A DNA stretch of 64,000 nt, taken from positions 62,001-126,000 of the forward strand of contig NZ_KI519455.1 in NCBI RefSeq assembly GCF_000482545.1, in the 5' to 3' direction. The notes beneath the pieces were generated by a model. It saw only the letters and a program-made list of their open reading frames with translations. It did no database searches and was not told the origin of the DNA. Origin of the DNA: Arthrobacter sp. 35W. Lineage in GTDB: Bacteria > Actinomycetota > Actinomycetes > Actinomycetales > Micrococcaceae. Every line of letters begins with the position of its first letter. The stretch's first letter is position 1. The position numbers were made by a program, and so were the translations under genes. Positions 1 to 64,000 of the stretch are shown in pieces.

Positions 1-1020
1 CCACGACTGCATGAACCTGTCGGCCATGATCAGGGCGCCCACAAGGAACGCCGTCAGCGCGGCCGAGCGGATGTTCTGGCCACGGTCGTAGCCGCCCATG
101 AAGTAGCCGACGGCGATGCCGACGGCGATGGCGGCAATGGCCAGCAGCACGATCATCAGCGGGGTTGCAGCGGCCAGCAGCGGCTGGATCGGGAAATACA
201 GCACGACGCCGATGCCTGCGGTGATGAGGGCCGAGTAGAGGGCCTTCTTGTTCTTCAGGCCGGCGCTGAGCGTGGTGATGCCGAAGGCAACGCCGACGGC
301 GGTTATCGCGATGACGACGATGCCCAGACCCGGATTGGTGAACCAACCGGTGACGGAGAGCAGCTGCAGGATGATGGCCGTGGCAGCAGCGGTGATGCCA
401 AAGACCATCCACCGGCGCTTCCAGGCACCAGTGGACACAGCCATGGCAATGAGTCCAAACACGAGGGCCAGCACAATGGTGACAGGTATCGGGACGACGG
501 CGTCGCGGAGGAAGTTGTTGAAGCCGATGGCTCCGTACTCCTTCAGCAGCACGGCGGCCCAGAAGATGGGCAGCGAGAAGAAGAGGAAGGCCATAAAGGT
601 CACGCCGTAGTCCAGCGCGCTGTACTGGCGCAGGGCCGTGATGATGCCCAGGGTGACACCGATGAGGATGGCCAGCAGCGTAGCCACCGTGACCAGGGAG
701 AGGGTCTGGACCATGGCCAGGCCCAGCTGTTCGGTGACGGGCTGGCCTTGGAGATTGGTGCCCAGATCACAGGAGTTGGCAAAGGGGATGAGGCAGCCTG
801 CCGCCCCCTTGAGCCAGATGAAATAGCGCAATGGCGCCGGTACGTTCAAATGGAGCAGTTCTGTTCGCTGCTGGATGAGCTGCGTTTTATTGGGCGAGGG
901 GTTGGCCCTCAACTCCGCCAAGGGATCTCCGGACGCCGCTGTCAGAAGATAAACCAGGAAGGATGCGCCCAACAGGATCAGCACAGCGGTAACGAGCCGC
1001 CGGACGATGTACGTCACCAT
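1..1020 (-). CDS. Oligopeptide/dipeptide ABC transporter permease (DppB/OppB type), 3' end outside window
   Basis: Inner component of a peptide importer in the cytoplasmic membrane. The reading frame runs without a stop from an ATG at 1018-1020 to the window edge, giving 340 residues. The start MVTYIVRRLVTAVLILLG is the classic N-terminus of DppB-type permeases, with the first membrane segment at about residues 9-29. At least five more hydrophobic segments follow, and the conserved C-terminal permease loop should lie beyond position 1. It follows the binding-protein gene on the same strand after 206 bases that contain two hairpins. A second permease and the ATPases are expected further left. 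The substrate cannot be told from sequence. Confidence 0.85.
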   Translation of the reverse strand, partial: MVTYIVRRLVTAVLILLGASFLVYLLTAASGDPLAELRANPSPNKTQLIQQRTELLHLNVPAPLRYFIWLKGAAGCLIPFANSCDLGTNLQGQPVTEQLGLAMVQTLSLVTVATLLAILIGVTLGIITALRQYSALDYGVTFMAFLFFSLPIFWAAVLLKEYGAIGFNNFLRDAVVPIPVTIVLALVFGLIAMAVSTGAWKRRWMVFGITAAATAIILQLLSVTGWFTNPGLGIVVIAITAVGVAFGITTLSAGLKNKKALYSALITAGIGVVLYFPIQPLLAAATPLMIVLLAIAAIAVGIAVGYFMGGYDRGQNIRSAALTAFLVGALIMADRFMQSW

Positions 1021-1109
1021 GTTCTAGGACCTCGATTGTTGTTTGTTCCGGGGTTGTCCCGGGTGGAAAACTTTTCTGGATCGCGGGTGGAGCAGTCCCG
1101 CAATGGAGC

Positions 1110-1152
1110 GGTTCCGCCGTCATCGTACGCGTGGCATGAAGCCGGCGGAACC
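1110..1152 (-). repeat. Inverted repeat between binding-protein and permease genes
   Basis: Ten-base perfect arms, GGTTCCGCCG at 1110-1119 and its complement at 1143-1152, with a 23-base loop. It lies downstream of a stronger hairpin and upstream of the permease start, so it may help stabilise or process the upstream mRNA. It has no T tract. Confidence 0.5.
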
Positions 1153-1162
1153 ACTCCACCAG

Positions 1163-1200
1163 AAAAGCGCTGGGACCAGATGTTGCGGTCCCAGCGCTTT
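1163..1200 (-). terminator. Intercistronic hairpin after the peptide-binding protein gene
   Basis: Perfect inverted repeat of 14 bases (AAAGCGCTGGGACC / GGTCCCAGCGCTTT) with a short loop, 27 bases after the stop of the binding-protein gene. Partial terminators at this place are common in ABC importer operons and give the binding protein a higher level than the permease. The attenuator role is inferred from position. Confidence 0.65.
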
Positions 1201-1226
1201 CCCAGAATCTCCTCAGAGCGCGGTGC

Positions 1227-3014
1227 CTACTTGGCGGACCACTCCCAGAAGTTCCACCAAACACCGGTCTGGTTCGGCATGTACTTCACGCCGGTGATCT
1301 TGTCGCTGTAGGCGTCAACACCCACGGACTGGAACAACGGTGCACCGTACTTGGAGTCCCAGATCAGCTTGTCGATCTTGGTGTTGATTTCGTCCTGCTT
1401 GGACTTGTCGGTGGTGACAATCAGCTCTTCCATCAGCTTGTCGGCGTCCGGGTTGGAGAAGCCGCTGAAGTTGGACTCGGCACCGGACTTGAACAGCTGC
1501 GGCACGGAGGAAACGCCAACACCCGGGCTGGTCCAGCCGAAGATGGTTGCGTCGTAGGTGCCGTTGCCCAGAGCCTTGCTCCAGTCCGACTTGCCCAGGC
1601 CACCGTCAACGATGTTGAAGCCGGCCTTGGTCGCGCTTGCGGCGATCAGGGTGTAGGCGTCAGCGCGGTTGGGGTTGTCCTTGTTGTACATGATGCGCAC
1701 CGTCGGGGTGGCGCCGTTCAGGAGCTTCTTGGCGCCGTCGATGTCGACCTTGTCGAAGGCGGAGGAGCCGTTGTTCTTGGCGGAGTTCTCGTAGCCGGCC
1801 TGGGCCGGGATGAAGATCTGCGAATCCAGAACCTTGGCCTTGTCATCAAGGGGCTTGATGATCTTGTCCAGGATGTCCTGGCGCGGGGTTGCCTTCATGA
1901 AGGCTTCGCGCACATTGGCATCGGCAAAGACACCGGAGAAGTTCAGGTCCAGGTGGTCGTAGGCCAGCTGGGCATCCTGCTCAACCGTGACGCCCTGGCT
2001 CTCCAGAGCCTTCAGCTGGCTGACGGTGTCGGCGGAAGCCTGCGGGGCAATGATGTCAGCCTCGCCGTTCTTCAGCGCAGCGATCTGGGCCGCCGGATCG
2101 GAGATGTAGCGGACGGTGATGGAGTCCAGGCTCGCGGCAGGGCCCCAGTTGTAGTCCGGGTTCTTGACCAGGGTCATGGACTGTTCGGGGTCCATGCTCT
2201 TGACCATGAAGGCGCCGTTGGAGAGGGCCAGGGCCGGATCCGTCGGCATGGTCTTCGTGTCGAAGCCTGCGTTCCACAGGTCGGCAACCTTCTGCAGCTC
2301 GGGGCTGGCAGTCACCGGAGCCTCCGGGTTGCCCTTGGGCAGAGCCTTGAGGAAAGCGGTCAGTGCATCTGCGTCCTTGAAACCGCTCTTGGTGGCCATC
2401 ACGTGGGACGGAATGTCAACCAGGGAGCCAAAGGCAATCTCCCAGTCGGCGAACGGCTTGGAGTACTTCAGCGTGACGGACTGGCCGTTGTCGCCGATCT
2501 CCGGGAACTCGGTCAGGCCCAGACCGGAGGTGTCGCCGGCGTACTGGAAGTAGGTGGTGCCAGAGGCAATGTCACCCTTGTCATTAAGCTTGGAATCGTT
2601 GTAGAAGCCAGAGAACGTGGCCCACTGCAGGATGAGGTCGTTGGCGGTGACGGGAGCGCCGTCGGACCACTTGACGCCATCATTGATGGTGTATTTCACC
2701 GTCAGCGGGTTGTCGGAAATCTTCTCGTACTTGCCGAACTTCTCGTTCTTGACCACATTGAGCTTGTTGTCGATGTAGTTGAAGCCCGAGTGCGTTGCAT
2801 AGTCGATCTTCGAGTTGATGTCCGAGTTGCCGTTGGCAGTGTTCGTGTTGAACGAGCTGAAGCCGTTGACCTCGACGACGGTGGCGCTGCCACCGGCCTG
2901 TCCCCCGGCGGAGCTGGTGCTGGAATTACCACCCGTGGTGCTGGCGCAAGCGCTCAGCGCAAGAGCAGCAACGGCCGCAACGCCCACTGCTTTGGAAATA
3001 CGTGCGAAACGCAT
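1227..3014 (-). CDS. ABC transporter substrate-binding lipoprotein, family 5 (peptide/nickel type)
   Basis: Extracytoplasmic receptor of a peptide-type importer. The 595-residue product starts MRFARISKAVGVAAVAALALSA and carries a lipobox (L-S-A-C) with the lipidated cysteine near residue 23, followed by a Ser/Gly-rich linker. The body shows family-5 features: a 'VKYTINDGVKWSDGAPV' segment, a 'NPDYNWG' segment and a C-terminal WNFWEW end. The start at 3014 is chosen because a perfect AGGAGG lies 7 bases upstream; an in-frame extension to 3302 has no such site and lacks a signal peptide at its front. First gene of an operon with the permease gene at 1-1020. The ligand is unknown. Confidence 0.93.
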   Translation of the reverse strand: MRFARISKAVGVAAVAALALSACASTTGGNSSTSSAGGQAGGSATVVEVNGFSSFNTNTANGNSDINSKIDYATHSGFNYIDNKLNVVKNEKFGKYEKISDNPLTVKYTINDGVKWSDGAPVTANDLILQWATFSGFYNDSKLNDKGDIASGTTYFQYAGDTSGLGLTEFPEIGDNGQSVTLKYSKPFADWEIAFGSLVDIPSHVMATKSGFKDADALTAFLKALPKGNPEAPVTASPELQKVADLWNAGFDTKTMPTDPALALSNGAFMVKSMDPEQSMTLVKNPDYNWGPAASLDSITVRYISDPAAQIAALKNGEADIIAPQASADTVSQLKALESQGVTVEQDAQLAYDHLDLNFSGVFADANVREAFMKATPRQDILDKIIKPLDDKAKVLDSQIFIPAQAGYENSAKNNGSSAFDKVDIDGAKKLLNGATPTVRIMYNKDNPNRADAYTLIAASATKAGFNIVDGGLGKSDWSKALGNGTYDATIFGWTSPGVGVSSVPQLFKSGAESNFSGFSNPDADKLMEELIVTTDKSKQDEINTKIDKLIWDSKYGAPLFQSVGVDAYSDKITGVKYMPNQTGVWWNFWEWSAK

Positions 3015-3144
3015 TCCGCCTCCTATTTGTATGTTCTTCGTGGTAACCAGAGTGTTCTCACTCCGGCCAGACAACGCCAACCGATCAGATTGGTGAGCTG
3101 TCTCACAGAACTCCGAGCCTAATGGGATTTTGTTACCGGCTGGT

Positions 3145-3166
3145 AAAAACGGGCCCGAATGGGCCG
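3145..3166 (-). terminator. Rho-independent terminator after the DUF664 gene
   Basis: Reading the minus strand, a short GC stem (GGCCC/GGGCC with loop ATTC) is followed directly by five T residues. It lies about 110 bases past the stop of the DinB/DUF664 gene and before the promoter region of the binding-protein gene, so it separates two units on the same strand. Confidence 0.55.
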
Positions 3167-3274
3167 GGTTGTTATCAAGCTGCAACGTCGCAGCCTCCCG
3201 GAGAAACATCGTGGCAGGCATCACTTTTGCCCCATTTTCCGCGCCGCTGCGGGGTTTCGGTGCCTGCCAACCGC

Positions 3275-3817
3275 CTAGTAGCCCACCGTTCCGTCCAGGC
3301 ACTCGCGCAGCAGGTCCGCATGGCCCAGATGGCGGGCATATTCCTCGATCATGTGCACATAGACCCAGCGCAGGTTCAGCTCCCGGCCATGCCGGGCGCC
3401 GGGCAGCGGGTCATCCAGGCTGCCCACGGCTGCGGCGTTGGCCCGCGCCGCCGCGACCTCGCCGTGGAAGCGTTCCAGATCTGCGAGCGCCTCGGAGGCG
3501 TCGACGTCGTTGAAGTCGCCGTCGGGATCGTCTCCGCTGTAAAGGGTTGTCAGCGGTTCACCCGCGACGACGGCCGTGAACCAGTAGCGCTCCACCTCGC
3601 TCAGGTGCCGGACGATGCCCAGCAGGGTGAGGTTCGACGGCGGGACAGCGGCTTCGGCCAGTTGCTCCGGCGCAAGGCCGCCCACCTTGATGGGCAGCGT
3701 GGCGCGGTACAGCTCCAGCCAGGTCTCCAGGGACTCCCTCTCCCCCGCCAGAAAGGGCGGATCCACCCGGGTGTCGGGGACCTCGGGGCTGTTCTTGCCG
3801 CTCACGTCGTCGCTCAT
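3275..3817 (-). CDS. DinB / DUF664 family protein
   Basis: A 180-residue cytosolic protein of the DinB-like four-helix superfamily, whose actinobacterial members include mycothiol-dependent transferases. Visible signs are the 'LTLLGIVRHLSEVERYWF' helix carrying a likely metal histidine, and near the end 'VYVHMIEEYARHLGHADLLRE', the typical C-terminal pattern with further histidines. The likely metal ligands are therefore present. The ATG at 3817 (MSDDVSG) is preferred; an in-frame ATG 11 codons earlier would reach to 4 bases from the preceding gene. It follows a small membrane-protein gene by 36 bases and may be co-transcribed. The substrate is unknown. Confidence 0.8.
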   Translation of the reverse strand: MSDDVSGKNSPEVPDTRVDPPFLAGERESLETWLELYRATLPIKVGGLAPEQLAEAAVPPSNLTLLGIVRHLSEVERYWFTAVVAGEPLTTLYSGDDPDGDFNDVDASEALADLERFHGEVAAARANAAAVGSLDDPLPGARHGRELNLRWVYVHMIEEYARHLGHADLLRECLDGTVGY

Positions 3818-3853
3818 GCGCGACAGCCTACCAACGCCTGAATTGGGCACCGC

Positions 3854-4516
3854 TCAACGCTCCGGCGCAGCATTGGGAGGACTGCCGCCGTCGGACGCTG
3901 GACGCCGGCCAGCGACCCGAGATCGCCTGGATCGGATGGTTTGGACCGCCATGATGGGCACCAGCAGCACTGCCAGCAGAGGAGCTCCGACGGCGGCGAA
4001 GGCAAGCATGGAGGAGGCTGGATACTTCACCCCGCCGCTGCTGCCCACCCCGATGACGGCCTCACCGTTCGCGCTGTCGGCCAGAAGGTATTCGCCGCCA
4101 TAGGTGCCAAGGGAATCCACGCACGTGATGGTGTGGGATCCGGACAGCGTGGCGGTGAACCAGCGGACTTGCTTGAACCCCGGGCGCGCCGTCACCCACC
4201 ACAGCGTGTCGTCCCAGTCCAGATCGCGACGCTGCGAGATGGTGGGCACTTGGCCATCGGGCCCAATGGCCGCACATTCAACGGTGCCCAGGCTTGCCGA
4301 TATGCCGCTCGCCCAGATGCCGATGGTCTCCCCCGCGTCGAGCTCCTGCACGACCGGCTCTCCGACGGTCACCGGCGCCGCCGCTTCAATCGACCGGTTC
4401 ACGGGGATGACCCACAGGGTCCAGACCAGCACGGAGAGCACAATGCTCAATCCGGCAACGGACCACCCGAACTGCAAACGCTCGCGGCTGGGCAGCGGGG
4501 GTTTGTTCGTGGGCAT
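3854..4516 (-). CDS. Hypothetical membrane protein with two membrane segments
   Basis: The 220-residue product has one membrane helix near residues 18-40 (WSVAGLSIVLSVLVWTLWV) and another near 167-192 (MLAFAAVGAPLLAVLLVPIMAV). Between them is an extracytoplasmic domain of about 125 residues with two cysteines (in 'GTVECAAIG' and 'TITCVDS') that could form a disulfide. The tail is basic and Arg-rich. Family not recognised. The start MPTNKPP at 4516 is chosen because the open frame further upstream crosses a long palindrome and looks non-coding. Confidence 0.7.
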   Translation of the reverse strand: MPTNKPPLPSRERLQFGWSVAGLSIVLSVLVWTLWVIPVNRSIEAAAPVTVGEPVVQELDAGETIGIWASGISASLGTVECAAIGPDGQVPTISQRRDLDWDDTLWWVTARPGFKQVRWFTATLSGSHTITCVDSLGTYGGEYLLADSANGEAVIGVGSSGGVKYPASSMLAFAAVGAPLLAVLLVPIMAVQTIRSRRSRVAGRRPASDGGSPPNAAPER

Positions 4517-4545
4517 GGCAACAGCCTGCCACAGTCTCTTGGCGC

Positions 4546-4614
4546 AAAATCGCGCCTGTTTATCATTTTCGCGCCCGCCCACCGGGCGCGAAAATGACGA
4601 ACAGGCGCGATCTT
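4546..4614. repeat. Long intergenic palindrome, 32-base arms
   Basis: Arms 4546-4577 and 4583-4614 match at 29 of 32 positions around a 5-base loop. The core is CGCGCCTGTT...TCATTTTCGCGCCCG. It lies between two divergent genes, so it is not an ordinary terminator of either. It could be a mobile palindromic repeat (REP or MITE-like) or a regulatory hairpin. Confidence 0.75.
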
Positions 4615-4727
4615 GTGAGGTTTGGCGGAAATGACCTGGAGAGTAACTTCGCGCCATATGCGGCGGCCGGTCCTGGGCCCCGCACATAGCATGAGGATCA
4701 GCCGTCCACCGATCCCCGAAGGAAGCC

Positions 4728-5771
4728 ATGCCCGACTCTTCACGACCGCTGCGCAAGCTGGGATTCCTCACCATTGGCCTGTTCAACCCGGCTGATCCGG
4801 CCGCGGGGCACGAATCAACATTGCAGGTCATCGAGTTGGGCGAGCGGCTTGGGTTCGACAGTGCGTGGCTGCGGCACCGCCATCTGCAGTTCGGAATCTC
4901 CTCCCCCATCGCGATCATGGCCGCGGCCAGCCAGCGCACCTCGCGGATCGCGCTTGGCACCGCTGTGACCCCTGTGGGCTGGGAAAACCCACTGCGTCTG
5001 GCCGAGGACCTGGCAACCGTGGATCTGCTCGCCGGCGGTCGAATCAACCCGGGCCTGAGCGTTGGCGAACCAATGCACTACGACACGGTCAAGCACGAGC
5101 TGTACCCGGACACCGCCGAGCTGGAGGACTTCAGCTATGCACGCGTGGACCGGCTTGCCCGTTTGATTGCCGGGGAACCGGTCCGGGAATTCTCCGGTAA
5201 GCAGGGCGTGGTCGAGGAATTCTCCAACCGCGTCGAGCCACACTCGGCCGGGCTGCGGGAGCGTCTTTGGTACGGGGCGGCAAGCAGCAAATCAGCCATC
5301 TGGGCCGGGGCACACGGATTCAATCTGCTCACCAGCAGTGTGATCTTCCCCGAGGAGAACCAGGAGCCCGTGTTTGACCGCATCCAGCAAGCGCAGATCC
5401 GTGCCTACCGCGAAGCCGCAGCGGCATCGACCCAACCGCACGGATCAGCCAGGGTTTCGCAAGGCCTGGTGGTGATCCCCACCGATTCGGCGTCGGCGAA
5501 ACAGCGGGAAAAGTACCAGCTCTACGTCGACGAGCGCACTCCCCGCACGAAGGCGCCCCAGGGGCCGAAAAGGATGCTGTTCGCCCCCGACCTCATCGGC
5601 ACCAGCGAGCAGATTGCAGAACAGCTGTACGCGCATGCGGGGTTCCAGGAGGTCGACGAAGTGGCATTCGCACTTCCCTTCAGCTTCGACCACGAGGACT
5701 ACGTCCAGATCCTCACCGACATCGCCACCACGCTGGGGCCGGCTCTGGGATGGACCCCGGCGGCAGGTTGA
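4728..5771 (+). CDS. LLM-class flavin-dependent oxidoreductase (luciferase-like)
   Basis: A 347-residue TIM-barrel monooxygenase of the bacterial luciferase superfamily, expected to use reduced FMN or F420. Seen: the N-terminal 'LGFLTIGLFN' strand, 'ERLGFDSAWLRHRH', 'RIALGTAVTPVGWENPLRLAEDLATVDLLAGGRINPGLSVGEP', which are the conserved flavin-binding strands of the family, and a C-terminal 'FALPFSFDHEDYVQIL' segment. The ATG has GAAGGAAG just upstream. It stands alone between a divergent membrane-protein gene and the DUF1801 gene 163 bases downstream. The substrate cannot be inferred. Confidence 0.85.
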   Translation: MPDSSRPLRKLGFLTIGLFNPADPAAGHESTLQVIELGERLGFDSAWLRHRHLQFGISSPIAIMAAASQRTSRIALGTAVTPVGWENPLRLAEDLATVDLLAGGRINPGLSVGEPMHYDTVKHELYPDTAELEDFSYARVDRLARLIAGEPVREFSGKQGVVEEFSNRVEPHSAGLRERLWYGAASSKSAIWAGAHGFNLLTSSVIFPEENQEPVFDRIQQAQIRAYREAAAASTQPHGSARVSQGLVVIPTDSASAKQREKYQLYVDERTPRTKAPQGPKRMLFAPDLIGTSEQIAEQLYAHAGFQEVDEVAFALPFSFDHEDYVQILTDIATTLGPALGWTPAAG

Positions 5772-5934
5772 GCGCTGTCCACCTCTGCCTTGATAGGTCC
5801 TCGCTGGACGTCGGGGTGGATGACATCAGGTGCAGGAATCATTCGAGCAGGATTCAAGAAGCGGGCCACAATTGGTGGCAGTAGTGTGATTTCGAACCAG
5901 GAATGGTTGCCACACTCGAACTTAGGAGAATCAC

Positions 5935-6369
5935 ATGGCCGAGAAGACCGCCGGGCTGTCCAAGGAAGAACGTGATGCCGTCAAACAGCGTGCTTCGGAG
6001 CTGCGTGCGCAGGAAAAAGCCGGGAAGAACCGCGCCGCAGGCGAGCAGGCAGTCCGTGAGGCGATCGCCGCGCTGCCGGATGAGGACCGGGTTCTCGCCG
6101 AAGGCATCGACAGGATCGTTTCCGAAGTCGCTCCGCATCTTGTTCCGAAAACCTGGTACGGATTCCCTTCGTATGCCACCGAGGACGGGAAGATCGTCGT
6201 GTTCTTCAAGGCAGCCTCGAAGTTCACCTCACGCTATGCCACCCTGGGCTTCGAAGAGTCCGCCAAGCTCGACGACGGCGACCTGTGGGTAACCTCGTTC
6301 GCCCTTCTGGCTTTGACGCCTGAGACTGAAAAGAAGATCGCGGAGCACATCCGCAAGGCCGCAGGCTAA
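5935..6369 (+). CDS. DUF1801 (iron chaperone YdhG/Frataxin-like fold) protein
   Basis: A 144-residue cytosolic protein. The first 45 residues are charged and helical (Lys/Glu/Ala rich). The C-terminal 90 residues show the DUF1801 pattern: 'PKTWYGFPSYATEDGKIVVFFK' and 'RYATLGFEESAKLDDGDLWVTSFAL'. The domain has been linked to a frataxin-like fold but the biochemical role is not settled. Start supported by AGGAG eight bases upstream. It is followed by a clear terminator at 6388-6414, so it is probably a single-gene unit. Confidence 0.8.
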   Translation: MAEKTAGLSKEERDAVKQRASELRAQEKAGKNRAAGEQAVREAIAALPDEDRVLAEGIDRIVSEVAPHLVPKTWYGFPSYATEDGKIVVFFKAASKFTSRYATLGFEESAKLDDGDLWVTSFALLALTPETEKKIAEHIRKAAG

Positions 6370-6387
6370 CCCGTCCGAATCGTGGTC

Positions 6388-6414
6388 GAAGGCCCTGCTT
6401 TTTGCAGGGCCTTC
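6388..6414 (+). terminator. Terminator after the DUF1801 gene
   Basis: Perfect 11-base arms (GAAGGCCCTGC / GCAGGGCCTTC) with a five-T loop, 18 bases after the stop codon. Confidence 0.75.
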
Positions 6415-6639
6415 TGTTCCACCATGGCAGGAACGCTGCACGTCGAGATGACCCCGGCCGGCGGCGGTCCAGCAGCGTCCTCGCTCACCGTGCATGGGGA
6501 TGGTGGGCGACCACGCAAGAAACAAGCTCTGCTCCACCCCTCGCCACGGGACCGCGGTCTTTTGCTGTACCCGGCCATGACGTTGGTGGAACTCGGCTTT
6601 GGGATGGGCTCGTCGACGGCGGGTGGTTAGGCTGAGTGG

Positions 6640-7332
6640 ATGGCGACAGTTATTCTCGTGCGGCACGGCCGCTCCACAGCCAATGCCACCGGGCTGCTGG
6701 CCGGCCGGGCTGTCGGCGTCGGCCTGGACCAGATTGGGCGGGACCAGGCTGCCGTGGCCGGAGACCGGCTCGCACCCGTTCCTCTGGTCGGGGTGGTGTC
6801 GAGTCCTCTTGAGCGTTGTCTGCAGACCGCCCAGTTCATCATCGATCGCCAGACTGGCGCGCCTTATGCGCCGGTTGACCCCGATCTCACCGAGTGTGAC
6901 TACGGCCAGTGGCAGGGCCGCATGCTCAGTGATCTCACTACCGAGGAGTTGTGGCCGGTTGTCCAGTCGCAACCGTCCGCCGCCGTTTTTCCGGACGGTG
7001 AATCCATGGCCGCGATGCAGGCCCGGTCAGTGGCAGCGATTCGACGCCACGATGCAGCATTCGAAGCCGAGCACGGGCCAGGGGCAGTGTGGGCGGCAGT
7101 GAGTCACGGTGACATCATCAAATCGATCCTCGCCGACGCGCTCGGCATGCACCTGGACCTGTTCCAGCGAATCAACGTAGGCCCCGCCTCCATATCGATC
7201 GTGAACTACGGCGCCAGCCGGCCAAGCGTCTACGCGACCAACACCGATGCGGGTGATCTGTCGTGGTTGTCGAACGGCATCCGCTCCGACGATGCGCCGG
7301 TGGGCGGCGGTGCAGGGCAAAAGGCGCCCTGA
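6640..7332 (+). CDS. Histidine phosphatase family protein (MSMEG_4193-type phosphomutase-like)
   Basis: A 230-residue member of the phosphoglycerate-mutase-like superfamily. The catalytic histidine is His9 in 'LVRHGRST', the second arginine lies in 'SSPLERCLQTAQ', the acidic residue in 'TECDYGQWQG' and the second histidine in 'AVSHGDIIK', so the phosphatase active site is complete. It is the first gene of a three-gene unit with DUF3090 and SCO1664-type genes, an arrangement known from many actinobacteria, often near mycothiol genes. The natural substrate is unknown. The ATG follows closely on a possible GTGG, so translation may use a weak site. Confidence 0.85.
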   Translation: MATVILVRHGRSTANATGLLAGRAVGVGLDQIGRDQAAVAGDRLAPVPLVGVVSSPLERCLQTAQFIIDRQTGAPYAPVDPDLTECDYGQWQGRMLSDLTTEELWPVVQSQPSAAVFPDGESMAAMQARSVAAIRRHDAAFEAEHGPGAVWAAVSHGDIIKSILADALGMHLDLFQRINVGPASISIVNYGASRPSVYATNTDAGDLSWLSNGIRSDDAPVGGGAGQKAP

Positions 7333-7356
7333 ACCCGGTGGGCCTAGAATACTGAC

Positions 7357-7923
7357 ATGCCTACACGTGTTCACGAGTTTTCCTGGCCTGATCGGGTCGT
7401 CGTTGGCACCATCGGCCTTCCGGGCGCGCGCACGTTCTACCTTCAGGTGCGCGCAGGGACGCAGGTCGTGAGTATTGCCCTGGAGAAGCAGCAGTCGGCT
7501 CTGCTCGCGGAGAAGATCGACGAAATTCTGGACCAGCTCATCACCATCGAGGGCAACCCTTTCAGCGTTCCCATGGGTACTCCCATTGAACTTGTCGACA
7601 ATGACCCGCTCGAGGCCGTCCAGGAGCAGTTTCGCACTGGGGCCATGAGCCTGGGGTGGGACCCAACCACGGCCCAGATCGTCATTGAGGCCCACCCCAT
7701 CACCGATGACGATCCCGATGCTGATGCTGATGGCGACGACGAATCGTTTCATGAGGACAGGGCCAACGAGCCCGAAATGCTGATCGTGCGAGTGCCGGTC
7801 GGCAGCGCGCGCGCATTCGCCAGGCGCACCCGCGAGATCGTGGGCGCTGGGCGCCCGGCGTGCCCGCTCTGCGGGTATCCCGTGGACGCTGACGGACACA
7901 TCTGCACCCTTCCCGGAGCCTGA
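7357..7923 (+). CDS. DUF3090 family protein
   Basis: A 188-residue conserved actinobacterial protein of unknown function. The start 'MPTRVHEFSWPDRVVVGTIG' and 'GARTFYLQVRAGTQVVSIALEKQQ' are typical of the family. There is an acidic stretch near residues 119-130. The C-terminus carries 'CPLCGYPVDADGHIC', a likely zinc site. It sits 24 bases after the phosphatase gene, and its TGA overlaps the next ATG by one base (TGATG), which implies translational coupling. Confidence 0.85.
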   Translation: MPTRVHEFSWPDRVVVGTIGLPGARTFYLQVRAGTQVVSIALEKQQSALLAEKIDEILDQLITIEGNPFSVPMGTPIELVDNDPLEAVQEQFRTGAMSLGWDPTTAQIVIEAHPITDDDPDADADGDDESFHEDRANEPEMLIVRVPVGSARAFARRTREIVGAGRPACPLCGYPVDADGHICTLPGA

Positions 7924-8690
7924 TGCCAACGCCGGACCTGGTGACCGCCGAGCTGACTCTCACCGGCCGTATCACGACGGCTTCAAACGCCACATTTCTT
8001 GGCAGCATCGGCGATGTGGTGGTCGTCTATAAGCCGATAGCCGGCGAAAGTCCGCTGTGGGATTTTCCCCAGGGCACGCTGGCCCATCGGGAGGTGGCCG
8101 CCTACCTGGTCTCGCAGGCCTTTGGTTGGGGCATCGTGCCCCGCACCTGGCTGCGCGATGGTCCGATGGGCGAAGGAATGGTGCAGCTCTGGCAGGAGCA
8201 GGATCCCGCCCAAGACGCCGTGGACCTGATCCCGGCGGACCATATGCCGGAGACAGGTTGGAAACACGTTCTACAGGGACGAGATGAGAACGGACGGCTG
8301 GTCGCCCTCGTTCACGAAGACTCGCCAGCGCTCAGGCGCATGGCGGTGTTCGACGTCATAGTCAACAACGCCGACCGCAAAGGCGACCACATTCTTGCCC
8401 TGGCTGATGGACACCGGCACGGCGTGGACCATGGGCTCACCTTTCACCGTGACCACAAGCTGCGCACGGTGCTGTGGGGATGGCTCGGAGACGCTCTAAC
8501 CGCCGACGAAGAAGCCGGCATAGATCGTGTCAGCGAAGGACTGCATGGTGAGCTGGGCCGAAATCTGGCAGACTTGCTCAGCGCCGAAGAAATCGCATCG
8601 CTCGCCGCGCGCTGCGCCCGGTTGCGCTTGGCAGGGCGGTTTCCGGCTCCCAGCGGTGAGATGTCGGCGGTGCCCTGGCCGCTGTTCTAG
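7923..8690 (+). CDS. SCO1664 family protein (PI3/4-kinase-like fold)
   Basis: A 255-residue protein of the actinobacterial SCO1664 family, distantly related to PI3/4-kinase and HipA-like kinases. Motifs compatible with a kinase: 'VVVYKPIAGE' (nucleotide-contact lysine), 'VNNADRKGDHI' (catalytic-loop-like) and 'GVDHGLTFH' (metal-loop-like). Whether it phosphorylates anything is not known. Last gene of the coupled triad, followed by a bidirectional hairpin shared with the convergent ychF gene. Confidence 0.85.
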   Translation: MPTPDLVTAELTLTGRITTASNATFLGSIGDVVVVYKPIAGESPLWDFPQGTLAHREVAAYLVSQAFGWGIVPRTWLRDGPMGEGMVQLWQEQDPAQDAVDLIPADHMPETGWKHVLQGRDENGRLVALVHEDSPALRRMAVFDVIVNNADRKGDHILALADGHRHGVDHGLTFHRDHKLRTVLWGWLGDALTADEEAGIDRVSEGLHGELGRNLADLLSAEEIASLAARCARLRLAGRFPAPSGEMSAVPWPLF

Positions 8691-8776
8691 GGGAATTGCG
8701 GCCACGATCTTGGTCACTCGTTCGGTGTGCAGCAGAGTACTGGCTGCATTGGGGTGGCAATCGCCCGGAAAAGCGC

Positions 8777-8810
8777 ATGGCCGCCAAGAACACGTGTTCA
8801 TGGCGGCCAT
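8777..8810. terminator. Bidirectional hairpin between SCO1664-type gene and ychF
   Basis: A 34-base palindrome with 17-base arms and one mismatch, centred on ACGT (ATGGCCGCCA...GAACACGTGTTC...TGGCGGCCAT). It lies 87 bases after one stop and 30 bases after the convergent stop. Confidence 0.6.
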
Positions 8811-8839
8811 CGCAAATGGTTTCAAGCAGTCCAGCGGTT

Positions 8840-9925
8840 CTACACGTTGAAGCGGAACTCCACCACGTCGCCGTCGACCATCACATACTCTTTGCCTTCG
8901 ATGCGGACCTTGCCCTTGGACTTGGCCTCGGCCATCGAACCGGCCTCGATGAGGTCGTCAAAGCTGACCACCTCGGCCTTGATGAAGCCGCGCTGGAAGT
9001 CGGAGTGGATCACGCCGGCGGCCTGCGGGGCGGTGTCGCCCTGGCGGATGGTCCAGGCGCGGGCCTCCTTGGGTCCGGCGGTCAGGTAGGTCTGCAGACC
9101 CAGCGTGTGGAAGCCGACGCGGGCCAGCTGGTCCAGTCCGGACTCCTCCTGGCCGCTCATCTCGAGCATTTCGCGGGCCTCGGCCTCGTCCAGCTCGACC
9201 AGATCGGACTCGAGCTTGGCGTCGAGGAAGATGGCATCTGCCGGCGCCACCAGGGCACGCAGCTCGGCCTGCCGCTCCGGGTTGCCCAGCACGGCGTCGT
9301 CGACGTTGAAGACGTAGATGAACGGCTTGGCCGTCAGCAGGGAGAGCTCGCGCAGGTATTCCATCTCCAGCTTGTCCGACTTCACGGAAGCGAAGATGGT
9401 GTCGCCGCGCTCCAGGACCTTCTGGGCAGCCAGCACAGCATTGAGCTCCGCGGCTTCCTTCTGCTTGAGCTTGACGGCCTTCTCCAGGCGCGGAACGGCC
9501 TTTTCGATGGTCTGCAGATCGGCGAGGATCAGCTCGGTGTTGATGGTCTCCATGTCCGAGGAGGGATCCACCTTCCCGTCAACGTGGACCACATCGGGGT
9601 CGTCGAAGACGCGGATGACCTGGGCGATGGCCTCGGCTTCGCGGATGTTGGCCAGGAACTTGTTGCCCAGACCTTCACCCTCGGAAGCGCCCTTGACGAT
9701 GCCGGCGATGTCCACGAAGGACACCATGGCCGGGAGCAGGCGGGCGGATCCGAAGACCTCGGCCAGCTTGCCCAGACGGGCGTCCGGCAGGTTGACCACA
9801 CCAACATTGGGCTCGATCGTGGCGAACGGGTAGTTCGCCGCGAGCACGTTGTTGCGGGTCAGCGCGTTGAAAAGGGTTGATTTGCCGACGTTGGGCAGTC
9901 CGACGATGCCAATAGTAAGAGCCAC
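8840..9925 (-). CDS. ychF: Redox-regulated ATPase YchF (Obg-family)
   Basis: A 361-residue P-loop protein that binds the ribosome and hydrolyses ATP rather than GTP. The first residues carry the G1 loop 'GLPNVGKST'. G3 is '[10 protein letters not shown]' and the G4 position reads 'NVDD' instead of NKxD, as expected for YchF. The C-terminal TGS domain ends '[13 protein letters not shown]', the family's standard end. The start is GTG at 9925; a longer open frame upstream to 11584 is the reverse shadow of rmuC. Length matches the family (about 360). Transcribed alone, convergent with the SCO1664 gene and divergent from rmuC. Confidence 0.96.
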
Positions 9926-9940
9926 GGTATCTAAGCTTAC

Positions 9941-10049
9941 CGGCAGGATCCGCGGCTGGCCGCCTGCGGCCCGGTGCGGGGGCCGGGAAGCGTTACGGCA
10001 GGATCCGCGCATGGCCGCCTGCGGCCCGATGTGCTGGCCGCCTGCGGCC
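9941..10049. repeat. Direct repeats in the ychF-rmuC intergenic region
   Basis: A 32-base unit (GGCAGGATCCGCG...GGCCGCCTGCGGCCC) occurs at 9941-9972 and again at 9996-10027 with two changes. A third partial copy of its GGCCGCCTGCGGCC half is at 10036-10049. The half itself is palindromic (GGCCGC/GCGGCC). They lie between two divergent start codons. Confidence 0.7.
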
Positions 10050-10102
10050 CTCCGGTGCGCGGCTGCGACGGCTTTGTCGGTTGCCCATGCCAAGGTATTG
10101 GC

Positions 10103-11419
10103 ATGGATGGATTTTCGATACTGCTGGCCCTGTTGATGCTGCTGCTTGGACTGGTGGCTGGTGCTGTGGCCGCCACCGTGTATTTCCGCCGCCGGTTGGC
10201 GTCCGTTGAAGGGGACTTCGACGACGCCAGCGCCCGTCTGGGCGAGGTCAGCGCCCAGCTGGCCGGCGCCAATGCTGAGCGCAGGCTGCTGGCCACGCAG
10301 AACCAAACGATGAACGCCCGGCAGTCCTCTGACGCCTCGGTGCTGGCAGCCCTGGGCCCGGTGTCTGAGAAGCTCACCGCCGTCCAACGCCAGGTGGCCC
10401 TGCTGGAGCGCGACAGGGTGGAGCAGTACGGCCAGCTGTCCCAGCAGCTGCGCGACGCCAAGGACGCCGACGCCGCCCTGCTGTCGACCACTCGGTCGCT
10501 GGCCTCGGCGCTGAATTCCAACAGCGCCCGCGGCAAGTGGGGCGAGGTGCAGCTGCGCCGCGTGGTGGAGGCCGCCGGCATGCTGGCGCATGTGGACTTT
10601 GCCGAGCAGGTGCACAACACCACCGCCGACGCCGTCCACCGCCCGGACATGGTGGTGCGCCTTCCCGGTGGCAAGGAACTGGTGCTTGACGCCAAGGTCC
10701 CGCTCTCGGCCTACCTCCAGGCCCATGAGGAAGCCGCCGACGGCGGAGCGCCCGCCGCACCGCTGCTGGCTGCCCATGCGAAGGCACTCAAGGCCCATGT
10801 CGACACGCTGGGCAGCAAGAAGTACTGGGAATCGGCGGGCAACTCCCCCGAGCTGGTCATCTGCTTCGTCCCGGTGGAATCCATCCTGTCCTCGGCCCTG
10901 ATGTCGGACCCGGGCCTGTTGGACCATGCCATGGCCCGCAATGTGGTGCTGGCCTCCCCCATCAGCCTGATGGCAATCCTGAAGGCTGTGGCCTTCAGCT
11001 GGCGCCAGGACGTACTGACGGAGAGCGCCAAGGAACTCTTTGAACTCTCCAATGCCCTGTACCTCAGGCTGGGCACGCTCGGGGAGAACGTAGGCAAGCT
11101 GGGGTCCTCGCTGAAATCCTCCGTGGACCGCTACAACGCCCTGGTGGGGACGCTGGAGGCGCGGGTGCTGCCCACGGCCCGCAAGCTGAACACCATGGAC
11201 GCCGATGCACTGGCCACCCCGCCCACGGTGGAGGCCGCGCCGCGCTCCCTGTCCGCGCCCGAGTTGGAATGGGAGGACCGTTCCATGTCCTGGGAGGAGC
11301 CGGAACTGCCGTGGCAGGAACCTGCCCTGCCGGCCATGCCCAGCCTGCCGCCGTCGTCGGCCTCTCCGGTGCTGGATCCAGCGGAACGGGATGCGGTCCA
11401 CGGCGGATTGGCCGGCTGA
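10103..11419 (+). CDS. rmuC: DNA recombination protein RmuC
   Basis: A 438-residue protein. Residues 5-27 form an N-terminal membrane anchor (LLALLMLLLGLVAGAVAATV), followed by a coiled-coil region to about residue 130. The RmuC nuclease-like domain follows, with 'NSARGKWGEVQLRRVVEAAGM', 'RPDMVVRLPGGKELVLDAKVPL' (restriction-endonuclease-like D...DAK signature) and 'FVPVESILSSAL'. The tail from about 370 is acidic and Pro-rich. The family limits DNA rearrangements at inverted repeats. The ATG at 10103 is preferred over a frame extension to 9974 because the anchor begins here and the extension crosses the repeats. Confidence 0.93.
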   Translation: MDGFSILLALLMLLLGLVAGAVAATVYFRRRLASVEGDFDDASARLGEVSAQLAGANAERRLLATQNQTMNARQSSDASVLAALGPVSEKLTAVQRQVALLERDRVEQYGQLSQQLRDAKDADAALLSTTRSLASALNSNSARGKWGEVQLRRVVEAAGMLAHVDFAEQVHNTTADAVHRPDMVVRLPGGKELVLDAKVPLSAYLQAHEEAADGGAPAAPLLAAHAKALKAHVDTLGSKKYWESAGNSPELVICFVPVESILSSALMSDPGLLDHAMARNVVLASPISLMAILKAVAFSWRQDVLTESAKELFELSNALYLRLGTLGENVGKLGSSLKSSVDRYNALVGTLEARVLPTARKLNTMDADALATPPTVEAAPRSLSAPELEWEDRSMSWEEPELPWQEPALPAMPSLPPSSASPVLDPAERDAVHGGLAG

Positions 11420-11430
11420 GCGTCGGGCAT

Positions 11431-11458
11431 GCGGTGGCGGCACAGGCGCCGCCACCGC
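11431..11458. terminator. Bidirectional terminator between rmuC and the 92-residue protein gene
   Basis: Perfect 11-base arms, GCGGTGGCGGC and its complement, with a 6-base loop, placed 11 bases after the rmuC stop and 1 base from the convergent stop. Confidence 0.65.
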
Positions 11459-11459
11459 T

Positions 11460-11738
11460 CTACGTGGTGTGGACTTCGTAGCTGTCCACGGTTCCCAGCG
11501 GCACCACGGTGGGGGCGGGCAGCCCCGCAGCCGCGACCAGCTCGGCAAATCCACTGCCTTGGCTGAATCTGTCAAAGACTTCACGGTCAGGGCAGGTGTC
11601 GTAGACGGAGATGCCCGACTCCGTCGCCAGGCAAATGTGGATCTTCAGCACACCGGGAGGCAGCAGCTCCAGCATTCGCTGGTGGCCCTCCAACAGTTGC
11701 GCCGTGTCTCCGGTGAAGTGGTAGACGCCCATGTACAT
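11460..11738 (-). CDS. Small hypothetical protein (92 residues)
   Basis: Not assigned to a family. The protein begins MYMGVYHFTGD and includes 'CLATESGISVYDTCPDREVF' and 'VVPLGTVDSYEVHTT'. Its length and beta-alpha-beta rhythm suggest a ferredoxin-like alpha/beta barrel (dimeric barrel or EthD type), but this is only an inference. The start has AAAGGAG seven bases upstream. It follows the amidase gene by 50 bases on the same strand and is probably co-transcribed. Confidence 0.7.
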   Translation of the reverse strand: MYMGVYHFTGDTAQLLEGHQRMLELLPPGVLKIHICLATESGISVYDTCPDREVFDRFSQGSGFAELVAAAGLPAPTVVPLGTVDSYEVHTT

Positions 11739-11788
11739 TGCATGACTCCTTTGCTAGTGGCGGCAGGCCGGGGCCGGCACCCCGGCTG

Positions 11789-13204
11789 TCAGGGGAGGGC
11801 GGCGGGCCGCCGGCCGGCCCATGGCCTGGCCCGTTCCAGCTGGCCGGCCAGGCGGAACAGCAATGCCTCCCCACCGAAGGAGCCCAGGAAATGCATGCCG
11901 ACGGGCAGCCCTTCCGCATCGGCGCCCAGGGGCACCGACATGGCTGGATTGCCCGTGATGTTGGCGTATTCGCCGTCGAACATCAAGAACCGGCCAGCTT
12001 CGCGCTCGCCCCGCAACGGTTCCTCTTCGGTTCCGTTCAGGGTGCCCAAGGGCAGCGGTGGCCAGCCCACCGTGGGTGTTAGCCAGAGATCGAAGTCCTC
12101 GAAGAATCCCGCTGTGCGGCGGCTGAACCGTTGCAATTCCTCAAGGCCTGCGAGGTACTGCCCGGCCGTGATGGCGCGTGATCTGTCGAATACGGCGGCC
12201 GTATAGGGTTCAATGTCCTCCGGCTGCGGCCCACCACCCATCCGCCGGGTCCAATACTCCTCGATCCATGCCGCGGCGCCGCCGTAGACGGCCCTGATGG
12301 CCCGGTGCCCGGCGCGGCCGAGGGGCTCGGGGTGGGCCTCCCTGACCTCGTGGCCCAGATCCGAGAGCAAATCCACCGTTTCCTCGAAAACCCGCACATA
12401 ATCCGGATGGACCTGCTGTCCTCCATTCGGGGCCACTGTGGCGGCAATGCGGAGCGTGCCCGGCGGCGTTTCGGATTCGGCCAGGAATGACCGGTTTTGC
12501 GGCGGCGCGGCGTAGGGATCGCCCAGCGAGGCTCCGGCCGTTGCATCCAGCAACGCCGCTGAATCCCGCACGCTTCGCGTCAGGGCATGTTCGACGGCGA
12601 ATCCGCTGGCCACGTCGCCATACTCGGGCCCCAGGGGCACCCGTCCGCGCGTCGGTTTGAGGCCGAAGACTCCACACCAGGCGGCGGGATAGCGCAGCGA
12701 GCCGCCAAGATCGTTGCCGTGGGCCATCGGCACCATGCCAGCGGCCACGGCGGCAGCCGAGCCTCCGCTGGAACCGCTCGTTGAGCGGCCCAGGTTCCAG
12801 GGATTGCGCGTGGGCCCGTGCAGCGTGGGTTCACAATGTGGACTCAGGCCGAATTCTGAGGTGTTGGTCTTTCCGATGACCACCAGACCCGCGCGGCGGT
12901 GCCTGAGTGAAAGCTCCTGGTCCTGGGTGGAGACGTTGGTCCGCAGCCATCGCGATCCCTCCGTGAACCGGGTCCCCGCGATCTCCACGGCCAAATCCTT
13001 GACCAGAAAGGGGACGCCGCCAAAGGGCCGGCCCGGCTCACCCTCCGCGGGACGGTCCACCGGCTCCACAATGCAGTGGAGCATTGGATCGAGGTCCCGG
13101 ATGCGTTCCCGCGCGGCGTCCAGCAGCTCCTGAGGAGAGGCCAGGCCCTTGTGGACAAGCTCCGCCTGTCCGAGGGCGTCCATCCAACGAAGTTCCTCGT
13201 CCAT
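11789..13204 (-). CDS. Amidase (amidase signature family)
   Basis: A 471-residue hydrolase of carboxylic amides. The Ser-cisSer-Lys triad can be placed: Lys69 in 'PFLVKDLA', the cis-serine at about 145 in 'STSGSSGGSAAA', and the nucleophile Ser169 in 'GNDLGGSLRYPA'. 'FGLKPTRGRVP' follows as usual. Length is normal for the family. It could hydrolyse an aryl or aliphatic amide; it is not a GatA because the rest of the GatCAB set is absent nearby. Probably the first gene of a two-gene unit with the small gene at 11460. Confidence 0.9.
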   Translation of the reverse strand: MDEELRWMDALGQAELVHKGLASPQELLDAARERIRDLDPMLHCIVEPVDRPAEGEPGRPFGGVPFLVKDLAVEIAGTRFTEGSRWLRTNVSTQDQELSLRHRRAGLVVIGKTNTSEFGLSPHCEPTLHGPTRNPWNLGRSTSGSSGGSAAAVAAGMVPMAHGNDLGGSLRYPAAWCGVFGLKPTRGRVPLGPEYGDVASGFAVEHALTRSVRDSAALLDATAGASLGDPYAAPPQNRSFLAESETPPGTLRIAATVAPNGGQQVHPDYVRVFEETVDLLSDLGHEVREAHPEPLGRAGHRAIRAVYGGAAAWIEEYWTRRMGGGPQPEDIEPYTAAVFDRSRAITAGQYLAGLEELQRFSRRTAGFFEDFDLWLTPTVGWPPLPLGTLNGTEEEPLRGEREAGRFLMFDGEYANITGNPAMSVPLGADAEGLPVGMHFLGSFGGEALLFRLAGQLERARPWAGRRPAALP

Positions 13205-13227
13205 GGCTCATTTTAGAGCCCTCCTCC

Positions 13228-13262
13228 GCGGGGCCGCCAGAGTCGGTGTCCGGCGGCCCCGC
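13228..13262 (-). terminator. Terminator after ispH
   Basis: Perfect 11-base arms (GCGGGGCCGCC / GGCGGCCCCGC) with a 13-base loop, 9 bases past the ispH stop and before the amidase start on the same strand. Confidence 0.6.
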
Positions 13263-13270
13263 CGCCGGAC

Positions 13271-14356
13271 CTAGCTGGTGGGGCGGGTGCCGCGCCCACC
13301 CAGGGCGCGGGTGGAATCCCCGGCTGCCTTCAGCGTCGCGCGGAGCTCCTTGGGCAGGGAGAACAGCAGATCCTCCTCGGCCGTGACCACCTCTGCCACG
13401 TCGGCATAGCCGTAGTCGGCCAGCAGACGCAGCACGTCCTGCACCAGGATCTCCGGCACCGAGGCGCCGCTGGTGACGCCCACGGTGGAGACGCCCTCAA
13501 ACCAGGCCTCGTCCACCTCGTTGGCAAAGTCGACGCGGTAGGAGGCCTTGGCCCCGTATTCCAGGGCGACCTCCACCAGGCGGACGGAGTTGGAGGAATT
13601 CGCCGAGCCCACCACGATCACCAGATCGGCCTGCGGGGCGATCTTCTTGATGGCCACCTGGCGGTTGGTGGTGGCATAGCAGATGTCGTCGCTGGGCGGA
13701 TCCTGCAGGGTGGGGAACCTGTCCTTGAGCAGGCGGACGGTCTCCATGGTCTCGTCCACGCTCAGGGTGGTCTGCGAGAGCCAGATGACCTTTTCCGGGT
13801 CGCGCACGGTGACCTGGTCAACCTCGTGGGGTCCGTTGACAATCTGGATGTGCTCCGGGGCCTCGCCCGCGGTGCCTTCGACTTCCTCGTGGCCCTCGTG
13901 GCCGATGAGAAGGATGTCGAAATCGTCCTTGGCGAAGCGCACGGCCTCCTTGTGCACCTTGGTCACCAGCGGGCAGGTGGCATCGATGGTGCGCAGGCCG
14001 CGGTCCTCCGCGGACTGCACCACAGCCGGGGAGACGCCGTGGGCGGAGAAGATCACCAGGGCACCCTCGGGCACCTCTTCGTTCTCCTCGACGAAGATCG
14101 CGCCCTTGGCCTCCAGGGAGCTGACCACGTGGACATTGTGCACGATCTGCTTGCGCACGTAGACGGGCGGCCCGTAGTGCTCCAGGGCCTTTTCGACGGC
14201 GATCACGGCGCGGTCCACGCCGGCACAGTAGCCGCGCGGGGCCGCCAGCAGCACCTTCTTCGGGCCGGCTACGGGGGCCGCAGCCGCCACGTCAGCCGGT
14301 GTCCTGCGCCTGCGCGGAACGGAGGGCATGGGGATGGAAACTGCTGAGCTGCTCAT
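13271..14356 (-). CDS. ispH: 4-hydroxy-3-methylbut-2-enyl diphosphate reductase
   Basis: Last enzyme of the MEP isoprenoid pathway; it reduces HMBPP to IPP and DMAPP with a [4Fe-4S] cluster. The three cluster cysteines are visible: Cys44 in '[12 protein letters not shown]', Cys128 in 'DATCPLV' and Cys226 in '[11 protein letters not shown]'. 'SAHGVSP' and '[10 protein letters not shown]' supply active-site histidine and glutamate. There is a 30-residue N-terminal extension rich in Arg and Ala, and a short C-terminal tail. GGAGG precedes the ATG. It follows a membrane-protein gene by 9 bases, so the two form an operon, and xseA/xseB diverge upstream, a grouping often seen in actinobacteria. Confidence 0.97.
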
Positions 14357-14365
14357 GCCTCCATC

Positions 14366-15196
14366 CTACGCGGAACGGCGGACCGCCAGCCGGGCCGCGG
14401 CGCCTGTGAGGACCAGCACGCCGGCGGTGATGGCGCCGGCCAGAATCCAGCCGTCCAGGTTTTCAGTGGCGGCCTGCACAAAACGGTCCTTGAACAATTG
14501 GGCCACGGGGTTGCCGGTGTCCACGGCCTCCACCATGGCGGCCGCCGCGCCTGCGGCAATCTTCCACCCGGCGGACACCACGGCCAGCCCCAGCCCGGCC
14601 AGCAGCAGGGTGGTCGACCGCCGTCGTGCCAGCACCAGGCCGGCCACAAGGGCAACGGCTGAACCGGCGGCCAACCACACGCCCCACGGGCCGGCCTGGG
14701 CCACTCGCGAGACGACAGCGCGATTGGCGGCGCTGCCGACGGGGATCTGCACGGTCTCCGGAGCCTTGACGTCGGCGCCCACGGAGGCCGCCAGCCGGTC
14801 CACCACCAGCCCCAGCAGCGGCGCCACGTCCAGCGCCATCGTCTCGGGCGCCTCCGGGGTTCCGGGCGCCGAAACCGACAGGCGGTGGCTGCGGGCCAGC
14901 GTCTGCGTCCAGGCCTCGGGGTAGCCGGGGTCAGTGTTCAGCGCGGCGGCGGCCTTGGCGACCAGCGGCTCCACCAGCGACCCCAGGCCCAGCGGCAGGT
15001 CAAGCGAGGTCGCCACGGTGGTTCCGGCGGCCTGGGACAGCGCCTGCTGGAACTCGGCGTCGGCACCCAGCGGCGCCGCCAGGGCGACGAATCCCTGTTC
15101 CTGCACCACATTGGCCTGCAGCCACAGCGTGGGCAGCGCGGCGGCAGCCAGCACCAGGGATAGGAGCACGGCCAGGGCCGAGAGGATCGATCGCAT
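14366..15196 (-). CDS. Hypothetical membrane protein upstream of ispH
   Basis: A 276-residue protein. One N-terminal membrane helix (ILSALAVLLSLVLAAAALPTLWL, residues 3-25) is followed by an exported domain of about 150 residues. Three to four helices lie at the C-terminus ('WLAAGSAVALVAGLVLA', 'TTLLLAGLGLAVVSAGW', 'GWILAGAITAGVLVLTGAAA'). AGGAG lies 6 bases before the ATG at 15196. Function unknown; the position next to ispH and xseAB on the divergent side is reminiscent of conserved actinobacterial membrane genes there. Confidence 0.75.
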   Translation of the reverse strand: MRSILSALAVLLSLVLAAAALPTLWLQANVVQEQGFVALAAPLGADAEFQQALSQAAGTTVATSLDLPLGLGSLVEPLVAKAAAALNTDPGYPEAWTQTLARSHRLSVSAPGTPEAPETMALDVAPLLGLVVDRLAASVGADVKAPETVQIPVGSAANRAVVSRVAQAGPWGVWLAAGSAVALVAGLVLARRRSTTLLLAGLGLAVVSAGWKIAAGAAAAMVEAVDTGNPVAQLFKDRFVQAATENLDGWILAGAITAGVLVLTGAAARLAVRRSA

Positions 15197-15431
15197 GCTT
15201 CTCCTGCAGTTGGTGCCGAATGTCCAGGGGCCGGATGCCCAGGTGGCTGAAAACCAGTCTGGCCGGATTTCCACAGTACCGCCCGGCACCACTGCGGATG
15301 TCGGTGCCCGGGCCCATCATGGAAACACAGTGAAAGATAGAGTGGAACGGCGCACCGGATGCAGCAGGGCTGGCCGGGACGCAAGGCAGTCCGGCAACCA
15401 GTGCAGGGCGACACGGGTGGAGGAAGTTCCA

Positions 15432-16724
15432 GTGGCTGAAGAGATCTTCGAGAACGACGGCGGTGCCGGCACCGATGCCCTGCTCGGCGCCGCCCCCGCG
15501 CAGAAGACCATCCCGGCAACGGCCGGGGAGACCAGCGCCGAGAACCCGTGGCCGCTGCACCTGCTCTCCGAAAAGCTCAAGGCCCACATCGAACGCGCCC
15601 CCGCCGCCTGGGTCGAGGGCCAGGTGATCGAACTGAACAAGCGGGCCAACGTCAGCTATTTGACCCTGCGCGACATCGACGCCGAGGTGTCCCTCAGCGT
15701 CACCGTGTGGGGTTCCGTGTTGTCCTCCATGGCCACGCCGCTGGAGCGCGGCGCCCGCGTGGTCGCCCAGCTCAAACCCGATTTCTGGCTCAAAACGGGC
15801 CGGCTGTCCATGCAGGGCCGCGACATCCGCCCGGTGGGCCTGGGCGATCTGCTGATGCGCATCGAGGCCCTGCGCCAGGCCCTCGCCGCGGAGGGCCTCT
15901 TCGACGCGGACCGCAAGAAGAAGCTCCCCCTGCTCCCACACCGGATTGGGCTGATCACCGGCCGCAACTCCGATGCGATGAAGGATGTGCTGCGCAACGC
16001 CGCGCTGCGCTGGCCCGCCGTTGAATTTGAGGTCCGCGAGGTGGCCGTCCAGGGTGTCAGCGCCGTGGCGCAGGTCAGCGCCGCCCTGGCCGAGCTCGAC
16101 GCCGATCCCGAGGTGGACGTGATAGTCATTGCCCGCGGCGGCGGCTCGATGGAGGATCTGCTGCCGTTCAGCCACGAATCCCTGGTGCGGGCCGTGGCGG
16201 CAGCCTCCACCCCCGTGGTCAGCGCCATCGGCCACGAGGCGGACCGGCCGCTGCTCGATGAGGTGGCGGATCTGCGCGCCTCCACGCCCACCGACGCCGC
16301 CAAGCGGATTGTGCCGGACGTGGCCGAGGAGCTGCGCCGCGTGGAGACGGCCCGCGGGCAGCTGAACCGGCGCATCCACGCCCTGGTGGAGCGCGAATCG
16401 GAACGGATCGCCGCGCTGCGCACCCGCCCGGCCCTGCTGTACCCGGAGGACATGGTCACGGCCCGCGCCGAGGACATCGAACGCCTCGGCGGACGCGCCC
16501 TCTCCGCCGTCCGTGGAACGCTCGCCCGGCACCAGGAAAAGATCGGCCACCTGCGGTCCCAGGTCCGGGCACTGTCGCCGCAGAAGACCCTTGACCGCGG
16601 CTACGCCGTCGTCCAGCTTTCCGACAATGCCGTGGTCAGGGACCCGGCCCAGGCGCCGGAGGGAACCCCGCTGCGCGTGCGCGTTGCCGCCGGAGAGTTC
16701 GCTGCGACGTCCGGTGCGCGCTGA
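15432..16724 (+). CDS. xseA: Exodeoxyribonuclease VII large subunit
   Basis: A 430-residue catalytic subunit of ExoVII, which degrades single-stranded DNA. An N-terminal OB domain (about residues 40-135: 'WVEGQVIELNKRANVSYLTLRD', 'GARVVAQLKPDFWLKTGRLSMQG') is followed by the nuclease domain: 'RIGLITGRNSDAMKDVL', 'VIVIARGGGSMEDLLPFSHE', 'VSAIGHEADRPLLDEVADLRASTPT'. A coiled-coil region ends in 'SPQKTLDRGYAVV'. The GTG at 15432 is chosen because GGAGGAAG lies 6 bases upstream; the open frame further left overlaps the divergent promoter. xseB follows 100 bases later. Confidence 0.96.
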   Translation: MAEEIFENDGGAGTDALLGAAPAQKTIPATAGETSAENPWPLHLLSEKLKAHIERAPAAWVEGQVIELNKRANVSYLTLRDIDAEVSLSVTVWGSVLSSMATPLERGARVVAQLKPDFWLKTGRLSMQGRDIRPVGLGDLLMRIEALRQALAAEGLFDADRKKKLPLLPHRIGLITGRNSDAMKDVLRNAALRWPAVEFEVREVAVQGVSAVAQVSAALAELDADPEVDVIVIARGGGSMEDLLPFSHESLVRAVAAASTPVVSAIGHEADRPLLDEVADLRASTPTDAAKRIVPDVAEELRRVETARGQLNRRIHALVERESERIAALRTRPALLYPEDMVTARAEDIERLGGRALSAVRGTLARHQEKIGHLRSQVRALSPQKTLDRGYAVVQLSDNAVVRDPAQAPEGTPLRVRVAAGEFAATSGAR

Positions 16725-16824
16725 CCCATCCTGAGCCGGGACACCGGCCCCAGCACCTCCACGATCCCCGCGGGACCACCGACGGGAAACCACTTCGGAC
16801 CACTACACGACAAGGACCCCACCC

Positions 16825-17064
16825 ATGGCGAAAGACCAAACAACCCCCAACGCCGATGTTGCAGCCCTGAGCTACGAGCAGGCCCGCGAGCAATTGGTGG
16901 CAGTCGTGTCCCAGCTCGAGGCAGGCGGCGCGAGCCTGGAGGAATCGCTGGCGCTGTGGGAGCGCGGCGAGGCCCTGGCACAGCGCTGCGAGGAGTGGCT
17001 GGCCGGCGCCAAGGCACGCCTCGACGCCGCCCGGAACGCTGCCCGGAACGCTGCCGAAGCCTAG
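16825..17064 (+). CDS. xseB: Exodeoxyribonuclease VII small subunit
   Basis: A 79-residue partner of XseA. The pattern '[45 protein letters not shown]' is the conserved two-helix core of the family. The C-terminus has an Ala-rich repeat ([12 protein letters not shown]). It follows xseA on the same strand; the 100-base gap is larger than usual but no terminator is evident there. Confidence 0.95.
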
Positions 17065-17078
17065 ACGGCCGCTAAAGC

Positions 17079-17429
17079 CTAGACCGCCGCCGAACCCACT
17101 ATCGACACGGCGGCGCCGGCCGACATCCCAGGACCATTGGGACCGCCCCGGTGCTGGCTCTGCTGCCCTGCCACCAGCAGCATGAGAACGAGCACCACCG
17201 ACAGCACGATGCCCGCCACCACCGACACATAGCCGATCACGAGGCCGGCAATGGCCAGGCCCCGGCCGCCCTCGCCGGTGCGTTTGATCTGGTTGAGGGC
17301 GATGTGCCCCGTCACGATGGCGGCGATGGAGACGAAGAACGCCAGCACGAAGGAGACGATCGCCAGCGTGTTGGTAGGGCCTGCGGGCTTGGCAGGAGCC
17401 GGGTATTCACTGGGCCATACCTGGGTCAT
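17079..17429 (-). CDS. DUF4190 domain membrane protein
   Basis: A 116-residue small integral membrane protein. Two helices, 'TLAIVSFVLAFFVSIAAIVTGHIAL' and 'LAIAGLVIGYVSVVAGIVLSVVLVLMLL', flank 'NQIKRTGEGGRG', the DUF4190 signature loop. The N-terminus is Pro-rich and cytosolic. ATG 17429 is preferred because GAGGTGG lies about 8 bases upstream; a GTG three codons earlier is possible. Convergent with xseB with only 14 bases between the stop codons. Confidence 0.8.
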   Translation of the reverse strand: MTQVWPSEYPAPAKPAGPTNTLAIVSFVLAFFVSIAAIVTGHIALNQIKRTGEGGRGLAIAGLVIGYVSVVAGIVLSVVLVLMLLVAGQQSQHRGGPNGPGMSAGAAVSIVGSAAV

Positions 17430-17494
17430 GTGGACCACCTCGGGATGCTCGGGAACGGTCTGATAGGGAAACAGGGAGCTGGCGCGGCGCGGGC

Positions 17495-18349
17495 CTAGCT
17501 GGCCGCCACGCGGGCACGCTCGGCGTCGAGGTCGAAATCACCCTTCGGCCACTGCAGATTGAGCGTGGCGAGGGCGTCGATCAGGATCTCCTGGACGGCT
17601 AGACGGGCATACCACTTCTTGTCTGCGGGCACCACGTGCCAGGGGGCACCGCCCGTGGTCGTCTTCTCGAAGGCTGTCTGGTAGGCCTCCATGTACTGGG
17701 GCCAGTAGGCCCGCTCATCGAGGTCGCTGGTGCTGTACTTCCAATATTTGCTGGGGTCCTGGAGCCTGGCCGTCAGCCGCGCCTTCTGCTCTTCGGGGCT
17801 GAGGTTCAGCATCACTTTCACCACCGTGGTGCCGTTGGCCGCCAGCTCGGCCTCGAAATCGTTGATGGCCGCATAGCGGCGTTCCAGCTCCGCCTCATCG
17901 GCCCAGCCGTGGACGCGGTGGATGAGCACATCCTCGTAGTGGGATCTGTCGAACACGCCAAACATGCCGGCACCGGGCACGGCCTTGCGGATGCGCCAGA
18001 GGAAGTCGTGGGACTTTTCCTCGTCGGTGGGTGCTTTGAAGGCCTTCAGTGCCACACCTTGCGGGTCCACGGAGCCCACCACATGCTGCACGATGCCGCC
18101 CTTGCCCGCGGTGTCCATGGCTTGGAGCACCAGCAGCACCGACCGGGTGCCGCCGTAGCGGCTCTCGGCAAACAGCTGTTCCTGGAGGGTGGCCAGCACC
18201 TTGGACCGCACCGCCAGTTCCGCGGCGCCGTCGGCCTTCTTTCCGGAAAAACCCGGGGACGCATCGGTGGGCTGCCCCGACAAGTGGAACCCCTCCCCCA
18301 CTCGCAACAGCTGGGCCGGGGGCTGGTCAAAAGCATGCTGGTCGGGCAT
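17495..18349 (-). CDS. Polyphosphate kinase 2 (PPK2 family)
   Basis: A 284-residue cytosolic kinase that transfers phosphate between polyphosphate and nucleotides. Walker A is at residues 78-85 in 'AMDTAGKGG'. 'GVFDRSHYEDVL' holds the Walker-B-like and lid residues, and 'KVMLNLSPEEQKARL' plus 'DPSKYWKYSTSDLDER' are typical of single-domain PPK2 proteins. Length matches the single-domain form. Whether it prefers AMP, ADP or GDP cannot be decided. The aminotransferase gene ends 144 bases upstream on the same strand. Confidence 0.92.
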   Translation of the reverse strand: MPDQHAFDQPPAQLLRVGEGFHLSGQPTDASPGFSGKKADGAAELAVRSKVLATLQEQLFAESRYGGTRSVLLVLQAMDTAGKGGIVQHVVGSVDPQGVALKAFKAPTDEEKSHDFLWRIRKAVPGAGMFGVFDRSHYEDVLIHRVHGWADEAELERRYAAINDFEAELAANGTTVVKVMLNLSPEEQKARLTARLQDPSKYWKYSTSDLDERAYWPQYMEAYQTAFEKTTTGGAPWHVVPADKKWYARLAVQEILIDALATLNLQWPKGDFDLDAERARVAAS

Positions 18350-18493
18350 GGAAGGATCCGTTCTGCCGAAGTGGACAACTGTCCGGCGGCGCCGGCCCGG
18401 CCGTTGGGGCAGTCTGCCCTGCCGGCCGGGGCCTCGCGGCCGTGCGCCCAGCTTACGACGCGGCGGGGATCCAGCGCCGGGAAACCTTCCGTG

Positions 18494-19711
18494 TCACGGC
18501 TTGTAGCCGCCCAGGAACTCGGCAATCCGGCCGATCGCGTCCTCGAGGTCCTTCACATTCGGCAGTGTGACCAGACGGAAGTGGTCGGGCCGCACCCAGT
18601 TGAAGGCGGTGCCGTGGGAGATCAGGATCTTCTGCTGGCGCAGCAGGTCCAGGGCGAACTTCTCATCGCTCTTGATCGGGTAGACCTCCGGGTCCAGCTT
18701 CGGGAAGAGGTACAGCGCACCCTTGGCCTGGTTGACGGAGACTCCGGGGATCTCGTTGAGCATCTTGTAGGCGATGTCGCGCTGCTCGCGCAGCCGTCCG
18801 CCGGGCAGGATCAGGTCCTCGATGCTCTGGTGTCCGCCCAGGGCCGTCTGGATGGCGTGCTGGCCGGGCGCATTGGCGCACAGGCGCATATTGGCGAGCA
18901 GGTTGATGCCCTCCAGATAGTCCGCGGCGTCGGCCTTGGGGCCGGAAATGGCCAGCCACCCCGAGCGGTAGCCGCAGATGCGGTAGGCCTTGGACAGGCC
19001 GGAGAAGGTCATGCACAGGACGTCGTCGCCGGTGAGCGTGGCGGTGTTGATGTGCTCGGCCTCGTCGTAGAGGATCTTCTCGTAGATCTCGTCGGAGAAG
19101 ATGACCAGGCCGTGCCTGCGCGCCAGATCCACCATGCCCTGCAGGATGTGCCGCGGGTAGACGGCGCCGGTGGGGTTGTTGGGGTTGATGATCACGATGC
19201 CCTTGGTGTTGGGCGTGATCTTCGCTTCCAGATCCTCAAGGTCCGGCCACCACTCGTTGTCCTCATCGCAGAGGTAGTGCACCGGGCGTCCGCCGGCCAG
19301 GCTCACGGATGCGGTCCAGAGCGGGTAGTCGGGCGTGGGCACCAGGATCTCGTCGCCGTTGTTCAGCAGAGCCATGAGCGAGAGCGTGATGAGCTCGCTG
19401 ACGCCGTTGCCGAGGTAGACGTCGTCGACGTGGATGTTCTGGATGCCGCGCGTTTGGTAGTACTGCACGACGGCGGTGCGCGCGGAGAAGATGCCGCGGG
19501 AGTCCGTGTAGCCCTGCGCGTGCGGCAGGTGCTTGATCATGTCCACCAGGATGGCGTCGGGGGCCTCAAAGCCAAACGGCGCCGGGTTGCCGATGTTCAG
19601 CTTGAGGATGCGGTGGCCCTCCGCCTCCATCTGCTGGGCCTGCTGCAACAGCGGGCCGCGGATGTCGTAGAGGACGTTGTGAAGCTTGGTGGACTGGGTG
19701 AATTCTGCCAT
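18494..19711 (-). CDS. Pyridoxal phosphate-dependent aminotransferase (alanine transaminase type)
   Basis: A 405-residue class I/II aminotransferase. The Schiff-base lysine is Lys241 in 'SGLSKAYRICGYRSGW'. 'NIGNPAPFGFEAPDAI', 'QGYTDSRGIFSAR', 'INPNNPTGAVY' and 'FSDEIYEKI' match the AlaA/YfbQ group, which converts pyruvate and glutamate into alanine and 2-oxoglutarate. Start ATG at 19711. It lies 85 bases after the binding-lipoprotein gene on the same strand. Confidence 0.9.
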   Translation of the reverse strand: MAEFTQSTKLHNVLYDIRGPLLQQAQQMEAEGHRILKLNIGNPAPFGFEAPDAILVDMIKHLPHAQGYTDSRGIFSARTAVVQYYQTRGIQNIHVDDVYLGNGVSELITLSLMALLNNGDEILVPTPDYPLWTASVSLAGGRPVHYLCDEDNEWWPDLEDLEAKITPNTKGIVIINPNNPTGAVYPRHILQGMVDLARRHGLVIFSDEIYEKILYDEAEHINTATLTGDDVLCMTFSGLSKAYRICGYRSGWLAISGPKADAADYLEGINLLANMRLCANAPGQHAIQTALGGHQSIEDLILPGGRLREQRDIAYKMLNEIPGVSVNQAKGALYLFPKLDPEVYPIKSDEKFALDLLRQQKILISHGTAFNWVRPDHFRLVTLPNVKDLEDAIGRIAEFLGGYKP

Positions 19712-19795
19712 TTACCCAATATCCCACAGCGCGGGCGGCGCACCGCTTCGGTGTTGCTTTATGCCGCGGTCCAATGGCGAAAAAGTGGCCTTGGG

Positions 19796-20740
19796 CTACT
19801 TGGCCAGGCCCTTGTCCTTGAGCCAATGCGCGGCGGCCTCGGCCGGGCTGAGCGCCTGCTTGCCGGTGGTGAGCCTGTTCAGCGCCACCAGATCCTCGGT
19901 GGAGAGCGTGGAGGAGACCTTGTTCAACACATCCCGAGCCCGCTGGGGCACGGCGTTGGTGGCGATGACGGGCACCACCACATTGGCCGGCCAGATCTTC
20001 TTGGTGTCTTCCAGCACCACCAGATCGTTCTCCTCCACGGCCGGGGAACTGGTGTGGATGTCGGCCACCAGCACGTTGTCCCGCAGCAATGCCAGCACCA
20101 GTGCGTTGCCGGAGTTGGAGATCGTGGAGACGGACAGCGGGGTGCAGCCATAGGTGCCCTTCAGCGCGCCAAGCCCGTCGGGGCGGGTGGCGAAGTCCCC
20201 GGCGGCGCCCAGGGGCAGCTGCGCGCAGACCTTGGCCAGATCCTCGATGGTCTTCAGCGAGTGCTTCTGCGCGGTGACCTTGGTGACCACCAGGGCATCG
20301 GAGTCGGCGGCCTTTGAGGCATCAAGGAGCGTCAACCCAGCCGGCAGCTTGGCCGCCAGCTGCTTGGGGACGTCCGGGGACTCGGTGGGCTGCGACGTGT
20401 CCACCGTCTCGAGCAGGCTGGCGCCGTAGTCGACGACGACATCGGCCGTGCCCGCCAGCAGCGGCGCCAGCGAGTCGGCGCCCGGAGATGCCACGGGAGC
20501 GACGTTTGCCGGGATGCCGGCGGCGTCCAACGCCCCGGCATAGATCTGCGCCAGCACCTCGTTCTCGCCCGGATTCGCCGCGTCCGGAACGGGCCCGGCC
20601 GTGACGATGAGCGGCACGGCGCTGGCCGAGGCCGACGACGACGGCGAGGGGGCAGGAGTGGGGGCGGAGCAACCGGCCAGCAGAAGAGCCGCCAGGCCCA
20701 ATGCCAGCGCCTTGGGCCCGCGTGTCTTTCCGGTGTGCAT
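19796..20740 (-). CDS. Glycine betaine/choline-type ABC substrate-binding lipoprotein (OpuC/ProX-like)
   Basis: A 314-residue exported receptor. The signal peptide ends in the lipobox 'LLLAGC' with Cys near residue 24, followed by a Ser/Pro/Ala linker. The body shows the type-II fold pattern for quaternary amines: 'DVVVDYGASLLETVD', 'LAKVCAQLPLGAAGDFATRPDGLGALKGTYG' and 'VLVADIHTSSPAVEENDLVVLEDTKKIWPANVVVPVI'. No permease or ATPase gene is next to it, so it is an orphan receptor or works with a distant transporter. Start at 20740. Confidence 0.85.
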   Translation of the reverse strand: MHTGKTRGPKALALGLAALLLAGCSAPTPAPSPSSSASASAVPLIVTAGPVPDAANPGENEVLAQIYAGALDAAGIPANVAPVASPGADSLAPLLAGTADVVVDYGASLLETVDTSQPTESPDVPKQLAAKLPAGLTLLDASKAADSDALVVTKVTAQKHSLKTIEDLAKVCAQLPLGAAGDFATRPDGLGALKGTYGCTPLSVSTISNSGNALVLALLRDNVLVADIHTSSPAVEENDLVVLEDTKKIWPANVVVPVIATNAVPQRARDVLNKVSSTLSTEDLVALNRLTTGKQALSPAEAAAHWLKDKGLAK

Positions 20741-20781
20741 CACACCCCCAATCCTACCCAGCGGATGATCCCGCCTGGTTC

Positions 20782-22638
20782 CTAGGGAAGGCTTTCCACG
20801 TGGTGGGCCGGTGCACCGAGCTCGGGAAGTTCGCGCAGTTCCAGCGTGCTGCCGCGGTGTTCCAGCTCCAGCACCGTGATGGTGTTGGCGCCTTCGCGCA
20901 GCAGCGGGGCCGGCACGTACAGCGTGATCTGCGGCCCCACCTCCCAGTAGCGGCCCAGCAGGAAACCGTTGATCCACACAAAGCCCTTGCCGAAGCCCGG
21001 CAGCGCCAGATAGGTGTCGGCAGGCTCCTGGACGGTCAGTTCCGCGTGGGCAAAGCCGGAACCGGCGGCGTCGTTCTGCGCTTGGTGCCAGCCGCCGGCC
21101 GGCGCCTGGGCAGTGGCGGCCAGCAGCTCCTCCACAGGGAGCTCCAGCTCAACACGGCGCTGCTCCCAGTGGAAGACATAGCGCTGGTTGATCAGGACGC
21201 CGTCGAGGATGCCCTTGCCCTGGCCGAACAGCGGACCGTAGTTGATGCGGCCCTGGTTCTCGACGAGGATCTCCAGCCGCACGGACACACCGTGGCCGGG
21301 GACCTTGACGCCGTCGACGCCGGTGGCGTCGTCCAGCACACCGGCCAGCACGCCGTCGACCCAGACATAGGCGCGGTCGTGGAGGCCGCGGATCCTGATG
21401 GTCGCCTCGGCGTTGGGCAGGATGGCATTGGCCGTGTAGTGCACCAGACCGCGGTCCAGGCCGAGCTCTTCGAAGCTGAGCGGGCGGACGCTGGAGACCG
21501 GGGCCGCGGCACGGACCAGGTCCAGCAGCCCCGCGCCGGGAGTGGCGGCCAGCGTCTGGGCACCCAGTGCACGCACGGGCGCGGCCAGGTGCGCCGGCAC
21601 GGCTGTGAGTTCGCGGCCGGAGGCGGCGAAGAACGCCTCGCGCATGGCGTGGAACTTCTCTGTCAGCGTGCCGTCCTCGGCGATGGGGGCATCGGAGTCG
21701 TAGCTGGTGACGGTGGGCTGGATGGTCTTGTCGTGGTTGCTGCCGCTGGTCAGGCCGAAGTTGGTTCCACCGTGGGCCATGTACAGGCAGACGGAGCCGC
21801 CCAGATCCAGCATCTTGCGCACCTCCGTGGAGGCGTCCAGGGCCGTGCGGGTGTGGTGGGTTTCCGTCCAGTGGTCGAACCAGCCGTTCCAGAACTCCAC
21901 ATTGAAGAAGGGCTCCTGCGGGCGGCGGCGCTTCCAGACCTCGATGGCCTCATCGCCGCGGCTGCCCAGCGTCGCCGTCGCCCAGGTGTCCTCCAGCTCG
22001 CCGCCGTCCAGGAAGTAGTCGTTGCCGCCGTCGGCGGTGAAGAGCAGCTCGGTGATGCCTCGTTCGGTCAGCGCCGAGCGGTTCCAGCGCAGGTAGTCCT
22101 TGTCATCGCCGTAGCTGCCGTATTCGTTTTCCACCTGGACGGCCACGATGGGCCCACCCTGGCTGGCTTGCAGCGGTGCAAGGACGGGGATCAGGGCGTC
22201 GAACCAGGGCTCAATCGGGGCCGTGAAGCCCGGGTCGGAGGAGCGCAGGGCAACCCCGGGCGTGGAGGTGGCCCAGATGGGGAAGCCGGCGTTGTCCCAC
22301 TCGGCGCAGATGTAGGGGCCGGGGCGCACGATGACGTCCAATCCGGCCTCGCCCGCCAGCGTGATGAACCGGGCCAGGTCGCGCCAGCCCTCGAACGACG
22401 GCGCCACATCCTGGTGCGGCTGGTGGAAGTTCCAGGCAACGTAGGTGTCGAGGGTGTTCACACCCATCGCGGCCAGCCGGGCGATCCTGTCCTCCCATTG
22501 GTCCGGGTGGACGCGGAAGTAGTGGATGGCCCCGGCCAGAATCTGGTGCGGCCGGCCGTTGCGCAGCAGCCGGCCGTCCTGGATGCTCAGCACGCTGCCA
22601 TCGGCAGCAGTGTCACCGAACGAGGTGGGGTTGGACAA
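20782..22638 (-). CDS. Beta-galactosidase, glycoside hydrolase family 35
   Basis: About 618 residues, no signal peptide, so cytosolic. The catalytic acid/base is the second Glu of 'VQVENEYGSYG' (about residue 172) and the nucleophile is the Glu in 'FNVEFWNGWFDHW' (about 248). 'LAGAIHYFRVHPDQWEDR' and 'GPYICAEWDNAGFPIW' are GH35 hallmarks, and C-terminal jelly-roll domains end with 'GFVWINGFLLGRYWEVGPQ'. The start is uncertain: no ATG or GTG lies in frame between the operator and the body. TTG at 22638 is listed, but a GAGGAG about 30 bases earlier may serve an ATT or CTG codon. Divergent from a LacI gene with operators between them. Confidence 0.92.
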   Translation of the reverse strand: MSNPTSFGDTAADGSVLSIQDGRLLRNGRPHQILAGAIHYFRVHPDQWEDRIARLAAMGVNTLDTYVAWNFHQPHQDVAPSFEGWRDLARFITLAGEAGLDVIVRPGPYICAEWDNAGFPIWATSTPGVALRSSDPGFTAPIEPWFDALIPVLAPLQASQGGPIVAVQVENEYGSYGDDKDYLRWNRSALTERGITELLFTADGGNDYFLDGGELEDTWATATLGSRGDEAIEVWKRRRPQEPFFNVEFWNGWFDHWTETHHTRTALDASTEVRKMLDLGGSVCLYMAHGGTNFGLTSGSNHDKTIQPTVTSYDSDAPIAEDGTLTEKFHAMREAFFAASGRELTAVPAHLAAPVRALGAQTLAATPGAGLLDLVRAAAPVSSVRPLSFEELGLDRGLVHYTANAILPNAEATIRIRGLHDRAYVWVDGVLAGVLDDATGVDGVKVPGHGVSVRLEILVENQGRINYGPLFGQGKGILDGVLINQRYVFHWEQRRVELELPVEELLAATAQAPAGGWHQAQNDAAGSGFAHAELTVQEPADTYLALPGFGKGFVWINGFLLGRYWEVGPQITLYVPAPLLREGANTITVLELEHRGSTLELRELPELGAPAHHVESLP

Positions 22639-22751
22639 CTGGGCTTCCAGAGTAATCAGGCTCCTCGGGTTGTTGCCGGACGACGGCGGCCACAGGGGCT
22701 CCGTCCGGCCATGCAGGCCGGGCCGGCGGCCGACCCGGGCACATACTAATC

Positions 22752-22765
22752 TGTTATCGATAACA
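22752..22765. promoter_or_regulatory. LacI-family operator upstream of the GH35 gene
   Basis: Perfect 14-base palindrome TGTTATCGATAACA with a central CpG, as expected for a LacI-type half-site pair. It lies between the divergent GH35 and LacI genes, 113 bases before the listed GH35 start and 100 before the regulator start. Confidence 0.7.
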
Positions 22766-22825
22766 AGACTAACGCCATTCCGGCAGGCACGTCCATTCAG
22801 GGTGTGCCAATCCTCCGATGTTAGT

Positions 22826-22836
22826 GTTGTTACAAC
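22826..22836. promoter_or_regulatory. Possible second LacI-family operator
   Basis: GTTGTTACAAC, five-base arms around one central base, sharing the TGTTA half-site with the palindrome at 22752. It sits 30 bases before the LacI start, where it could mediate autoregulation. Confidence 0.4.
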
Positions 22837-22865
22837 CAACAGGGCGCCCCGAGTGAAGGACCACA

Positions 22866-23885
22866 ATGCAGAAGCGGCAGTTCAATAGGGCTCCGGCCAT
22901 GCGCGATGTTGCGCAGGCGGCGGGCGTGTCCGCCCAGACGGTGTCGCGTGTACTCAGCGACCATCCCAATGTCCAGGAGGTCACGAAGCGGCGCGTGCTG
23001 GCCGCCGTGGAGGAACTGGGCTACCGCCGCAACAACACCGCCCGGGCGCTCGTCACCGGGCTCAGCCGCACCATCGGCGTCGTCACCCTGGCCACCAACA
23101 ACTACTCCCGCTCCTCACTGGCGCTCGGCGTGGAGCTCGCCGCCCGCGAGGCTGGCTACGCCGTCAACTCCGTCACCTCAAACCTCAGCACCCAGGGCCT
23201 GACCGAGGCCGTCAGCCGCCTGGTGCAGCAGGGTGTGGACGGTTTGATCATCGCCGCGCCGCTGCAGGAAGCGGCCCGGCGGGTCCGCGAGATCACCGCA
23301 CGCATCCCCACCGTCACCACCGACGGATCCTCGGGCATGAGCGACGAATTGGTGGGCGTGGACCAGGAGTCCGCCGTCGTACTGGCCACCAACCACCTGC
23401 TGGGGTTGGGGCACCGCACCGTGTGGCACGTCTCCGGCCCGCCCGAGTGGTCCGACGCCGCCAGCCGTCTGGACAGCTGGCGCCGGGCCTTGGAGAAGGC
23501 CGGCCGCGAGGTGCCGCCCGAACTCCACGGCGACTGGAGCCCGGAATCGGGCTACCGCAGCGGGCTGATTCTGGGCCGCATGCCGGATGTGACGGCCATT
23601 CTGGTGGCCAGCGACGAAATGGCCTTCGGCGTGATCCGCGCCTTGACCGAACTGGGCCGGCGCATCCCGGAGGACGTCTCCGTGGTGGGCATCGATGACA
23701 TCGACCTGGCCGCCTACGCGACCCCGCCGCTGACCACCGTCCGCCAGTCCTTTGAGGACACCGGGCGCCGGGCCGTCTTCCACCTGTTGGAGCAGATCGA
23801 GAACCCCGAGGCCGAGCACACGCACCAGGTGGTCGAGCCGACGCTGGTCATCCGCAAGAGCACCGCCCCGCCGCCCTCCGTCTAG
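22866..23885 (+). CDS. LacI family transcriptional regulator
   Basis: A 339-residue repressor. The N-terminal helix-turn-helix and hinge read 'AMRDVAQAAGVSAQTVSRVLSDHPNVQEVTKRRVLAAVEELGYRRNNTARAL', the standard LacI signature. The periplasmic-binding-protein-like sensor domain follows, with 'GVDGLIIAAPL', 'RIPEDVSVVGIDDIDLAAYATPPLTTVRQ' near the end. It is divergent from the GH35 gene with two palindromes in the 227-base gap, so it most likely represses that gene in the absence of a galactoside. Confidence 0.95.
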   Translation: MQKRQFNRAPAMRDVAQAAGVSAQTVSRVLSDHPNVQEVTKRRVLAAVEELGYRRNNTARALVTGLSRTIGVVTLATNNYSRSSLALGVELAAREAGYAVNSVTSNLSTQGLTEAVSRLVQQGVDGLIIAAPLQEAARRVREITARIPTVTTDGSSGMSDELVGVDQESAVVLATNHLLGLGHRTVWHVSGPPEWSDAASRLDSWRRALEKAGREVPPELHGDWSPESGYRSGLILGRMPDVTAILVASDEMAFGVIRALTELGRRIPEDVSVVGIDDIDLAAYATPPLTTVRQSFEDTGRRAVFHLLEQIENPEAEHTHQVVEPTLVIRKSTAPPPSV

Positions 23886-23918
23886 CCGCGGGCAGCGCCC
23901 CAGTTTCGTGTGGAATTT

Positions 23919-24821
23919 TTAGCGGTCCACGAGCTCCAGGACGCCGAAGATCGGATCCTTGTCCAGGATCCGCACCTCACCCAGCCCGGCGGCCGCGGCG
24001 TGGGTCCGGAACGACTGCTGCAGCGCCGGCTGGTTGCTGCCCAAACCGCTGCCCAGCACGATGGGCCCCGTGATGCCCAGCTGGTGGGCGCATTGGGCGG
24101 CCAGCTCGACCAGATCCCTTGCCGCCGTCTCGATCATGGCCAGGCTCTCGGCGTGCCCGGCCGCTGCTGCGTCAAAGACCACCGGCGACACCGCGGCCCA
24201 GTACCGCCGGGTGGTGCCGTGGTGGAAGTGGGCAATGAGTGCACGCGGATCATCGAGTCCGACGTGCGCCAAAAGCGCCGCAGTCAACGTGTCGGGTTCG
24301 AGCCCGAGGTCCATGCGCTTGAGGCTGTGCCGCACCGCCTCGCGTCCCAGCCAGTAGCCGCTCCCCTCGTCTCCCAGCAGGTAGCCCCAGCCACCCGCCC
24401 GGGCCGAGGCGCCGTCGTCGTTGGTCCCCCAGGCGGCCGACCCGGTGCCGGCAATCACCGAAACACCAGTCCTGGCGCCACCGGCGGCGAGCAGCAGGCG
24501 GGTGTCATGCACCACCGTGATCTGCGCGCCCGGGGCATGCGGAGCGATCAAGGCTGCGAGCGCCGCGGCGTCCTCATCCGTGTCGATGCCACCTGCACCG
24601 GCGTACACGGCCCGGGGCGCGGCACCCGGAGCTGCGGCGGCCAGAGCGGCGAAAAGCTCCGCCAGATTGGCCTCCGCCACCTCCTTGGGGACATTCTGCA
24701 CATTGGCGCTGCCGGCCACGGCGTCGGCCACCAGCACGCCGTCGCGCCAGGTGATGCCGCGGGTTTTGGAGCCGCCGATGTCCAAGCCGACAACAACGCC
24801 TGCGGGTGTGCTCTGGGTCAT
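23919..24821 (-). CDS. BadF/BadG-type ATPase, N-acetylglucosamine kinase-like
   Basis: A 300-residue ASKHA-fold kinase. The phosphate-1 loop 'VVGLDIGGSKTRG' opens the protein. 'SVIAGTGSAAWG' and 'GGWGYLLGDEGSGYWLGREA' are characteristic of N-acetylglucosamine kinases and their relatives. 'IVLGSGLGSNQP' supplies the adenosine motif. ATG 24821 is preferred over a GTG five codons upstream. Convergent with the LacI gene with 33 bases between stops. It may phosphorylate an amino sugar or other sugar released nearby, which is inference. Confidence 0.85.
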   Translation of the reverse strand: MTQSTPAGVVVGLDIGGSKTRGITWRDGVLVADAVAGSANVQNVPKEVAEANLAELFAALAAAAPGAAPRAVYAGAGGIDTDEDAAALAALIAPHAPGAQITVVHDTRLLLAAGGARTGVSVIAGTGSAAWGTNDDGASARAGGWGYLLGDEGSGYWLGREAVRHSLKRMDLGLEPDTLTAALLAHVGLDDPRALIAHFHHGTTRRYWAAVSPVVFDAAAAGHAESLAMIETAARDLVELAAQCAHQLGITGPIVLGSGLGSNQPALQQSFRTHAAAAGLGEVRILDKDPIFGVLELVDR

Positions 24822-24853
24822 GGCATTTGGGGTCACCCACCTAGACTAGTGGC

Positions 24854-25885
24854 ATGTTTGGCTCCCTCTTGATTGCCGCCCCCATGGCGGGCGGCACCAG
24901 TACGACGGCGCTTGCCACGGCCGCCGCTTCAGCCGGCGCGCTGGGATTCCTTGCCGCCGGGTACAGGAGCGTCCAGGAGGTGGCGGAGCAGATCGCCGCC
25001 ACCCGCGCCGGACTGGCGGGAACGTCCTCCTTCGGCGTCAACGTGTTCGTCCCTGGCGAGACTGGTCTTGATCCTGCGGCCGCTGCCGCGCTGGCCGCCT
25101 ACCGGGCCGTGCTGGAGGAGGAGGCGCAGCGCTGCGGCGCCTCGGTTGGCCCAATTCCGCAGCGGCTGGACGATGAGTGGCCGGAAAAGATCGAGCTGCT
25201 CTGCCAGGACCCCGTGCCCTATGTGAGTTTCACCTTCGGGCTGGCGCCCACTGGCGTTGTCCGGCGGTTGCAGCGTGCGGGCAGCATCGTGCTGGCCAGC
25301 GTCACGACGACGGCGGAGGCCCTGGCCGCGCAGGAAACCGGCGTGGATGCGCTCGTGGTCCAGCACCCAAGCGCCGGCGGACACTCGGCGGCCTTCCTGC
25401 CCGCTCCCGGCACGTCAGGACAGGGCTTCGCCGACGCCGCGGAGCTGGTCCGCGCCGTCGCCGCGTCAACGACCCTGCCATTGGTGGGCGCCGGCGGCAT
25501 TGGAACCCCGGCCCAGGCCAAAGCGGCGCTGGCCGCCGGTGCACGGGCGGTCCAGCTGGGCACCGCCTTGGTCCGGACGCCGGAGAGCGGGGCCCGCGAT
25601 CTGCACAAGAACGCCCTGGCGGACCCTCGCTACACGGAGACAGCCGTTACCCGGGCCTTCACCGGCAGACCCGCCCGGGCCCTGGTGAACCGCTTTGTCC
25701 GCGAGCATTCGGCCCACGCGCCCGAGGCGTATCCACAGGTGCACTTCCTGACGGCCGGCATCCGGGCCGCCGCCGCGGCGGCGGGTGATGCGGGGTCGCT
25801 GAACCTGTGGGCGGGAACCGAATGGCGCCACGCCCGCGCCGATCCCGCCCGCGATGTGCTGGCCGGCTTCCTCAAGGAGCTCTAG
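24854..25885 (+). CDS. Nitronate monooxygenase family protein (NPD-type)
   Basis: A 343-residue FMN-dependent TIM-barrel enzyme related to 2-nitropropane dioxygenase. Seen: 'IAAPMAGGTSTTALATAAASAGALGFLAAGY' with the N-terminal FMN loop, 'FGVNVFVPGE', 'VDALVVQHPSAGGHS' with the conserved Gly-Gly-His, 'LPLVGAGGIGTPAQAKAALAAGARAVQLGTALV' for phosphate binding, and 'AFTGRPARALVNRF'. It is divergent from the kinase gene (32 bases) and its end overlaps the convergent LysR stop by 4 bases. Confidence 0.9.
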   Translation: MFGSLLIAAPMAGGTSTTALATAAASAGALGFLAAGYRSVQEVAEQIAATRAGLAGTSSFGVNVFVPGETGLDPAAAAALAAYRAVLEEEAQRCGASVGPIPQRLDDEWPEKIELLCQDPVPYVSFTFGLAPTGVVRRLQRAGSIVLASVTTTAEALAAQETGVDALVVQHPSAGGHSAAFLPAPGTSGQGFADAAELVRAVAASTTLPLVGAGGIGTPAQAKAALAAGARAVQLGTALVRTPESGARDLHKNALADPRYTETAVTRAFTGRPARALVNRFVREHSAHAPEAYPQVHFLTAGIRAAAAAAGDAGSLNLWAGTEWRHARADPARDVLAGFLKEL

Positions 25886-26853
25886 CCGCCGTCGGCGCCC
25901 AGCGCCCGCCGCAGCAGTTCAACACCCTCCCCCAGCACCAGCTCCCGGAAACGGCGCACCTGGGCCGGTTCATCGCTGCGGTTGCGCCAGACCAGGCCGA
26001 TGCCCCTGCTGGCAACCGGCTCAAGGATGTCGACCTCGGCCCAGCCCAGCTCGCTGCCCGCAGGGGTCAGGTGGTCCCCGCCCGACGGCGGAAGCACGCT
26101 GACGCCCAGCCCCGCCGACACCAGGCCGCGGATGGTGTGCGAGTCCTGGCCCTCGAAGGCCACCCGCGGGCGGAATCCGGCCTCCCGGCACAGCGCCTCG
26201 ACGATGGAGCGCATGCCATAACCCGGTTCCAGCAGCACAAAACCCTCGTCCCGCACCTGGTCCAGGCGCACCGGTCCCCCGTGTTCCAGCCGGTGTCCGC
26301 GGGGCACCACCAGCCGCAGCGGCTCGGTGTACAGCAGCTGGGCGGACAGCCCCCGCCCGGATCCCGCGGATTCCGGAGGGGGTGCCACGATGGCCAGATC
26401 GGCGGTTCCCGCCGCCAGCGCATCCAGGGCGAAGGACCGGCTCCCCTGGCTCAGGTCGAAGCTGACACCGGGATGGTCCCGGGCGAAGCGTTGGATCAGC
26501 AGCGGCACGGTGGCCTCGCCAAAGGTGTGCTGGAAGGCCACAGCGATCCGCCCGTAGCTGCGCCCGGCCTCCTCACGGGCCGCAGCCAGCGCGCCGGAGA
26601 CCTCCGCGAGCGCCGCCGTCATGCGCGGCAGCAGGAGGTGCGCCGCGGGGGTGAGGCGGATGCCCCGGCCCTCGCGCACAGTCAGCGGGGTGCCGACGAC
26701 GGCGGACGCCCGGGCAAGGGCCCGGCTCACCGTGGGCTGGGGAATGCCCAGCAATTCGGCCGCCGCCGTCACGTGGCCTGTCTCGCCGAGCTGGACGAGG
26801 ATGGGCAGCACGGGCAGCAGCGCCGCCAGATCCTGGTATTCGCTGCGCTCCAC
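25882..26853 (-). CDS. LysR family transcriptional regulator
   Basis: A 323-residue regulator. The N-terminal winged helix-turn-helix reads 'LVQLGETGHVTAAAELLGIPQPTVSRALARASAVVGTPLTVREGRGIRLT'. The C-terminal effector domain starts near residue 95. GTG start at 26853. Divergent from the MFS gene, with an ATGC-N7-GCAT LysR-type site between them, so it most likely controls that transporter. Confidence 0.92.
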   Translation of the reverse strand: MERSEYQDLAALLPVLPILVQLGETGHVTAAAELLGIPQPTVSRALARASAVVGTPLTVREGRGIRLTPAAHLLLPRMTAALAEVSGALAAAREEAGRSYGRIAVAFQHTFGEATVPLLIQRFARDHPGVSFDLSQGSRSFALDALAAGTADLAIVAPPPESAGSGRGLSAQLLYTEPLRLVVPRGHRLEHGGPVRLDQVRDEGFVLLEPGYGMRSIVEALCREAGFRPRVAFEGQDSHTIRGLVSAGLGVSVLPPSGGDHLTPAGSELGWAEVDILEPVASRGIGLVWRNRSDEPAQVRRFRELVLGEGVELLRRALGADGG

Positions 26854-26922
26854 CGTGCCTCTTCCCTGCGGGTCCGCGGCGGTCGAAGAGCTGCGCCACA
26901 GTGAATGAATTTGGCTCTAATT

Positions 26923-26937
26923 ATGCATTGGACGCAT
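26923..26937. promoter_or_regulatory. LysR-type binding site between LysR and MFS genes
   Basis: ATGC-N7-GCAT, containing the T-N11-A core, at 28 bases before the chosen MFS start and 70 bases before the LysR start. It also argues that the MFS start is at 26965 and not upstream at 26905. Confidence 0.55.
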
Positions 26938-26964
26938 GGATGGGGCGAGCCTACGGTGGAATAT

Positions 26965-28284
26965 GTGAGCACCACAGCACAGACCGGCACAGCCCTGGAC
27001 CCCGAAGCGGGCGCCGCCGCCGTCGAACCCCAGGCCTTCACCGGGCATGCTCCGGGTTCCACCGGCTACCGGCGCATCATGGCGGCGCTGGCCTGTGCCG
27101 GCGTTGCCACCTTCGCGCAGCTGTATTCGCTGCAGGGCGTCCTTCCCCTGGTGGCCAAGGATCTGGATGCCACGGCATCACAGGCATCCCTGGCCGTCTC
27201 CGCCGCCACGCTGGGCCTGGCCCTGGCCGTTCTCCCGTGGTCCTTTGCGGCAGACAGGATGGGCCGCGTCCGCACCATGACGGTGGCCATCATCCTGGCA
27301 ACCCTGGCGGCGCTGGCCGTTCCGGCCTCACCCAGCTTTGAGGTGCTCATTGCCCTACGCTTTGTGGAAGGCGCCGCCCTGGGCGGCGTTCCGGCCGTTG
27401 CCATTGCCTATCTGGGCGAAGAGGTGGCCGCCCGCCAGGCCGGGGCCGCCGCGGGCGTCTATGTCGCAGGCACCACCCTGGGCGGGCTGTTCGGCAGGCT
27501 GCTGGCGGGCCCCGTGGCCGATGCCGCGGGCTGGCGGGCAGCGGCATTGAGCGTGTCGATCGCCGCAGCCATCGCCGGCACCGCCTTTGTCCTGCTGGCC
27601 CCACCGCCGCGCGGATTCCCGCAGCGGGGGCTTCGCAGACACGGGCCCGCAGAGCCCGGGGCCGGGCTGGGCGCCGCGGCCGCCCGCCTGCTGCCCCAGC
27701 TGCGCAACAAGCGGCTGCTGGCGCTCTACGTCCAGGCGTTTGCCCTGATGGGAGCCTTTGTCAGCGTCTACAACTATTTGGGATTCCGGCTCCAGGCGCC
27801 CCCATACCTGCTGCCCGCCACCGCCGTCGCTCTGCTCTTTCTGGCCTACCTGGCCGGCACGGTGTCCTCCCGTGTTGCAGGGGCGTGGGCGGAGCGGGCG
27901 GGGCGCCGCACGGTGCTGCTTGGTTCCACGGTCCTCATGACCGCCGGGCTGGTGGTGACGTTGGGGCAGCATCTGCTGGTGGTGCTGCTGGGCCTGGTGC
28001 TGTTCACCGCGGGCTTCTTCGGCGCCCATGCCGTGGCCTCGGGCTGGACGGGAGCCATGGCCGTGGGCGGGCGGGCACAGGCGGCGTCGCTGTACAACCT
28101 CAGCTACTACGCCGGTTCCAGTCTGGTGGGCTGGGCAGTCGGCCTGCTCTTCCAGCACTTCGGCTGGTCCGCCCTGGTGGCGGTGCTGGCGGCCTTGTTG
28201 CTGCTGGCCGCCGGCACCGCCGTCGTATTGCTCCCCGCCCGCCAACCACTACAGTCCCGGCAGGGCGGCACGGCGTCGTCCTAG
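26965..28284 (+). CDS. MFS transporter
   Basis: A 439-residue membrane transporter with about 12 helices after a 45-residue soluble N-terminus. The MFS motif A region is 'SFAADRMGRVRTM' between helices 2 and 3. 'GGVPAVAIAYLGEEVAARQAGAAAGVYVAG' and the second half with 'RVAGAWAERAGRRTVLLGS' match the drug/sugar exporter type of family. GTG 26965 is chosen with GGTGGA upstream and because the longer frame crosses the LysR site. The stop overlaps the convergent PLP-enzyme gene by 4 bases. Substrate unknown. Confidence 0.9.
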   Translation: MSTTAQTGTALDPEAGAAAVEPQAFTGHAPGSTGYRRIMAALACAGVATFAQLYSLQGVLPLVAKDLDATASQASLAVSAATLGLALAVLPWSFAADRMGRVRTMTVAIILATLAALAVPASPSFEVLIALRFVEGAALGGVPAVAIAYLGEEVAARQAGAAAGVYVAGTTLGGLFGRLLAGPVADAAGWRAAALSVSIAAAIAGTAFVLLAPPPRGFPQRGLRRHGPAEPGAGLGAAAARLLPQLRNKRLLALYVQAFALMGAFVSVYNYLGFRLQAPPYLLPATAVALLFLAYLAGTVSSRVAGAWAERAGRRTVLLGSTVLMTAGLVVTLGQHLLVVLLGLVLFTAGFFGAHAVASGWTGAMAVGGRAQAASLYNLSYYAGSSLVGWAVGLLFQHFGWSALVAVLAALLLLAAGTAVVLLPARQPLQSRQGGTASS

Positions 28285-29450
28285 CGGGTGGACTCGATGG
28301 CCTGCACCAGGTCGTTGAGGATGTCATCGGCATCCTCAAGGCCGACGGACACGCGCAGCATCGCGGCATTCGGCTTGGCTTCGGCGGCCACTGGACGGTG
28401 CGTCAGCCCGGCCGGATGCTGGATCAGGCTGTCGACGCCACCGAGGGAGACGGCATGGGTGATGAGCCCGACGGCGGCCGGCACCCGCTCGGCATGCTCC
28501 GCCGAACGGAGTTCAAAGGACAGCAGCGAGCCCGGGCCGGCCATCTGCGAGCCGACGAGGCCCAGCGGATCGCACTCGGGCAGACCCGGGTACAGCACCC
28601 GTGTGACCAGCTCGTGGCCACTGAGCGCCGCGGCGATCTTGTTGGCATTCTCCTGGGCTGCGCGAACGCGGACCGGCAGGGTGGCCAGCCCGCGGTGCAG
28701 GAGGTAGGCCGGCCAGGGCGTCAAGAGCCCACCCGTCACCGCCCGGACCTGGCGCAGCCGCGAGGCCCAGCCGGCATCCGTGGCCACCACACCACCCATG
28801 GCGTCGCCGTGTCCGCCGATGAACTTCGTGGCGCTGTGCAGCACCAGCGACGCGCCCAGCGTGAGCGGCTGCTGGAGGACGGGGCTGGCGAACGTGTTGT
28901 CGACCAGCACCGGCACGCCGTCGGACTGGCGCACCAGCTCGGCGATGTCCAGCAGGCGCAGGTCGGGGTTGGCGGGGGTTTCCGCGATGACCAGGCCCGT
29001 GTCCGGGCGCAGGGCGGCACGGACCCCACCGGGCTCGGCAAAGGTGACCCGGGTCCCCAGCAGGGCGGAGGCCAGCAGATGGTCCGAGCCGCCGTAGAGG
29101 GGGCGCACGGCCACCACATGGGGCTTGCCCGCGGCCACCGAAGCCAGCAGCACCGCGCTCAGCGCCGCCATGCCGGTGGCAAAGGCCACGGCCTCCGGTG
29201 CGCGCTCCATCGCGGCCAGCCCCTCCTCAAAGCGGGCCACGGTGGGGTTCCACAGCCGCTGGTAGACGGTGCTCTGGCCCGGCAGCGGAACGCCTCCTGT
29301 GGCCATCTGCTCATAGGCCGCGCCGCCGTCGTGGACGCTGGGCAGCGGAGCCGTGGTCGACAGGTCAATGGGCAGTGCGTGGACGCCCAGCGGACCAAGA
29401 CCGGCCCTCCCGGCGTGGACCGCCGTCGTATCCGAACCAAACATGGACAT
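28281..29450 (-). CDS. Cys/Met metabolism PLP-dependent enzyme (cystathionine gamma-synthase/lyase or methionine gamma-lyase type)
   Basis: A 389-residue fold-type I enzyme. The PLP lysine is Lys209 in 'LHSATKFIGGHGD', with Asp184 in 'VLVDNTFASP' contacting the pyridine nitrogen. 'YQRLWNPTVARFEEGLAAME' and 'AFATGMAALSAVLL' are typical family strands. It could act on cystathionine, methionine or another sulfur amino acid. The start at 29450 follows GGAGGGGGAG; ATG 29444 is an alternative. The divergent Lrp gene and two palindromes in the gap point to amino-acid-responsive control. Confidence 0.9.
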   Translation of the reverse strand: MSMFGSDTTAVHAGRAGLGPLGVHALPIDLSTTAPLPSVHDGGAAYEQMATGGVPLPGQSTVYQRLWNPTVARFEEGLAAMERAPEAVAFATGMAALSAVLLASVAAGKPHVVAVRPLYGGSDHLLASALLGTRVTFAEPGGVRAALRPDTGLVIAETPANPDLRLLDIAELVRQSDGVPVLVDNTFASPVLQQPLTLGASLVLHSATKFIGGHGDAMGGVVATDAGWASRLRQVRAVTGGLLTPWPAYLLHRGLATLPVRVRAAQENANKIAAALSGHELVTRVLYPGLPECDPLGLVGSQMAGPGSLLSFELRSAEHAERVPAAVGLITHAVSLGGVDSLIQHPAGLTHRPVAAEAKPNAAMLRVSVGLEDADDILNDLVQAIESTR

Positions 29451-29524
29451 CTCCCCCTCCGCCCCGCCATTGGGGCCGAATCTCCTGTGGATCTGCATCG
29501 AGTAGGGAAAGTATGGTGCACAAA

Positions 29525-29549
29525 TTCGACATTTTGATAGGATGTCGAA
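29525..29549. promoter_or_regulatory. Lrp/AsnC-type operator
   Basis: Perfect inverted repeat TTCGACAT-N9-ATGTCGAA in the gap between the PLP-enzyme gene and the divergent Lrp gene. The surroundings are AT-rich, so it probably overlaps the promoters. Confidence 0.65.
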
Positions 29550-29554
29550 CAAAC

Positions 29555-29569
29555 AGGAAGCCAATTCGA
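29555..29569. promoter_or_regulatory. Second Lrp/AsnC-type half-site pair
   Basis: TTCGA-N5-TCGAA, sharing the TTCGA half-sites of the operator at 29525 and centred about 25 bases from it, i.e. roughly two to three helical turns. Confidence 0.45.
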
Positions 29570-29605
29570 AGAACTCGAAGTGGCTGATCACCCACGGAGG
29601 GCACC

Positions 29606-30121
29606 ATGGCGTCACCAGCGAAGAATGTTCGGCGCGACGGCGGCGCATTCGTCCAGCAGATTGAACCGCTCGACGCCGTGGACCGGCAGATCATCGACGC
29701 CCTGGTGGCCGATGCCCGCATCACCAACCGGGACCTTGCCGATTCCGTGGGGATTGCCCCGTCCACGGCCCTGATGCGCACGCGTGCACTGCTGGAACGC
29801 GGCGCCATCGAGGGTTTCGAGGCCAAGCTGAATCTGGCCGCCATCGGCCGCTCGGTGCAGGCCCTCATTGCCGTGCGCCTGCGCGCCCACGACCGCGACC
29901 AGATCGACAGGTTTACGGCCCGCGTCCCGCTGCTGCCCGAGGTGCTGTCCACCTTCCACACCTCGGGGTCGGTGGACTACCTGCTGCACATTGCCGTGGC
30001 CAACACGGATGCGCTGCGCGACTGGGTGCTGGACAATCTGACCACGGACCCGGTGGTGGGCCACACCGAAACGACACTGGTCTTCAAGCACATACCAGGC
30101 CACTCGGGCCCGCTGGACTAG
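29606..30121 (+). CDS. Lrp/AsnC family transcriptional regulator
   Basis: A 171-residue regulator. The helix-turn-helix reads 'LDAVDRQIIDALVADARITNRDLADSVGIAPSTALMRTRALLERGAIEGFEAKL'. The C-terminal RAM ligand domain follows, with 'FHTSGSVDYLLHIAVAN'. A CGGAGGG ribosome site precedes the ATG. Divergent from the Cys/Met PLP enzyme, which is its probable target. Confidence 0.93.
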   Translation: MASPAKNVRRDGGAFVQQIEPLDAVDRQIIDALVADARITNRDLADSVGIAPSTALMRTRALLERGAIEGFEAKLNLAAIGRSVQALIAVRLRAHDRDQIDRFTARVPLLPEVLSTFHTSGSVDYLLHIAVANTDALRDWVLDNLTTDPVVGHTETTLVFKHIPGHSGPLD

Positions 30122-30158
30122 CTACTTTGCGCTAGTACCCTCCGGCCCAGCCGCGGGT

Positions 30159-30187
30159 CCAGCCGCCACCGCGCCGGTGGTGGCTGG
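30159..30187. terminator. Hairpin between the Lrp gene and the convergent small gene
   Basis: Arms CCAGCCGCCACCG and CGGTGGTGGCTGG (12 of 13 paired) with a 3-base loop, 38 bases after the Lrp stop and 45 bases from the convergent stop. Confidence 0.55.
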
Positions 30188-30231
30188 GCCCGCTGCGCCA
30201 CCGCACCGGTGGCGTCAGCGAAACAGTTGCG

Positions 30232-30426
30232 TCAGCGAAGCAGCCCGTCGTGCATTGCGCCGGCCTGGCTCTCGCGCTGGTGCGCCAGGTTCTCTTGGAA
30301 CTGCAGAGACTCCACCGACACGGCCTCACGCCGTGCCGCCCAGTTCTGCAGGGCCACGCCGGCGGAGTTTGCCAGGGCGGCCATGACGCCGGATCGGCGG
30401 GGCAGGTGCTTGGACGTGTTGCTCAT
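30232..30426 (-). CDS. Small hypothetical protein coupled to the ArsR-like gene
   Basis: A 64-residue product beginning MSNTSKHLPRRSG with a hydrophobic-Ala stretch (VMAALANSAGVALQNWAARRE) and a Gln/His-rich end. Not recognised. Its ATG overlaps the stop of the ArsR-like regulator gene (ATGA), which supports real translation by coupling. It may be a partner of the regulator or a by-product. Confidence 0.5.
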   Translation of the reverse strand: MSNTSKHLPRRSGVMAALANSAGVALQNWAARREAVSVESLQFQENLAHQRESQAGAMHDGLLR

Positions 30427-31256
30427 TGTTGGTTCCCTTTCGAATGATTGCCTGCGGAATGGTTGTTGTCCGCATGGCTGTCTACCGTTTGCTTGCCTGT
30501 CGTTTGATTGCCTGTGGTTTGCCTAGCTGTGGATTGGGCATTTGCCTTCTCCGCTGCCGCCGCGCCGCGGGCGATGGCTCGTTCGGCCTCGTCGGAGACC
30601 AGCGGGAACGCATTGAAATGGATCTGCACCGGCCTGGCGCCGGGCTGCGGCCCCGCCGCCTTGAGCCGCTCGAGCAGAACCCGGGAAAATTCATCCATCT
30701 GCCGTGAGAACTCCGCCAACTGCTCCGCCGTCAGACGGGCGTGGGACGTGGACAGCGTGCCCGCATCCTGCCATTCCTCCGGCAGCCGCTCATAGCCGCA
30801 GGTGGCGAACTCGGCCAGCGCCGCAGCCCGCGACCGCTCGATTTCACGGGTGACCAGTCGGGTGGCGTCCCCGACGACGGGACTCGTGGCCAGCTCGCGG
30901 CTGCCCACTTCAATGGGTCCGCTGGCGCGCTCCCACCAGCGCTCCCGTGCGGTCCCCCGCCCCGGCACCTCGTGGACAAAGTCGTATTTGGCCAGCTGGC
31001 GCAGGTGGTAGCTGGTGGCCCCGCTGGATTCATTGAGCAGCTCGCCCAGGCCGCAGGCCGTCTGGGCGCCGTAGTTGGCCAGCGCCTCAAGGATCTGCAC
31101 GCGCAGCGGATGTGCGAGCGCCTTCATCGACGCCATGTCCAACGTCCGCACCGGCTCCAGCGCAGCGCTTGCCGCAGAACCGGCTGCGGGGCCGGCGTCG
31201 GCGTCGGTCCCGGTGTGGTGCCCAGCGTGGTGCTCAGGGTCGCGGAGAGTGGTCAT
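30423..31256 (-). CDS. ArsR-like winged helix-turn-helix regulator
   Basis: A 277-residue protein. After about 38 residues of His/Ala-rich leader comes the helix-turn-helix: 'MASMKALAHPLRVQILEALANYGAQTACGLGELLNESSGATSYHLRQLAKYDFVHEV', typical of the ArsR/DUF5937-like group without obvious metal cysteines. An extended effector region follows. The last 35 residues are low-complexity, with repeated TTGNQ/TTGKQ and Asn/His stretches. Upstream are several TTTGCAA palindromes, which are probable autoregulatory operators. The small gene at 30232 is coupled to its stop. Confidence 0.85.
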   Translation of the reverse strand: MTTLRDPEHHAGHHTGTDADAGPAAGSAASAALEPVRTLDMASMKALAHPLRVQILEALANYGAQTACGLGELLNESSGATSYHLRQLAKYDFVHEVPGRGTARERWWERASGPIEVGSRELATSPVVGDATRLVTREIERSRAAALAEFATCGYERLPEEWQDAGTLSTSHARLTAEQLAEFSRQMDEFSRVLLERLKAAGPQPGARPVQIHFNAFPLVSDEAERAIARGAAAAEKANAQSTARQTTGNQTTGKQTVDSHADNNHSAGNHSKGNQQ

Positions 31257-31270
31257 GGCCCCAGTCTACG

Positions 31271-31319
31271 ATTGCAAAGAAACCTTTGCAATGGTTTCTT
31301 TGCAAAGAATTCGTTGCAA
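31271..31319. promoter_or_regulatory. Cluster of TTTGCAA palindromes (probable ArsR-type operator)
   Basis: ATTGCAAAG-N4-CTTTGCAAT at 31271-31292 is followed by the perfect 14-base palindrome TTCTTTGCAAAGAA at 31296-31309 and a further TTGCAA at 31314-31319. It lies 15 bases before the ArsR-like start codon in an AT-rich promoter region, between that gene and the end of the MFS gene on the same strand. Confidence 0.75.
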
Positions 31320-31329
31320 CCAGACGCCG

Positions 31330-32562
31330 TCAGCCGCGCAGTACGCGCCGCGAGGCCAGGGCCAGAATCGCGCTGGCCGCCACCACCAGCACCGAGAAAC
31401 CGGCGACGGCGGCGGGCAGGCCCCAGACTCCGGCCGCAGCCCCCAGACCCACCACCGGAACGGCGCTGCCCAGGTAGGTGATCACGTAGACGGTGCTGAT
31501 GATCTGTGCGTGCCGGGCCGGTTCCACCCGGGATGCCACATTGTTGAAAACCACGCGGAAGGCCAGCCCCTGCCCCGCGCCCGCGGCCAGGCTTGCCAGT
31601 ACCAGCAGCCATCCGGTGCCCGTGGCGCCGGCGACGGCGATCAGGGCCACCGCCGTTCCCAACAGCACCAGCCCCGCCGGAACCACGGCACGGCCGCGGA
31701 CCGTCAGGAGCTGGCTCAGGGCCGAGCTGCCCAGAGTGAGCGCGGCAAGCACTCCGATCGCCGGGCGCGAATCGGTGTGCAGCACCTGGGCAAAGTAGCC
31801 CGGAGCCAGGGACAGGCAGAAGCCGAAGACGGAGAAGCTGAGGAAGCCGACCGAGGACGCGAGCCAGAATGCGCCGCGGGCGTCTCCCGACACCGAGGGG
31901 CGGCGCGGACGGAGTGTGGCCAGGGCGGAGCCTTGGACGGCCGGCTTGATGGCCGGGCGGGCCTGCAGCGCAAAGAGCGGAACCAGCAGGGCCACCAGGG
32001 CCAGCGACTGGAGAAGGAACGGCGTCCGGGTGGGGTCGGGGAGCTGGGACAGCAGACCGCCGAGCACCGGACCGGCCGCCACGCCCCCGGCGGAGGCCAG
32101 CAGCGTGAAGCGCGAGGCCCATTCCGGGCGGGTGGGCAGCAGATCGCGCAGCGCAGCCGAGCTGGCCCCCGTGGCAAAGGCCACCGCCACCCCCTGGAGG
32201 GCGCGCCCGCCGGCCAGCATGGCCAGGTTTGAGGCGTTGGCAAAGACGATGCCGCCCACCAGCCCGATCAGCACGGCCAGCACCAGCGCGGCCCGGCGCC
32301 CAATGTGGTCCGACCAGTGCCCCGCCGCCAGCAGTCCACCCACCAGGGCCAGCACATAGCTCGCAAAGGCCACCGTGATGCCCAGCGAATCAAGCCCCAG
32401 CTGCGCCGCCAGCAGCGAGTACAACGGTGTCGCGAGGTTGGCGCCCACCAGCAGCGTGAAGATGACAGCCCCCGCGAGCACCAGACGTGCGGTGGTGGAG
32501 GCGTTCCAGCCCCAGGCCGCCAGGCGGGCGGGTCGCATCTGCAGCTCGCGAAGAACAGTCAT
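31330..32562 (-). CDS. MFS transporter
   Basis: A 410-residue, 12-helix transporter. Motif A appears as 'AAGHWSDHIGRRAAL' between helices 2 and 3. 'GRALQGVAVAFATGASSAALRDLL' lies in helices 4-5, and 'GQGLAFRVVFNNVASRVEPARHAQIIS' in the second half is typical of a group found with Lrp regulators. GGAGGAG lies 8 bases before the ATG at 32562. It is divergent from an Lrp gene with a clear palindrome between them; an amino-acid or drug efflux role is inferred only. Confidence 0.9.
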   Translation of the reverse strand: MTVLRELQMRPARLAAWGWNASTTARLVLAGAVIFTLLVGANLATPLYSLLAAQLGLDSLGITVAFASYVLALVGGLLAAGHWSDHIGRRAALVLAVLIGLVGGIVFANASNLAMLAGGRALQGVAVAFATGASSAALRDLLPTRPEWASRFTLLASAGGVAAGPVLGGLLSQLPDPTRTPFLLQSLALVALLVPLFALQARPAIKPAVQGSALATLRPRRPSVSGDARGAFWLASSVGFLSFSVFGFCLSLAPGYFAQVLHTDSRPAIGVLAALTLGSSALSQLLTVRGRAVVPAGLVLLGTAVALIAVAGATGTGWLLVLASLAAGAGQGLAFRVVFNNVASRVEPARHAQIISTVYVITYLGSAVPVVGLGAAAGVWGLPAAVAGFSVLVVAASAILALASRRVLRG

Positions 32563-32727
32563 CGAAGGGCTCCTCCATTGGGCACCCGGGCGGAGTGTGC
32601 CCGGGATCCTGCGGCCCCCGGCGGGATGGGCCGGGGCGGCGCTGGCACGGCCTTGTGGACCGCGATTCACGCAAATTCCTCTATAGAATGGGGTCCAGCT
32701 GGCCATTTGGCCCCGAGCTTTTTACAG

Positions 32728-32748
32728 AACAGATCATTTTGATCTGTT
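32728..32748. promoter_or_regulatory. Lrp/AsnC operator between the MFS and Lrp genes
   Basis: AACAGATCA-TTT-TGATCTGTT, a perfect inverted repeat with 9-base arms, 33 bases before the Lrp start in an AT-rich stretch of an otherwise GC-rich region. Confidence 0.7.
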
Positions 32749-32780
32749 TTCCCTTCCCGATTGATGCCGGAGTGACCGCG

Positions 32781-33248
32781 ATGAGCACCTTGGACGCCAT
32801 TGACCTGAAGCTGCTGCTGGCCCTGGTGGATGATCCCCGCGCCCAGATCGGCGAACTCGGCGAGCGGCTCGGCGTCGCCCGCAACACCGTCCAGGCGCAC
32901 CTGCGCCGCCTCGAACGGTCCGGGGCACTGCGGCAGGGCGGGCGCGATGTCGACCTCGCTGCAGTGGGGTTCGACGTCGTCGCCTTTGTCACCATCGAGG
33001 TGACGCACCGCGAGCTCGACGGCGTGATCGCCGCCCTGCGCCGGCAGCCGCAGGTGTTGGAGGTCTACGAGATCTCCGGGCGCGGGGACCTCTGGTGCCG
33101 GATCGCGGCGCGGGACGTCCACCACCTGCAGAACGCCCTGCGCGCCGTCCTGCGGATCCGCGGCGTCATCCGCACCGAGACATCCCTGGCGCTGCACGAG
33201 CACATCCCGCACCGGATCCAGCCGCTGCTCGGCGGCACCGCAGGCTGA
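32781..33248 (+). CDS. Lrp/AsnC family transcriptional regulator
   Basis: A 155-residue protein. Helix-turn-helix: 'LDAIDLKLLLALVDDPRAQIGELGERLGVARNTVQAHLRRLERSGAL'. The RAM domain follows with 'VLEVYEISGRGDLWCRIAARDVHHLQ'. ATG 32781 is preceded by GGAGTG; the open frame further upstream is non-coding. It is divergent from the MFS gene and followed 60 bases later by corA. Confidence 0.92.
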   Translation: MSTLDAIDLKLLLALVDDPRAQIGELGERLGVARNTVQAHLRRLERSGALRQGGRDVDLAAVGFDVVAFVTIEVTHRELDGVIAALRRQPQVLEVYEISGRGDLWCRIAARDVHHLQNALRAVLRIRGVIRTETSLALHEHIPHRIQPLLGGTAG

Positions 33249-33308
33249 CTCCCGCCGGCCGCGGGCGGGTCGTCGATGACGCGGCGCACAGGCGGACATA
33301 ATGGGACC

Positions 33309-34304
33309 GTGACCATCATCGACAACGCCGTGTACGTCAACGGCGTCCGCACCGCCGATCCCGTCAGTCTTGAACAGACCTACGAGACGCTGGCCGAGCG
33401 CGGCGGCATGGCCTGGATCGGCCTGTACCGCCCCACAGAGGCGGAACTGGCATCCGTTGCCGCTGAATTCGGCCTGCACGAACTCGCCGTCGAGGACGCC
33501 ATCAGCGCCCACCAGCGGCCGAAGCTGGAACGCTACGACAACAACCTTTTCACCGTGCTGCGCCCCGCCCGCTACGTGGATGCGGAAGAGGTGGTGGAAT
33601 TTGGCGAGCTGCACATCTTCACGGGCAAGGACTTCGTCATCACCATCCGCCAGGCGGACACCCCGGGGCTGGCCCGGACCAGGCTGCGTCTGGAACACAA
33701 TCCCGAACTGCTGGCGCTGGGTCCGGAGGCCGTGCTCTACGCCATCCTGGACCAGGTGGTGGACGACTACGCCCCCGTGGTCGCTGGGCTGGAGAACGAC
33801 ATCGACGAAATCGAGGACCAGCTCTTTGCCGGCGACCCGAACGTCTCACGCCGCATCTATGAACTCTCCCGCGAGGTCATCCAGTTCCAGCGGGCCATCC
33901 ACCCGCTGGCCGACATGATGGTCCAGCTGCACGGCGGTTTTGCCAAGTATGGCGTGGACATCGAGCTCCAGCGCTATCTTCGCGATGTGGAGGACCACAT
34001 CCAGACCCTCAACCAGCGGGCCGATTCCTTCCGCCAGCTGCTGCAGAACGCCCTCACAGTGGACGGCACGCTGACCGCCAACCGGCAGAACGCTGCCAGT
34101 GTGGCCCAGAACGAAGAGGTCAAGAAGATCTCCTCCTGGGCCGCCATCTTCTTCGCCCCCTCCTTCGTAGCGGGCCTGTACGGCATGAACTTCCGCATCA
34201 TGCCGGAGCTGGAATGGACCTACGGCTACCCCTTTGCCGTGTTCCTGATGGTGCTGGTTTCCTGCATCATGTATCTGATTTTCAAGAAAAAGAAATGGCT
34301 CTAG
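33309..34304 (+). CDS. corA: CorA-type magnesium/cobalt transporter
   Basis: A 331-residue divalent-cation channel of the cytoplasmic membrane. The large cytosolic domain (residues 1 to about 270) includes 'HELAVEDAISAHQRPKLERYDNNLFTVLRPARY', a standard CorA strand. The two C-terminal helices are separated by the selectivity signature 'YGMNF', and the tail is basic (FKKKKWL). GTG 33309 is chosen; an in-frame ATG 11 codons earlier lacks a good ribosome site. The aldo/keto reductase gene follows 46 bases later. Confidence 0.95.
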   Translation: MTIIDNAVYVNGVRTADPVSLEQTYETLAERGGMAWIGLYRPTEAELASVAAEFGLHELAVEDAISAHQRPKLERYDNNLFTVLRPARYVDAEEVVEFGELHIFTGKDFVITIRQADTPGLARTRLRLEHNPELLALGPEAVLYAILDQVVDDYAPVVAGLENDIDEIEDQLFAGDPNVSRRIYELSREVIQFQRAIHPLADMMVQLHGGFAKYGVDIELQRYLRDVEDHIQTLNQRADSFRQLLQNALTVDGTLTANRQNAASVAQNEEVKKISSWAAIFFAPSFVAGLYGMNFRIMPELEWTYGYPFAVFLMVLVSCIMYLIFKKKKWL

Positions 34305-34350
34305 GCACCCACATCCCGGGGCCGGCGGCCGAGTACCAAGGAGAAACCCC

Positions 34351-35229
34351 GTGACCGAACAGACCACAATCAACACTGTCGACACCGCCACCACGGTCAA
34401 CACCGTGGAACTGAACAACGGCGTCGTCATGCCCCAGCTCGGCTTCGGCGTGTGGCAGGTGCCCAATGAGGAGTCCGCCGCAGCGGTGAAGACCGCCCTG
34501 CAGGCCGGCTACCGCAGCATCGACACTGCCGCCATCTACGGCAACGAGGAGGGCGTGGGCGAAGCCATCGCCGAGTTCCTGGCCGAGACCGGCACCGACC
34601 GTGCGGAGCTGTTCATCACCACCAAGCTGTGGAACTCCGAGCAGGGCCACGAGAGCACACTGGCTGCCTTCGACGAAAGCCTGCGCAAGCTGGGCCTGGA
34701 CTACGTCGACCTGTACCTGATCCACTGGTCCACCCCGGACCGCGATCTGTACCTGGACACCTGGAAGGCCTTCGAGGAGATCTACGCCAGCGGGCGGGCC
34801 AAGGCCATCGGCGTCTCCAACTTCGAGCCCGAGCACCTCGCGCGCATCATCGACCTCGGCGGCACCATCCCGGCCGTGAACCAGGTGGAGACCCACCCGC
34901 TGCTGGCCCAGAAGGTCCTCAAGGCGTTCGAGGCCGAGCACGGCGTCGCCCACGAGTCCTGGAGCCCGCTGGCCCAGGGACAGCTGCTGGAGAACGAGGC
35001 CATCACCGCCATCGCCGCAGCCCACGGCAAGTCCCCCGCCCAGGTCATCATCCGCTGGCACCTGCAGAGCGGCAACATCGTGATCCCCAAGTCGGTCACG
35101 CCCGAGCGCATCGCCGCCAACTTCGACGTCTTCGACTTCGAGCTCAGCGACGCCGATCTGGCCGCCATCGACGCCCTGGACAACAACGGCCGCGTGGGCC
35201 CGCACCCGAACGACTTCCACGTCGCCTAA
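34351..35229 (+). CDS. Aldo/keto reductase
   Basis: A 292-residue NADPH-dependent oxidoreductase with a (beta/alpha)8 barrel. Catalytic residues of the AKR family are visible: Asp and Tyr in 'RSIDTAAIYGNE', Lys in 'LFITTKLWN', His in 'DLYLIHWSTPD'. 'GVSNFEPEHLARI' and the NADP-site 'IPKSVTPERIAANFDVFDFEL' complete the pattern. It resembles 2,5-diketogluconate reductase-type enzymes. GTG start with AGGAG upstream. About 25 residues precede the barrel and are Thr/Asn-rich. Confidence 0.93.
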   Translation: MTEQTTINTVDTATTVNTVELNNGVVMPQLGFGVWQVPNEESAAAVKTALQAGYRSIDTAAIYGNEEGVGEAIAEFLAETGTDRAELFITTKLWNSEQGHESTLAAFDESLRKLGLDYVDLYLIHWSTPDRDLYLDTWKAFEEIYASGRAKAIGVSNFEPEHLARIIDLGGTIPAVNQVETHPLLAQKVLKAFEAEHGVAHESWSPLAQGQLLENEAITAIAAAHGKSPAQVIIRWHLQSGNIVIPKSVTPERIAANFDVFDFELSDADLAAIDALDNNGRVGPHPNDFHVA

Positions 35230-35315
35230 CCCTCCACCCAACTAGGTGACAGTTGTAACACAAAAACCGCGGTTTTTCGTGCGATAACTGTCACCCAGTT
35301 GGGTGGAGGGTTAGG
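35225..35315. terminator. Long palindrome spanning two convergent stop codons
   Basis: A 91-base inverted repeat. The outer arms (CCTAACCCTCCACCCAACT... and complement) match at 29 of 30 positions, then an imperfect stretch, then AAAAACCGCGGTTTTT at the centre. Both the TAA of the aldo/keto reductase and the TAA of the convergent ATPase lie inside the arms. It should act as a bidirectional terminator. Confidence 0.8.
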
Positions 35316-36612
35316 TCCTCGCCAGGGCGTCAATGTCCTCGAGGAACTCGCCGGCCACCTCGGCGCTCACGGTGGCCCGGGTGTCGGCGATGGTGTCCAG
35401 GTAGTCGTGCGTCCCCGGGCCTCGGCGGCGGGTTCCGTTGGCACCCGCCGCGGCAGCGCCGTCGTCGATGGCCTTCTCCAACGCCCGCTGGGAGGCGCTG
35501 CGTGCGGCAAACTCAATGTCCGCCGGCGAGAAGCCCTCGCTGCGCTCCACCAGCGCCGCAACATCCACCGTGTCCAGCACGCTGCCCGGAATGAACCGCT
35601 GCCACATGGCCGTCCGTGCCTCGGCATCCGGCAGGCCGATGGGGATCACGTAGTCGAACCGGCCGTGGCGCAGGAAGGCCGAGTCCAGCGAGCGGATAAA
35701 GTTGGTGGCGCACACCAGCAGGCGTCCGGGCTGGTCGCGGAACGCCGGAATGATCTTCAGCAGCTCGTTGGTGACGCCCTGCAGCGGCGACGGCGGCTCC
35801 CCCGAACGGTGGGCGGCAATCTCCTCCACCTCGTCGATGAACACCACCGCATGCTCCAGCTCGGAAATCTCCAAAAACGTCTGCCGCAGCGCCCCGGCCA
35901 GGCCCGCGGGATCCGCGGCCAGCCGCGAGGGGAAGACCTCCACGAACGGCCATTCCAGCCGCGAGGCAATCGCCTTGGCAAAGGTGGTCTTTCCCGTGCC
36001 GGGCGGTCCAAAAAGCACGACGGCGCGCGGCGGCACCACGCCGAACTCCTCCGCCAGCTCCGATTGCGCCAGCGGAAGCACCAGCCGGCGCTCCAGCAGC
36101 CGCTTTTCCTCCGTCATGCCAGCCACGTTCTCCCAGAGGTTGCGCGGCAGGATCCGCCCGCCCAGCTCCTCCAGCGCACCGAGCTCGGCCCGCTGGACGG
36201 GGATGCGGCGCTCAAAGTACCGCAGATCCGCCTTCACGGCGAAGCCGCGGTTGAGGAACGCCTCCACGCGCGTCTCCCCCGCCGGCATCAGGGCCGAGAG
36301 CTTTGTCAGGCCCAGGTGGGCCATGCGGTTTTCGACAGCGGCCAACAGCGAGGTGCCGATCCCCCGCCCGCGCCACTGCGGCAGCGTGGCCAGAAAGACT
36401 ATCCAGCCCTGGTCGTGCGCAGCCCGGCCGACGGCGGCACCCACCACCGTCTCGCCCTGCACCGCCACCACGGCGTGGTCCTTCTCCGCCGAGGCCAGCA
36501 CCTCCGAGAGGTCGTACACGGGCTCCACATTGTTCGCCTTCAGCGCCTCCCACAGGTGCAGCAGGCCTTCCAAATCCGAGGGATGGAAATCCCTGATCTT
36601 CCAGGTGGACAT
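35311..36612 (-). CDS. GNAT acetyltransferase - AAA+ ATPase fusion protein
   Basis: A 433-residue protein with two domains. Residues 3-140 look like a GNAT N-acetyltransferase, with the acetyl-CoA loop 'QWRGRGIGTSLL' (79-90). Residues 150-430 form an AAA+ ATPase with Walker A 'GPPGTGKTT' (202-210), Walker B 'VVFIDEVEE' (256-264), sensor 1 'VCATN' and an Arg-finger-like 'RHGRFD'. The second part resembles FtsH/CDC48-like ATPases without their protease. The combination suggests acetylation coupled to remodelling of a target protein; the target is unknown. It is transcribed alone, convergent with the aldo/keto reductase. Confidence 0.87.
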   Translation of the reverse strand: MSTWKIRDFHPSDLEGLLHLWEALKANNVEPVYDLSEVLASAEKDHAVVAVQGETVVGAAVGRAAHDQGWIVFLATLPQWRGRGIGTSLLAAVENRMAHLGLTKLSALMPAGETRVEAFLNRGFAVKADLRYFERRIPVQRAELGALEELGGRILPRNLWENVAGMTEEKRLLERRLVLPLAQSELAEEFGVVPPRAVVLFGPPGTGKTTFAKAIASRLEWPFVEVFPSRLAADPAGLAGALRQTFLEISELEHAVVFIDEVEEIAAHRSGEPPSPLQGVTNELLKIIPAFRDQPGRLLVCATNFIRSLDSAFLRHGRFDYVIPIGLPDAEARTAMWQRFIPGSVLDTVDVAALVERSEGFSPADIEFAARSASQRALEKAIDDGAAAAGANGTRRRGPGTHDYLDTIADTRATVSAEVAGEFLEDIDALART

Positions 36613-36719
36613 CGTCGTCGTTCCTTTCCCTAGGGTGCGGCCATCATGGCATGGGGGCGCCGCCGCACGGGAAGTATGACTGCAGAATGCGTCCCGGCGG
36701 AACCAGTGCACCCGTCGGT

Positions 36720-38141
36720 TCAGCGCGTCCGGACGGCGTCCCCGGCACGGGCGGGCATCAGCACTGCTTCGACAACCGGATAGAGCATCAGCAGCGCCAG
36801 CACGCCAAAGGTCCATTGGTAGCCCAGCACGGCCGGAGCCCCCGGAGCCGATGCCTCGATGATCCCCTGGGCCGCGCGCAGCACCAGCGCGCCCACCGCC
36901 ACGCCCAGACCCGTGGCCACCTGGGCAATGGTGGAGGACAGTGTGTTGGCCCCCGACATCTTCAGCGCCGGGACGTCGGCGAACTGGACGGTGTTGTACG
37001 CGCTGAAGCCGATGGAGCGCAGCACTCCGCTGGCGAAGAGCACGACGGCGATCACGGCCAACGGCGTCGCCGGCGTCAGCAGGGCGCAGAGCACCAGCAC
37101 CGCGGCGCCGCCGGCATTGCTGAGGATCAGCACCTTGCGGAAGCCGAAGCGGCGGATCAGCGGCGTGGTGGCCGGCTTGATGAGCACATTGCCGGCAAAG
37201 ACCGCCATCACCATCAAACCCGCCTCAAAGGCGCTCCAGCCAAAGCCCAGCTGGAACATCAACGGCAGCAGGAACGGCACGGCGTTGATGACCAGCCGGT
37301 ACAGCCCTCCCCCGGCGTTGCCCGTCCGGAAGGTGTGGATCCGCAGCGCCGACAGATCCAGCAGCGGGTGCAGGGCATGGCGGAACCGCAGCACCGCCAG
37401 CACACCGGAGAGCGCCGCGGCACCCAGCAGAAGAGCGACGGCGGCCCACGGGGTGGGCTCCGCCCCCACCTGTTCCATGCCCAGCACCAGGGCGGCCAGC
37501 GAGATGCCGCACAGCACGAAGCCCAGCCAGTCCGGCGGCGCCACCCGCTCCGAGCGCACGGCGGGCACCACAAACAGGGCGAGGATGAAGCCCACCATGC
37601 CCAGCGGAACATTCAGCAGGAAGATCCAGTGCCAGCTGGCATAGGTGGTCAGTAGACCGCCGATCACCGGGGCCAGGACGGGGGCCAGCAGCGCCGGCCA
37701 GGTCAGATAGGCGATCGCTTCGAGGAACTGTTTGCGGTCCGTGCTGCGCAGCACCACCAGCCGTCCCACCGGGACCATCATGGCCCCGCCCAGCCCCTGG
37801 AGCATCCGGGCCAGGCAGAGGACGGTGAGCGTGGGGCTGGCGGCGCAGAGGATGGAGGCCACGGTGAACACGGCAATGGCCGCGGCAAAGACCCTTCGGG
37901 CGCCGAAACGTTCGGCAAGCCAGCCGCTGATCGGGATGCCCACCGCCAGGGTGATCAGGTAGCTGGTCATCGCGGCGTTGATGTCCACCGGGCGGACGCC
38001 CAGATCCCCGGCCATGGCGGCGGCCGCCGTCGCGATGATGGTCCCATCGAGGATTTCCATGAAGTACGTGCCCGCAACCAGGAGTGCCAGCACCCGGCTG
38101 AACGACCCGGTGGTGGATGGTGCCTGCAGCGTTTTTGCCAT
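36720..38141 (-). CDS. MFS exporter of the DHA2 (EmrB/QacA) type
   Basis: A 473-residue, 12-14-helix exporter. 'MEILDGTIIATAAAAMAGDLG' (motif D1-like), 'SGWLAERFGARRVFA' (motif A), 'ARMLQGLGGAMMVPVGRLVVLR' and 'TWPALLAPVLAPVIGGLL' (motif C) are characteristic of DHA2 drug exporters. Start ATG 38141. No regulator gene is adjacent. The substrate cannot be inferred from sequence. Confidence 0.92.
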   Translation of the reverse strand: MAKTLQAPSTTGSFSRVLALLVAGTYFMEILDGTIIATAAAAMAGDLGVRPVDINAAMTSYLITLAVGIPISGWLAERFGARRVFAAAIAVFTVASILCAASPTLTVLCLARMLQGLGGAMMVPVGRLVVLRSTDRKQFLEAIAYLTWPALLAPVLAPVIGGLLTTYASWHWIFLLNVPLGMVGFILALFVVPAVRSERVAPPDWLGFVLCGISLAALVLGMEQVGAEPTPWAAVALLLGAAALSGVLAVLRFRHALHPLLDLSALRIHTFRTGNAGGGLYRLVINAVPFLLPLMFQLGFGWSAFEAGLMVMAVFAGNVLIKPATTPLIRRFGFRKVLILSNAGGAAVLVLCALLTPATPLAVIAVVLFASGVLRSIGFSAYNTVQFADVPALKMSGANTLSSTIAQVATGLGVAVGALVLRAAQGIIEASAPGAPAVLGYQWTFGVLALLMLYPVVEAVLMPARAGDAVRTR

Positions 38142-38347
38142 GAAGCGAGGGTATCGGGGCGGCCACGGGTCCACAGATTCGGGGACGTTCGACGGCGTCA
38201 TACGGCCGCGCACATGGATTCCGCAGCCCGCGCGCTCGAGGGCACTGTGGCGAACAGCACACCCGGTGCGGGAATCCTACGCGGCCATCCAGCGCTGATC
38301 AACACAGCACCCCAGCAACGACCCCGCACAGCAAAGGCATGGACCAC

Positions 38348-38977
38348 ATGAGCATTGACGTCGCAACCCCGGGCACCCTTGAGGACCAGTTGGTTCTGGA
38401 TGGCACCACCGCCGACACCCTGTTTCTGCAGGCCCGCACGGCCAGCACCTTCGCCGACGACGAGGTCACAGACGAAACGCTGCAGGCCATCTACGCCCTG
38501 ACGCGCATGGGCCCCACGGCCATGAACATCCAGCCGCTGCGCATCACCTGGGTCCGCTCCGCCGAGGCCCGTGAGCGCCTGGCCGCGCACATGTACGACA
38601 ACAACAAGCCCAAGACCCTCGCCGCCCCTATGACGGCCATCCTGAGCTTCGACGGCGACTGGCATGAACTGCTGGCCACCGTGTTCCCTCCCGGTGCCGC
38701 CCGCAAGACCATGTTCGATGAGAACGAGGCCATCCGCACCACCATGGGCTCCAACAACGGCCACCTCCAGGCCGGCTATTTCATCCTGGCCGCCCGTGCC
38801 GCCGGGCTGGCTGCGGGCCCCATGACCGGTTTCGATGCCGCCGGCGTGGACGCAGACTTCCACGCCGAGTCCGGCTACACCTCCTTCATGGTGGTCAACC
38901 TCGGCAAGCCCTCCACCGCCGCGGGCCACCCCCGCCTGCCGCGTCTGGAATATGACGCCGCTACGGACACCGTGTAG
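38348..38977 (+). CDS. Nitroreductase family protein, malonic semialdehyde reductase (RutE)-like
   Basis: A 209-residue flavoprotein of the nitroreductase fold. 'RTASTFADDEVTDETLQAIYALTRMGPTAMNIQPLRITWV' and 'AGYFILAARAAGLAAGPMTGFD' match the RutE/HadB group, which reduces malonic semialdehyde to 3-hydroxypropionate in uracil breakdown. No other rut gene is present, so a general FMN reductase role is equally possible. ATG 38348 is preferred since an ATG three codons earlier is too close to AAGG. Followed by a strong terminator. Confidence 0.85.
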   Translation: MSIDVATPGTLEDQLVLDGTTADTLFLQARTASTFADDEVTDETLQAIYALTRMGPTAMNIQPLRITWVRSAEARERLAAHMYDNNKPKTLAAPMTAILSFDGDWHELLATVFPPGAARKTMFDENEAIRTTMGSNNGHLQAGYFILAARAAGLAAGPMTGFDAAGVDADFHAESGYTSFMVVNLGKPSTAAGHPRLPRLEYDAATDTV

Positions 38978-38990
38978 CACCCGGCACCCA

Positions 38991-39030
38991 CAGGGCCCCG
39001 CTTCCTCCGACCGGAGGAGGCGGGGCCCTG
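38991..39030 (+). terminator. Rho-independent terminator
   Basis: Arms CAGGGCCCCGC(T/C)TCCTCCG and complement, about 19 bases each with one mismatch and a 2-base centre, followed by TTGTTGT. It lies 13 bases after the nitroreductase stop. Confidence 0.85.
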
Positions 39031-39250
39031 TTGTTGTCTCAAACAGTCGCAATCATGCGCAAACACGGCACATTCCAACCGTCCGCGAGCGCCGGACCAC
39101 CCCGACGCACACAGACATGCGCGGAATTGTAGCAAAGAGATCCGGATCACATCTACGGTTATTTCAAGCCCTTCACTTAATGCGTTGTGATGGATAACAT
39201 CGGGGCAGCATGGCCTACAAGCCTCCACTCGCAGCAGAAGGACCTACAAC

Positions 39251-42200
39251 ATGCTCGTCAAATGGAAATCAGCCCTTGCAGCGGCGGTGATAGCGCCCAC
39301 CGTCCTTCTCACGGTCGCGCTGCCGACGGTGCAGGCAGCCCCCGCCACGGGAAAGAATGTCGCACTCGCCTCCGCAGGCGGCACCGTCACGGCCAGCGGC
39401 CAGGAAGTCGCCGGACGCTGGGGCCCCGCTCTGGTGATCGATGGCAACGCCGACTCCTCGGTGGCCGGCGCCCAGCAGTCACGCTGGTCCTCCAACACCG
39501 ACGATGACGCGTCCATCACCGTCAAACTGGCGGCCCCGACTGTGGTCGACCACATTGCCATCCAATGGGAAGCCGCCTGCGCCGCCGCCTACAAGCTCCA
39601 GGTTTCCACCGACGGCGTGACCTTTATCGATGCCACAGGCACCATCCGGCCCACCTGCGGCACCCGTGACGTGCAGAAGATTGCCTCCGCCCCCGCCGGC
39701 ACCGCATACCAATACATCAAGATGCAGGGCATCGACCGCACCCCCATCGGTGCCAACAAGTACGGCATGTCCATGTGGGAGTTTGAGGTCTGGGACGGAC
39801 CCGAGGCCCCGCCCGTGGTCCCCGCCGCGCCGCTGAACCTGGTGCCCAAGCCCGTCAACGTCGTCGAGCACTCCGCCGACGCCCCCTTCACCCTCGGCGC
39901 CAACGCCAAGATCGTGGCCACCGGCGGCGCCGTGGCCACCGCCGAGTATCTGGCATCCCTGCTGCGCCCCGCCACCGGCTACGCCCTCCCCGTGGTGTCC
40001 TCCGCCACCGGAACCGGCAATATCACCCTTACCGTCGGCACCGACGTCGCAGGCTTCGCTGGCAAGGACGAGGCCTACTCGCTGGCCGTCAACGCCAACG
40101 GCGCCACCATCTCGGCCAAGGCAGCCCACGGCGCCTTCAACGGCGTCCAGACCCTGCGCCAGCTCTTCCCCGCCTTCATCGAGGCCAAGACGGCCGTCGC
40201 CACCGCCTGGACAGCATCGGCCGTGGACATCACCGACGCACCTCGCTTCAGCGAGCGCGGCATGATGCTCGACGTCGCCCGCGACTTCAAGACCGTGGAG
40301 GAAACCAAGGCGATCATCGATTCGCTGGCCGCCTACAAGATCTCCACCCTGCACATGCACCTCGCCGACGACCAGGGCTGGCGCATCCAGATCACCAATG
40401 ACGGCAAGGCCGCCGGTGATCCCCTGGACTACTCCAAGCTGACGTCCGTCTCGGGCGACACGGCCATGACGCAGACCGGCTTCCAGAACGAGCTAGGCCA
40501 CACCGGCTTCTACACGCAGGATGAGTACAAGTCTCTCGTGGCCTACGCCGCCTCACGGCATATCGACGTCATCCCCGAGATCGACGTCCCCGGACACACC
40601 AACGCCGCCCTGCACGCCCTGCCCGAGCTGAACACCGCAGGCACCAAGCCCGGTGTGGGCCCCGACGGCGTCGTGCCCGCCAACGGCACCGGAAACGTGG
40701 GCTATTCCACCCTGGACGCCAATGCGGACATCACGTGGACCTTCGTGAACCACGTCTTCAAGCAGATCGCGGACATGACGCCCGGTGAGTACATCCACAT
40801 CGGTGGCGACGAATCCCACTCGACCGGCCACGACAACTACGTCAAGTTCGTCACCAAGTCGGTGGAGATCGTCCACGCCCTGGGCAAGAAGCCCATCGGC
40901 TGGAACGAAACGGCCATTGGCGGCCTCACCGCCGGCGACGGCATCCAGTACTGGACCGGCGGCACGGCCGACACGCTCAACGCCATCAATGCCAAGGGCG
41001 CCAAGCTGCTGGTCTCCCGCGGCTCCACGGCCTACCTGGACATGAAGTACCACTCCAAGACCCCCATCGGCCTGACCTGGGCCGGCACGGGCGATTTCAC
41101 CACCTACTACAACTGGGATCCTGCCGCTGTGGTGCAGGATGCCGGTGCCAACCTGCCCGACAGCAAGATCATGGGCGTCGAGGCCCCCATGTGGTCCGAG
41201 ACCATCCGCGGCGGCGAGCAGGCCGAGTTCATGGCCTTCCCCCGCGTCCTGTCCTTCGCCGAAATCGGCTGGACCCCGCAGGCCCAGCGCAACGTCAACG
41301 ACTTCAAGGTCCGCATGGCAGGCATGGGCCAGCGCATGCTGGTCAACGGCACCAACTACTACGACGGCAACCAGGCCACCTGGCAGTGGTCGATGGCAGG
41401 CGCCAAGCTCGCCGTTTCGCCGGGCAAGGCCCTGTCCCTGAACGTGGGTTCGGTCTCCGCCCCCGGCACCAAGGCCGCGGCCGACGGCGCCACCATCGCC
41501 GTGGACTCCGTGGACGACGCCGACGGCGCCAGCGCCTCCGCCATCACCGGCAGCCTGGGTGTTGTGGTCAACTGGGGCGACGGCTCCGCCGCGACCCCTG
41601 CGGTGTTCACCACCACCACCGCCCGGACCTCGCTGTCCGCCGGCGGTCTGTACTCCCTGGCCGCCACCCACAGCTACGCGGCCGCGGGCACCTACACGGG
41701 AACGCTGACGGCCAGCAACGGCACCACCAGCCCCTTCACCATCACGGTGGCCGCAGGCATCCCGGATCCGACGGTCCCGGCGGGCTGGGATTCTTCCCAG
41801 ACCCCCGCCCTGGCCACCGATTCCACGGGCAAGGCAGGTGGGCGCGCCGACGCCACCTTCAGCGGCTTCGAGCCCGGCAAGTACGTCGATATCAAGCTGG
41901 GCGAGACCACCCTCGGCTCCGTCCTCCCTGGTGCAGCCGGAATCATCACCACCGCACTGCCCATCCCGGATTCCACCTACGCGGGCACCTACCCGCTGAC
42001 GGCCACCCAGGGCACCCGCACGGCGTCGTCGTCCATCAAGGTCGCCTCCGCGCTGGTGCCACTGTCGAACAAGATCCCGCAGAGTTCCATCACCATCGAG
42101 AGCTTCGACTCCCAGGAGACCGTGGGCGATCCCGGATCCGCGACCAATCTGCTCGACGGCAACCCGGCCACGTTCTGGCACACGCAGTGGCAGGGCGCCA

Positions 42201-43135
42201 CCCCGGCCTTCCCACACGAGGTCGTCTTCGATCTGGGCACCTCCCACGCCGTGACGGGCTTTGAGTACACCCAGCGCAACGCGTCCAACGGCAGGATCAA
42301 GGACTACGAACTGTACGTCTCCGATTCACCCACCAGCTTCGGCACCGCCGTTGCCACCGGCAGCTTCCTGGATCTGACCCGGGCACAGGTGGTTCCGGTC
42401 AACGGTGGCAAGGTAGGCCGCTACGTCAAGCTCAAGGGTCTGAACGCCATCGCCGGCAACGCCTTCGCCGGCGGCGCCGAGGTCAACATCGGCGGCATCG
42501 ACATCGCTACGCTGGCCCCGGAGATCGACACCGACGGCGTCGACTCCATCGAGGCAGGCAAGGACGTGGACCTGGCTCTGTCCGGGTTTGCCCCCTACGC
42601 CGCGGTTGAGGTGGCCCTGGCCCCCGCAAACCCGGCACTGCGCGCCGCTCCCGTGGTGCTGGATACGCTGACCGCCGACGGTTCCGGCGCCGTTTCCGGC
42701 TCGGTCACCATTCCCCAGGAGACCCCCGCCGGTGAGCACGATCTCGTGGCGTCCTCGGGTGCCGTTTCGGCCTCGCGGTCGCTGACTGTGACGGCCGTGC
42801 CGGTGGCCACTCCCGAGCCGACGGACCCGCCGACCACGCCCGGCGCCACCACCCCGCCGACCGATCCGGGAACGACAACTCCCCCCGTGGATCCGGGCAC
42901 CACCACCCCTCCGGGTGGCGGCAGCGGCAGCGGAAATGGCGGCGCCGGCAGCGGCAGTTCCGACAACGGCAGCCTTGGTCCGCAGGGCAGCGGGAACACC
43001 CCGCTGGGCACCGAGGACGAGCTGTCCAACACCGGTTCCGCCAGCACACCGCTGCTGCTCGGCTCGCTGCTTCTGATGGGGGCCGGCGCGGCAACGCTGC
43101 TGCTGCGCCGCCGCAAGCGGGCAACGCACTCCTAA
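39251..43135 (+). CDS. Cell-wall-anchored beta-N-acetylhexosaminidase, family GH20
   Basis: A 1,294-residue secreted enzyme. A Sec signal (1-30) precedes: an F5/8-type-C (CBM32-like) domain (about 35-175); a GH20b domain (185-310); the GH20 catalytic barrel (320-690) with the Asp520-Glu521 pair in 'HIGGDESH'; a PKD-like domain (755-840, 'WGDGS', 'HSYAAAGTYTG'); an Ig-like segment; a second F5/8-type-C domain (937-1090); another Ig-like segment; and a Pro/Thr/Gly/Ser-rich linker. The end is a sorting signal: LSNTG at 1258, a hydrophobic helix and RRRKRATHS. It should release N-acetylglucosamine from chitin or glycans at the cell surface. No sortase gene is in the window. Confidence 0.94.
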   Translation: MLVKWKSALAAAVIAPTVLLTVALPTVQAAPATGKNVALASAGGTVTASGQEVAGRWGPALVIDGNADSSVAGAQQSRWSSNTDDDASITVKLAAPTVVDHIAIQWEAACAAAYKLQVSTDGVTFIDATGTIRPTCGTRDVQKIASAPAGTAYQYIKMQGIDRTPIGANKYGMSMWEFEVWDGPEAPPVVPAAPLNLVPKPVNVVEHSADAPFTLGANAKIVATGGAVATAEYLASLLRPATGYALPVVSSATGTGNITLTVGTDVAGFAGKDEAYSLAVNANGATISAKAAHGAFNGVQTLRQLFPAFIEAKTAVATAWTASAVDITDAPRFSERGMMLDVARDFKTVEETKAIIDSLAAYKISTLHMHLADDQGWRIQITNDGKAAGDPLDYSKLTSVSGDTAMTQTGFQNELGHTGFYTQDEYKSLVAYAASRHIDVIPEIDVPGHTNAALHALPELNTAGTKPGVGPDGVVPANGTGNVGYSTLDANADITWTFVNHVFKQIADMTPGEYIHIGGDESHSTGHDNYVKFVTKSVEIVHALGKKPIGWNETAIGGLTAGDGIQYWTGGTADTLNAINAKGAKLLVSRGSTAYLDMKYHSKTPIGLTWAGTGDFTTYYNWDPAAVVQDAGANLPDSKIMGVEAPMWSETIRGGEQAEFMAFPRVLSFAEIGWTPQAQRNVNDFKVRMAGMGQRMLVNGTNYYDGNQATWQWSMAGAKLAVSPGKALSLNVGSVSAPGTKAAADGATIAVDSVDDADGASASAITGSLGVVVNWGDGSAATPAVFTTTTARTSLSAGGLYSLAATHSYAAAGTYTGTLTASNGTTSPFTITVAAGIPDPTVPAGWDSSQTPALATDSTGKAGGRADATFSGFEPGKYVDIKLGETTLGSVLPGAAGIITTALPIPDSTYAGTYPLTATQGTRTASSSIKVASALVPLSNKIPQSSITIESFDSQETVGDPGSATNLLDGNPATFWHTQWQGATPAFPHEVVFDLGTSHAVTGFEYTQRNASNGRIKDYELYVSDSPTSFGTAVATGSFLDLTRAQVVPVNGGKVGRYVKLKGLNAIAGNAFAGGAEVNIGGIDIATLAPEIDTDGVDSIEAGKDVDLALSGFAPYAAVEVALAPANPALRAAPVVLDTLTADGSGAVSGSVTIPQETPAGEHDLVASSGAVSASRSLTVTAVPVATPEPTDPPTTPGATTPPTDPGTTTPPVDPGTTTPPGGGSGSGNGGAGSGSSDNGSLGPQGSGNTPLGTEDELSNTGSASTPLLLGSLLLMGAGAATLLLRRRKRATHS

Positions 43136-43152
43136 CCCCCGCCCGGTCCAGC

Positions 43153-43191
43153 CGGAGCGCAGCGTCGGAGCGCAGCGTCGGAGCGCAGCGT
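43153..43191 (+). repeat. Three tandem 13-base repeats
   Basis: CGGAGCGCAGCGT occurs three times in direct succession, followed by a degenerate fourth copy. It lies just after the hexosaminidase stop and before its terminator. Confidence 0.8.
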
Positions 43192-43232
43192 CTGATCGCA
43201 GCGCTCCGGCCGGATAGAGCGCCCGGTGGACA

Positions 43233-43278
43233 CAGGACCGGCCCGCCAGCTCAATGCTGGCGGGCCGGTCCTGTTTTG
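43233..43278 (+). terminator. Rho-independent terminator of the hexosaminidase gene
   Basis: Perfect 18-base arms (43233-43250 and 43256-43273) with loop TCAAT, followed by TTTT. About 100 bases after the stop codon. Confidence 0.9.
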
Positions 43279-43336
43279 TGTGCAGCTGCCATGCAGCCGA
43301 CGTGCCCTGGGCCTTCGCGCCCGACCGCCCGGCCGC

Positions 43337-43447
43337 CAGGCGTCAGGCGTCAGGCGTCAGGCGTCAGGCGTCAGGCGTCAGGCGTCAGGCGTCAGGCGTC
43401 AGGCGTCAGGCGTCAGGCGTCAGGCGTCAGGCGTCAGGCGTCAGGCG
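43337..43447. repeat. 7-bp tandem repeat, 15 full copies
   Basis: CAGGCGT repeated without a mismatch from 43337 to 43441, plus a partial sixteenth unit. It runs into the stop codon (43441-43443) of the PHP-domain gene. The open frames inside it (RRQASGV repeats) are products of the repeat and are not genes. Confidence 0.97.
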
Positions 43448-45090
43448 ATGCTGACAAACACGGGGTTGGAGTAGAACCAGGTGTCGGCCCACGGATCGCC
43501 CTCGCCCGCACCGTGCGGGATCGGCCCCTGCGGGTCGACGGCTGCACCCATCGGCCCCACGCCCGAGCGCTTGCCGTCGCTGCCGCGCAGGCGCAGGTAG
43601 AACGGCTCGGTGACGTTGGCGAAGGTCCGCGTCAGGACAATCGTGCCGTTTTCGGCAGTGGTGTCGATGCGCTCATGCACCCTGGTCCCCGGCGCCGTGA
43701 ACGAATCGTCGTCGGCCACCGGACCCGTTACCAGGCCCTTGATGATGTCCACGTGGGCCAGCTTGGGCACGATCCCGGCCGAGTTGGCCGCCGTCGTCGG
43801 TGTGATGGTGATGACCAGCTCCACACCCGTGCCGGCAGCCACGCTGAGTGTGGAGCCCATCACCTTGCCCGGGCCAGTGTGCCCCACCGGACGCACGCGG
43901 ACATCGAGCCCCGCGATGAGGTGGCCGTGGTCCACCCACATGCGCCCCGCCCGCATGGCCTCCAGCACCTCCCGGTAGCTGCGCGCAGCGGCTCCGATGT
44001 GCGTGCGGCTGAACTGGCCCGGCCAATAGTCGCTCCCGCCCTGGGGAGTGCCGGTCTCCACCGGGTCCGGACGACGGCCCGCGCGGTTGAAGTTGTTCAG
44101 CGATGCACCGTTCTCCCAGCCGTCCCCGGTGGGGTAGTCGCCAATGCGCATCGTGTCCTTGATGGTCAGGTGGTTGTCGCTGTTCGTGGTGATCCAGAAC
44201 GGCTTGCCCTCCGCCAGCATGGAGTCCCACATCCCTCCCACCACGCTCGTCACCCAGTCAAACCCGCCGCGGGTCTTGTAGGACTCCGCCGGGAACCCTG
44301 GGAAGGACGAGGCACTCGGAGCGTTTTCGTACTCCCCGCGCTGGCTGGAGGCATTGGCGTTGGCACTGACGGCCGAGCCCTGGGCACCCGGCGCCCCCTC
44401 CATACCGATCATGATGGTCGGATCGGCATCGCGCCACGCACGCATTTCGTGGGGCGAGTCAAAGCCCAGACGGGAAGGGTGGTTGGCCAGCACAACGACG
44501 TCGTCGATCAGCCCCGCACGCTTCTGGTCCCCCAGCCAGGCAATGGCTGCCCCGGCCTTGGCCTCCTGGTCAGCGGCGGCGGGGCTGCCGTAGGGTGGCT
44601 TCTCCCAGCCATTGAGCTTTCCATCCCAGAGCAGCTCAAACTGGCGCAGGATGCGGGCCTCGTTCGGCCCCGGGGCCACCAGCACCGTGGCATGCTCGGC
44701 TGCCGGGATGTACCACTCCAGGCCCTGGAAGATCAGCATCCCCGGGCGGGCGGAGCGGGCCGCGGCAATGTCCGCGCGGGAGTTCAGCGCACCGCCCATG
44801 TTCGCATGCCCCCAGTTGCTGTGCTCGGTGAACGCGATGACATCCACGCCGTACTGCTGCGCCTTGTCCAGAAGCTGGCTTTGCAGGTACTTCGCATCGT
44901 GGCTGTAGACGGTGTGGACGTGGTGGTCCCCCACCAGCCAGGAAAGGTCCTGGGGATCGTCAATGGAGGGGGCCGCCGATGTCTGCGGGGCCGACACCAC
45001 CTCTCCGGCCACCAACCCCGCGGCCACCAGGGCTGCTGCGCCCATCAACTTCCGGCGGCTGACGGTCATGGGGGTTTGCGGGGTACACAT
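43441..45090 (-). CDS. Tat-exported PHP-domain phosphoesterase-like protein
   Basis: About 549 residues. A twin-arginine signal (TVSRRKLMGAAALVAAGLVAG) precedes the PHP domain, whose metal ligands are visible: 'GDHHVHTVYSHD', 'TEHSNWGHAN', 'EWYIPAAEHATVL', 'ANHPSR' and 'TNSDNH'. The C-terminal 150 residues look like a beta-rich accessory domain. The PHP fold hydrolyses phosphoesters with a trinuclear metal centre; the substrate is unknown. ATG 45090 has GAGGAG about 10 bases upstream; an ATG six codons earlier is possible. Its last codons and stop abut the 7-bp tandem repeat. Confidence 0.85.
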   Translation of the reverse strand: MCTPQTPMTVSRRKLMGAAALVAAGLVAGEVVSAPQTSAAPSIDDPQDLSWLVGDHHVHTVYSHDAKYLQSQLLDKAQQYGVDVIAFTEHSNWGHANMGGALNSRADIAAARSARPGMLIFQGLEWYIPAAEHATVLVAPGPNEARILRQFELLWDGKLNGWEKPPYGSPAAADQEAKAGAAIAWLGDQKRAGLIDDVVVLANHPSRLGFDSPHEMRAWRDADPTIMIGMEGAPGAQGSAVSANANASSQRGEYENAPSASSFPGFPAESYKTRGGFDWVTSVVGGMWDSMLAEGKPFWITTNSDNHLTIKDTMRIGDYPTGDGWENGASLNNFNRAGRRPDPVETGTPQGGSDYWPGQFSRTHIGAAARSYREVLEAMRAGRMWVDHGHLIAGLDVRVRPVGHTGPGKVMGSTLSVAAGTGVELVITITPTTAANSAGIVPKLAHVDIIKGLVTGPVADDDSFTAPGTRVHERIDTTAENGTIVLTRTFANVTEPFYLRLRGSDGKRSGVGPMGAAVDPQGPIPHGAGEGDPWADTWFYSNPVFVSIA

Positions 45091-45288
45091 CTCTTTGGCT
45101 CTCCTCATTGTTGCGAATCGAGAAAAGACTAGGCACCCCGGATGAACATCCGGTGCCTATCCGTAGTCGCTGAGGCGCCGGCGCGGGGCCTGCCGTTAAC
45201 CCGCGGGCCACCATGGGGCCATGTGCGTGCGGGACGATCCATCAGCCGCACCTTTCCCATCGGTGTGACTACAAGAAGGGTGTTTTTC

Positions 45289-46029
45289 GTGTCTTTGACC
45301 ACCGCCACGCGCCAACTGGCGTCCATCGCCGCCGTCTCAATTCTCCTGCTGGCCGCACCGGCCGCTGCACAGGCTGCGGCCCCGCCCGCGCCCGCCAACA
45401 GCCGTGGTTTCCTTGTCCTGGTGGATGGCTCGGGCACAGCGCTGGCTTCCGGAAGTACGACGGCGCAGCCCGGCTTTGCCGCCGCCGTCGCGCCCGCGGC
45501 CTGCCCGGCAGGGTTCACCGATGCTGCTCGCCTGTCTGTAGTACCGGCCACCGGCTCTGCCTCCGTAATCTCCGCGACAACGGCACTGTCCGATCCCGCC
45601 GCCCCTGCCACCGTGCCCACCGCTGTGGTGCTGGCCGACTACGCGTTGGGTGATGGTGCGACGGTGGTGATGGAATGCCTGTCGGTGCGCAACGGCATCC
45701 CGGTTCCGGCAGCCACCGTGTTCAGTGCAGGTCTGGACATCAGTGGCACATCCTTCGCCGTCGTCCCCGCTCCGGCACTGCCGAGCGCCACAGCAACCGC
45801 CACGTCGTCGGGTTCCTCCTCCCCGACCGGTTCTGGCTCGCCTACCGACGGCGCCCAGCAAGGTACGCCTGCCGCAACACCCGGCGCCGGAGCGCCGACC
45901 GATGCCGGGCAGGGTTTGGCGAGCACCGGCGCCACCGTGCTGCCGATCCTCCTAGGGGCCGGCGGACTTGTCGCCGCAGGCGTTGGCGCAATGCTGTGCC
46001 GCCGCCGCAACGCCGGAGCCCGCGCCTAG
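45289..46029 (+). CDS. Small cell-wall-anchored surface protein (LASTG motif)
   Basis: A 246-residue protein. A signal peptide (about 1-30, 'LASIAAVSILLLAAPAAAQA') is followed by an Ala/Thr/Val-rich domain with two cysteines (in 'PAACPAG' and 'MECLSV') and a Ser/Thr/Pro-rich linker. The end is LASTG at about residue 210, a hydrophobic helix and 'CRRRNAGARA'. LAXTG is the motif of class E sortases of actinobacteria. GTG 45289 is chosen with AGAAGGG upstream. The domain is not recognised. Divergent from the PHP gene; about 2.2 kb from the GH20 protein that carries a similar anchor. Confidence 0.8.
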   Translation: MSLTTATRQLASIAAVSILLLAAPAAAQAAAPPAPANSRGFLVLVDGSGTALASGSTTAQPGFAAAVAPAACPAGFTDAARLSVVPATGSASVISATTALSDPAAPATVPTAVVLADYALGDGATVVMECLSVRNGIPVPAATVFSAGLDISGTSFAVVPAPALPSATATATSSGSSSPTGSGSPTDGAQQGTPAATPGAGAPTDAGQGLASTGATVLPILLGAGGLVAAGVGAMLCRRRNAGARA

Positions 46030-46107
46030 GTCCGGGCTCAACGCAGCCTCGCCGGCCTCGCGTCGCGGTCCAGGTTCCATCCGGCCCGAGACACATGGTG
46101 AAAGCCC

Positions 46108-46162
46108 GATTCAACAGCTCTGCCCTGCCAAGCGTTGCTTGGCAGGGCAGAGCTGTTGAATC
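46108..46162. terminator. 26-bp perfect hairpin between convergent genes
   Basis: Arms 46108-46133 and 46137-46162 are perfectly complementary (GATTCAACAGCTCTGCCCTG...) around the loop GTT. It lies 79 bases after the surface-protein stop and 22 bases from the convergent PhnA-like stop. It can end transcription from both sides. Confidence 0.8.
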
Positions 46163-46183
46163 TCTTCGGAGACGGGCTGAGGC

Positions 46184-46537
46184 CTAGATCTTCTTGACCA
46201 CGCTGGACTTGAGCTGCATCGGGCCCACCCCGTCCACCTTGCAATCGATGTCGTGGTCGCCCACACCGTCGATGAGGCGGATGTTGCGGACTTTGGTGCC
46301 GACCTTGATCACAGTGGAGCTCCCCTTGATCTTCAGGTCCTTGACGACCGTCACCGTGTCGCCATCCTCGAGCACATTGCCCACGGCGTCCTTGATGACC
46401 GCCGGGCCGGACTCCGTTGCATCGCTGTCAGCGGCCGGAGCCCACTCATGTGCGCATTCCGGGCACACCAACAGCGAACCCATCTCGTAGGTGTATTCGC
46501 TGGAGCAGTCGGGGCACGGAGGCAGGGTTTCGTTCAC
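46184..46537 (-). CDS. PhnA/YjdM family zinc-ribbon protein
   Basis: A 117-residue protein. The N-terminal zinc ribbon has 'CPDC' and 'CPEC' pairs (residues 8-28). The C-terminal domain '[34 protein letters not shown]' and '[23 protein letters not shown]' is the PhnA pattern. Despite the old name, family members do not cleave phosphonates in general and the role is unclear. GTG start; no strong ribosome site. Confidence 0.88.
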
Positions 46538-46638
46538 ATCGCAATTCTATCTATGAGGGGCTGCCAGTCGGCTGGCCTGTAGTGCCCACTCCGACCCGTC
46601 CGTCGAGTCTGGGTCCACGGCCACCAGGGACCCGCTCC

Positions 46639-46749
46639 GCTGACCGGGCCCGTCAAGGCCCCGCTGCCCGCTCGCGCCGCTGGTCGGGCCAGTCGAGGCC
46701 CCAGCGCCCGCACGTGCCGGTGGCCGGGCCTGTCGAGACCCCCTGCCGC
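46639..46749. repeat. Three degenerate direct repeats of about 33 bases
   Basis: Copies at about 46639-46671, 46679-46711 and 46717-46749 share the pattern GGGCC-N-GTC-A-GGCCCC-GC-CCCGC with a period near 39. They fill most of the 338-base gap between the PhnA-like and DUF222 genes, which has no gene. Confidence 0.6.
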
Positions 46750-46875
46750 CCATGCTCGGCCGCCGGCCGCCAGGCCTTCACGCGCCGCCTGCTGCCCGGG
46801 ACTCGCCGGGACGGGCGAATCCTGCCCACCCGGTGGACGCCGCAGATCGTGCCCTCCTGGCGAACGCAGCGGATC

Positions 46876-48141
46876 CTACTCACCCGGCCCCTGCGTGGTG
46901 GAAGGCGTTGCGCAGCGGCCGCCGTTGTCCGGGAGCGTGTCCGTGCGCGAGGCCAGGCGGACGCAGTCCAGCAGGGCGTGCAGGAGCAGCTGCGGCCGGG
47001 GGCGTTGGGCGGCCAGCAGCCGCCTCGCCACGTCAGGGTCCAGCCCGGAGTGGTCCATGGCGTCAATGAACCCGGCGCAGTCCCCGGCCGCGGTCCCTGC
47101 ACCCAGGCCCTCTTGTCCGGATTCGTCCGGTCCGCCGGCGCCCGCACCCGTGCCGGATGCACAGGACCCGCCGTGCCGCGCGTCAGGGGCGCCGCGCGTG
47201 CCCGCGGCTGGCGGCGGCCCGCCACCAGCTGCGGCACGGGCCCGGTCCGGACAACCCTCCGCCGTGGAGCACGGTCCTGGCCCACCCATGCCGGGCGCGC
47301 CGCCTCCAGCACCGCCACCCCCGGTGGCGTTCGGGGCGCCGGCATCCGCACCGCCGCCGTCTGGGGTTCCGACGGCCCAGGCCGGGGGTGCGCCCTGCCC
47401 CGGCACCGCCACCACGCCACCGGCACCACCGGCCTCGGCCACGATGCCAGCCAGGGTGCGCGGGTTCGTGCCCGTGCCGATCGCAGCCATCAACTCCTCA
47501 TACGACAGCTGGGTCAAATGCCCCTCGAAGCGGACCAGGCCCCGGCGGGGATGCCCGAAGTGGATGCCCTCCTTGGCCAGCAGCTCCGCCTCGGTGGGCT
47601 CGGACCCGTCCGGATCCAGATGGGCCAGGATCCTGCGTGCGACCCGGCCCAGGAAGTCCGGGGACTCCGTGGCCGCCACCGCGGCCAGGCGGGCCTCGAC
47701 CTCCTCCAGCTCCGAAGCCGTGATCCGCCCGCCGGCGGCCAGGTGCGAGGCGTCGGTGACGGCGCGCGAGGCGGCCAGGGCGGCCTCGGCCGAACACGCC
47801 CCGGACAGGAACGCGGCGCCCAGCACGGGCTGGCGGGCCGGGGACACGGCCAGCGTGATCGGATCCGTGGCGGGCAGGAACGCCGTGGCGAGGGCGAGGC
47901 GTTTGGCCGCCTCGGCCGCCGAGAGCTGCAGGGTCTGGCGGAGCATCGCCACCGGGGTCGCGGCCCCGGCCTCCCGGTACCGGCCCGCCAGGGTCCGGGC
48001 GGAGATCTCCCCGGCGCACTGGACCTTGAACGCGTCCAGGCGGCGGGACAGGGTCTCCAGCTGGCCGGCAAGCTCCACCAGGCCGTGGTCGCCCAGCAAC
48101 TCCAGGCCGAGGACGTCCGGGCCGCAGGAGGAATCCCCCAC
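46876..48141 (-). CDS. DUF222 domain protein without an HNH domain (likely truncated)
   Basis: A 421-residue product of the DUF222 (13E12-repeat type) family, which usually ends in an HNH nuclease. The DUF222 core is visible: 'AGEISARTLAGRYREAGAATPVAMLRQTLQLSAAEAAKRLALA', 'LPATDPITLAVSPARQPVLGAAFLSGACSAEAALAA' and 'PDFLGRVARRILAHLDPDGSEPTEAELLAKEGIHFGHPRRGLVRFEG'. Residues about 240-345 are a Gly/Ala/Pro-rich insert. The frame stops after 'ATPSTTQGPGE' and no C-C-H-H motif is found in any frame downstream. It is therefore probably a truncated relative. GTG start. Confidence 0.7.
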   Translation of the reverse strand: MGDSSCGPDVLGLELLGDHGLVELAGQLETLSRRLDAFKVQCAGEISARTLAGRYREAGAATPVAMLRQTLQLSAAEAAKRLALATAFLPATDPITLAVSPARQPVLGAAFLSGACSAEAALAASRAVTDASHLAAGGRITASELEEVEARLAAVAATESPDFLGRVARRILAHLDPDGSEPTEAELLAKEGIHFGHPRRGLVRFEGHLTQLSYEELMAAIGTGTNPRTLAGIVAEAGGAGGVVAVPGQGAPPAWAVGTPDGGGADAGAPNATGGGGAGGGAPGMGGPGPCSTAEGCPDRARAAAGGGPPPAAGTRGAPDARHGGSCASGTGAGAGGPDESGQEGLGAGTAAGDCAGFIDAMDHSGLDPDVARRLLAAQRPRPQLLLHALLDCVRLASRTDTLPDNGGRCATPSTTQGPGE

Positions 48142-48371
48142 GCCGCCGTCCGCATCATTGGAGTCGGTTCCAGCACCCGCCGGATGCGTCGCGGCGAGGT
48201 AGGCAAGGGCGATGATCCGGCGGGCATGCCCACCGGATCATCGCCCCGAAGCGTCGGGGGAATACGCCGCCGTACTCATACACATATTCTAACTAGTGGC
48301 AAATTCACCGACGTTGATCGAATGTATGCGCCGAACCAAACACCCGCCTGCGGGGCCTGTGGAGGGATCGG

Positions 48372-48656
48372 CTACCGTCGGCGGCCCGTCCGGAACCCGG
48401 ACCAGAACGCCAGCATCAGCAGACCGATGACGGCCACGACCACCCCGATTTGGGTCTCGCCCGAAAGGAACAACAGCCCATCTGAGGAGAACGTCTGGTC
48501 GGAAAGCGGTGCATAGGCAAACCAGCCGAAACTGGCTTGCTGCTGCCCTATAAGGGCCATGCCCACACCGAACACCACGAGTGCTACAGCAGCCAGCGGC
48601 ACCGCGGCCCGCACAAGCAAGTAGCCGATCCTTCGAGGTCCCCCACCGTTGTCCAT
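48372..48656 (-). CDS. Small two-helix membrane protein
   Basis: A 94-residue product with two membrane segments ('AVPLAAVALVVFGVGMALIG' and 'GVVVAVIGLLMLAFWSGF') and a 30-residue extracytoplasmic loop. The end is basic (RTGRRR). No family recognised. Intergenic space of 230 bases separates it from the DUF222 gene downstream, with no other coding signal. Confidence 0.6.
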   Translation of the reverse strand: MDNGGGPRRIGYLLVRAAVPLAAVALVVFGVGMALIGQQQASFGWFAYAPLSDQTFSSDGLLFLSGETQIGVVVAVIGLLMLAFWSGFRTGRRR

Positions 48657-48685
48657 GCGCCCACACTAGTGCCGCAGTGGGTCAT

Positions 48686-48744
48686 GGGTCTCGACAAGCT
48701 CGACCACCGAACCAGCGCAATCGGGACCTCGACAAGCTCGACCA
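48686..48744. repeat. Two copies of a CTCGACAAGCTCGACCA repeat
   Basis: Copy 1 is 48686-48706 and copy 2 is 48723-48744; both contain CTCGACAAGCTCGACCA. The motif is partly palindromic (TCGAC/GTCGA). It lies in the gap between the thiolase stop and the small membrane-protein start. Confidence 0.65.
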
Positions 48745-48772
48745 GCAGGAAAAGGCGAGCGAAACTTAGGCG

Positions 48773-49969
48773 TCAGGCCTTGAGGATCAGGGCATCTCCC
48801 TGCCCGCCGCCACCGCACAGGGCCACCACTCCCACACCGCCGCCGCGCCGGGCAAGCGCGAGCGCCTGGTGCAGCACCAGCCGCGCACCTGACGCGCCCA
48901 CCGGGTGGCCGAGCGCAATGGCGCCACCCTCGGCATTGATGCGGTCCGTATCTATGCCAAGGTCCTCGGCGGACTGGACCACCACGGAGGCAAAGGCCTC
49001 GTTGATCTCAATCAAATCCAGCGCTTCAACAGCAAGGCCTTCGCGCCGCAGGGCCGCCTCGATGGCCCGGGACGGCTGCGAATGCAGGGAACCGTCCGGC
49101 CCCGCCGTCTGGCCGTGGGCGCCAATCTCCGCAATCCACTCCAGCCCCATCGCCCGCGCGGCGCCCTTGCTGGCAATCACCAGGGCAGCGGCGCCGTCGG
49201 ACAGCGGCGAGGATGATCCGGCGGTGATGGTTGCCTGCTCGCCCTTGGCAAAGGCGGGCTTCAGCGCGGCCAGGGATTCCGCCGTCGTGCCCGGCCTGAT
49301 GCCCTCGTCATCGGCGACGACGACGGCGCCGCCGCGCCGCTGCTCGATGGTGACGGGTGCGATTTCCTCCGCCAGCACCCCCGCGGCACGGGCGGCCTCT
49401 GCGCGTTGGTGGGACAGGGCGGCGACGGCATCCTGCTTTTCCCGGGTGATCCCGCGGACAGCGTTGCCGGCGTCGGTGGCGCTGCCCATCAATTCGCCGC
49501 TGATGGGGTCCTGCAGTCCGTCGTGGTTCAGCGAATCCACCATGGGGGTGTCCCCGATGGTGATGCCGGCGCGCAGTCCCTTCACCAGATGCGGCGCGTT
49601 GGTCATGGACTCCTGCCCGGCGGCAACGATGAAGTCCGCCTCGCCGGCACGGATCATCCGGGCAGCATCGATCACGGCGGTCAGCCCCGAGAGGCACAGC
49701 TTGTTGACCGTCACGGTGGGCACGTTCCAGCCGATGCCCGCAGCAAGGCTGGCCTGGCGGGCGGGGCCCTGGCCGGCTCCGGCCTGGATCACCTGGCCCA
49801 CGATCACGGCGTCGATCTTCGCCGCCGGCACGCCAGTGCGCTCCAGCGCAGCACGGATGGCATGCGCCCCCAGCTCACTGGAGGACATGGACGCCAGGGC
49901 GCCGCGGAAACGGCCGAACGGTGTGCGGGCCCCGCCCAGGATGACGGGTGTGGAATCGTCTGCAGTCAT
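48773..49969 (-). CDS. Acetyl-CoA acetyltransferase (thiolase family)
   Basis: A 398-residue degradative/biosynthetic thiolase that joins or splits acetyl units on CoA. Catalytic Cys92 is in 'NKLCLSGL', the second pair is in 'NEAFASVV' and 'GHPVGASGARLVL', and the C-terminal active-site cysteine is in 'ALCGGGGQGDA'. ATG 49969 has AAAGG seven bases upstream; an ATG two codons earlier is too close. It follows the acyl-CoA dehydrogenase gene by 67 bases on the same strand, with the TetR-type operator before both. Confidence 0.93.
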   Translation of the reverse strand: MTADDSTPVILGGARTPFGRFRGALASMSSSELGAHAIRAALERTGVPAAKIDAVIVGQVIQAGAGQGPARQASLAAGIGWNVPTVTVNKLCLSGLTAVIDAARMIRAGEADFIVAAGQESMTNAPHLVKGLRAGITIGDTPMVDSLNHDGLQDPISGELMGSATDAGNAVRGITREKQDAVAALSHQRAEAARAAGVLAEEIAPVTIEQRRGGAVVVADDEGIRPGTTAESLAALKPAFAKGEQATITAGSSSPLSDGAAALVIASKGAARAMGLEWIAEIGAHGQTAGPDGSLHSQPSRAIEAALRREGLAVEALDLIEINEAFASVVVQSAEDLGIDTDRINAEGGAIALGHPVGASGARLVLHQALALARRGGGVGVVALCGGGGQGDALILKA

Positions 49970-50036
49970 TGACATGCCTTTCAGTGAATACCCGGTGAAA
50001 GCTAATTGGAAGTTTGATGAAAGAGGAGAGGTGCGC

Positions 50037-51278
50037 TCAGGCGAAGGCGGAGATGCCGGTGATGGATCGGCCGATGATCAGCGCCTGCACCGTTTCCGTG
50101 CCCTCATAGGTGTGGATGGCCTCGATGTCCGCCAGGTGCCGGGCAATCCGGTTCTGCAGCAGGATGCCGTTGCCGCCGAGCAGGTCGCGGGCATTGGAGG
50201 CGATCCCCCGGGCAGTGCGGGTGCAGGTGTACTTGGCCAGCGAGGCCTGCACAGGCGTCAGCACGCCTTCTTCATCCAGCCTGGTCATCTGCGCGACCAT
50301 CAACTGCATGGTGGCCAGTTCGGAGTGCATGCGGGCCAGCCGTTCCTGGATGATCTGCGACGCCGCCAACGGACGTCCGAACTGCTGACGCTGCGCCGCG
50401 TACTGCACGGCCGTTTCGTAGCAGGCGGTGGCGTGGCCGACGGCGGACCAGGCCACGCCCAGCCTGGTGGCCAGCAGCACGCGTCCGGCATCCTTGAACG
50501 TCCGGGCCCCGGGCAGCACATTGGCGGCGGGGACAAACACATTCTCCAGGCGGATGTGGGCCTGCCAGATGGCGCGCAGCGAGGCCTTGCCCTCAATGGT
50601 GGTGGCCACATAGCCGGGGGAATCCTGCGGCACCAGGTAGCCGTGCACCGCGCCGCCTTCCCCACGTGCCCACACCACCGTGACGCCGCCAATGGAACCG
50701 TTGCCGATCCACTTCTTCTCGCCGTTGAGCAGGAAACCGCCCTCGACGGCGGTGGCAGTGGTCTCCAGCGCCACCGAATCGGATCCGTGCGTCGGCTCGG
50801 TCAGGGCGAAGGCGCCGTAGTCCTCGCCGCGGGACAGCGGCCCGAGCCAGCGGGCGCGCTGCTCGTCCGATCCGCATTCGGCGACGGAACGCAGTGCCAG
50901 CCCGCCCTGGACGGCGATGATGGTGCCCACGGAGCCATCGCCGCGGCTGATCTCCATGTTCACCAGCCCGGCGGCCATCTTGCTCATCGCCGGGAATCCA
51001 TCGACATCAATGCCGTCGCGCAGCAGGTCCAGTTCACCCAGCCGCTTCAGAAGATGCAGCGGGTACTCCGCACGCTCCCAGTAGCCGGCAATGACGGGCA
51101 GCACCTCGTCCTGGACAAAGGCCCGGGCGCGGTCCCAATAGGCACGGTCCGCATCTGAAACATTGGTGAACACGGAGGCCGGGTCCGGATCGAGCGCCTC
51201 GGAGAGCACATACTCCGGCTCCACCGTTCCGAAGGGAAAGTCCTGGTGCAGCTGGGTCGAAGCGGCGGTGCTCGTCAT
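50037..51278 (-). CDS. Acyl-CoA dehydrogenase (glutaryl-CoA dehydrogenase-like)
   Basis: A 413-residue FAD flavoenzyme. 'GAFALTEPTHGSDSVALET' and 'GEKKWIGNGSIGGVTVVWAR' are the mid-domain FAD strands, and the catalytic Glu lies in 'TYEGTETVQALIIGR', as in the glutaryl-CoA dehydrogenase branch. It probably oxidises an acyl-CoA feeding the thiolase encoded next to it. AAGGA precedes the ATG. A 15-base inverted repeat 52 bases upstream is a probable TetR operator. Confidence 0.93.
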   Translation of the reverse strand: MTSTAASTQLHQDFPFGTVEPEYVLSEALDPDPASVFTNVSDADRAYWDRARAFVQDEVLPVIAGYWERAEYPLHLLKRLGELDLLRDGIDVDGFPAMSKMAAGLVNMEISRGDGSVGTIIAVQGGLALRSVAECGSDEQRARWLGPLSRGEDYGAFALTEPTHGSDSVALETTATAVEGGFLLNGEKKWIGNGSIGGVTVVWARGEGGAVHGYLVPQDSPGYVATTIEGKASLRAIWQAHIRLENVFVPAANVLPGARTFKDAGRVLLATRLGVAWSAVGHATACYETAVQYAAQRQQFGRPLAASQIIQERLARMHSELATMQLMVAQMTRLDEEGVLTPVQASLAKYTCTRTARGIASNARDLLGGNGILLQNRIARHLADIEAIHTYEGTETVQALIIGRSITGISAFA

Positions 51279-51329
51279 GAATCAGTCCTTGCGTTCGGGA
51301 GAAGAGGAAGCTCTTGGTTCCAGAATGCT

Positions 51330-51366
51330 GTGACACTCAGTTCCATGTCAAGGAATTGAGTGTCAC
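51330..51366. promoter_or_regulatory. TetR-type operator upstream of the acyl-CoA dehydrogenase gene
   Basis: GTGACACTCAGTTCC (51330-51344) and GGAATTGAGTGTCAC (51352-51366) match at 14 of 15 positions with a 7-base spacer. It lies between the end of the TetR gene and the acyl-CoA dehydrogenase start, in an AT-rich stretch. Confidence 0.75.
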
Positions 51367-51369
51367 CTT

Positions 51370-52272
51370 CTATTGCAGGGCGTTTCGAACCGCCTTGAGG
51401 ATCTCTTCCGTTCCGGCGGCGGGGTCAAGGACGGTGACAACGACGGCGGACCGGGGTGCGCCGGCCACCGCACCACTGCCTGTCGAACCGGAGGCCGGTG
51501 CTGCGGGCCGGAATCTGGCCGCGAGCGCCCGAAGCTGGACTTCAAGCTTTGCTGATGCCTCCTCGCTGCGCCGGACCGCGCCGGCCGCCGTTTCGGCCTC
51601 GGTTGCGGCCCCAGAGTCCGCCTCCGCGGAACCGCCAGCCTCCTCCGCATCGCCGGCATGGAGGCCTCCGGACCCCCGGGGAGGCTCGGCCGCCTCCGTG
51701 CGCAGCCAGTGGCGCAGGGCGGCGTTGTGGACGGCCACTACCGAGGCAGCGAAGGCCACGGCTTCGGCTCCCCCGGCGTCATCCGAAGCTCCGGCGGGGC
51801 TGGCGCTGCCGGTACCGCCTGCGTTCCCGTCCACACCCGCGGCGGCACCGCCGTCGGCGCCTGGCGCGTGCGCCTGCAGATGGCGGCGGAAGGCACGCTC
51901 ATAGCGGTGTGTCATCACCAGCTCGCGGTCCCGCAGCGCCGGAACCTGGCGGAGCAGTTCGTGCCGGCGCAGGGAGGTGTCCCGATTGCGGACATGGTTG
52001 GAAAACACCAGAAGAGCGGCCTCCACCACGGCAGCCAGAGGGTCTCCGGGGCGGTGGTCCAGCAGCTGCTGCACTTGGGCCAGAATGCGGTCGTGGTCGG
52101 CGAAGACCACATCCTCCTTGGAGCCAAACTTGCGGAAGAAGGTGCTGCGGCTGATCCCCGCGGCGTCAGCCAGCTCCTCCACAGAGGTGGCTTCAAAGCC
52201 CTGCCGGGCCAGCAGCTCTATGGCAGCGGCGACAATCGGACCGGGATCAACGTGTGCGGTGGTGATGGCCAT
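51370..52272 (-). CDS. TetR family transcriptional regulator
   Basis: A 300-residue regulator, longer than most. The helix-turn-helix is 'AAIELLARQGFEATSVEELADAAGISRSTFFRKFGSKEDVVFADHD' near residues 14-59. The C-terminal half is interrupted by Gly/Ala/Glu-rich low-complexity stretches (about residues 138-240). It is immediately upstream of the operator and of the acyl-CoA dehydrogenase/thiolase pair, which it most likely represses. Confidence 0.88.
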   Translation of the reverse strand: MAITTAHVDPGPIVAAAIELLARQGFEATSVEELADAAGISRSTFFRKFGSKEDVVFADHDRILAQVQQLLDHRPGDPLAAVVEAALLVFSNHVRNRDTSLRRHELLRQVPALRDRELVMTHRYERAFRRHLQAHAPGADGGAAAGVDGNAGGTGSASPAGASDDAGGAEAVAFAASVVAVHNAALRHWLRTEAAEPPRGSGGLHAGDAEEAGGSAEADSGAATEAETAAGAVRRSEEASAKLEVQLRALAARFRPAAPASGSTGSGAVAGAPRSAVVVTVLDPAAGTEEILKAVRNALQ

Positions 52273-52350
52273 AGCGGGAAATCTAACACGACCGGCGGAC
52301 CGGCGGCCCCGGCAAACCCCGCCAGCGTACCCAGCAATGGGCCTTCGCGG

Positions 52351-53361
52351 CTACGTGGTGATCGGGAATCCCGTGTGCAGGCTGAGGGTCTGGCCCGGCA
52401 CCAACAACCCCGCAGACCGGTCAATGTAGGCAGGCCAGGGCGGCGTCGTTCCGTCATACTTCGGAACCACCGGCCGATTGGCCTGGTCCAGATCGGAGTA
52501 CGAGAGCCGGAATCGGGCGGCAATCTGGCTAACGTTGTCACCGGGGGCCGTCGCATAGGTCAGCGGGACCCCGCGGTCGTCGACAGTGAAGGCCCCGCGG
52601 GCACCGGGGATGGTCCGGGAGTTGGGCATCAACACCACTTTGGTGCCGGCGGGGATCGGCGCATTGGCCGAAAGCTGCGGGTTGTCGCTGAGCAGTTCGG
52701 TGGTCGTGCGGCGGAATTCGCAGCCCAGACTGTCGATGGAATCGCCATCGACTGTGGTGTAGAAGATCGGCGTCCCCACCGAGTTGTGCACAAGATTTCC
52801 CTTGCCGGCACTGGAATCCACCGGCTTCTTCTGAAGCACGATGGTGGCTCCGATGGCCAGGAATCCCTCGCCAACGGTGGCGTACTTGGGCACCTTGTTG
52901 GCCTCGGCCAGCTATTCCGCACTCATCCCAAAGCGGGCAACGACGCCCGCGAAGCCGTCGTTCAAGGCCACCGTGTAGGTCTGCGGGATTCCCAGGGCAT
53001 CCAGCGGGGCCTCCCCCCTGGCCCCCACAATGGGGCCGGGCGGCGGAATGAGCCGCAGCACGCTCCCCGCGGCCAGTGGAGTGCCGTCCGCGACGGCGTT
53101 GAGCAGTCCGAGCCGCTTGGCCGGAATCTTGAACACCTCGGCAAGGCCAGCCAGAGTATCGCCCTGGACGGTGGTGTAGTAGAGCACATTGCCGAACGAG
53201 TCGGCCACCCGCGCGCCGGTTCCTGCTTCAAACGACGGCGAGGCCGCCGTGGCGGCCGGCGTCGTGGCCGCTTGCGGGAGGGCGGCCTCCGGCACGGCGG
53301 CGCACCCAGAGCCCGCCAAGACCACCATGGCCAATACCGCCGCAGCCGCAGACCTGCGCAT
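52351..53361 (-). pseudogene. LysM-repeat lipoprotein gene interrupted by an in-frame TAG
   Basis: Two open segments in the same frame, 52915-53361 and 52351-52911, are separated only by a TAG at 52912-52914. Together they give 336 residues with a lipoprotein signal (MRRSAAAAVLAMVVLAGSGC) and four LysM-like units: 'YYTTVQGDTLAGLAEVF', 'TYTVALNDGFAGVVARFGMSAE' (the stop lies in this unit, before 'LAEANKVPKY'), 'FYTTVDGDSIDSLGCEF' and 'TYATAPGDNVSQIAARF'. A CAG (Gln) codon would be the usual residue there. LysM units bind peptidoglycan. The gene is probably broken, unless the amber codon is read through or is a sequencing error. Confidence 0.8.
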
Positions 53362-53409
53362 GTTCCCCAATGGTTCCCCAATATTGTCAACGGATGGCGC
53401 AAATGACAT

Positions 53410-53721
53410 CCGGAGTGTTTGAGCGATCCTAGCAGCGCCCGGACGGGGTTCAGCCCAGCGCCGCCTGGACCATGAACGACGTTGGCCACTACTTCGCGGA
53501 TCTTCCCGGACTGCCCAGCATGCGGCAGAGGCCGGCCAAGGTGGGCCCATCCTGCGCCTCCACGATTCCTCACACCTTGCGGCGAATCCGCGGCACGGGG
53601 CAGTTGTCAAAAGTGCCTTGCAATTCTTCAAAGGTTCATTTCAGCCAACCGGCCGGAAATCTCCATGAGATTCCCGGCCGCTCTTGCTGATTAATTACCG
53701 AACGTTGATCCGGGAATTAAA
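53410..53721. other. Intergenic region without a recognisable gene
   Basis: About 310 bases between the LysM gene start and the DUF4234 gene end. It holds the promoter of the LysM gene and a hairpin at 53650-53680; the short open frames in it have no coding character. Confidence 0.6.
53650..53680. terminator. Hairpin after the DUF4234 gene
   Basis: Arms CGGCCGGAAATCTC and GAGATTCCCGGCCG, 13 of 14 paired, 3-base loop, 41 bases past the DUF4234 stop on the minus strand. No T tract follows. Confidence 0.5.
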
Positions 53722-54045
53722 TTATGCCGAAATCAGTTCCGGCTTTGCAGAGATTGCTTCATTAAATTTCATCTGGACGATTGCCGCACCGATGAAGCCC
53801 AGAAGAAGCAGCAGCCAGAACGATGCCTGGCGGCCCATGCCGTTGTTGGTGAACTTCTCGACGCCCACCGAGTACTGCCAGAGCCACCATATGTTTGCTA
53901 TGGGAACGATGAGCCACCACGCTGACGGGATGGCCGCACCGGCCCGGTTCATTTCATTCTTGGTCTTGACTTCCCAGACCAGGAAATAGATGCCGAAAGT
54001 AATGATGGGCAAAAGCAGCGGCGCTGCGGGACTGCGTTGTATCAA
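53722..54045 (-). CDS. DUF4234 domain membrane protein
   Basis: A 107-residue small membrane protein. 'PIITFGIYFLVWEVKTKNEMNRAG' is the DUF4234 signature, followed by 'WWLIVPIANIWWLWQYSVGVEKF' and a second helix 'FWLLLLLGFIGAAIVQ'. TTG 54045 is chosen since a perfect AGGAGG lies 4 bases upstream of it; the longer open frame has no such site. Lower GC than its neighbours. Confidence 0.85.
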   Translation of the reverse strand: MIQRSPAAPLLLPIITFGIYFLVWEVKTKNEMNRAGAAIPSAWWLIVPIANIWWLWQYSVGVEKFTNNGMGRQASFWLLLLLGFIGAAIVQMKFNEAISAKPELISA

Positions 54046-54274
54046 TTTTCCTCCTAGAAGATGTATTTCCAGAAGAAGCGTAGCTGGGAGTGTCAATGAT
54101 TTGTCACAAAGAGGAATTTGATGGAAATGATGAATTTTCACAAATTTTGCTGCTTTTTTACCGGATCTCACTCGGGATGTTTGGTGCGGTCCATGTCGGT
54201 TCACTGGCCTATATTTGAGGGCATGTCCGCGGTATGCGGAGGCACCCCGTGTGAAGGCCCCAGAGGAGACAGCA

Positions 54275-54565
54275 ATGGCAGCACTACCGAGCCCGGAACC
54301 ACTGGACCGCACGTTCACCGCCCCGATACAGAAGGATGGCGCGTTCACAACGTTCGTCATCCTGCCGGGCTCGGACGGCTATCTGGGCACGCGGCGGGCA
54401 GTGAAAATCGGCGGCACTATTGACGGACACCCCTTCAACGCCACGCTGACGTCTTCGGGCACCGGACCACACATGCTCCCGCTCCGAGCCGCCATCTGCA
54501 AGCTCATCGGCCAAGACCAGGCAGGATCCGAGGTCTCCGTCCACCTGCAGGAACGATTCAGCTAG
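54275..54565 (+). CDS. DUF1905 domain protein
   Basis: A 96-residue protein. 'FTAPIQKDGAFTTFVILPGSDGYLGTRRAVKIGGTIDGHPFNATL' and 'HMLPLRAAICKLIG' match the DUF1905 beta-barrel fold. The function is unknown. GAGGAG lies 8 bases before the ATG. Its stop overlaps the convergent RibD-like gene by 4 bases. Confidence 0.82.
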   Translation: MAALPSPEPLDRTFTAPIQKDGAFTTFVILPGSDGYLGTRRAVKIGGTIDGHPFNATLTSSGTGPHMLPLRAAICKLIGQDQAGSEVSVHLQERFS

Positions 54566-55209
54566 CGCCGGGCAAACACCACATGCACCACGCCGTCGGA
54601 CGCGGCGAACTCCACCCGCTCCATCCCCGTCGGGCCGCCGTCAAGGTGGTCAAACAACCGTTCGCCGCTGCCGAGCAGAACGGGCACCAAAGCCACATGC
54701 AGTTCATCCACGAGGGAAGCCCGCAGATACTGCTGGACGGTGGAAACGCCCCCACCCAGCCGCACATCAGCCCCGTTGGCCGCCGTGAAGGCCCGTTCCA
54801 AAACGTCCTCGATGCTGTCGTTGGTGAAGTTGAAGGTCGTCCCGCCCTCCATCACCAAGGGTGGCCGCGGGTAGCGGGTGAGGACGAACACAGGGTGGTG
54901 GTACGGCGGGTTGCCGCCCCACCAGCCCGTCCATTCCTCATCGAGCCAGGGTCCACGGATGGGGCCAAACATGTTCCTCCCCATGATGGTGGCACCAATG
55001 CCCCGGTCTCCCCGCTCCAGAAACTCGTTGTCAATGCCGGTGCTTCCACCGCCGCCGCCGTCGAACATGGCATGGCCCGCCACGGTCTCGAACACCCACT
55101 CATGCAGACGCTCCCCTCCCCTGCCGAGTGGATGCTTCAGATCCTGAAGGGGTCCCGCCGCGTAGCCGTCCAAGGACATGGAGAAGTTGTGGACGCGTAG
55201 TTTCGGCAT
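54562..55209 (-). CDS. Dihydrofolate reductase family protein (RibD C-terminal domain)
   Basis: A 215-residue NADPH-binding protein. 'NFSMSLDGYAAG' opens the fold, 'GATIMGRNMFG' and 'RYPRPPLVMEGGTTFNFTNDSIEDVL' are typical, and 'ADVRLGGGVSTVQQYLRASLVDELHVALVPVLLGSGERLF' is the nucleotide-binding signature. Single-domain members of this group are general reductases. An alpha/beta hydrolase and a second member of the family follow in the same direction upstream. Confidence 0.9.
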   Translation of the reverse strand: MPKLRVHNFSMSLDGYAAGPLQDLKHPLGRGGERLHEWVFETVAGHAMFDGGGGGSTGIDNEFLERGDRGIGATIMGRNMFGPIRGPWLDEEWTGWWGGNPPYHHPVFVLTRYPRPPLVMEGGTTFNFTNDSIEDVLERAFTAANGADVRLGGGVSTVQQYLRASLVDELHVALVPVLLGSGERLFDHLDGGPTGMERVEFAASDGVVHVVFARR

Positions 55210-55239
55210 CGGTGGCCGTCCTTCCCGGGTGGAGGTGCA

Positions 55240-56010
55240 CTAACTGAAAAAGCCGCGAAGAACGGGGGCAAGGACGTTGTCGGCGACGGAATGGTCCTGG
55301 TCCGCAACCACGTCGACCCGCCCGTCCTGGACTGCTGCAGCTACGGCCGTGGCTGCGGCCTGGGCCCAGTCGGGGCTGCTGCCGCCATAGAGCGCCAGCA
55401 CCGGGGCGGCGACCATGGACAAGCGCACCACGGGCGCGGCTCCGTCGGCCGCCAAGGTCAGGTCGTAGGGCAGCGTGTGCGCCAGCGCTGCCAGCGAAGG
55501 CCAGAACGGAGCCTTCTTCATGCCGGGATCAAAGTCGGCACCGGTGTGGCGGATGAACGCCTCCACAGCCTCTCCCCCGCGGCCACTCGCCGCCAGGGTG
55601 CGCACCTTTTCCACGAAGGCCTGCCATGGTTCGCTGCGCCCGCCGGCCGGGAAATACGGCGGTTCGTAGGCGGCGATCCTGGCCACGGGAAGTCCCGCGG
55701 CGGCCGCCTCCAGGGCCAGAATCGCGCCGGAGGAATGGCCGTAGAGGTTCACCGGCGCACCGGCGGCGTCGGCGAGCGCGCGCAGATCGTCAATTTCACG
55801 GTCGACGGCGTAGGCCCGTGCGTCGCTGCTGTCGCCGCGGCCGCGGCGGTCGTAGCGGAAGACCGTGAAGTCCTTGGCCAGCAGGGACGCCAGCCCGGCG
55901 GCGGATTGGCGGTTGTTCAGCGCGCCGCCCACGATGACAAGCGGCGCACCCTTCCCCGCCCGCTCATAGGCAATCGTGGTTCCATCAACGGATTGGACTT
56001 TCTGGACCAT
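55240..56010 (-). CDS. Alpha/beta hydrolase
   Basis: A 256-residue protein of the alpha/beta-hydrolase fold. The nucleophile serine is in 'NLYGHSSGAIL' (G-H-S-S-G), and the catalytic His is likely in 'VVADQDHSVADNVLA'. Ribosome site CAGGAG before the ATG. It lies 30 bases upstream of the RibD-like gene on the same strand and is probably co-transcribed. Substrate unknown. Confidence 0.88.
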   Translation of the reverse strand: MVQKVQSVDGTTIAYERAGKGAPLVIVGGALNNRQSAAGLASLLAKDFTVFRYDRRGRGDSSDARAYAVDREIDDLRALADAAGAPVNLYGHSSGAILALEAAAAGLPVARIAAYEPPYFPAGGRSEPWQAFVEKVRTLAASGRGGEAVEAFIRHTGADFDPGMKKAPFWPSLAALAHTLPYDLTLAADGAAPVVRLSMVAAPVLALYGGSSPDWAQAAATAVAAAVQDGRVDVVADQDHSVADNVLAPVLRGFFS

Positions 56011-56108
56011 GGTGTTCTCCTGGCGCGGCGTGCACTGGCGGCTATTCCCTTCCTACGCCCAAGTCGGCAGGGGTTCAAGGGGGTGGGCGGCGGCTGGTGC
56101 CGCCGCCG

Positions 56109-56669
56109 TCATGGATTGCAGCGGTAGGCCAGGTAAACGACTCCGTTGTCGAACCGGCGCTCGTCCACCAGCTCAAGTGCCAGCTTCACGCCGTCGGGCA
56201 GGAACGGGATGCCGCCGCCCACCACGATGGGTGAGATGAACTGGATGATCTCATCCACCAGCCCTGCCCGGATGGCCTCGGCAGCCAGCGTGGGGCCGCC
56301 GACGCTGATGTCGCCCACGGACGCAGCCTTCAGGGCGGCAACCGCGCCCGCATCAAACTTCTTCTCAAGCCGGGTCCGGGCGGCGGTTACGGTCTCCAGC
56401 GTCGTGGAGTAGACGATCTTGTCGGCATCGTGCCAGATATCGGCGTATTCCTGCATTTCCGCGGGCAGGTCCGTCCGGCCGTGGAAGTCATCCCAGACGG
56501 CCATCACGTCGTACATGCGGCGCCCAAGGAGGTACGTGCCGCAACGGCGTTCCAGTCCATTGATGAAGGCATGGACCTGCCCATCCGGCATGCTCCAGTC
56601 GAAGTTGCCCTCCGCATCGGCCACGTAGCCATCCAGCGAAGTGATGGCGGTGTAGATGAGCTTGGCCAT
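56109..56669 (-). CDS. Dihydrofolate reductase family protein (RibD C-terminal domain)
   Basis: A 186-residue protein. 'AITSLDGYVADAEGNFDWSMPD', 'GTYLLGRRMYDVMAVWDD' and 'DISVGGPTLAAEAIRAGLVDEIIQFISPIVVGGG' follow the family. It is one of two such genes within 2 kb, with an alpha/beta hydrolase between them. The two are only moderately alike, so they are not a recent duplication. Confidence 0.9.
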   Translation of the reverse strand: MAKLIYTAITSLDGYVADAEGNFDWSMPDGQVHAFINGLERRCGTYLLGRRMYDVMAVWDDFHGRTDLPAEMQEYADIWHDADKIVYSTTLETVTAARTRLEKKFDAGAVAALKAASVGDISVGGPTLAAEAIRAGLVDEIIQFISPIVVGGGIPFLPDGVKLALELVDERRFDNGVVYLAYRCNP

Positions 56670-56786
56670 GCCGGACCCCTGTCCACAAAGGGCTGCACCG
56701 TGCAGTTGATTCGACGGTAGACCGGGACGGCCTCCGGTTCAACAGTGCGCACCGTCTTCAGCGGACAGCCGTAGGAGCCTGGGACC

Positions 56787-58382
56787 TCAGGCGGCGCGGA
56801 CCTCGATCTCGCCGGGGTTGGCGCCCTCGCTGCCGAACACGAGGTGGCGGTTAGCCACCTTCTCGGTGAAGAAGCGGTCGTGGCTGACCACCACCACGGC
56901 ACCCGGGAAGTGCAGCAGGGCCCGCTCCATGACCTGGGTGCTGGACATGTCCAGGTGGTTGGTCGGCTCATCGAGCAGCAGCACCGAGGCACCGGAGAGC
57001 AGGCACTGGGCCATGGCGACGCGGGCGCGCTGGCCACCGGAGAGGTTGCCGATCTTTTGCTTCAGGTCCGCTTCGGAGAACTGGAACATCGCCAGGAACC
57101 GGTTGACGGACTTCTTGGTGGCGGTCAGGGCCAGGCTGTCCGGCATCGCATTGACGGCGTGGCTGACCGTGTCCGTTTCGTCCAGCTCCTCCAGCACCTG
57201 GTTGTAGGAGACCATGCCGGCGCCCTTGGCCCAGGCCACCTCGCCGGCGTCGGCCAGCTCATCGCCCGTCAGCACCTTCAGCAGCGTGGACTTGCCACTG
57301 CCGTTGGAGCCCAGCACCACAATCCTGTTGCCGCGGCGGATCTCAAAGCTTAGATCAGAGAACAGCGTCTTCTCGCCATAGGACTTGCCCAGGGATTCCA
57401 CCCGGCAGAGCACATCCTTCACGTGCAGGCCGCTGTAGATCTCCGTGATGATCTGATCCACTGGCCGCGGTGTGCGGGATTTCTTGATCTTGGCCAGCTG
57501 GTTGCCCAGCGTGCGGCTGGCGGCCTTGGCGGCCTCGCGGCGGTCGGCAATGCCCTCGGCCTCAAAGGCCAGCAGCTCCGATTCGTGCTGGAACTGCGCC
57601 TCCAGGGTCTTGAGCCGGAACTGCTTGGCCACCACGTACTCGCCAAAGTTGCCCGGGTACTCGTGCAGGTGGAAGTTCTCCACCTCGATGATCCGGGTGA
57701 CGACGGCGTCCAGGAACTTCCTGTCGTGCGAGACGATGATGGCCGCGCCGCGGAAGTCGCGGAACCAGGTTTCCAGCCATTCGACACCGGCCACGTCCAG
57801 GAAGTTGGTGGGCTCATCCAGCAGCAGGACGTCGGGGCCCTCCAGCAGGATCTTGGCCAGGGCGGCGCGGTTGCGCCAGCCGCCGGAGAGCTTGTCGATC
57901 GGGCAGATGCGGTGCGCCTCATCGAACCCCAGGGTGGTCAGCACCTTGTCGATGCGGCGCGGGTAGTCCCAGCCGTCGAGGCGGTCCATGGCCTCGAACA
58001 GCTCCGACTGGCGGTGGATCAGCCGCTCCAGTTCGGCGCCGTCGCCGGAATCCACGGCAATGGCGGCATCGATGGACGCCAGCTCGGCCTCGATCGCCTT
58101 GATCTCAACAAACACGCCGTCGAGCACTTCGGTGATGGTGTGCTCGCCGTTCAGCTCGGAGAACTGGGAGAAGTACCCGATCCGGGTCCCCAGCTCCACG
58201 GAGACGGTCCCGCCGTCGGCCTCCACCTGGCCCAGGATCAGCTTGAGCATGCTCGATTTGCCGGAGCCGTTCTTGCCGATCAGGCCCACGCGGTCGCCCG
58301 GTTCCAGGCGGAAGAATGCCTCACGCAGGATCTGCGTGTTCTCGAAGCGGACGCTGACGTCGTTCAGCCTGATCAGGCTCAT
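56787..58382 (-). CDS. ABC-F family ATP-binding protein
   Basis: A 531-residue protein with two ABC domains and no membrane part. Walker A sites: 'GKNGSGKSSML' and 'GSNGSGKSTLL'. Signature motifs: 'LSGGWRNRAAL' and 'LSGGQRARVAM'. Walker B: 'VLLLDEPTNFLDVAGVEWLE' and 'VLLLDEPTNHLDMSS'. The linker between domains is about 80 residues and charged, as in ribosome-acting ABC-F proteins. It may be a translation factor or give resistance to ribosome-targeting drugs; sequence alone does not decide. Confidence 0.93.
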   Translation of the reverse strand: MSLIRLNDVSVRFENTQILREAFFRLEPGDRVGLIGKNGSGKSSMLKLILGQVEADGGTVSVELGTRIGYFSQFSELNGEHTITEVLDGVFVEIKAIEAELASIDAAIAVDSGDGAELERLIHRQSELFEAMDRLDGWDYPRRIDKVLTTLGFDEAHRICPIDKLSGGWRNRAALAKILLEGPDVLLLDEPTNFLDVAGVEWLETWFRDFRGAAIIVSHDRKFLDAVVTRIIEVENFHLHEYPGNFGEYVVAKQFRLKTLEAQFQHESELLAFEAEGIADRREAAKAASRTLGNQLAKIKKSRTPRPVDQIITEIYSGLHVKDVLCRVESLGKSYGEKTLFSDLSFEIRRGNRIVVLGSNGSGKSTLLKVLTGDELADAGEVAWAKGAGMVSYNQVLEELDETDTVSHAVNAMPDSLALTATKKSVNRFLAMFQFSEADLKQKIGNLSGGQRARVAMAQCLLSGASVLLLDEPTNHLDMSSTQVMERALLHFPGAVVVVSHDRFFTEKVANRHLVFGSEGANPGEIEVRAA

Positions 58383-58458
58383 GGCGGTGTGACTTTCTTA
58401 GGTGGGAAGGTGGTGCGGCCGCCCAGAATGCTGGCGTCCAGAAGGATCGGTGGCGGTT

Positions 58459-58486
58459 CGACGACGGCGGGCGGCCGCCGTCGTCG
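58459..58486 (-). terminator. Terminator after the methyltransferase gene
   Basis: Perfect 12-base arms (CGACGACGGCGG / CCGCCGTCGTCG) with a GCGG loop, 31 bases after the methyltransferase stop and 77 bases before the ABC-F start on the same strand. Confidence 0.6.
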
Positions 58487-58516
58487 GCCCAGGTTCAGAA
58501 CTACAGGTTCAGCGCC

Positions 58517-59734
58517 TCAGCGCGGGGTGAGCCGCCACAGTGAGGTGGTCTCGGCTGCACGGGCCGCGAACAGCGGATCGCTGCGGTCCGCGGCCTTGCC
58601 GTGCGTCGGCACCGTGTCCATCCGATCGACGATGTCCAGCCCGGCGGCGTCAATGGCCTTGAGCAGCTCGTCCCGGGTCCGCAGGCCCAGGTGTTCGGCC
58701 AGGTCCGAGAGGACCAGCCAGCCCTCCCCGCCCGGTTCCAGGTGGTCGGCGAGCTCGTTCAGGAAGCGCAGCAGCATCCGGCTGCCGGGATCGTAGACGG
58801 CACTGTCCAGCGAAGAATGCGGTGTGGCCGGAATCCACGGCGGATTGCAGATGACCAGCTGCGCGCGCCCCTCGGGGAACATGTCCCCCAGCACGGCCTC
58901 GGCCCGGTCCTCGATGCCGAGGCCGCGGAAGTTGTCCTCGGCGCAGGCGATGGCGCGCGGCTCGTTGTCCGTGGCGATGACGCGCTCGACGCCGCGGCGG
59001 ACCAGCAGCGCCGCGAGCACTCCCGTGCCGGTGCCGATGTCGAAGGCCAGCGGCAGAGACGGCAGCGGGGCTTCGGCGACAAGGTCCACGTACTCGCTGC
59101 GGGTGGGGAAGAAGATGCCGTAGTGCGGGTGGATGCGGTCCTGCAGGGCGTCGACATAGACACCGTTCCGGCGCCATTCATGGGCGCCAATGGCCCCCAC
59201 CAGCTCGTGCAGGGACACCGCCGACGGCTCGGCGACGGCACCGTAGGCCCCCGTGGCGGCGTCGTGGACATCCGGGGCCCGGCGCAGCGGCACCACCGGC
59301 CCGGGGTCCAGCGGAACCAGCACCAGCCCCAGGATGCGGGCACGGTGCGAGCGTGACTGGCGGTGGCGGTAGAACTCATCCGCCATGTCCTTGGCGGGCT
59401 TCTTCTTGCCATTGGCCAGGCGCCGGTCCATGGCGTTGAGGATCTGCCGCGCGTTGTTGAAATCGCCCCGCCACAGCATCGCAATGCCCTGCGACGCCAT
59501 CCGGTTGGCCTCATCGGCGGTGAGGGAATCATCCACCACCTCCACCCGCTTGGGCGCCGGCCGGCCGTTGGCCGAGAGCCAGCGCAGGGTGCGGGTTTCG
59601 CCGTCGTCCGCGGTCCAGCTGACGACGGCGGGATCATCCGCCACTGCTGTGGTGGACGGATTGGCTGCTGGGGCGTTGCTTGTGATGGGAGGTCCGTTCG
59701 GAGATTCCGGGAGGGTGGGGCGGCCCTGGATCAT
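58517..59734 (-). CDS. Class I SAM-dependent methyltransferase (HemK/RsmC-like)
   Basis: A 405-residue protein. The SAM-binding motif I is 'FDIGTGTGVLAALLVRRG' and the catalytic motif IV is 'VICNPPWIPATPH' (NPPW), as in protein-glutamine and rRNA N-methyltransferases. The first 160 residues are a separate domain of unknown role with Arg-rich segments. The target could be a release factor, rRNA or another substrate. ATG 59734 gives the length; there is a Pro/Ser/Asn-rich leader of 35 residues. Confidence 0.85.
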   Translation of the reverse strand: MIQGRPTLPESPNGPPITSNAPAANPSTTAVADDPAVVSWTADDGETRTLRWLSANGRPAPKRVEVVDDSLTADEANRMASQGIAMLWRGDFNNARQILNAMDRRLANGKKKPAKDMADEFYRHRQSRSHRARILGLVLVPLDPGPVVPLRRAPDVHDAATGAYGAVAEPSAVSLHELVGAIGAHEWRRNGVYVDALQDRIHPHYGIFFPTRSEYVDLVAEAPLPSLPLAFDIGTGTGVLAALLVRRGVERVIATDNEPRAIACAEDNFRGLGIEDRAEAVLGDMFPEGRAQLVICNPPWIPATPHSSLDSAVYDPGSRMLLRFLNELADHLEPGGEGWLVLSDLAEHLGLRTRDELLKAIDAAGLDIVDRMDTVPTHGKAADRSDPLFAARAAETTSLWRLTPR

Positions 59735-59803
59735 GTCCAGCCCGCCTTTTCAGGATACAGGGGGCGCCACAGGCGCCGCCCACCGCACCCGGTGATGCCC
59801 GCC

Positions 59804-60406
59804 CTACTTGGCCGTGTCCGGGTCCGAGTCGCCGATGTGGCCCGGTGCCGTGGCGGCGAGGACGCGCTGGACAAAGGCGCAGTACTCATCCATGTAGTGG
59901 CGCAGGAACGTCTCCGTGGCAGGGTCCTTGACCTCGCCGTCATTGCCAAACGCCTCCGGATCGAACCTGACGTACGCCTCGGGCGCGTTGAGCTGGGGTG
60001 CATCAAGGAAGCTCAGCACGCTGCGCATCGATGACTGCATCACGGCCGTGCCGATGCCGCCCGGCGAGGCCCCGACGATGCCCGTGGGCTTTCGGGCAAA
60101 GGAGTTGGTCCCCCACGGCCGCGAGCCCCAGTCGATGGCGTTCTTCAGGGCACCCGGAATCGACCTGTTGTACTCCGGGGAAATGAAGAGCAGACCGTCG
60201 GAGGCTGCGATGGCCTCCTTGAAGGCCAGCCCCACCGGCGGGAAATCGGCGTCGAAGTCGGAGTTGTACAACGGAAGGTTCCCAATCGGGATCTCGGTGA
60301 ACTCCAAATCCTCCGGTGCCACCTTGATCAAGGCCTTGGACAGAATCCGGTTGATCGAGCCACTGGCCAGGCTCCCGACGAAGTATCCGATCTTGTACGT
60401 TGCCAT
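59804..60406 (-). CDS. NADPH-dependent FMN reductase
   Basis: A 200-residue flavodoxin-fold reductase. 'FVGSLASGSINRILSKAL' holds the FMN phosphate loop and 'LLFISPEYNRSIPGALKNAIDWGSRPW' is the conserved dimer/flavin segment. 'GIVGASPGGIGTAVMQSSMRSVLSFL' follows. ATG 60406 has AAGGGAA upstream; the frame continues left without evidence of coding. A 12-base inverted repeat lies 21-51 bases before the start. Confidence 0.92.
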   Translation of the reverse strand: MATYKIGYFVGSLASGSINRILSKALIKVAPEDLEFTEIPIGNLPLYNSDFDADFPPVGLAFKEAIAASDGLLFISPEYNRSIPGALKNAIDWGSRPWGTNSFARKPTGIVGASPGGIGTAVMQSSMRSVLSFLDAPQLNAPEAYVRFDPEAFGNDGEVKDPATETFLRHYMDEYCAFVQRVLAATAPGHIGDSDPDTAK

Positions 60407-60426
60407 GACGAAATTCCCTTCCCGAT

Positions 60427-60457
60427 GGAGACGGTGCAGGATCGATGCACCGTCTCC
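60427..60457. promoter_or_regulatory. 12-base inverted repeat upstream of the FMN reductase gene
   Basis: GGAGACGGTGCA (60427-60438) and its perfect complement (60446-60457) with a 7-base spacer. It lies 21 bases before the reductase start codon. It could be an operator or a leader hairpin. Confidence 0.6.
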
Positions 60458-60727
60458 AAGTTGAGCACAGCACATCAGCGAGGGCCAGAGCCTCGGAGGC
60501 GGGATCTGCGGGTCGTGCAGCGCGGGAAAAACCATCCGCGGCACCAATGAAGCGGGCAATGGTGCCGGCGTCCCCCAAATACAGCGCCGGCACCACCGCA
60601 CGTCTTTCGACGTTGCCCCTACCGTCGCCGGCCATGGCCTCGACGGTTCCCCAAAATGAGAATAATCCAGACGTGAGCCAAAAACAATATGGCCGTCCGG
60701 TTTAGAGCAATAATTCTGCCGTTGGGC
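60458..60727. other. Intergenic region between FMN reductase and TetR genes
   Basis: About 270 bases with no gene seen. The part near the TetR stop (60655-60720) is visibly AT-richer than the surroundings, as expected of a promoter. Confidence 0.55.
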
Positions 60728-61360
60728 TTAGGCGGAGACCAGTCCCGCGAGCGTCGCGGCGTCCGGCCGCAATTCTTCTGACACGATTCCGGGCAGCAGG
60801 ATCGCCCACATCTGTTCGATGCGCTGCATGACATCCGCCCTGCTGGTCAGGACTTCCGAAACCATCTGAACACCGGTGAACGATGCCACGATGTATCTCG
60901 ACAGCGCTGCCGGATCCACTGCCTGCCGGATCTGTCCCTCGTCCTTGCCGCGCTGCACCAGATGCTCCATCGCGGCGATCCAGTCCTCGTACGGCCCCCG
61001 CATGGGCGGACCGAACGTGGTCGCTTCAAAGGTCAGGCGGATGCCGGCCTTGACGATGGGCTCATGGACCAGCCGCAGCCCGAACGACCGGCACATGAGG
61101 ATCATGGTCTCCACCGGGCTCCGCTCCTCGGCGAAGACTGCTTCACTGTCGGCGAGGGAAATGCGGTGTTGTTCGGCAATGACGGCCCTGGCCAGTTCCT
61201 CTTTCGACCGGAAGTGAAAGTAGAGCGCTCCCTTTGTCACCCCGGCCGTGTCGGCGACCTGCGTCAGACTGGCATTGCCGTAGCCATACTCGGCAAAAAC
61301 GTCCGATGCTCCGGCAATGATCGACTCACGGGTCGCTTTGGCACGATCCTGAAGAACCAT
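60728..61360 (-). CDS. TetR family regulator of the ScbR/ArpA (gamma-butyrolactone receptor) type
   Basis: A 210-residue regulator. The DNA-binding part is 'ATRESIIAGASDVFAEYGYGNASLTQVADTAGVTKGALYFHFRSKEELARAVI'. The ligand domain shows 'RLTFEATTFGPPMRGPYEDWIAAMEHLVQRGKDEGQIRQAVDPAALSRYIVASFTGVQMVSEVLT', very like the ScbR/ArpA receptors, including a Trp at the ligand pocket. Whether it binds a butyrolactone is unknown, and no AfsA-type synthase is in the window. ATG 61360; a TTG lies just before it. Probably autoregulatory and possibly acting on the FMN reductase. Confidence 0.82.
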   Translation of the reverse strand: MVLQDRAKATRESIIAGASDVFAEYGYGNASLTQVADTAGVTKGALYFHFRSKEELARAVIAEQHRISLADSEAVFAEERSPVETMILMCRSFGLRLVHEPIVKAGIRLTFEATTFGPPMRGPYEDWIAAMEHLVQRGKDEGQIRQAVDPAALSRYIVASFTGVQMVSEVLTSRADVMQRIEQMWAILLPGIVSEELRPDAATLAGLVSA

Positions 61361-61369
61361 CAATGAACC

Positions 61370-61711
61370 TCAACTCTTCTCAGGCGGCTGGTTTTCGAAG
61401 CACCTGCGGCGCCCCGCCAGCGATGGAAACTCATTCCACCGAGCGAACAACCCGCTGGTCGGAACCCCTGTGTCATCGAATGACTGAATTATCAAGGCCC
61501 CCACGACGCCAGACGGCATCTTGCCTTCGATCCTAGCAAGTCGGCCAATCGGCCCCTCCGGCCGGCTCCGCGCGTCGCCCGGAAATACTGCCCGGATGCT
61601 CTCTACGCAGTCCTGAAGTCCAGCCGGAATCTGAGATGGGCCCCGAGGATGGGGCTGGAAAGGAAGTTGGGCCGTGCCTCTTTTGCCCACGGTCAACAGG
61701 AGTGTGGACAA
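61370..61711 (-). CDS. Possible small hypothetical protein
   Basis: A 113-residue open frame with a short segment of plausible protein character ('GVVGALIIQSFDDTGVPTSGLFARWNEFPSLAG'). It is next to the TetR start on the same strand, which would put its end within the TetR promoter. The N-terminal part looks non-coding. It could be a remnant or chance. Confidence 0.2.
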   Translation of the reverse strand: MSTLLLTVGKRGTAQLPFQPHPRGPSQIPAGLQDCVESIRAVFPGDARSRPEGPIGRLARIEGKMPSGVVGALIIQSFDDTGVPTSGLFARWNEFPSLAGRRRCFENQPPEKS

Positions 61712-62236
61712 ACAGACGGGGCCCCAGCCATGTTGGTCAGGGGGGGCCTTCGTGGTGGGAGTCTTGCAGGCTTACTCGAAGATGTCGCGGCAGTTACGCA
61801 AGCTGCAAAGTCTTGTGGCGCTGTACTGCAGCGTCGCCATATTTCTCGACAAGGACCTGAAAGCTCAAATCCTACGCTACAGCCCCCTGAGCCCTTAGAT
61901 CATCACCACTGGCTCGAATCCGAACGACGTGCGCACCGCTGTCTTTGGCCGCCCGTCAGCACAAATTCCAAGCGCTCAGGTGCCCGCGTCGACCCGAGAG
62001 CTTGGTTACAGGCCAACACGACGGCCGCAGGGAGCCTGGGCGCAAACGCATCCCACGCGTTGCGATCATCTTCCTAAGCTGCACTCCACGGAGCGGAAAA
62101 GCTGCTCCATACCGAGGCCAAAAGCACTCCGACAGGCTTTGGCCGTCGCCCTCTGATCCCGAGCTTGCCTCTACTGTCGTCGGCCCCGACGTCCGTAGCG
62201 TCAAAACTTCCAGGCAGTCCGTTGCAGCGGACTCGG
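61712..62236. other. Gene-poor stretch between the TetR gene and jetD
   Basis: Together with 61361-61711 this is about 0.87 kb with no convincing gene on either strand. Base composition is lower in GC than the flanks and the open frames show no codon bias. No tRNA, integrase or transposase fragment was recognised. Confidence 0.5.
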
Positions 62237-63505
62237 TCAAGGCGTGACCGGCGGAGCTCCTGCAAGCACATCGCCGACGAGAAGCTTGATGAGGTCTTCT
62301 TCATATGCCGCGACACCCACGCGGTCCATCTGCGCACCCAACTCTGGGTCCCATGGTGTCTCGGAAACCACAACCTTCGTCCCAGAACCGTGTCGAGTGA
62401 CCGCGAGGTAGTCAGCGGCGCACATTCGCCACGGCTTCGCTGCTGGAGCCGAGGCGAGCAGGGACCGGACGTGTTGCAGGCCCCTGGTATCGAAGTCAGC
62501 GCGTACCGTGACTCGCCAGCCAGCAGCGGTCAGGGCAGCTATAGCCTCGCACTCCGTCCGAGACGGCGTCCCCGATGTGCAGACCACGCGCGGCGGCGTG
62601 CTGCCAGCCCCCGAGGTCTGGATGAATCCCTGGACTGAGGCTGAGAGCACTGATGGATTCTCGGTCACGAACACCCATGAGTCTGGCGTGGAAGGGCTTG
62701 CCCACTTAATGCCCGTCAGTTCTTTCGGGGGCAGGGTTAGCGTCGCGCCGTCGGGGATCGCCCACCCGTCCGGGTGCACTCCTGTGACAATGAGCCCTCC
62801 GACCAGGTCGTCGATGTCGACGCCGACCTCCGCCCAGGCGTCCCTGGCGCGCGGTCCCGAGACGCCCATCACCGCCAGGACCAGAGCAGGCAACGGACCC
62901 TCGTCCAAAGCGTGCGGGCTACCTGGAACCAGGGTGCGGCGGTCCACTCGGTCACCTGGGGCCGGGAGCAGAAGCAGAACCTCAAGTGCCTGACCGACGA
63001 GGGCCTGGGGGTCATCAGTAGCCAGGACGCGGGCGACGCCGCCGGTCCGCAGGAGCCGCTCGAGCACCGCGTCGACATCAATCCCCAGATGTGACGGTAG
63101 GGCCTCCACCCCTGTGCGCAGCTGGTCAACTATCAGCTGTCGTGCTGCGCTAGCCTGTAGCTTCTCCCGTGCTCCGACGGCGAGTCGCCGCCTGACTGCA
63201 TGTGCCACAACCACGCCCGGAGTCAGCCCGGCCGACCGCAGCTGCAGGGTTCGGGTAAGCGTGGTGAGGTCCACTGTGCGCTTCTGCCCGGGTATCAGAG
63301 GGCGTCCGGGAATCAGTCCTGTCGCCGCCGCACGCTCCGCCGCGTCCTGTGGTGCCTTGATTGTGACCGTTCCAGTGGTCATGTCGTCGTCTCCGCGGCG
63401 GTCGGCTGCTTGGGCCACGATCTGCCAAAGCCACAACAATTCTGGGGTGAGCAGCGCCGTCAAGTCAGCGTCCGCACAGGCGCCCGAGCACAAAGAACAA
63501 GCCAT
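62237..63505 (-). CDS. jetD: Wadjet anti-plasmid system protein JetD (TIGR02679 / DUF3323-DUF2399)
   Basis: A 422-residue nuclease subunit. The N-terminus has a C-x2-C-x3-C cluster (residues 3-10) then 'LLWLWQIVAQAADRRGDDD', typical of TIGR02679. The C-terminal DUF2399 Toprim-like domain shows the Toprim glutamate Glu282 in 'VFVTENPSVL', followed by 'RVVCTSGTPSRTECEAIAAL' and the acidic pair in 'VRADFDTRGLQH' (Asp337, Asp339). In Wadjet, JetD cuts closed circular DNA that the JetABC motor has extruded. The ATG overlaps the jetC stop (TGATG); a GTG one codon earlier is an alternative. Last gene of the operon. Confidence 0.9.
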   Translation of the reverse strand: MACSLCSGACADADLTALLTPELLWLWQIVAQAADRRGDDDMTTGTVTIKAPQDAAERAAATGLIPGRPLIPGQKRTVDLTTLTRTLQLRSAGLTPGVVVAHAVRRRLAVGAREKLQASAARQLIVDQLRTGVEALPSHLGIDVDAVLERLLRTGGVARVLATDDPQALVGQALEVLLLLPAPGDRVDRRTLVPGSPHALDEGPLPALVLAVMGVSGPRARDAWAEVGVDIDDLVGGLIVTGVHPDGWAIPDGATLTLPPKELTGIKWASPSTPDSWVFVTENPSVLSASVQGFIQTSGAGSTPPRVVCTSGTPSRTECEAIAALTAAGWRVTVRADFDTRGLQHVRSLLASAPAAKPWRMCAADYLAVTRHGSGTKVVVSETPWDPELGAQMDRVGVAAYEEDLIKLLVGDVLAGAPPVTP

Positions 63506-64000
63506 CACGGCTCCTGGGCTGGGCTGATCACGTACTCGGTGTCGCCGGGGAGCTGGAGCAGGCCGCGCACCATCATCGGGAACGCAACCACGGTGCCGTC
63601 CGACCCGGCCTCAAGGTCGTGCGCGTCGATCCCATCCCATGCGCCGGGCGCGCCGTCCCACAGGTACGAGGTGGCGATCAGGTCCAGGTCGAGTTGCGCG
63701 ATGTAGCGGGCCAAGCCTTCACGTCCTTGCTCGTCGACCTCAGCGGGAACCTCGTCGAGCGGCAGCAGTCTCAGCGCCTCGGTTCCAAGCCGGTCGTAGC
63801 CGGCCGCGATCGCGGCAAGCATGGGCGCCAGTACGACGAGCCGCCTCTCACCGCCGGACAGGCCGGTGGTGCGGCCCCACTTCCGCTCCTTCTCGGGGTC
63901 ATCGGCGCGGGTCACCATGTAGTCGACGTCCACCCAGGAAGTGATGTCAACTGCATCTGCGAGACGCTCCGCCATCGTGTCCCCGTTTGCGCCGGCCAGA
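63505..64000 (-). CDS. jetC: Wadjet system SMC-like ATPase JetC (TIGR02680), C-terminal part only
   Basis: The last 165 codons of a large SMC/SbcC-like ATPase; the rest lies beyond the right edge. Visible: the ABC signature 'TTGLSGGERRLVVLAPMLAAIA', a Walker B segment 'LLPLDEVPAEVDEQGR' and a D-loop/H-loop region 'LDLIATSYLWDGAPGAWDG'. This is the characteristic end of TIGR02680 proteins (about 1,300 residues). It forms the loop-extruding motor with JetA and JetB. The frame is open to position 64000. Confidence 0.9.
   Translation of the reverse strand, partial: LAGANGDTMAERLADAVDITSWVDVDYMVTRADDPEKERKWGRTTGLSGGERRLVVLAPMLAAIAAGYDRLGTEALRLLPLDEVPAEVDEQGREGLARYIAQLDLDLIATSYLWDGAPGAWDGIDAHDLEAGSDGTVVAFPMMVRGLLQLPGDTEYVISPAQEP

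What the first reader, a model, noticed from the sequence alone, without database searches (positions are those of the whole stretch)
62237..64000. Right edge carries part of a Wadjet (JetABCD) anti-plasmid defence operon
jetD (DUF3323-DUF2399, Toprim-like nuclease with Glu282, Asp337 and Asp339) directly follows, with overlapping stop and start, the end of a TIGR02680-type SMC ATPase with a clear ABC signature and Walker B. This pairing and order are the published type II Wadjet layout, in which the complex extrudes and cuts circular plasmids. jetA (DUF2397) and jetB (DUF2398) should lie just outside.
Basis: partly seen in the sequence, partly recalled or inferred. Interest (0 to 1): 0.75.

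Follow-up and report, generated by a model that had tools for sequence, protein, structure and literature searches.

The report
Plasmid-cutting Wadjet operon with cysteine-tagged nuclease
The edge of the window holds the end of one gene and the nuclease gene of a complete four-gene Wadjet system, a known bacterial machine that destroys invading plasmids, and its nuclease belongs to a distinct branch carrying an extra, probably metal-binding, cysteine tag.

Summary
jetD (62237-63508, minus strand) overlaps the end of jetC. In the host genome jetC continues as one intact 1,406-codon frame, followed by jetB (DUF2398) and jetA (DUF2397), neighbours overlapping by four bases. It is a complete type II Wadjet operon, so the main claim is ordinary.

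What is new: the operon belongs to a well-separated branch of type II Wadjet whose JetD carries an N-terminal C-x(2-4)-C-x(3-4)-C motif plus a fixed histidine (Cys3, Cys6, Cys10, His102), invariant in 18 of 18 distinct branch members. The motif was found in 0 of 69 other JetD loci of one set and 0 of 29 of another. The branch has 100/100 support. I read the motif as a small zinc (or other metal) site on the DNA-binding half of the nuclease; metal binding is inferred.

Context: the operon lies in a variable, defence-rich locus that also holds conjugation-like genes; the 20 congeners listed lack it. Seven plasmid records carry this branch, all annotated linear, only weakly above the Streptomyces base rate.

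The parts
62237..63508 (-). jetD: Toprim nuclease subunit (DUF3323 + DUF2399), GTG start, or ATG at 63505
   Evidence: Pfam and PADLOC matches; AlphaFold2 model mean pLDDT 92.5; fold matches 8b7f, 7til and Top6A
63476..63499 (-). C-x2-C-x3-C motif (Cys3, Cys6, Cys10) at the N-terminus of JetD, branch-specific; probable metal-binding knuckle (inferred)
   Evidence: invariant in 18 of 18 distinct branch members; 0 of 69 and 0 of 29 other JetD loci; position checked
63200..63202 (-). His102 codon, candidate fourth metal ligand (inferred)
   Evidence: invariant in 18 of 18 branch members; 2 of 24 other JetDs of A2 have His there; position
62660..62662 (-). Glu282, Toprim catalytic acid
   Evidence: invariant in the 35 JetDs of A2; position
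62489..62497 (-). Asp337-Phe-Asp339, Toprim DxD pair
   Evidence: Asp337 and Asp339 invariant in the 35 JetDs of A2; position
63505..64000 (-). 3' end of jetC (SMC-type ATPase, 1,406 aa in all; continues outside the window to C2:129725). jetB (C2:129722-131065) and jetA (C2:131062-132711) follow outside the window
63847..63861 (-). ABC signature LSGGE of JetC
   Evidence: in the 12 JetCs aligned the S and the GE are invariant, the other positions vary
63751..63768 (-). Walker B LLPLDE of JetC
   Evidence: LDE invariant in the 12 JetCs aligned

Best explanation
This is a complete type II Wadjet operon that most likely restricts small circular plasmids. JetA (kleisin), JetB (KITE) and JetC (SMC ATPase) form a loop-extruding motor. 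When two motor units have reeled in a whole circle and meet, they release the Toprim nuclease JetD, which cuts the DNA. In this branch JetD begins with a short extension in which three cysteines and a histidine bind one zinc ion (or similar metal), pinning the extension onto the DNA-binding (CAP) half of the nuclease. Its most likely job is structural: to fix the N-terminus in the shape needed to dock JetD on JetABC or to hold it inactive until triggered. Shown here: gene content, order, intact frames, catalytic and ATPase motifs, Toprim fold (predicted), branch grouping, invariance of the motif. Inferred from published Wadjet work: extrusion and cutting. Inferred only: metal binding and its role.
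Against: No activity was or could be measured. All four proteins fall below the NCBIfam equivalog cut-offs TIGR02677-02680, and only JetC has a sequence match among solved structures. His also occurs at that column in 2 of 24 JetDs without the cysteines.
Confidence: 0.8

Rival explanations
1. Wadjet as above, but the cysteine motif is a redox switch: oxidation releases the metal or forms a disulphide and changes the activity of JetD, as thiol-based zinc switches do in other actinobacterial proteins.
For: A C-x2-C-x3-C plus histidine set suits a redox-sensitive zinc site; 9 of the 11 branch loci carry actinomycete labels. The comparison with zinc-dependent redox proteins is recalled, from no call.
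Against: No thiol-redox gene stood out among the neighbouring genes that I scanned (not a dedicated search). Spacing varies (x2 or x4, x3 or x4).
Confidence: 0.15
2. Wadjet as above, but the motif touches DNA or the SMC neck directly, adding a contact that sets where or when JetD cuts.
For: It sits on the half of the protein that should correspond to the CAP domain, a DNA-binding type of domain (review PMC10586767, passage).
Against: The extension is short and has no predicted helix before residue 16.
Confidence: 0.2
3. The operon is a housekeeping chromosome-organising complex (MksBEF/MukBEF-like) rather than a defence system.
For: SMC-kleisin-KITE architecture is shared.
Against: An intact nuclease gene is coupled to the operon; DUF2397 is absent from the 20 congeners listed, and the jet DNA of the window had only 32- and 24-base matches in 2 of 22 congeners; it lies near CBASS, type III restriction and STAND genes.
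Confidence: 0.05

Closest known systems
Wadjet type II (JetABCD; Neobacillus vireti nvJET; JetC of PDB 9qe0, whose link to nvJET is recalled)
   Same: JetC aligns at both ATPase ends; the same four subunits.
   Different: JetA, JetB and JetD have no sequence match to any solved chain at the E-values used; JetD has the N-terminal cysteine motif, whose absence in the N. vireti JetD was not checked.
MksG of Corynebacterium glutamicum (PDB 8b7f) and JetD of P. aeruginosa (PDB 7til), nucleases that the review calls type I
   Same: CAP + Toprim nuclease fold.
   Different: 10-15% identity; in VIA-align the aligned part starts at residue 116 of the model, so the N-terminal quarter is not covered.
EptABCD of Mycobacterium smegmatis
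   Same: An actinobacterial JetABCD whose loss raises plasmid uptake (PMC12287153 citing Panas 2014, passage).
   Different: Whether EptD belongs to this branch was not established; M. smegmatis is not among the 80 loci kept of 106 confirmed.
Topoisomerase VI A / Spo11
   Different: According to the review the JetD CAP domain lacks the catalytic tyrosine of the topoisomerases.

Membership tests
Wadjet type II | Four adjacent genes jetA-jetB-jetC-jetD in that order | tested here: met
Wadjet type II | JetA with DUF2397 and JetB with DUF2398 above Pfam cut-off | tested here: met
   197.7 bits vs 28.5; 197.1 bits vs 26.9
Wadjet type II | JetC: full-length SMC-type ATPase, intact frame, Walker A, signature, Walker B | tested here: met
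   hinge and coiled coils were not examined separately
Wadjet type II | JetD: DUF3323-DUF2399, Toprim Glu and DxD | tested here: met
Wadjet type II | PADLOC type II models are the best match for all four subunits | tested here: met
Wadjet type II | Cuts circular plasmids / lowers plasmid uptake | not testable with these tools
   needs experiment
NCBIfam TIGR02677/78/79/80 equivalogs | Curated score cut-off reached | tested here: not met
   61.4 vs 165.85; 91.1 vs 124.65; 104.7 vs 196; 288.9 vs 462.85. So kin of these families, not members
JetD branch with N-terminal cysteine motif (defined here) | C-x(2-4)-C-x(3-4)-C near the N-terminus, invariant His102, and grouping on one side of a tree branch | tested here: met
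Zinc-binding protein | Bound metal; ligands within bonding distance | not testable with these tools

The most novel reading that the evidence does not exclude
A separate branch of type II Wadjet has turned its nuclease into a metal-gated enzyme: the CCCH knuckle is a safety catch that must be metal-loaded (or reduced) for JetD to be released by JetABC, which would let the cell, or a linear replicon carrying the operon, couple destruction of circular plasmids to metal or redox state. That the seven plasmid records with this branch are all annotated linear fits a system whose carrier is immune to its own cutting.
Probability: 0.12. Interest if true: 0.7.

Novelty: new variant of a known kind. 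Interest (0 to 1): 0.4.

Why it matters
A 2023 review says that most Wadjet work so far concerned type I and that how JetD is switched on remains to be elucidated (PMC10586767, passages). A branch in which an invariant three-cysteine-one-histidine site has been added to the nuclease gives a simple handle on that question: change four residues and see whether docking, restraint or cutting is lost. The operon itself is an ordinary, complete Wadjet system.

Tried and rejected
Looked for att repeats by comparing 400 bases around the tRNA-Ala with 138 kb around it: apart from itself only matches of 12-16 bases, so no attL was found. The seven PF00589 tyrosine recombinases of the genome all lie on another contig.

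Searched viral contigs for the branch: 67 pattern matches, none a relative by tblastn. A DNA search of plasmids with a more distant Wadjet locus found nothing.

Tested whether linear carriers are a signal. Seven of seven plasmid records with branch members are annotated linear, but two of these (L157, L160) look like near copies (same N-terminus and length). A control of six Streptomyces cas3 plasmids had three linear and three circular (six of the 24 rows listed, which holds 46 records). The published base rate is 120 of 183 Streptomyces plasmids linear (PMC10482375, passage), giving about 0.08 for six of six. Suggestive only. Of the 19 non-branch records I opened six: four circular (149 kb to 1.08 Mb) and two linear, so Wadjet relatives do ride on large circular plasmids.

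Considered and rejected: a truncated or decayed operon (all four frames open).

Papers. Full-text searches bearing on a cysteine or zinc feature in JetD. One search gave four papers; I opened one (PMC10586767, passages), where the zinc passages shown concerned Rad50; the other three were seen only in the listing. One search found no paper. One search was too broad (3,501 papers, the 10 listed unrelated) and says nothing. Deep 2022, Roisne-Hamelin 2025 (Structure) and Doron 2018 are not held, so the feature could be mentioned there.

Full report
Observation. The right edge of the window holds jetD (62237-63508, minus) directly after the end of jetC. Pfam finds DUF3323 and DUF2399 in JetD and an SbcC-type Walker B in the partial upstream frame; PADLOC calls them JetD2 and JetC2. 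The window is C2:62001-126000 of a 4.66 Mb genome in four contigs. Reading beyond the edge gives jetC C2:125505-129725, jetB C2:129722-131065 and jetA C2:131062-132711, each frame open and overlapping the next by four bases. DUF2397 and DUF2398 are over Pfam cut-offs. PADLOC's best models are type II for all four. JetC carries GPNGTGKT, LSGGE and LLPLDE.

How divergent it is. NCBIfam's TIGR02677-02680 match all four proteins but below their curated cut-offs. Among solved structures only JetC has a sequence match, to the JetC of entry 9qe0 (E 1e-22); JetA, JetB and JetD have none. In a sample of 394 genomes of the class, 42 (the window's own included) had a JetD match; two besides the window's own were close (53% and 49% identity), the rest at 42% or less. 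So this is a sparse, divergent branch of a known system. PADLOC's best models for JetA2, JetB2 and JetC2 fit it closely, so relatives of this branch were probably already in PADLOC's collection.

The branch. A scan of one genome per species with a three-member JetD alignment confirmed 106 relatives, of which the best 80 were kept; eleven (L047-L057) are branch members at 41-72% identity, in Microbacterium, Streptomyces, Micromonospora, Mycobacterium lepraemurium and three metagenome bins labelled Actinomycetes, Deltaproteobacteria and Pseudomonadota. In eight of these eleven all four genes are found as open frames in the order A-B-C-D; L047 (M. ulmi) has jetB in two pieces; L051 lacks the N-terminal part of jetA, close to the end of its contig; L053 (M. 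lepraemurium) is decayed with no detectable jetA or jetB. One further member (L014/L043) came from the class search and has all four genes.

The cysteine motif. Branch JetDs start within about a dozen residues of C-x(2-4)-C-x(3-4)-C. On 18 distinct branch sequences (window, L043, L047-L052, L054-L057, and plasmid-borne L154-L159; L160, whose N-terminus equals that of L157, and L053 left out), Cys3, Cys6, Cys10 and His102 are invariant, as are Glu282, Asp337 and Asp339. L053 has the motif if read from an upstream ATG; the automatic start chosen lay downstream of it. Of the other JetD loci of the scan, 0 of 69 have the motif in their first 45 residues, or in their first 120; these 69 were gathered with branch-derived patterns, and six of them (short, doubtful start or no jetC beside them) were dropped from the tree. 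In a set gathered by whole-protein or family search, 0 of 29 loci have the motif followed by the conserved tryptophans; L045 repeats the place of L015, and L033 gave only a C-terminal piece, so 27 are informative. The same pattern finds 18 of 18 branch members. A tree of 81 JetDs puts the 18 on one side of a single branch, support 100/100, in all 200 bootstrap trees; the tool warns that many long branches meet, so joins outside and inside the branch are unsure. The Pfam model DUF3323 begins at residue 44, so the motif lies in a stretch that this model does not cover.

Mechanism. From published work: JetABC is an SMC motor; JetD is a Toprim nuclease thought to be kept inactive until converging motor units signal a fully extruded circle; linear DNA escapes (PMC10586767, passages). 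A Wadjet-II cuts naked circular DNA (PMC12647877, passage). I infer the same here. The branch-specific step, a metal knuckle on the CAP half of JetD that shapes docking or restraint, is inference.

Locus. The stretch right of tRNA-Ala(CGC) is conserved in 22 of 22 other genomes of the genus, and the ABC-F gene at window 56836-58392 in 21 of 22 (not seen in G011). I fetched the interval between the two from three congeners: it is about 16 to 24 kb there against about 44 kb here, without DNA matches to the window's interval apart from tRNA pieces, and without jet genes. DUF2397 is absent from the 20 congeners listed. Between jetA and the tRNA lie a 1,722-aa NACHT (STAND) protein, a CBASS cyclase and effector, an ATPase, type III restriction and modification genes, a coupling-protein-like gene, a replication-relaxation gene, ArdA, and the only PF07508 serine recombinase found in the genome, whose frame overlaps the tRNA. 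GC is 0.60 from jetD to the tRNA against 0.68 to its right, but 0.68 in jetABCD itself. This looks like a defence-rich integrative element or hotspot; its left end was not found.

Plasmids. Seven plasmid records (six Streptomyces, one Kitasatospora) carry branch JetDs, all with the motif and all annotated linear. Five show all four genes; CP118028 was opened only around jetD; the Kitasatospora copy has jetC in two pieces and no jetA or jetB found between it and the end of the record. Given the base rate the linear pattern is suggestive at most.

Verdict. A confirmed, complete type II Wadjet operon; a new variant by virtue of the branch-wide cysteine-histidine site in JetD.

Noticed in passing
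L044:145-7817 minus and L002:18535-18999 minus (C2:140534-148817, right of the window): Type III Mod, Res, an AAA/ABC-type ATPase and a CBASS cyclase are four genes with overlapping ends, followed by a Cap15-like 2TM effector: a restriction-modification and CBASS operon in one. A similar ATPase with weaker Res- and Mod-like matches beside it occurs in another genome (L178).
   Followed up: partly
L002:12480-17648 plus (C2:134479-139647): 1,722-aa NACHT/STAND protein, only weakly like Avs4 (41.5 bits against a cut-off of 1500), with no Pfam match before residue 342.
   Followed up: no
L044:13408-18893 and L127:244-4137 (C2:154408-164137): Coupling-protein-like gene, replication-relaxation protein, N6/N4 methylase, ArdA anti-restriction protein, an integrase-core (rve) transposase and a large serine recombinase whose frame overlaps tRNA-Ala(CGC): probably an integrative element next to the defence genes.
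   Followed up: partly
L152:16148-16184 and L153:1641-1714: In a congener (G007) 37 bases like the 3' end of the same tRNA-Ala occur a second time about 5.4 kb away, suggesting that the tRNA is an integration site in this genus.
   Followed up: partly
L053 (Mycobacterium lepraemurium): Decayed remains of a branch-type jetCD; no jetA or jetB found.
   Followed up: no
L154:10784-14967 and L156:10775-11710: On two linear Streptomyces plasmids the branch operon is followed by SbcD and SMC-family ATPase genes or by a Ku gene, all DNA-end proteins.
   Followed up: no
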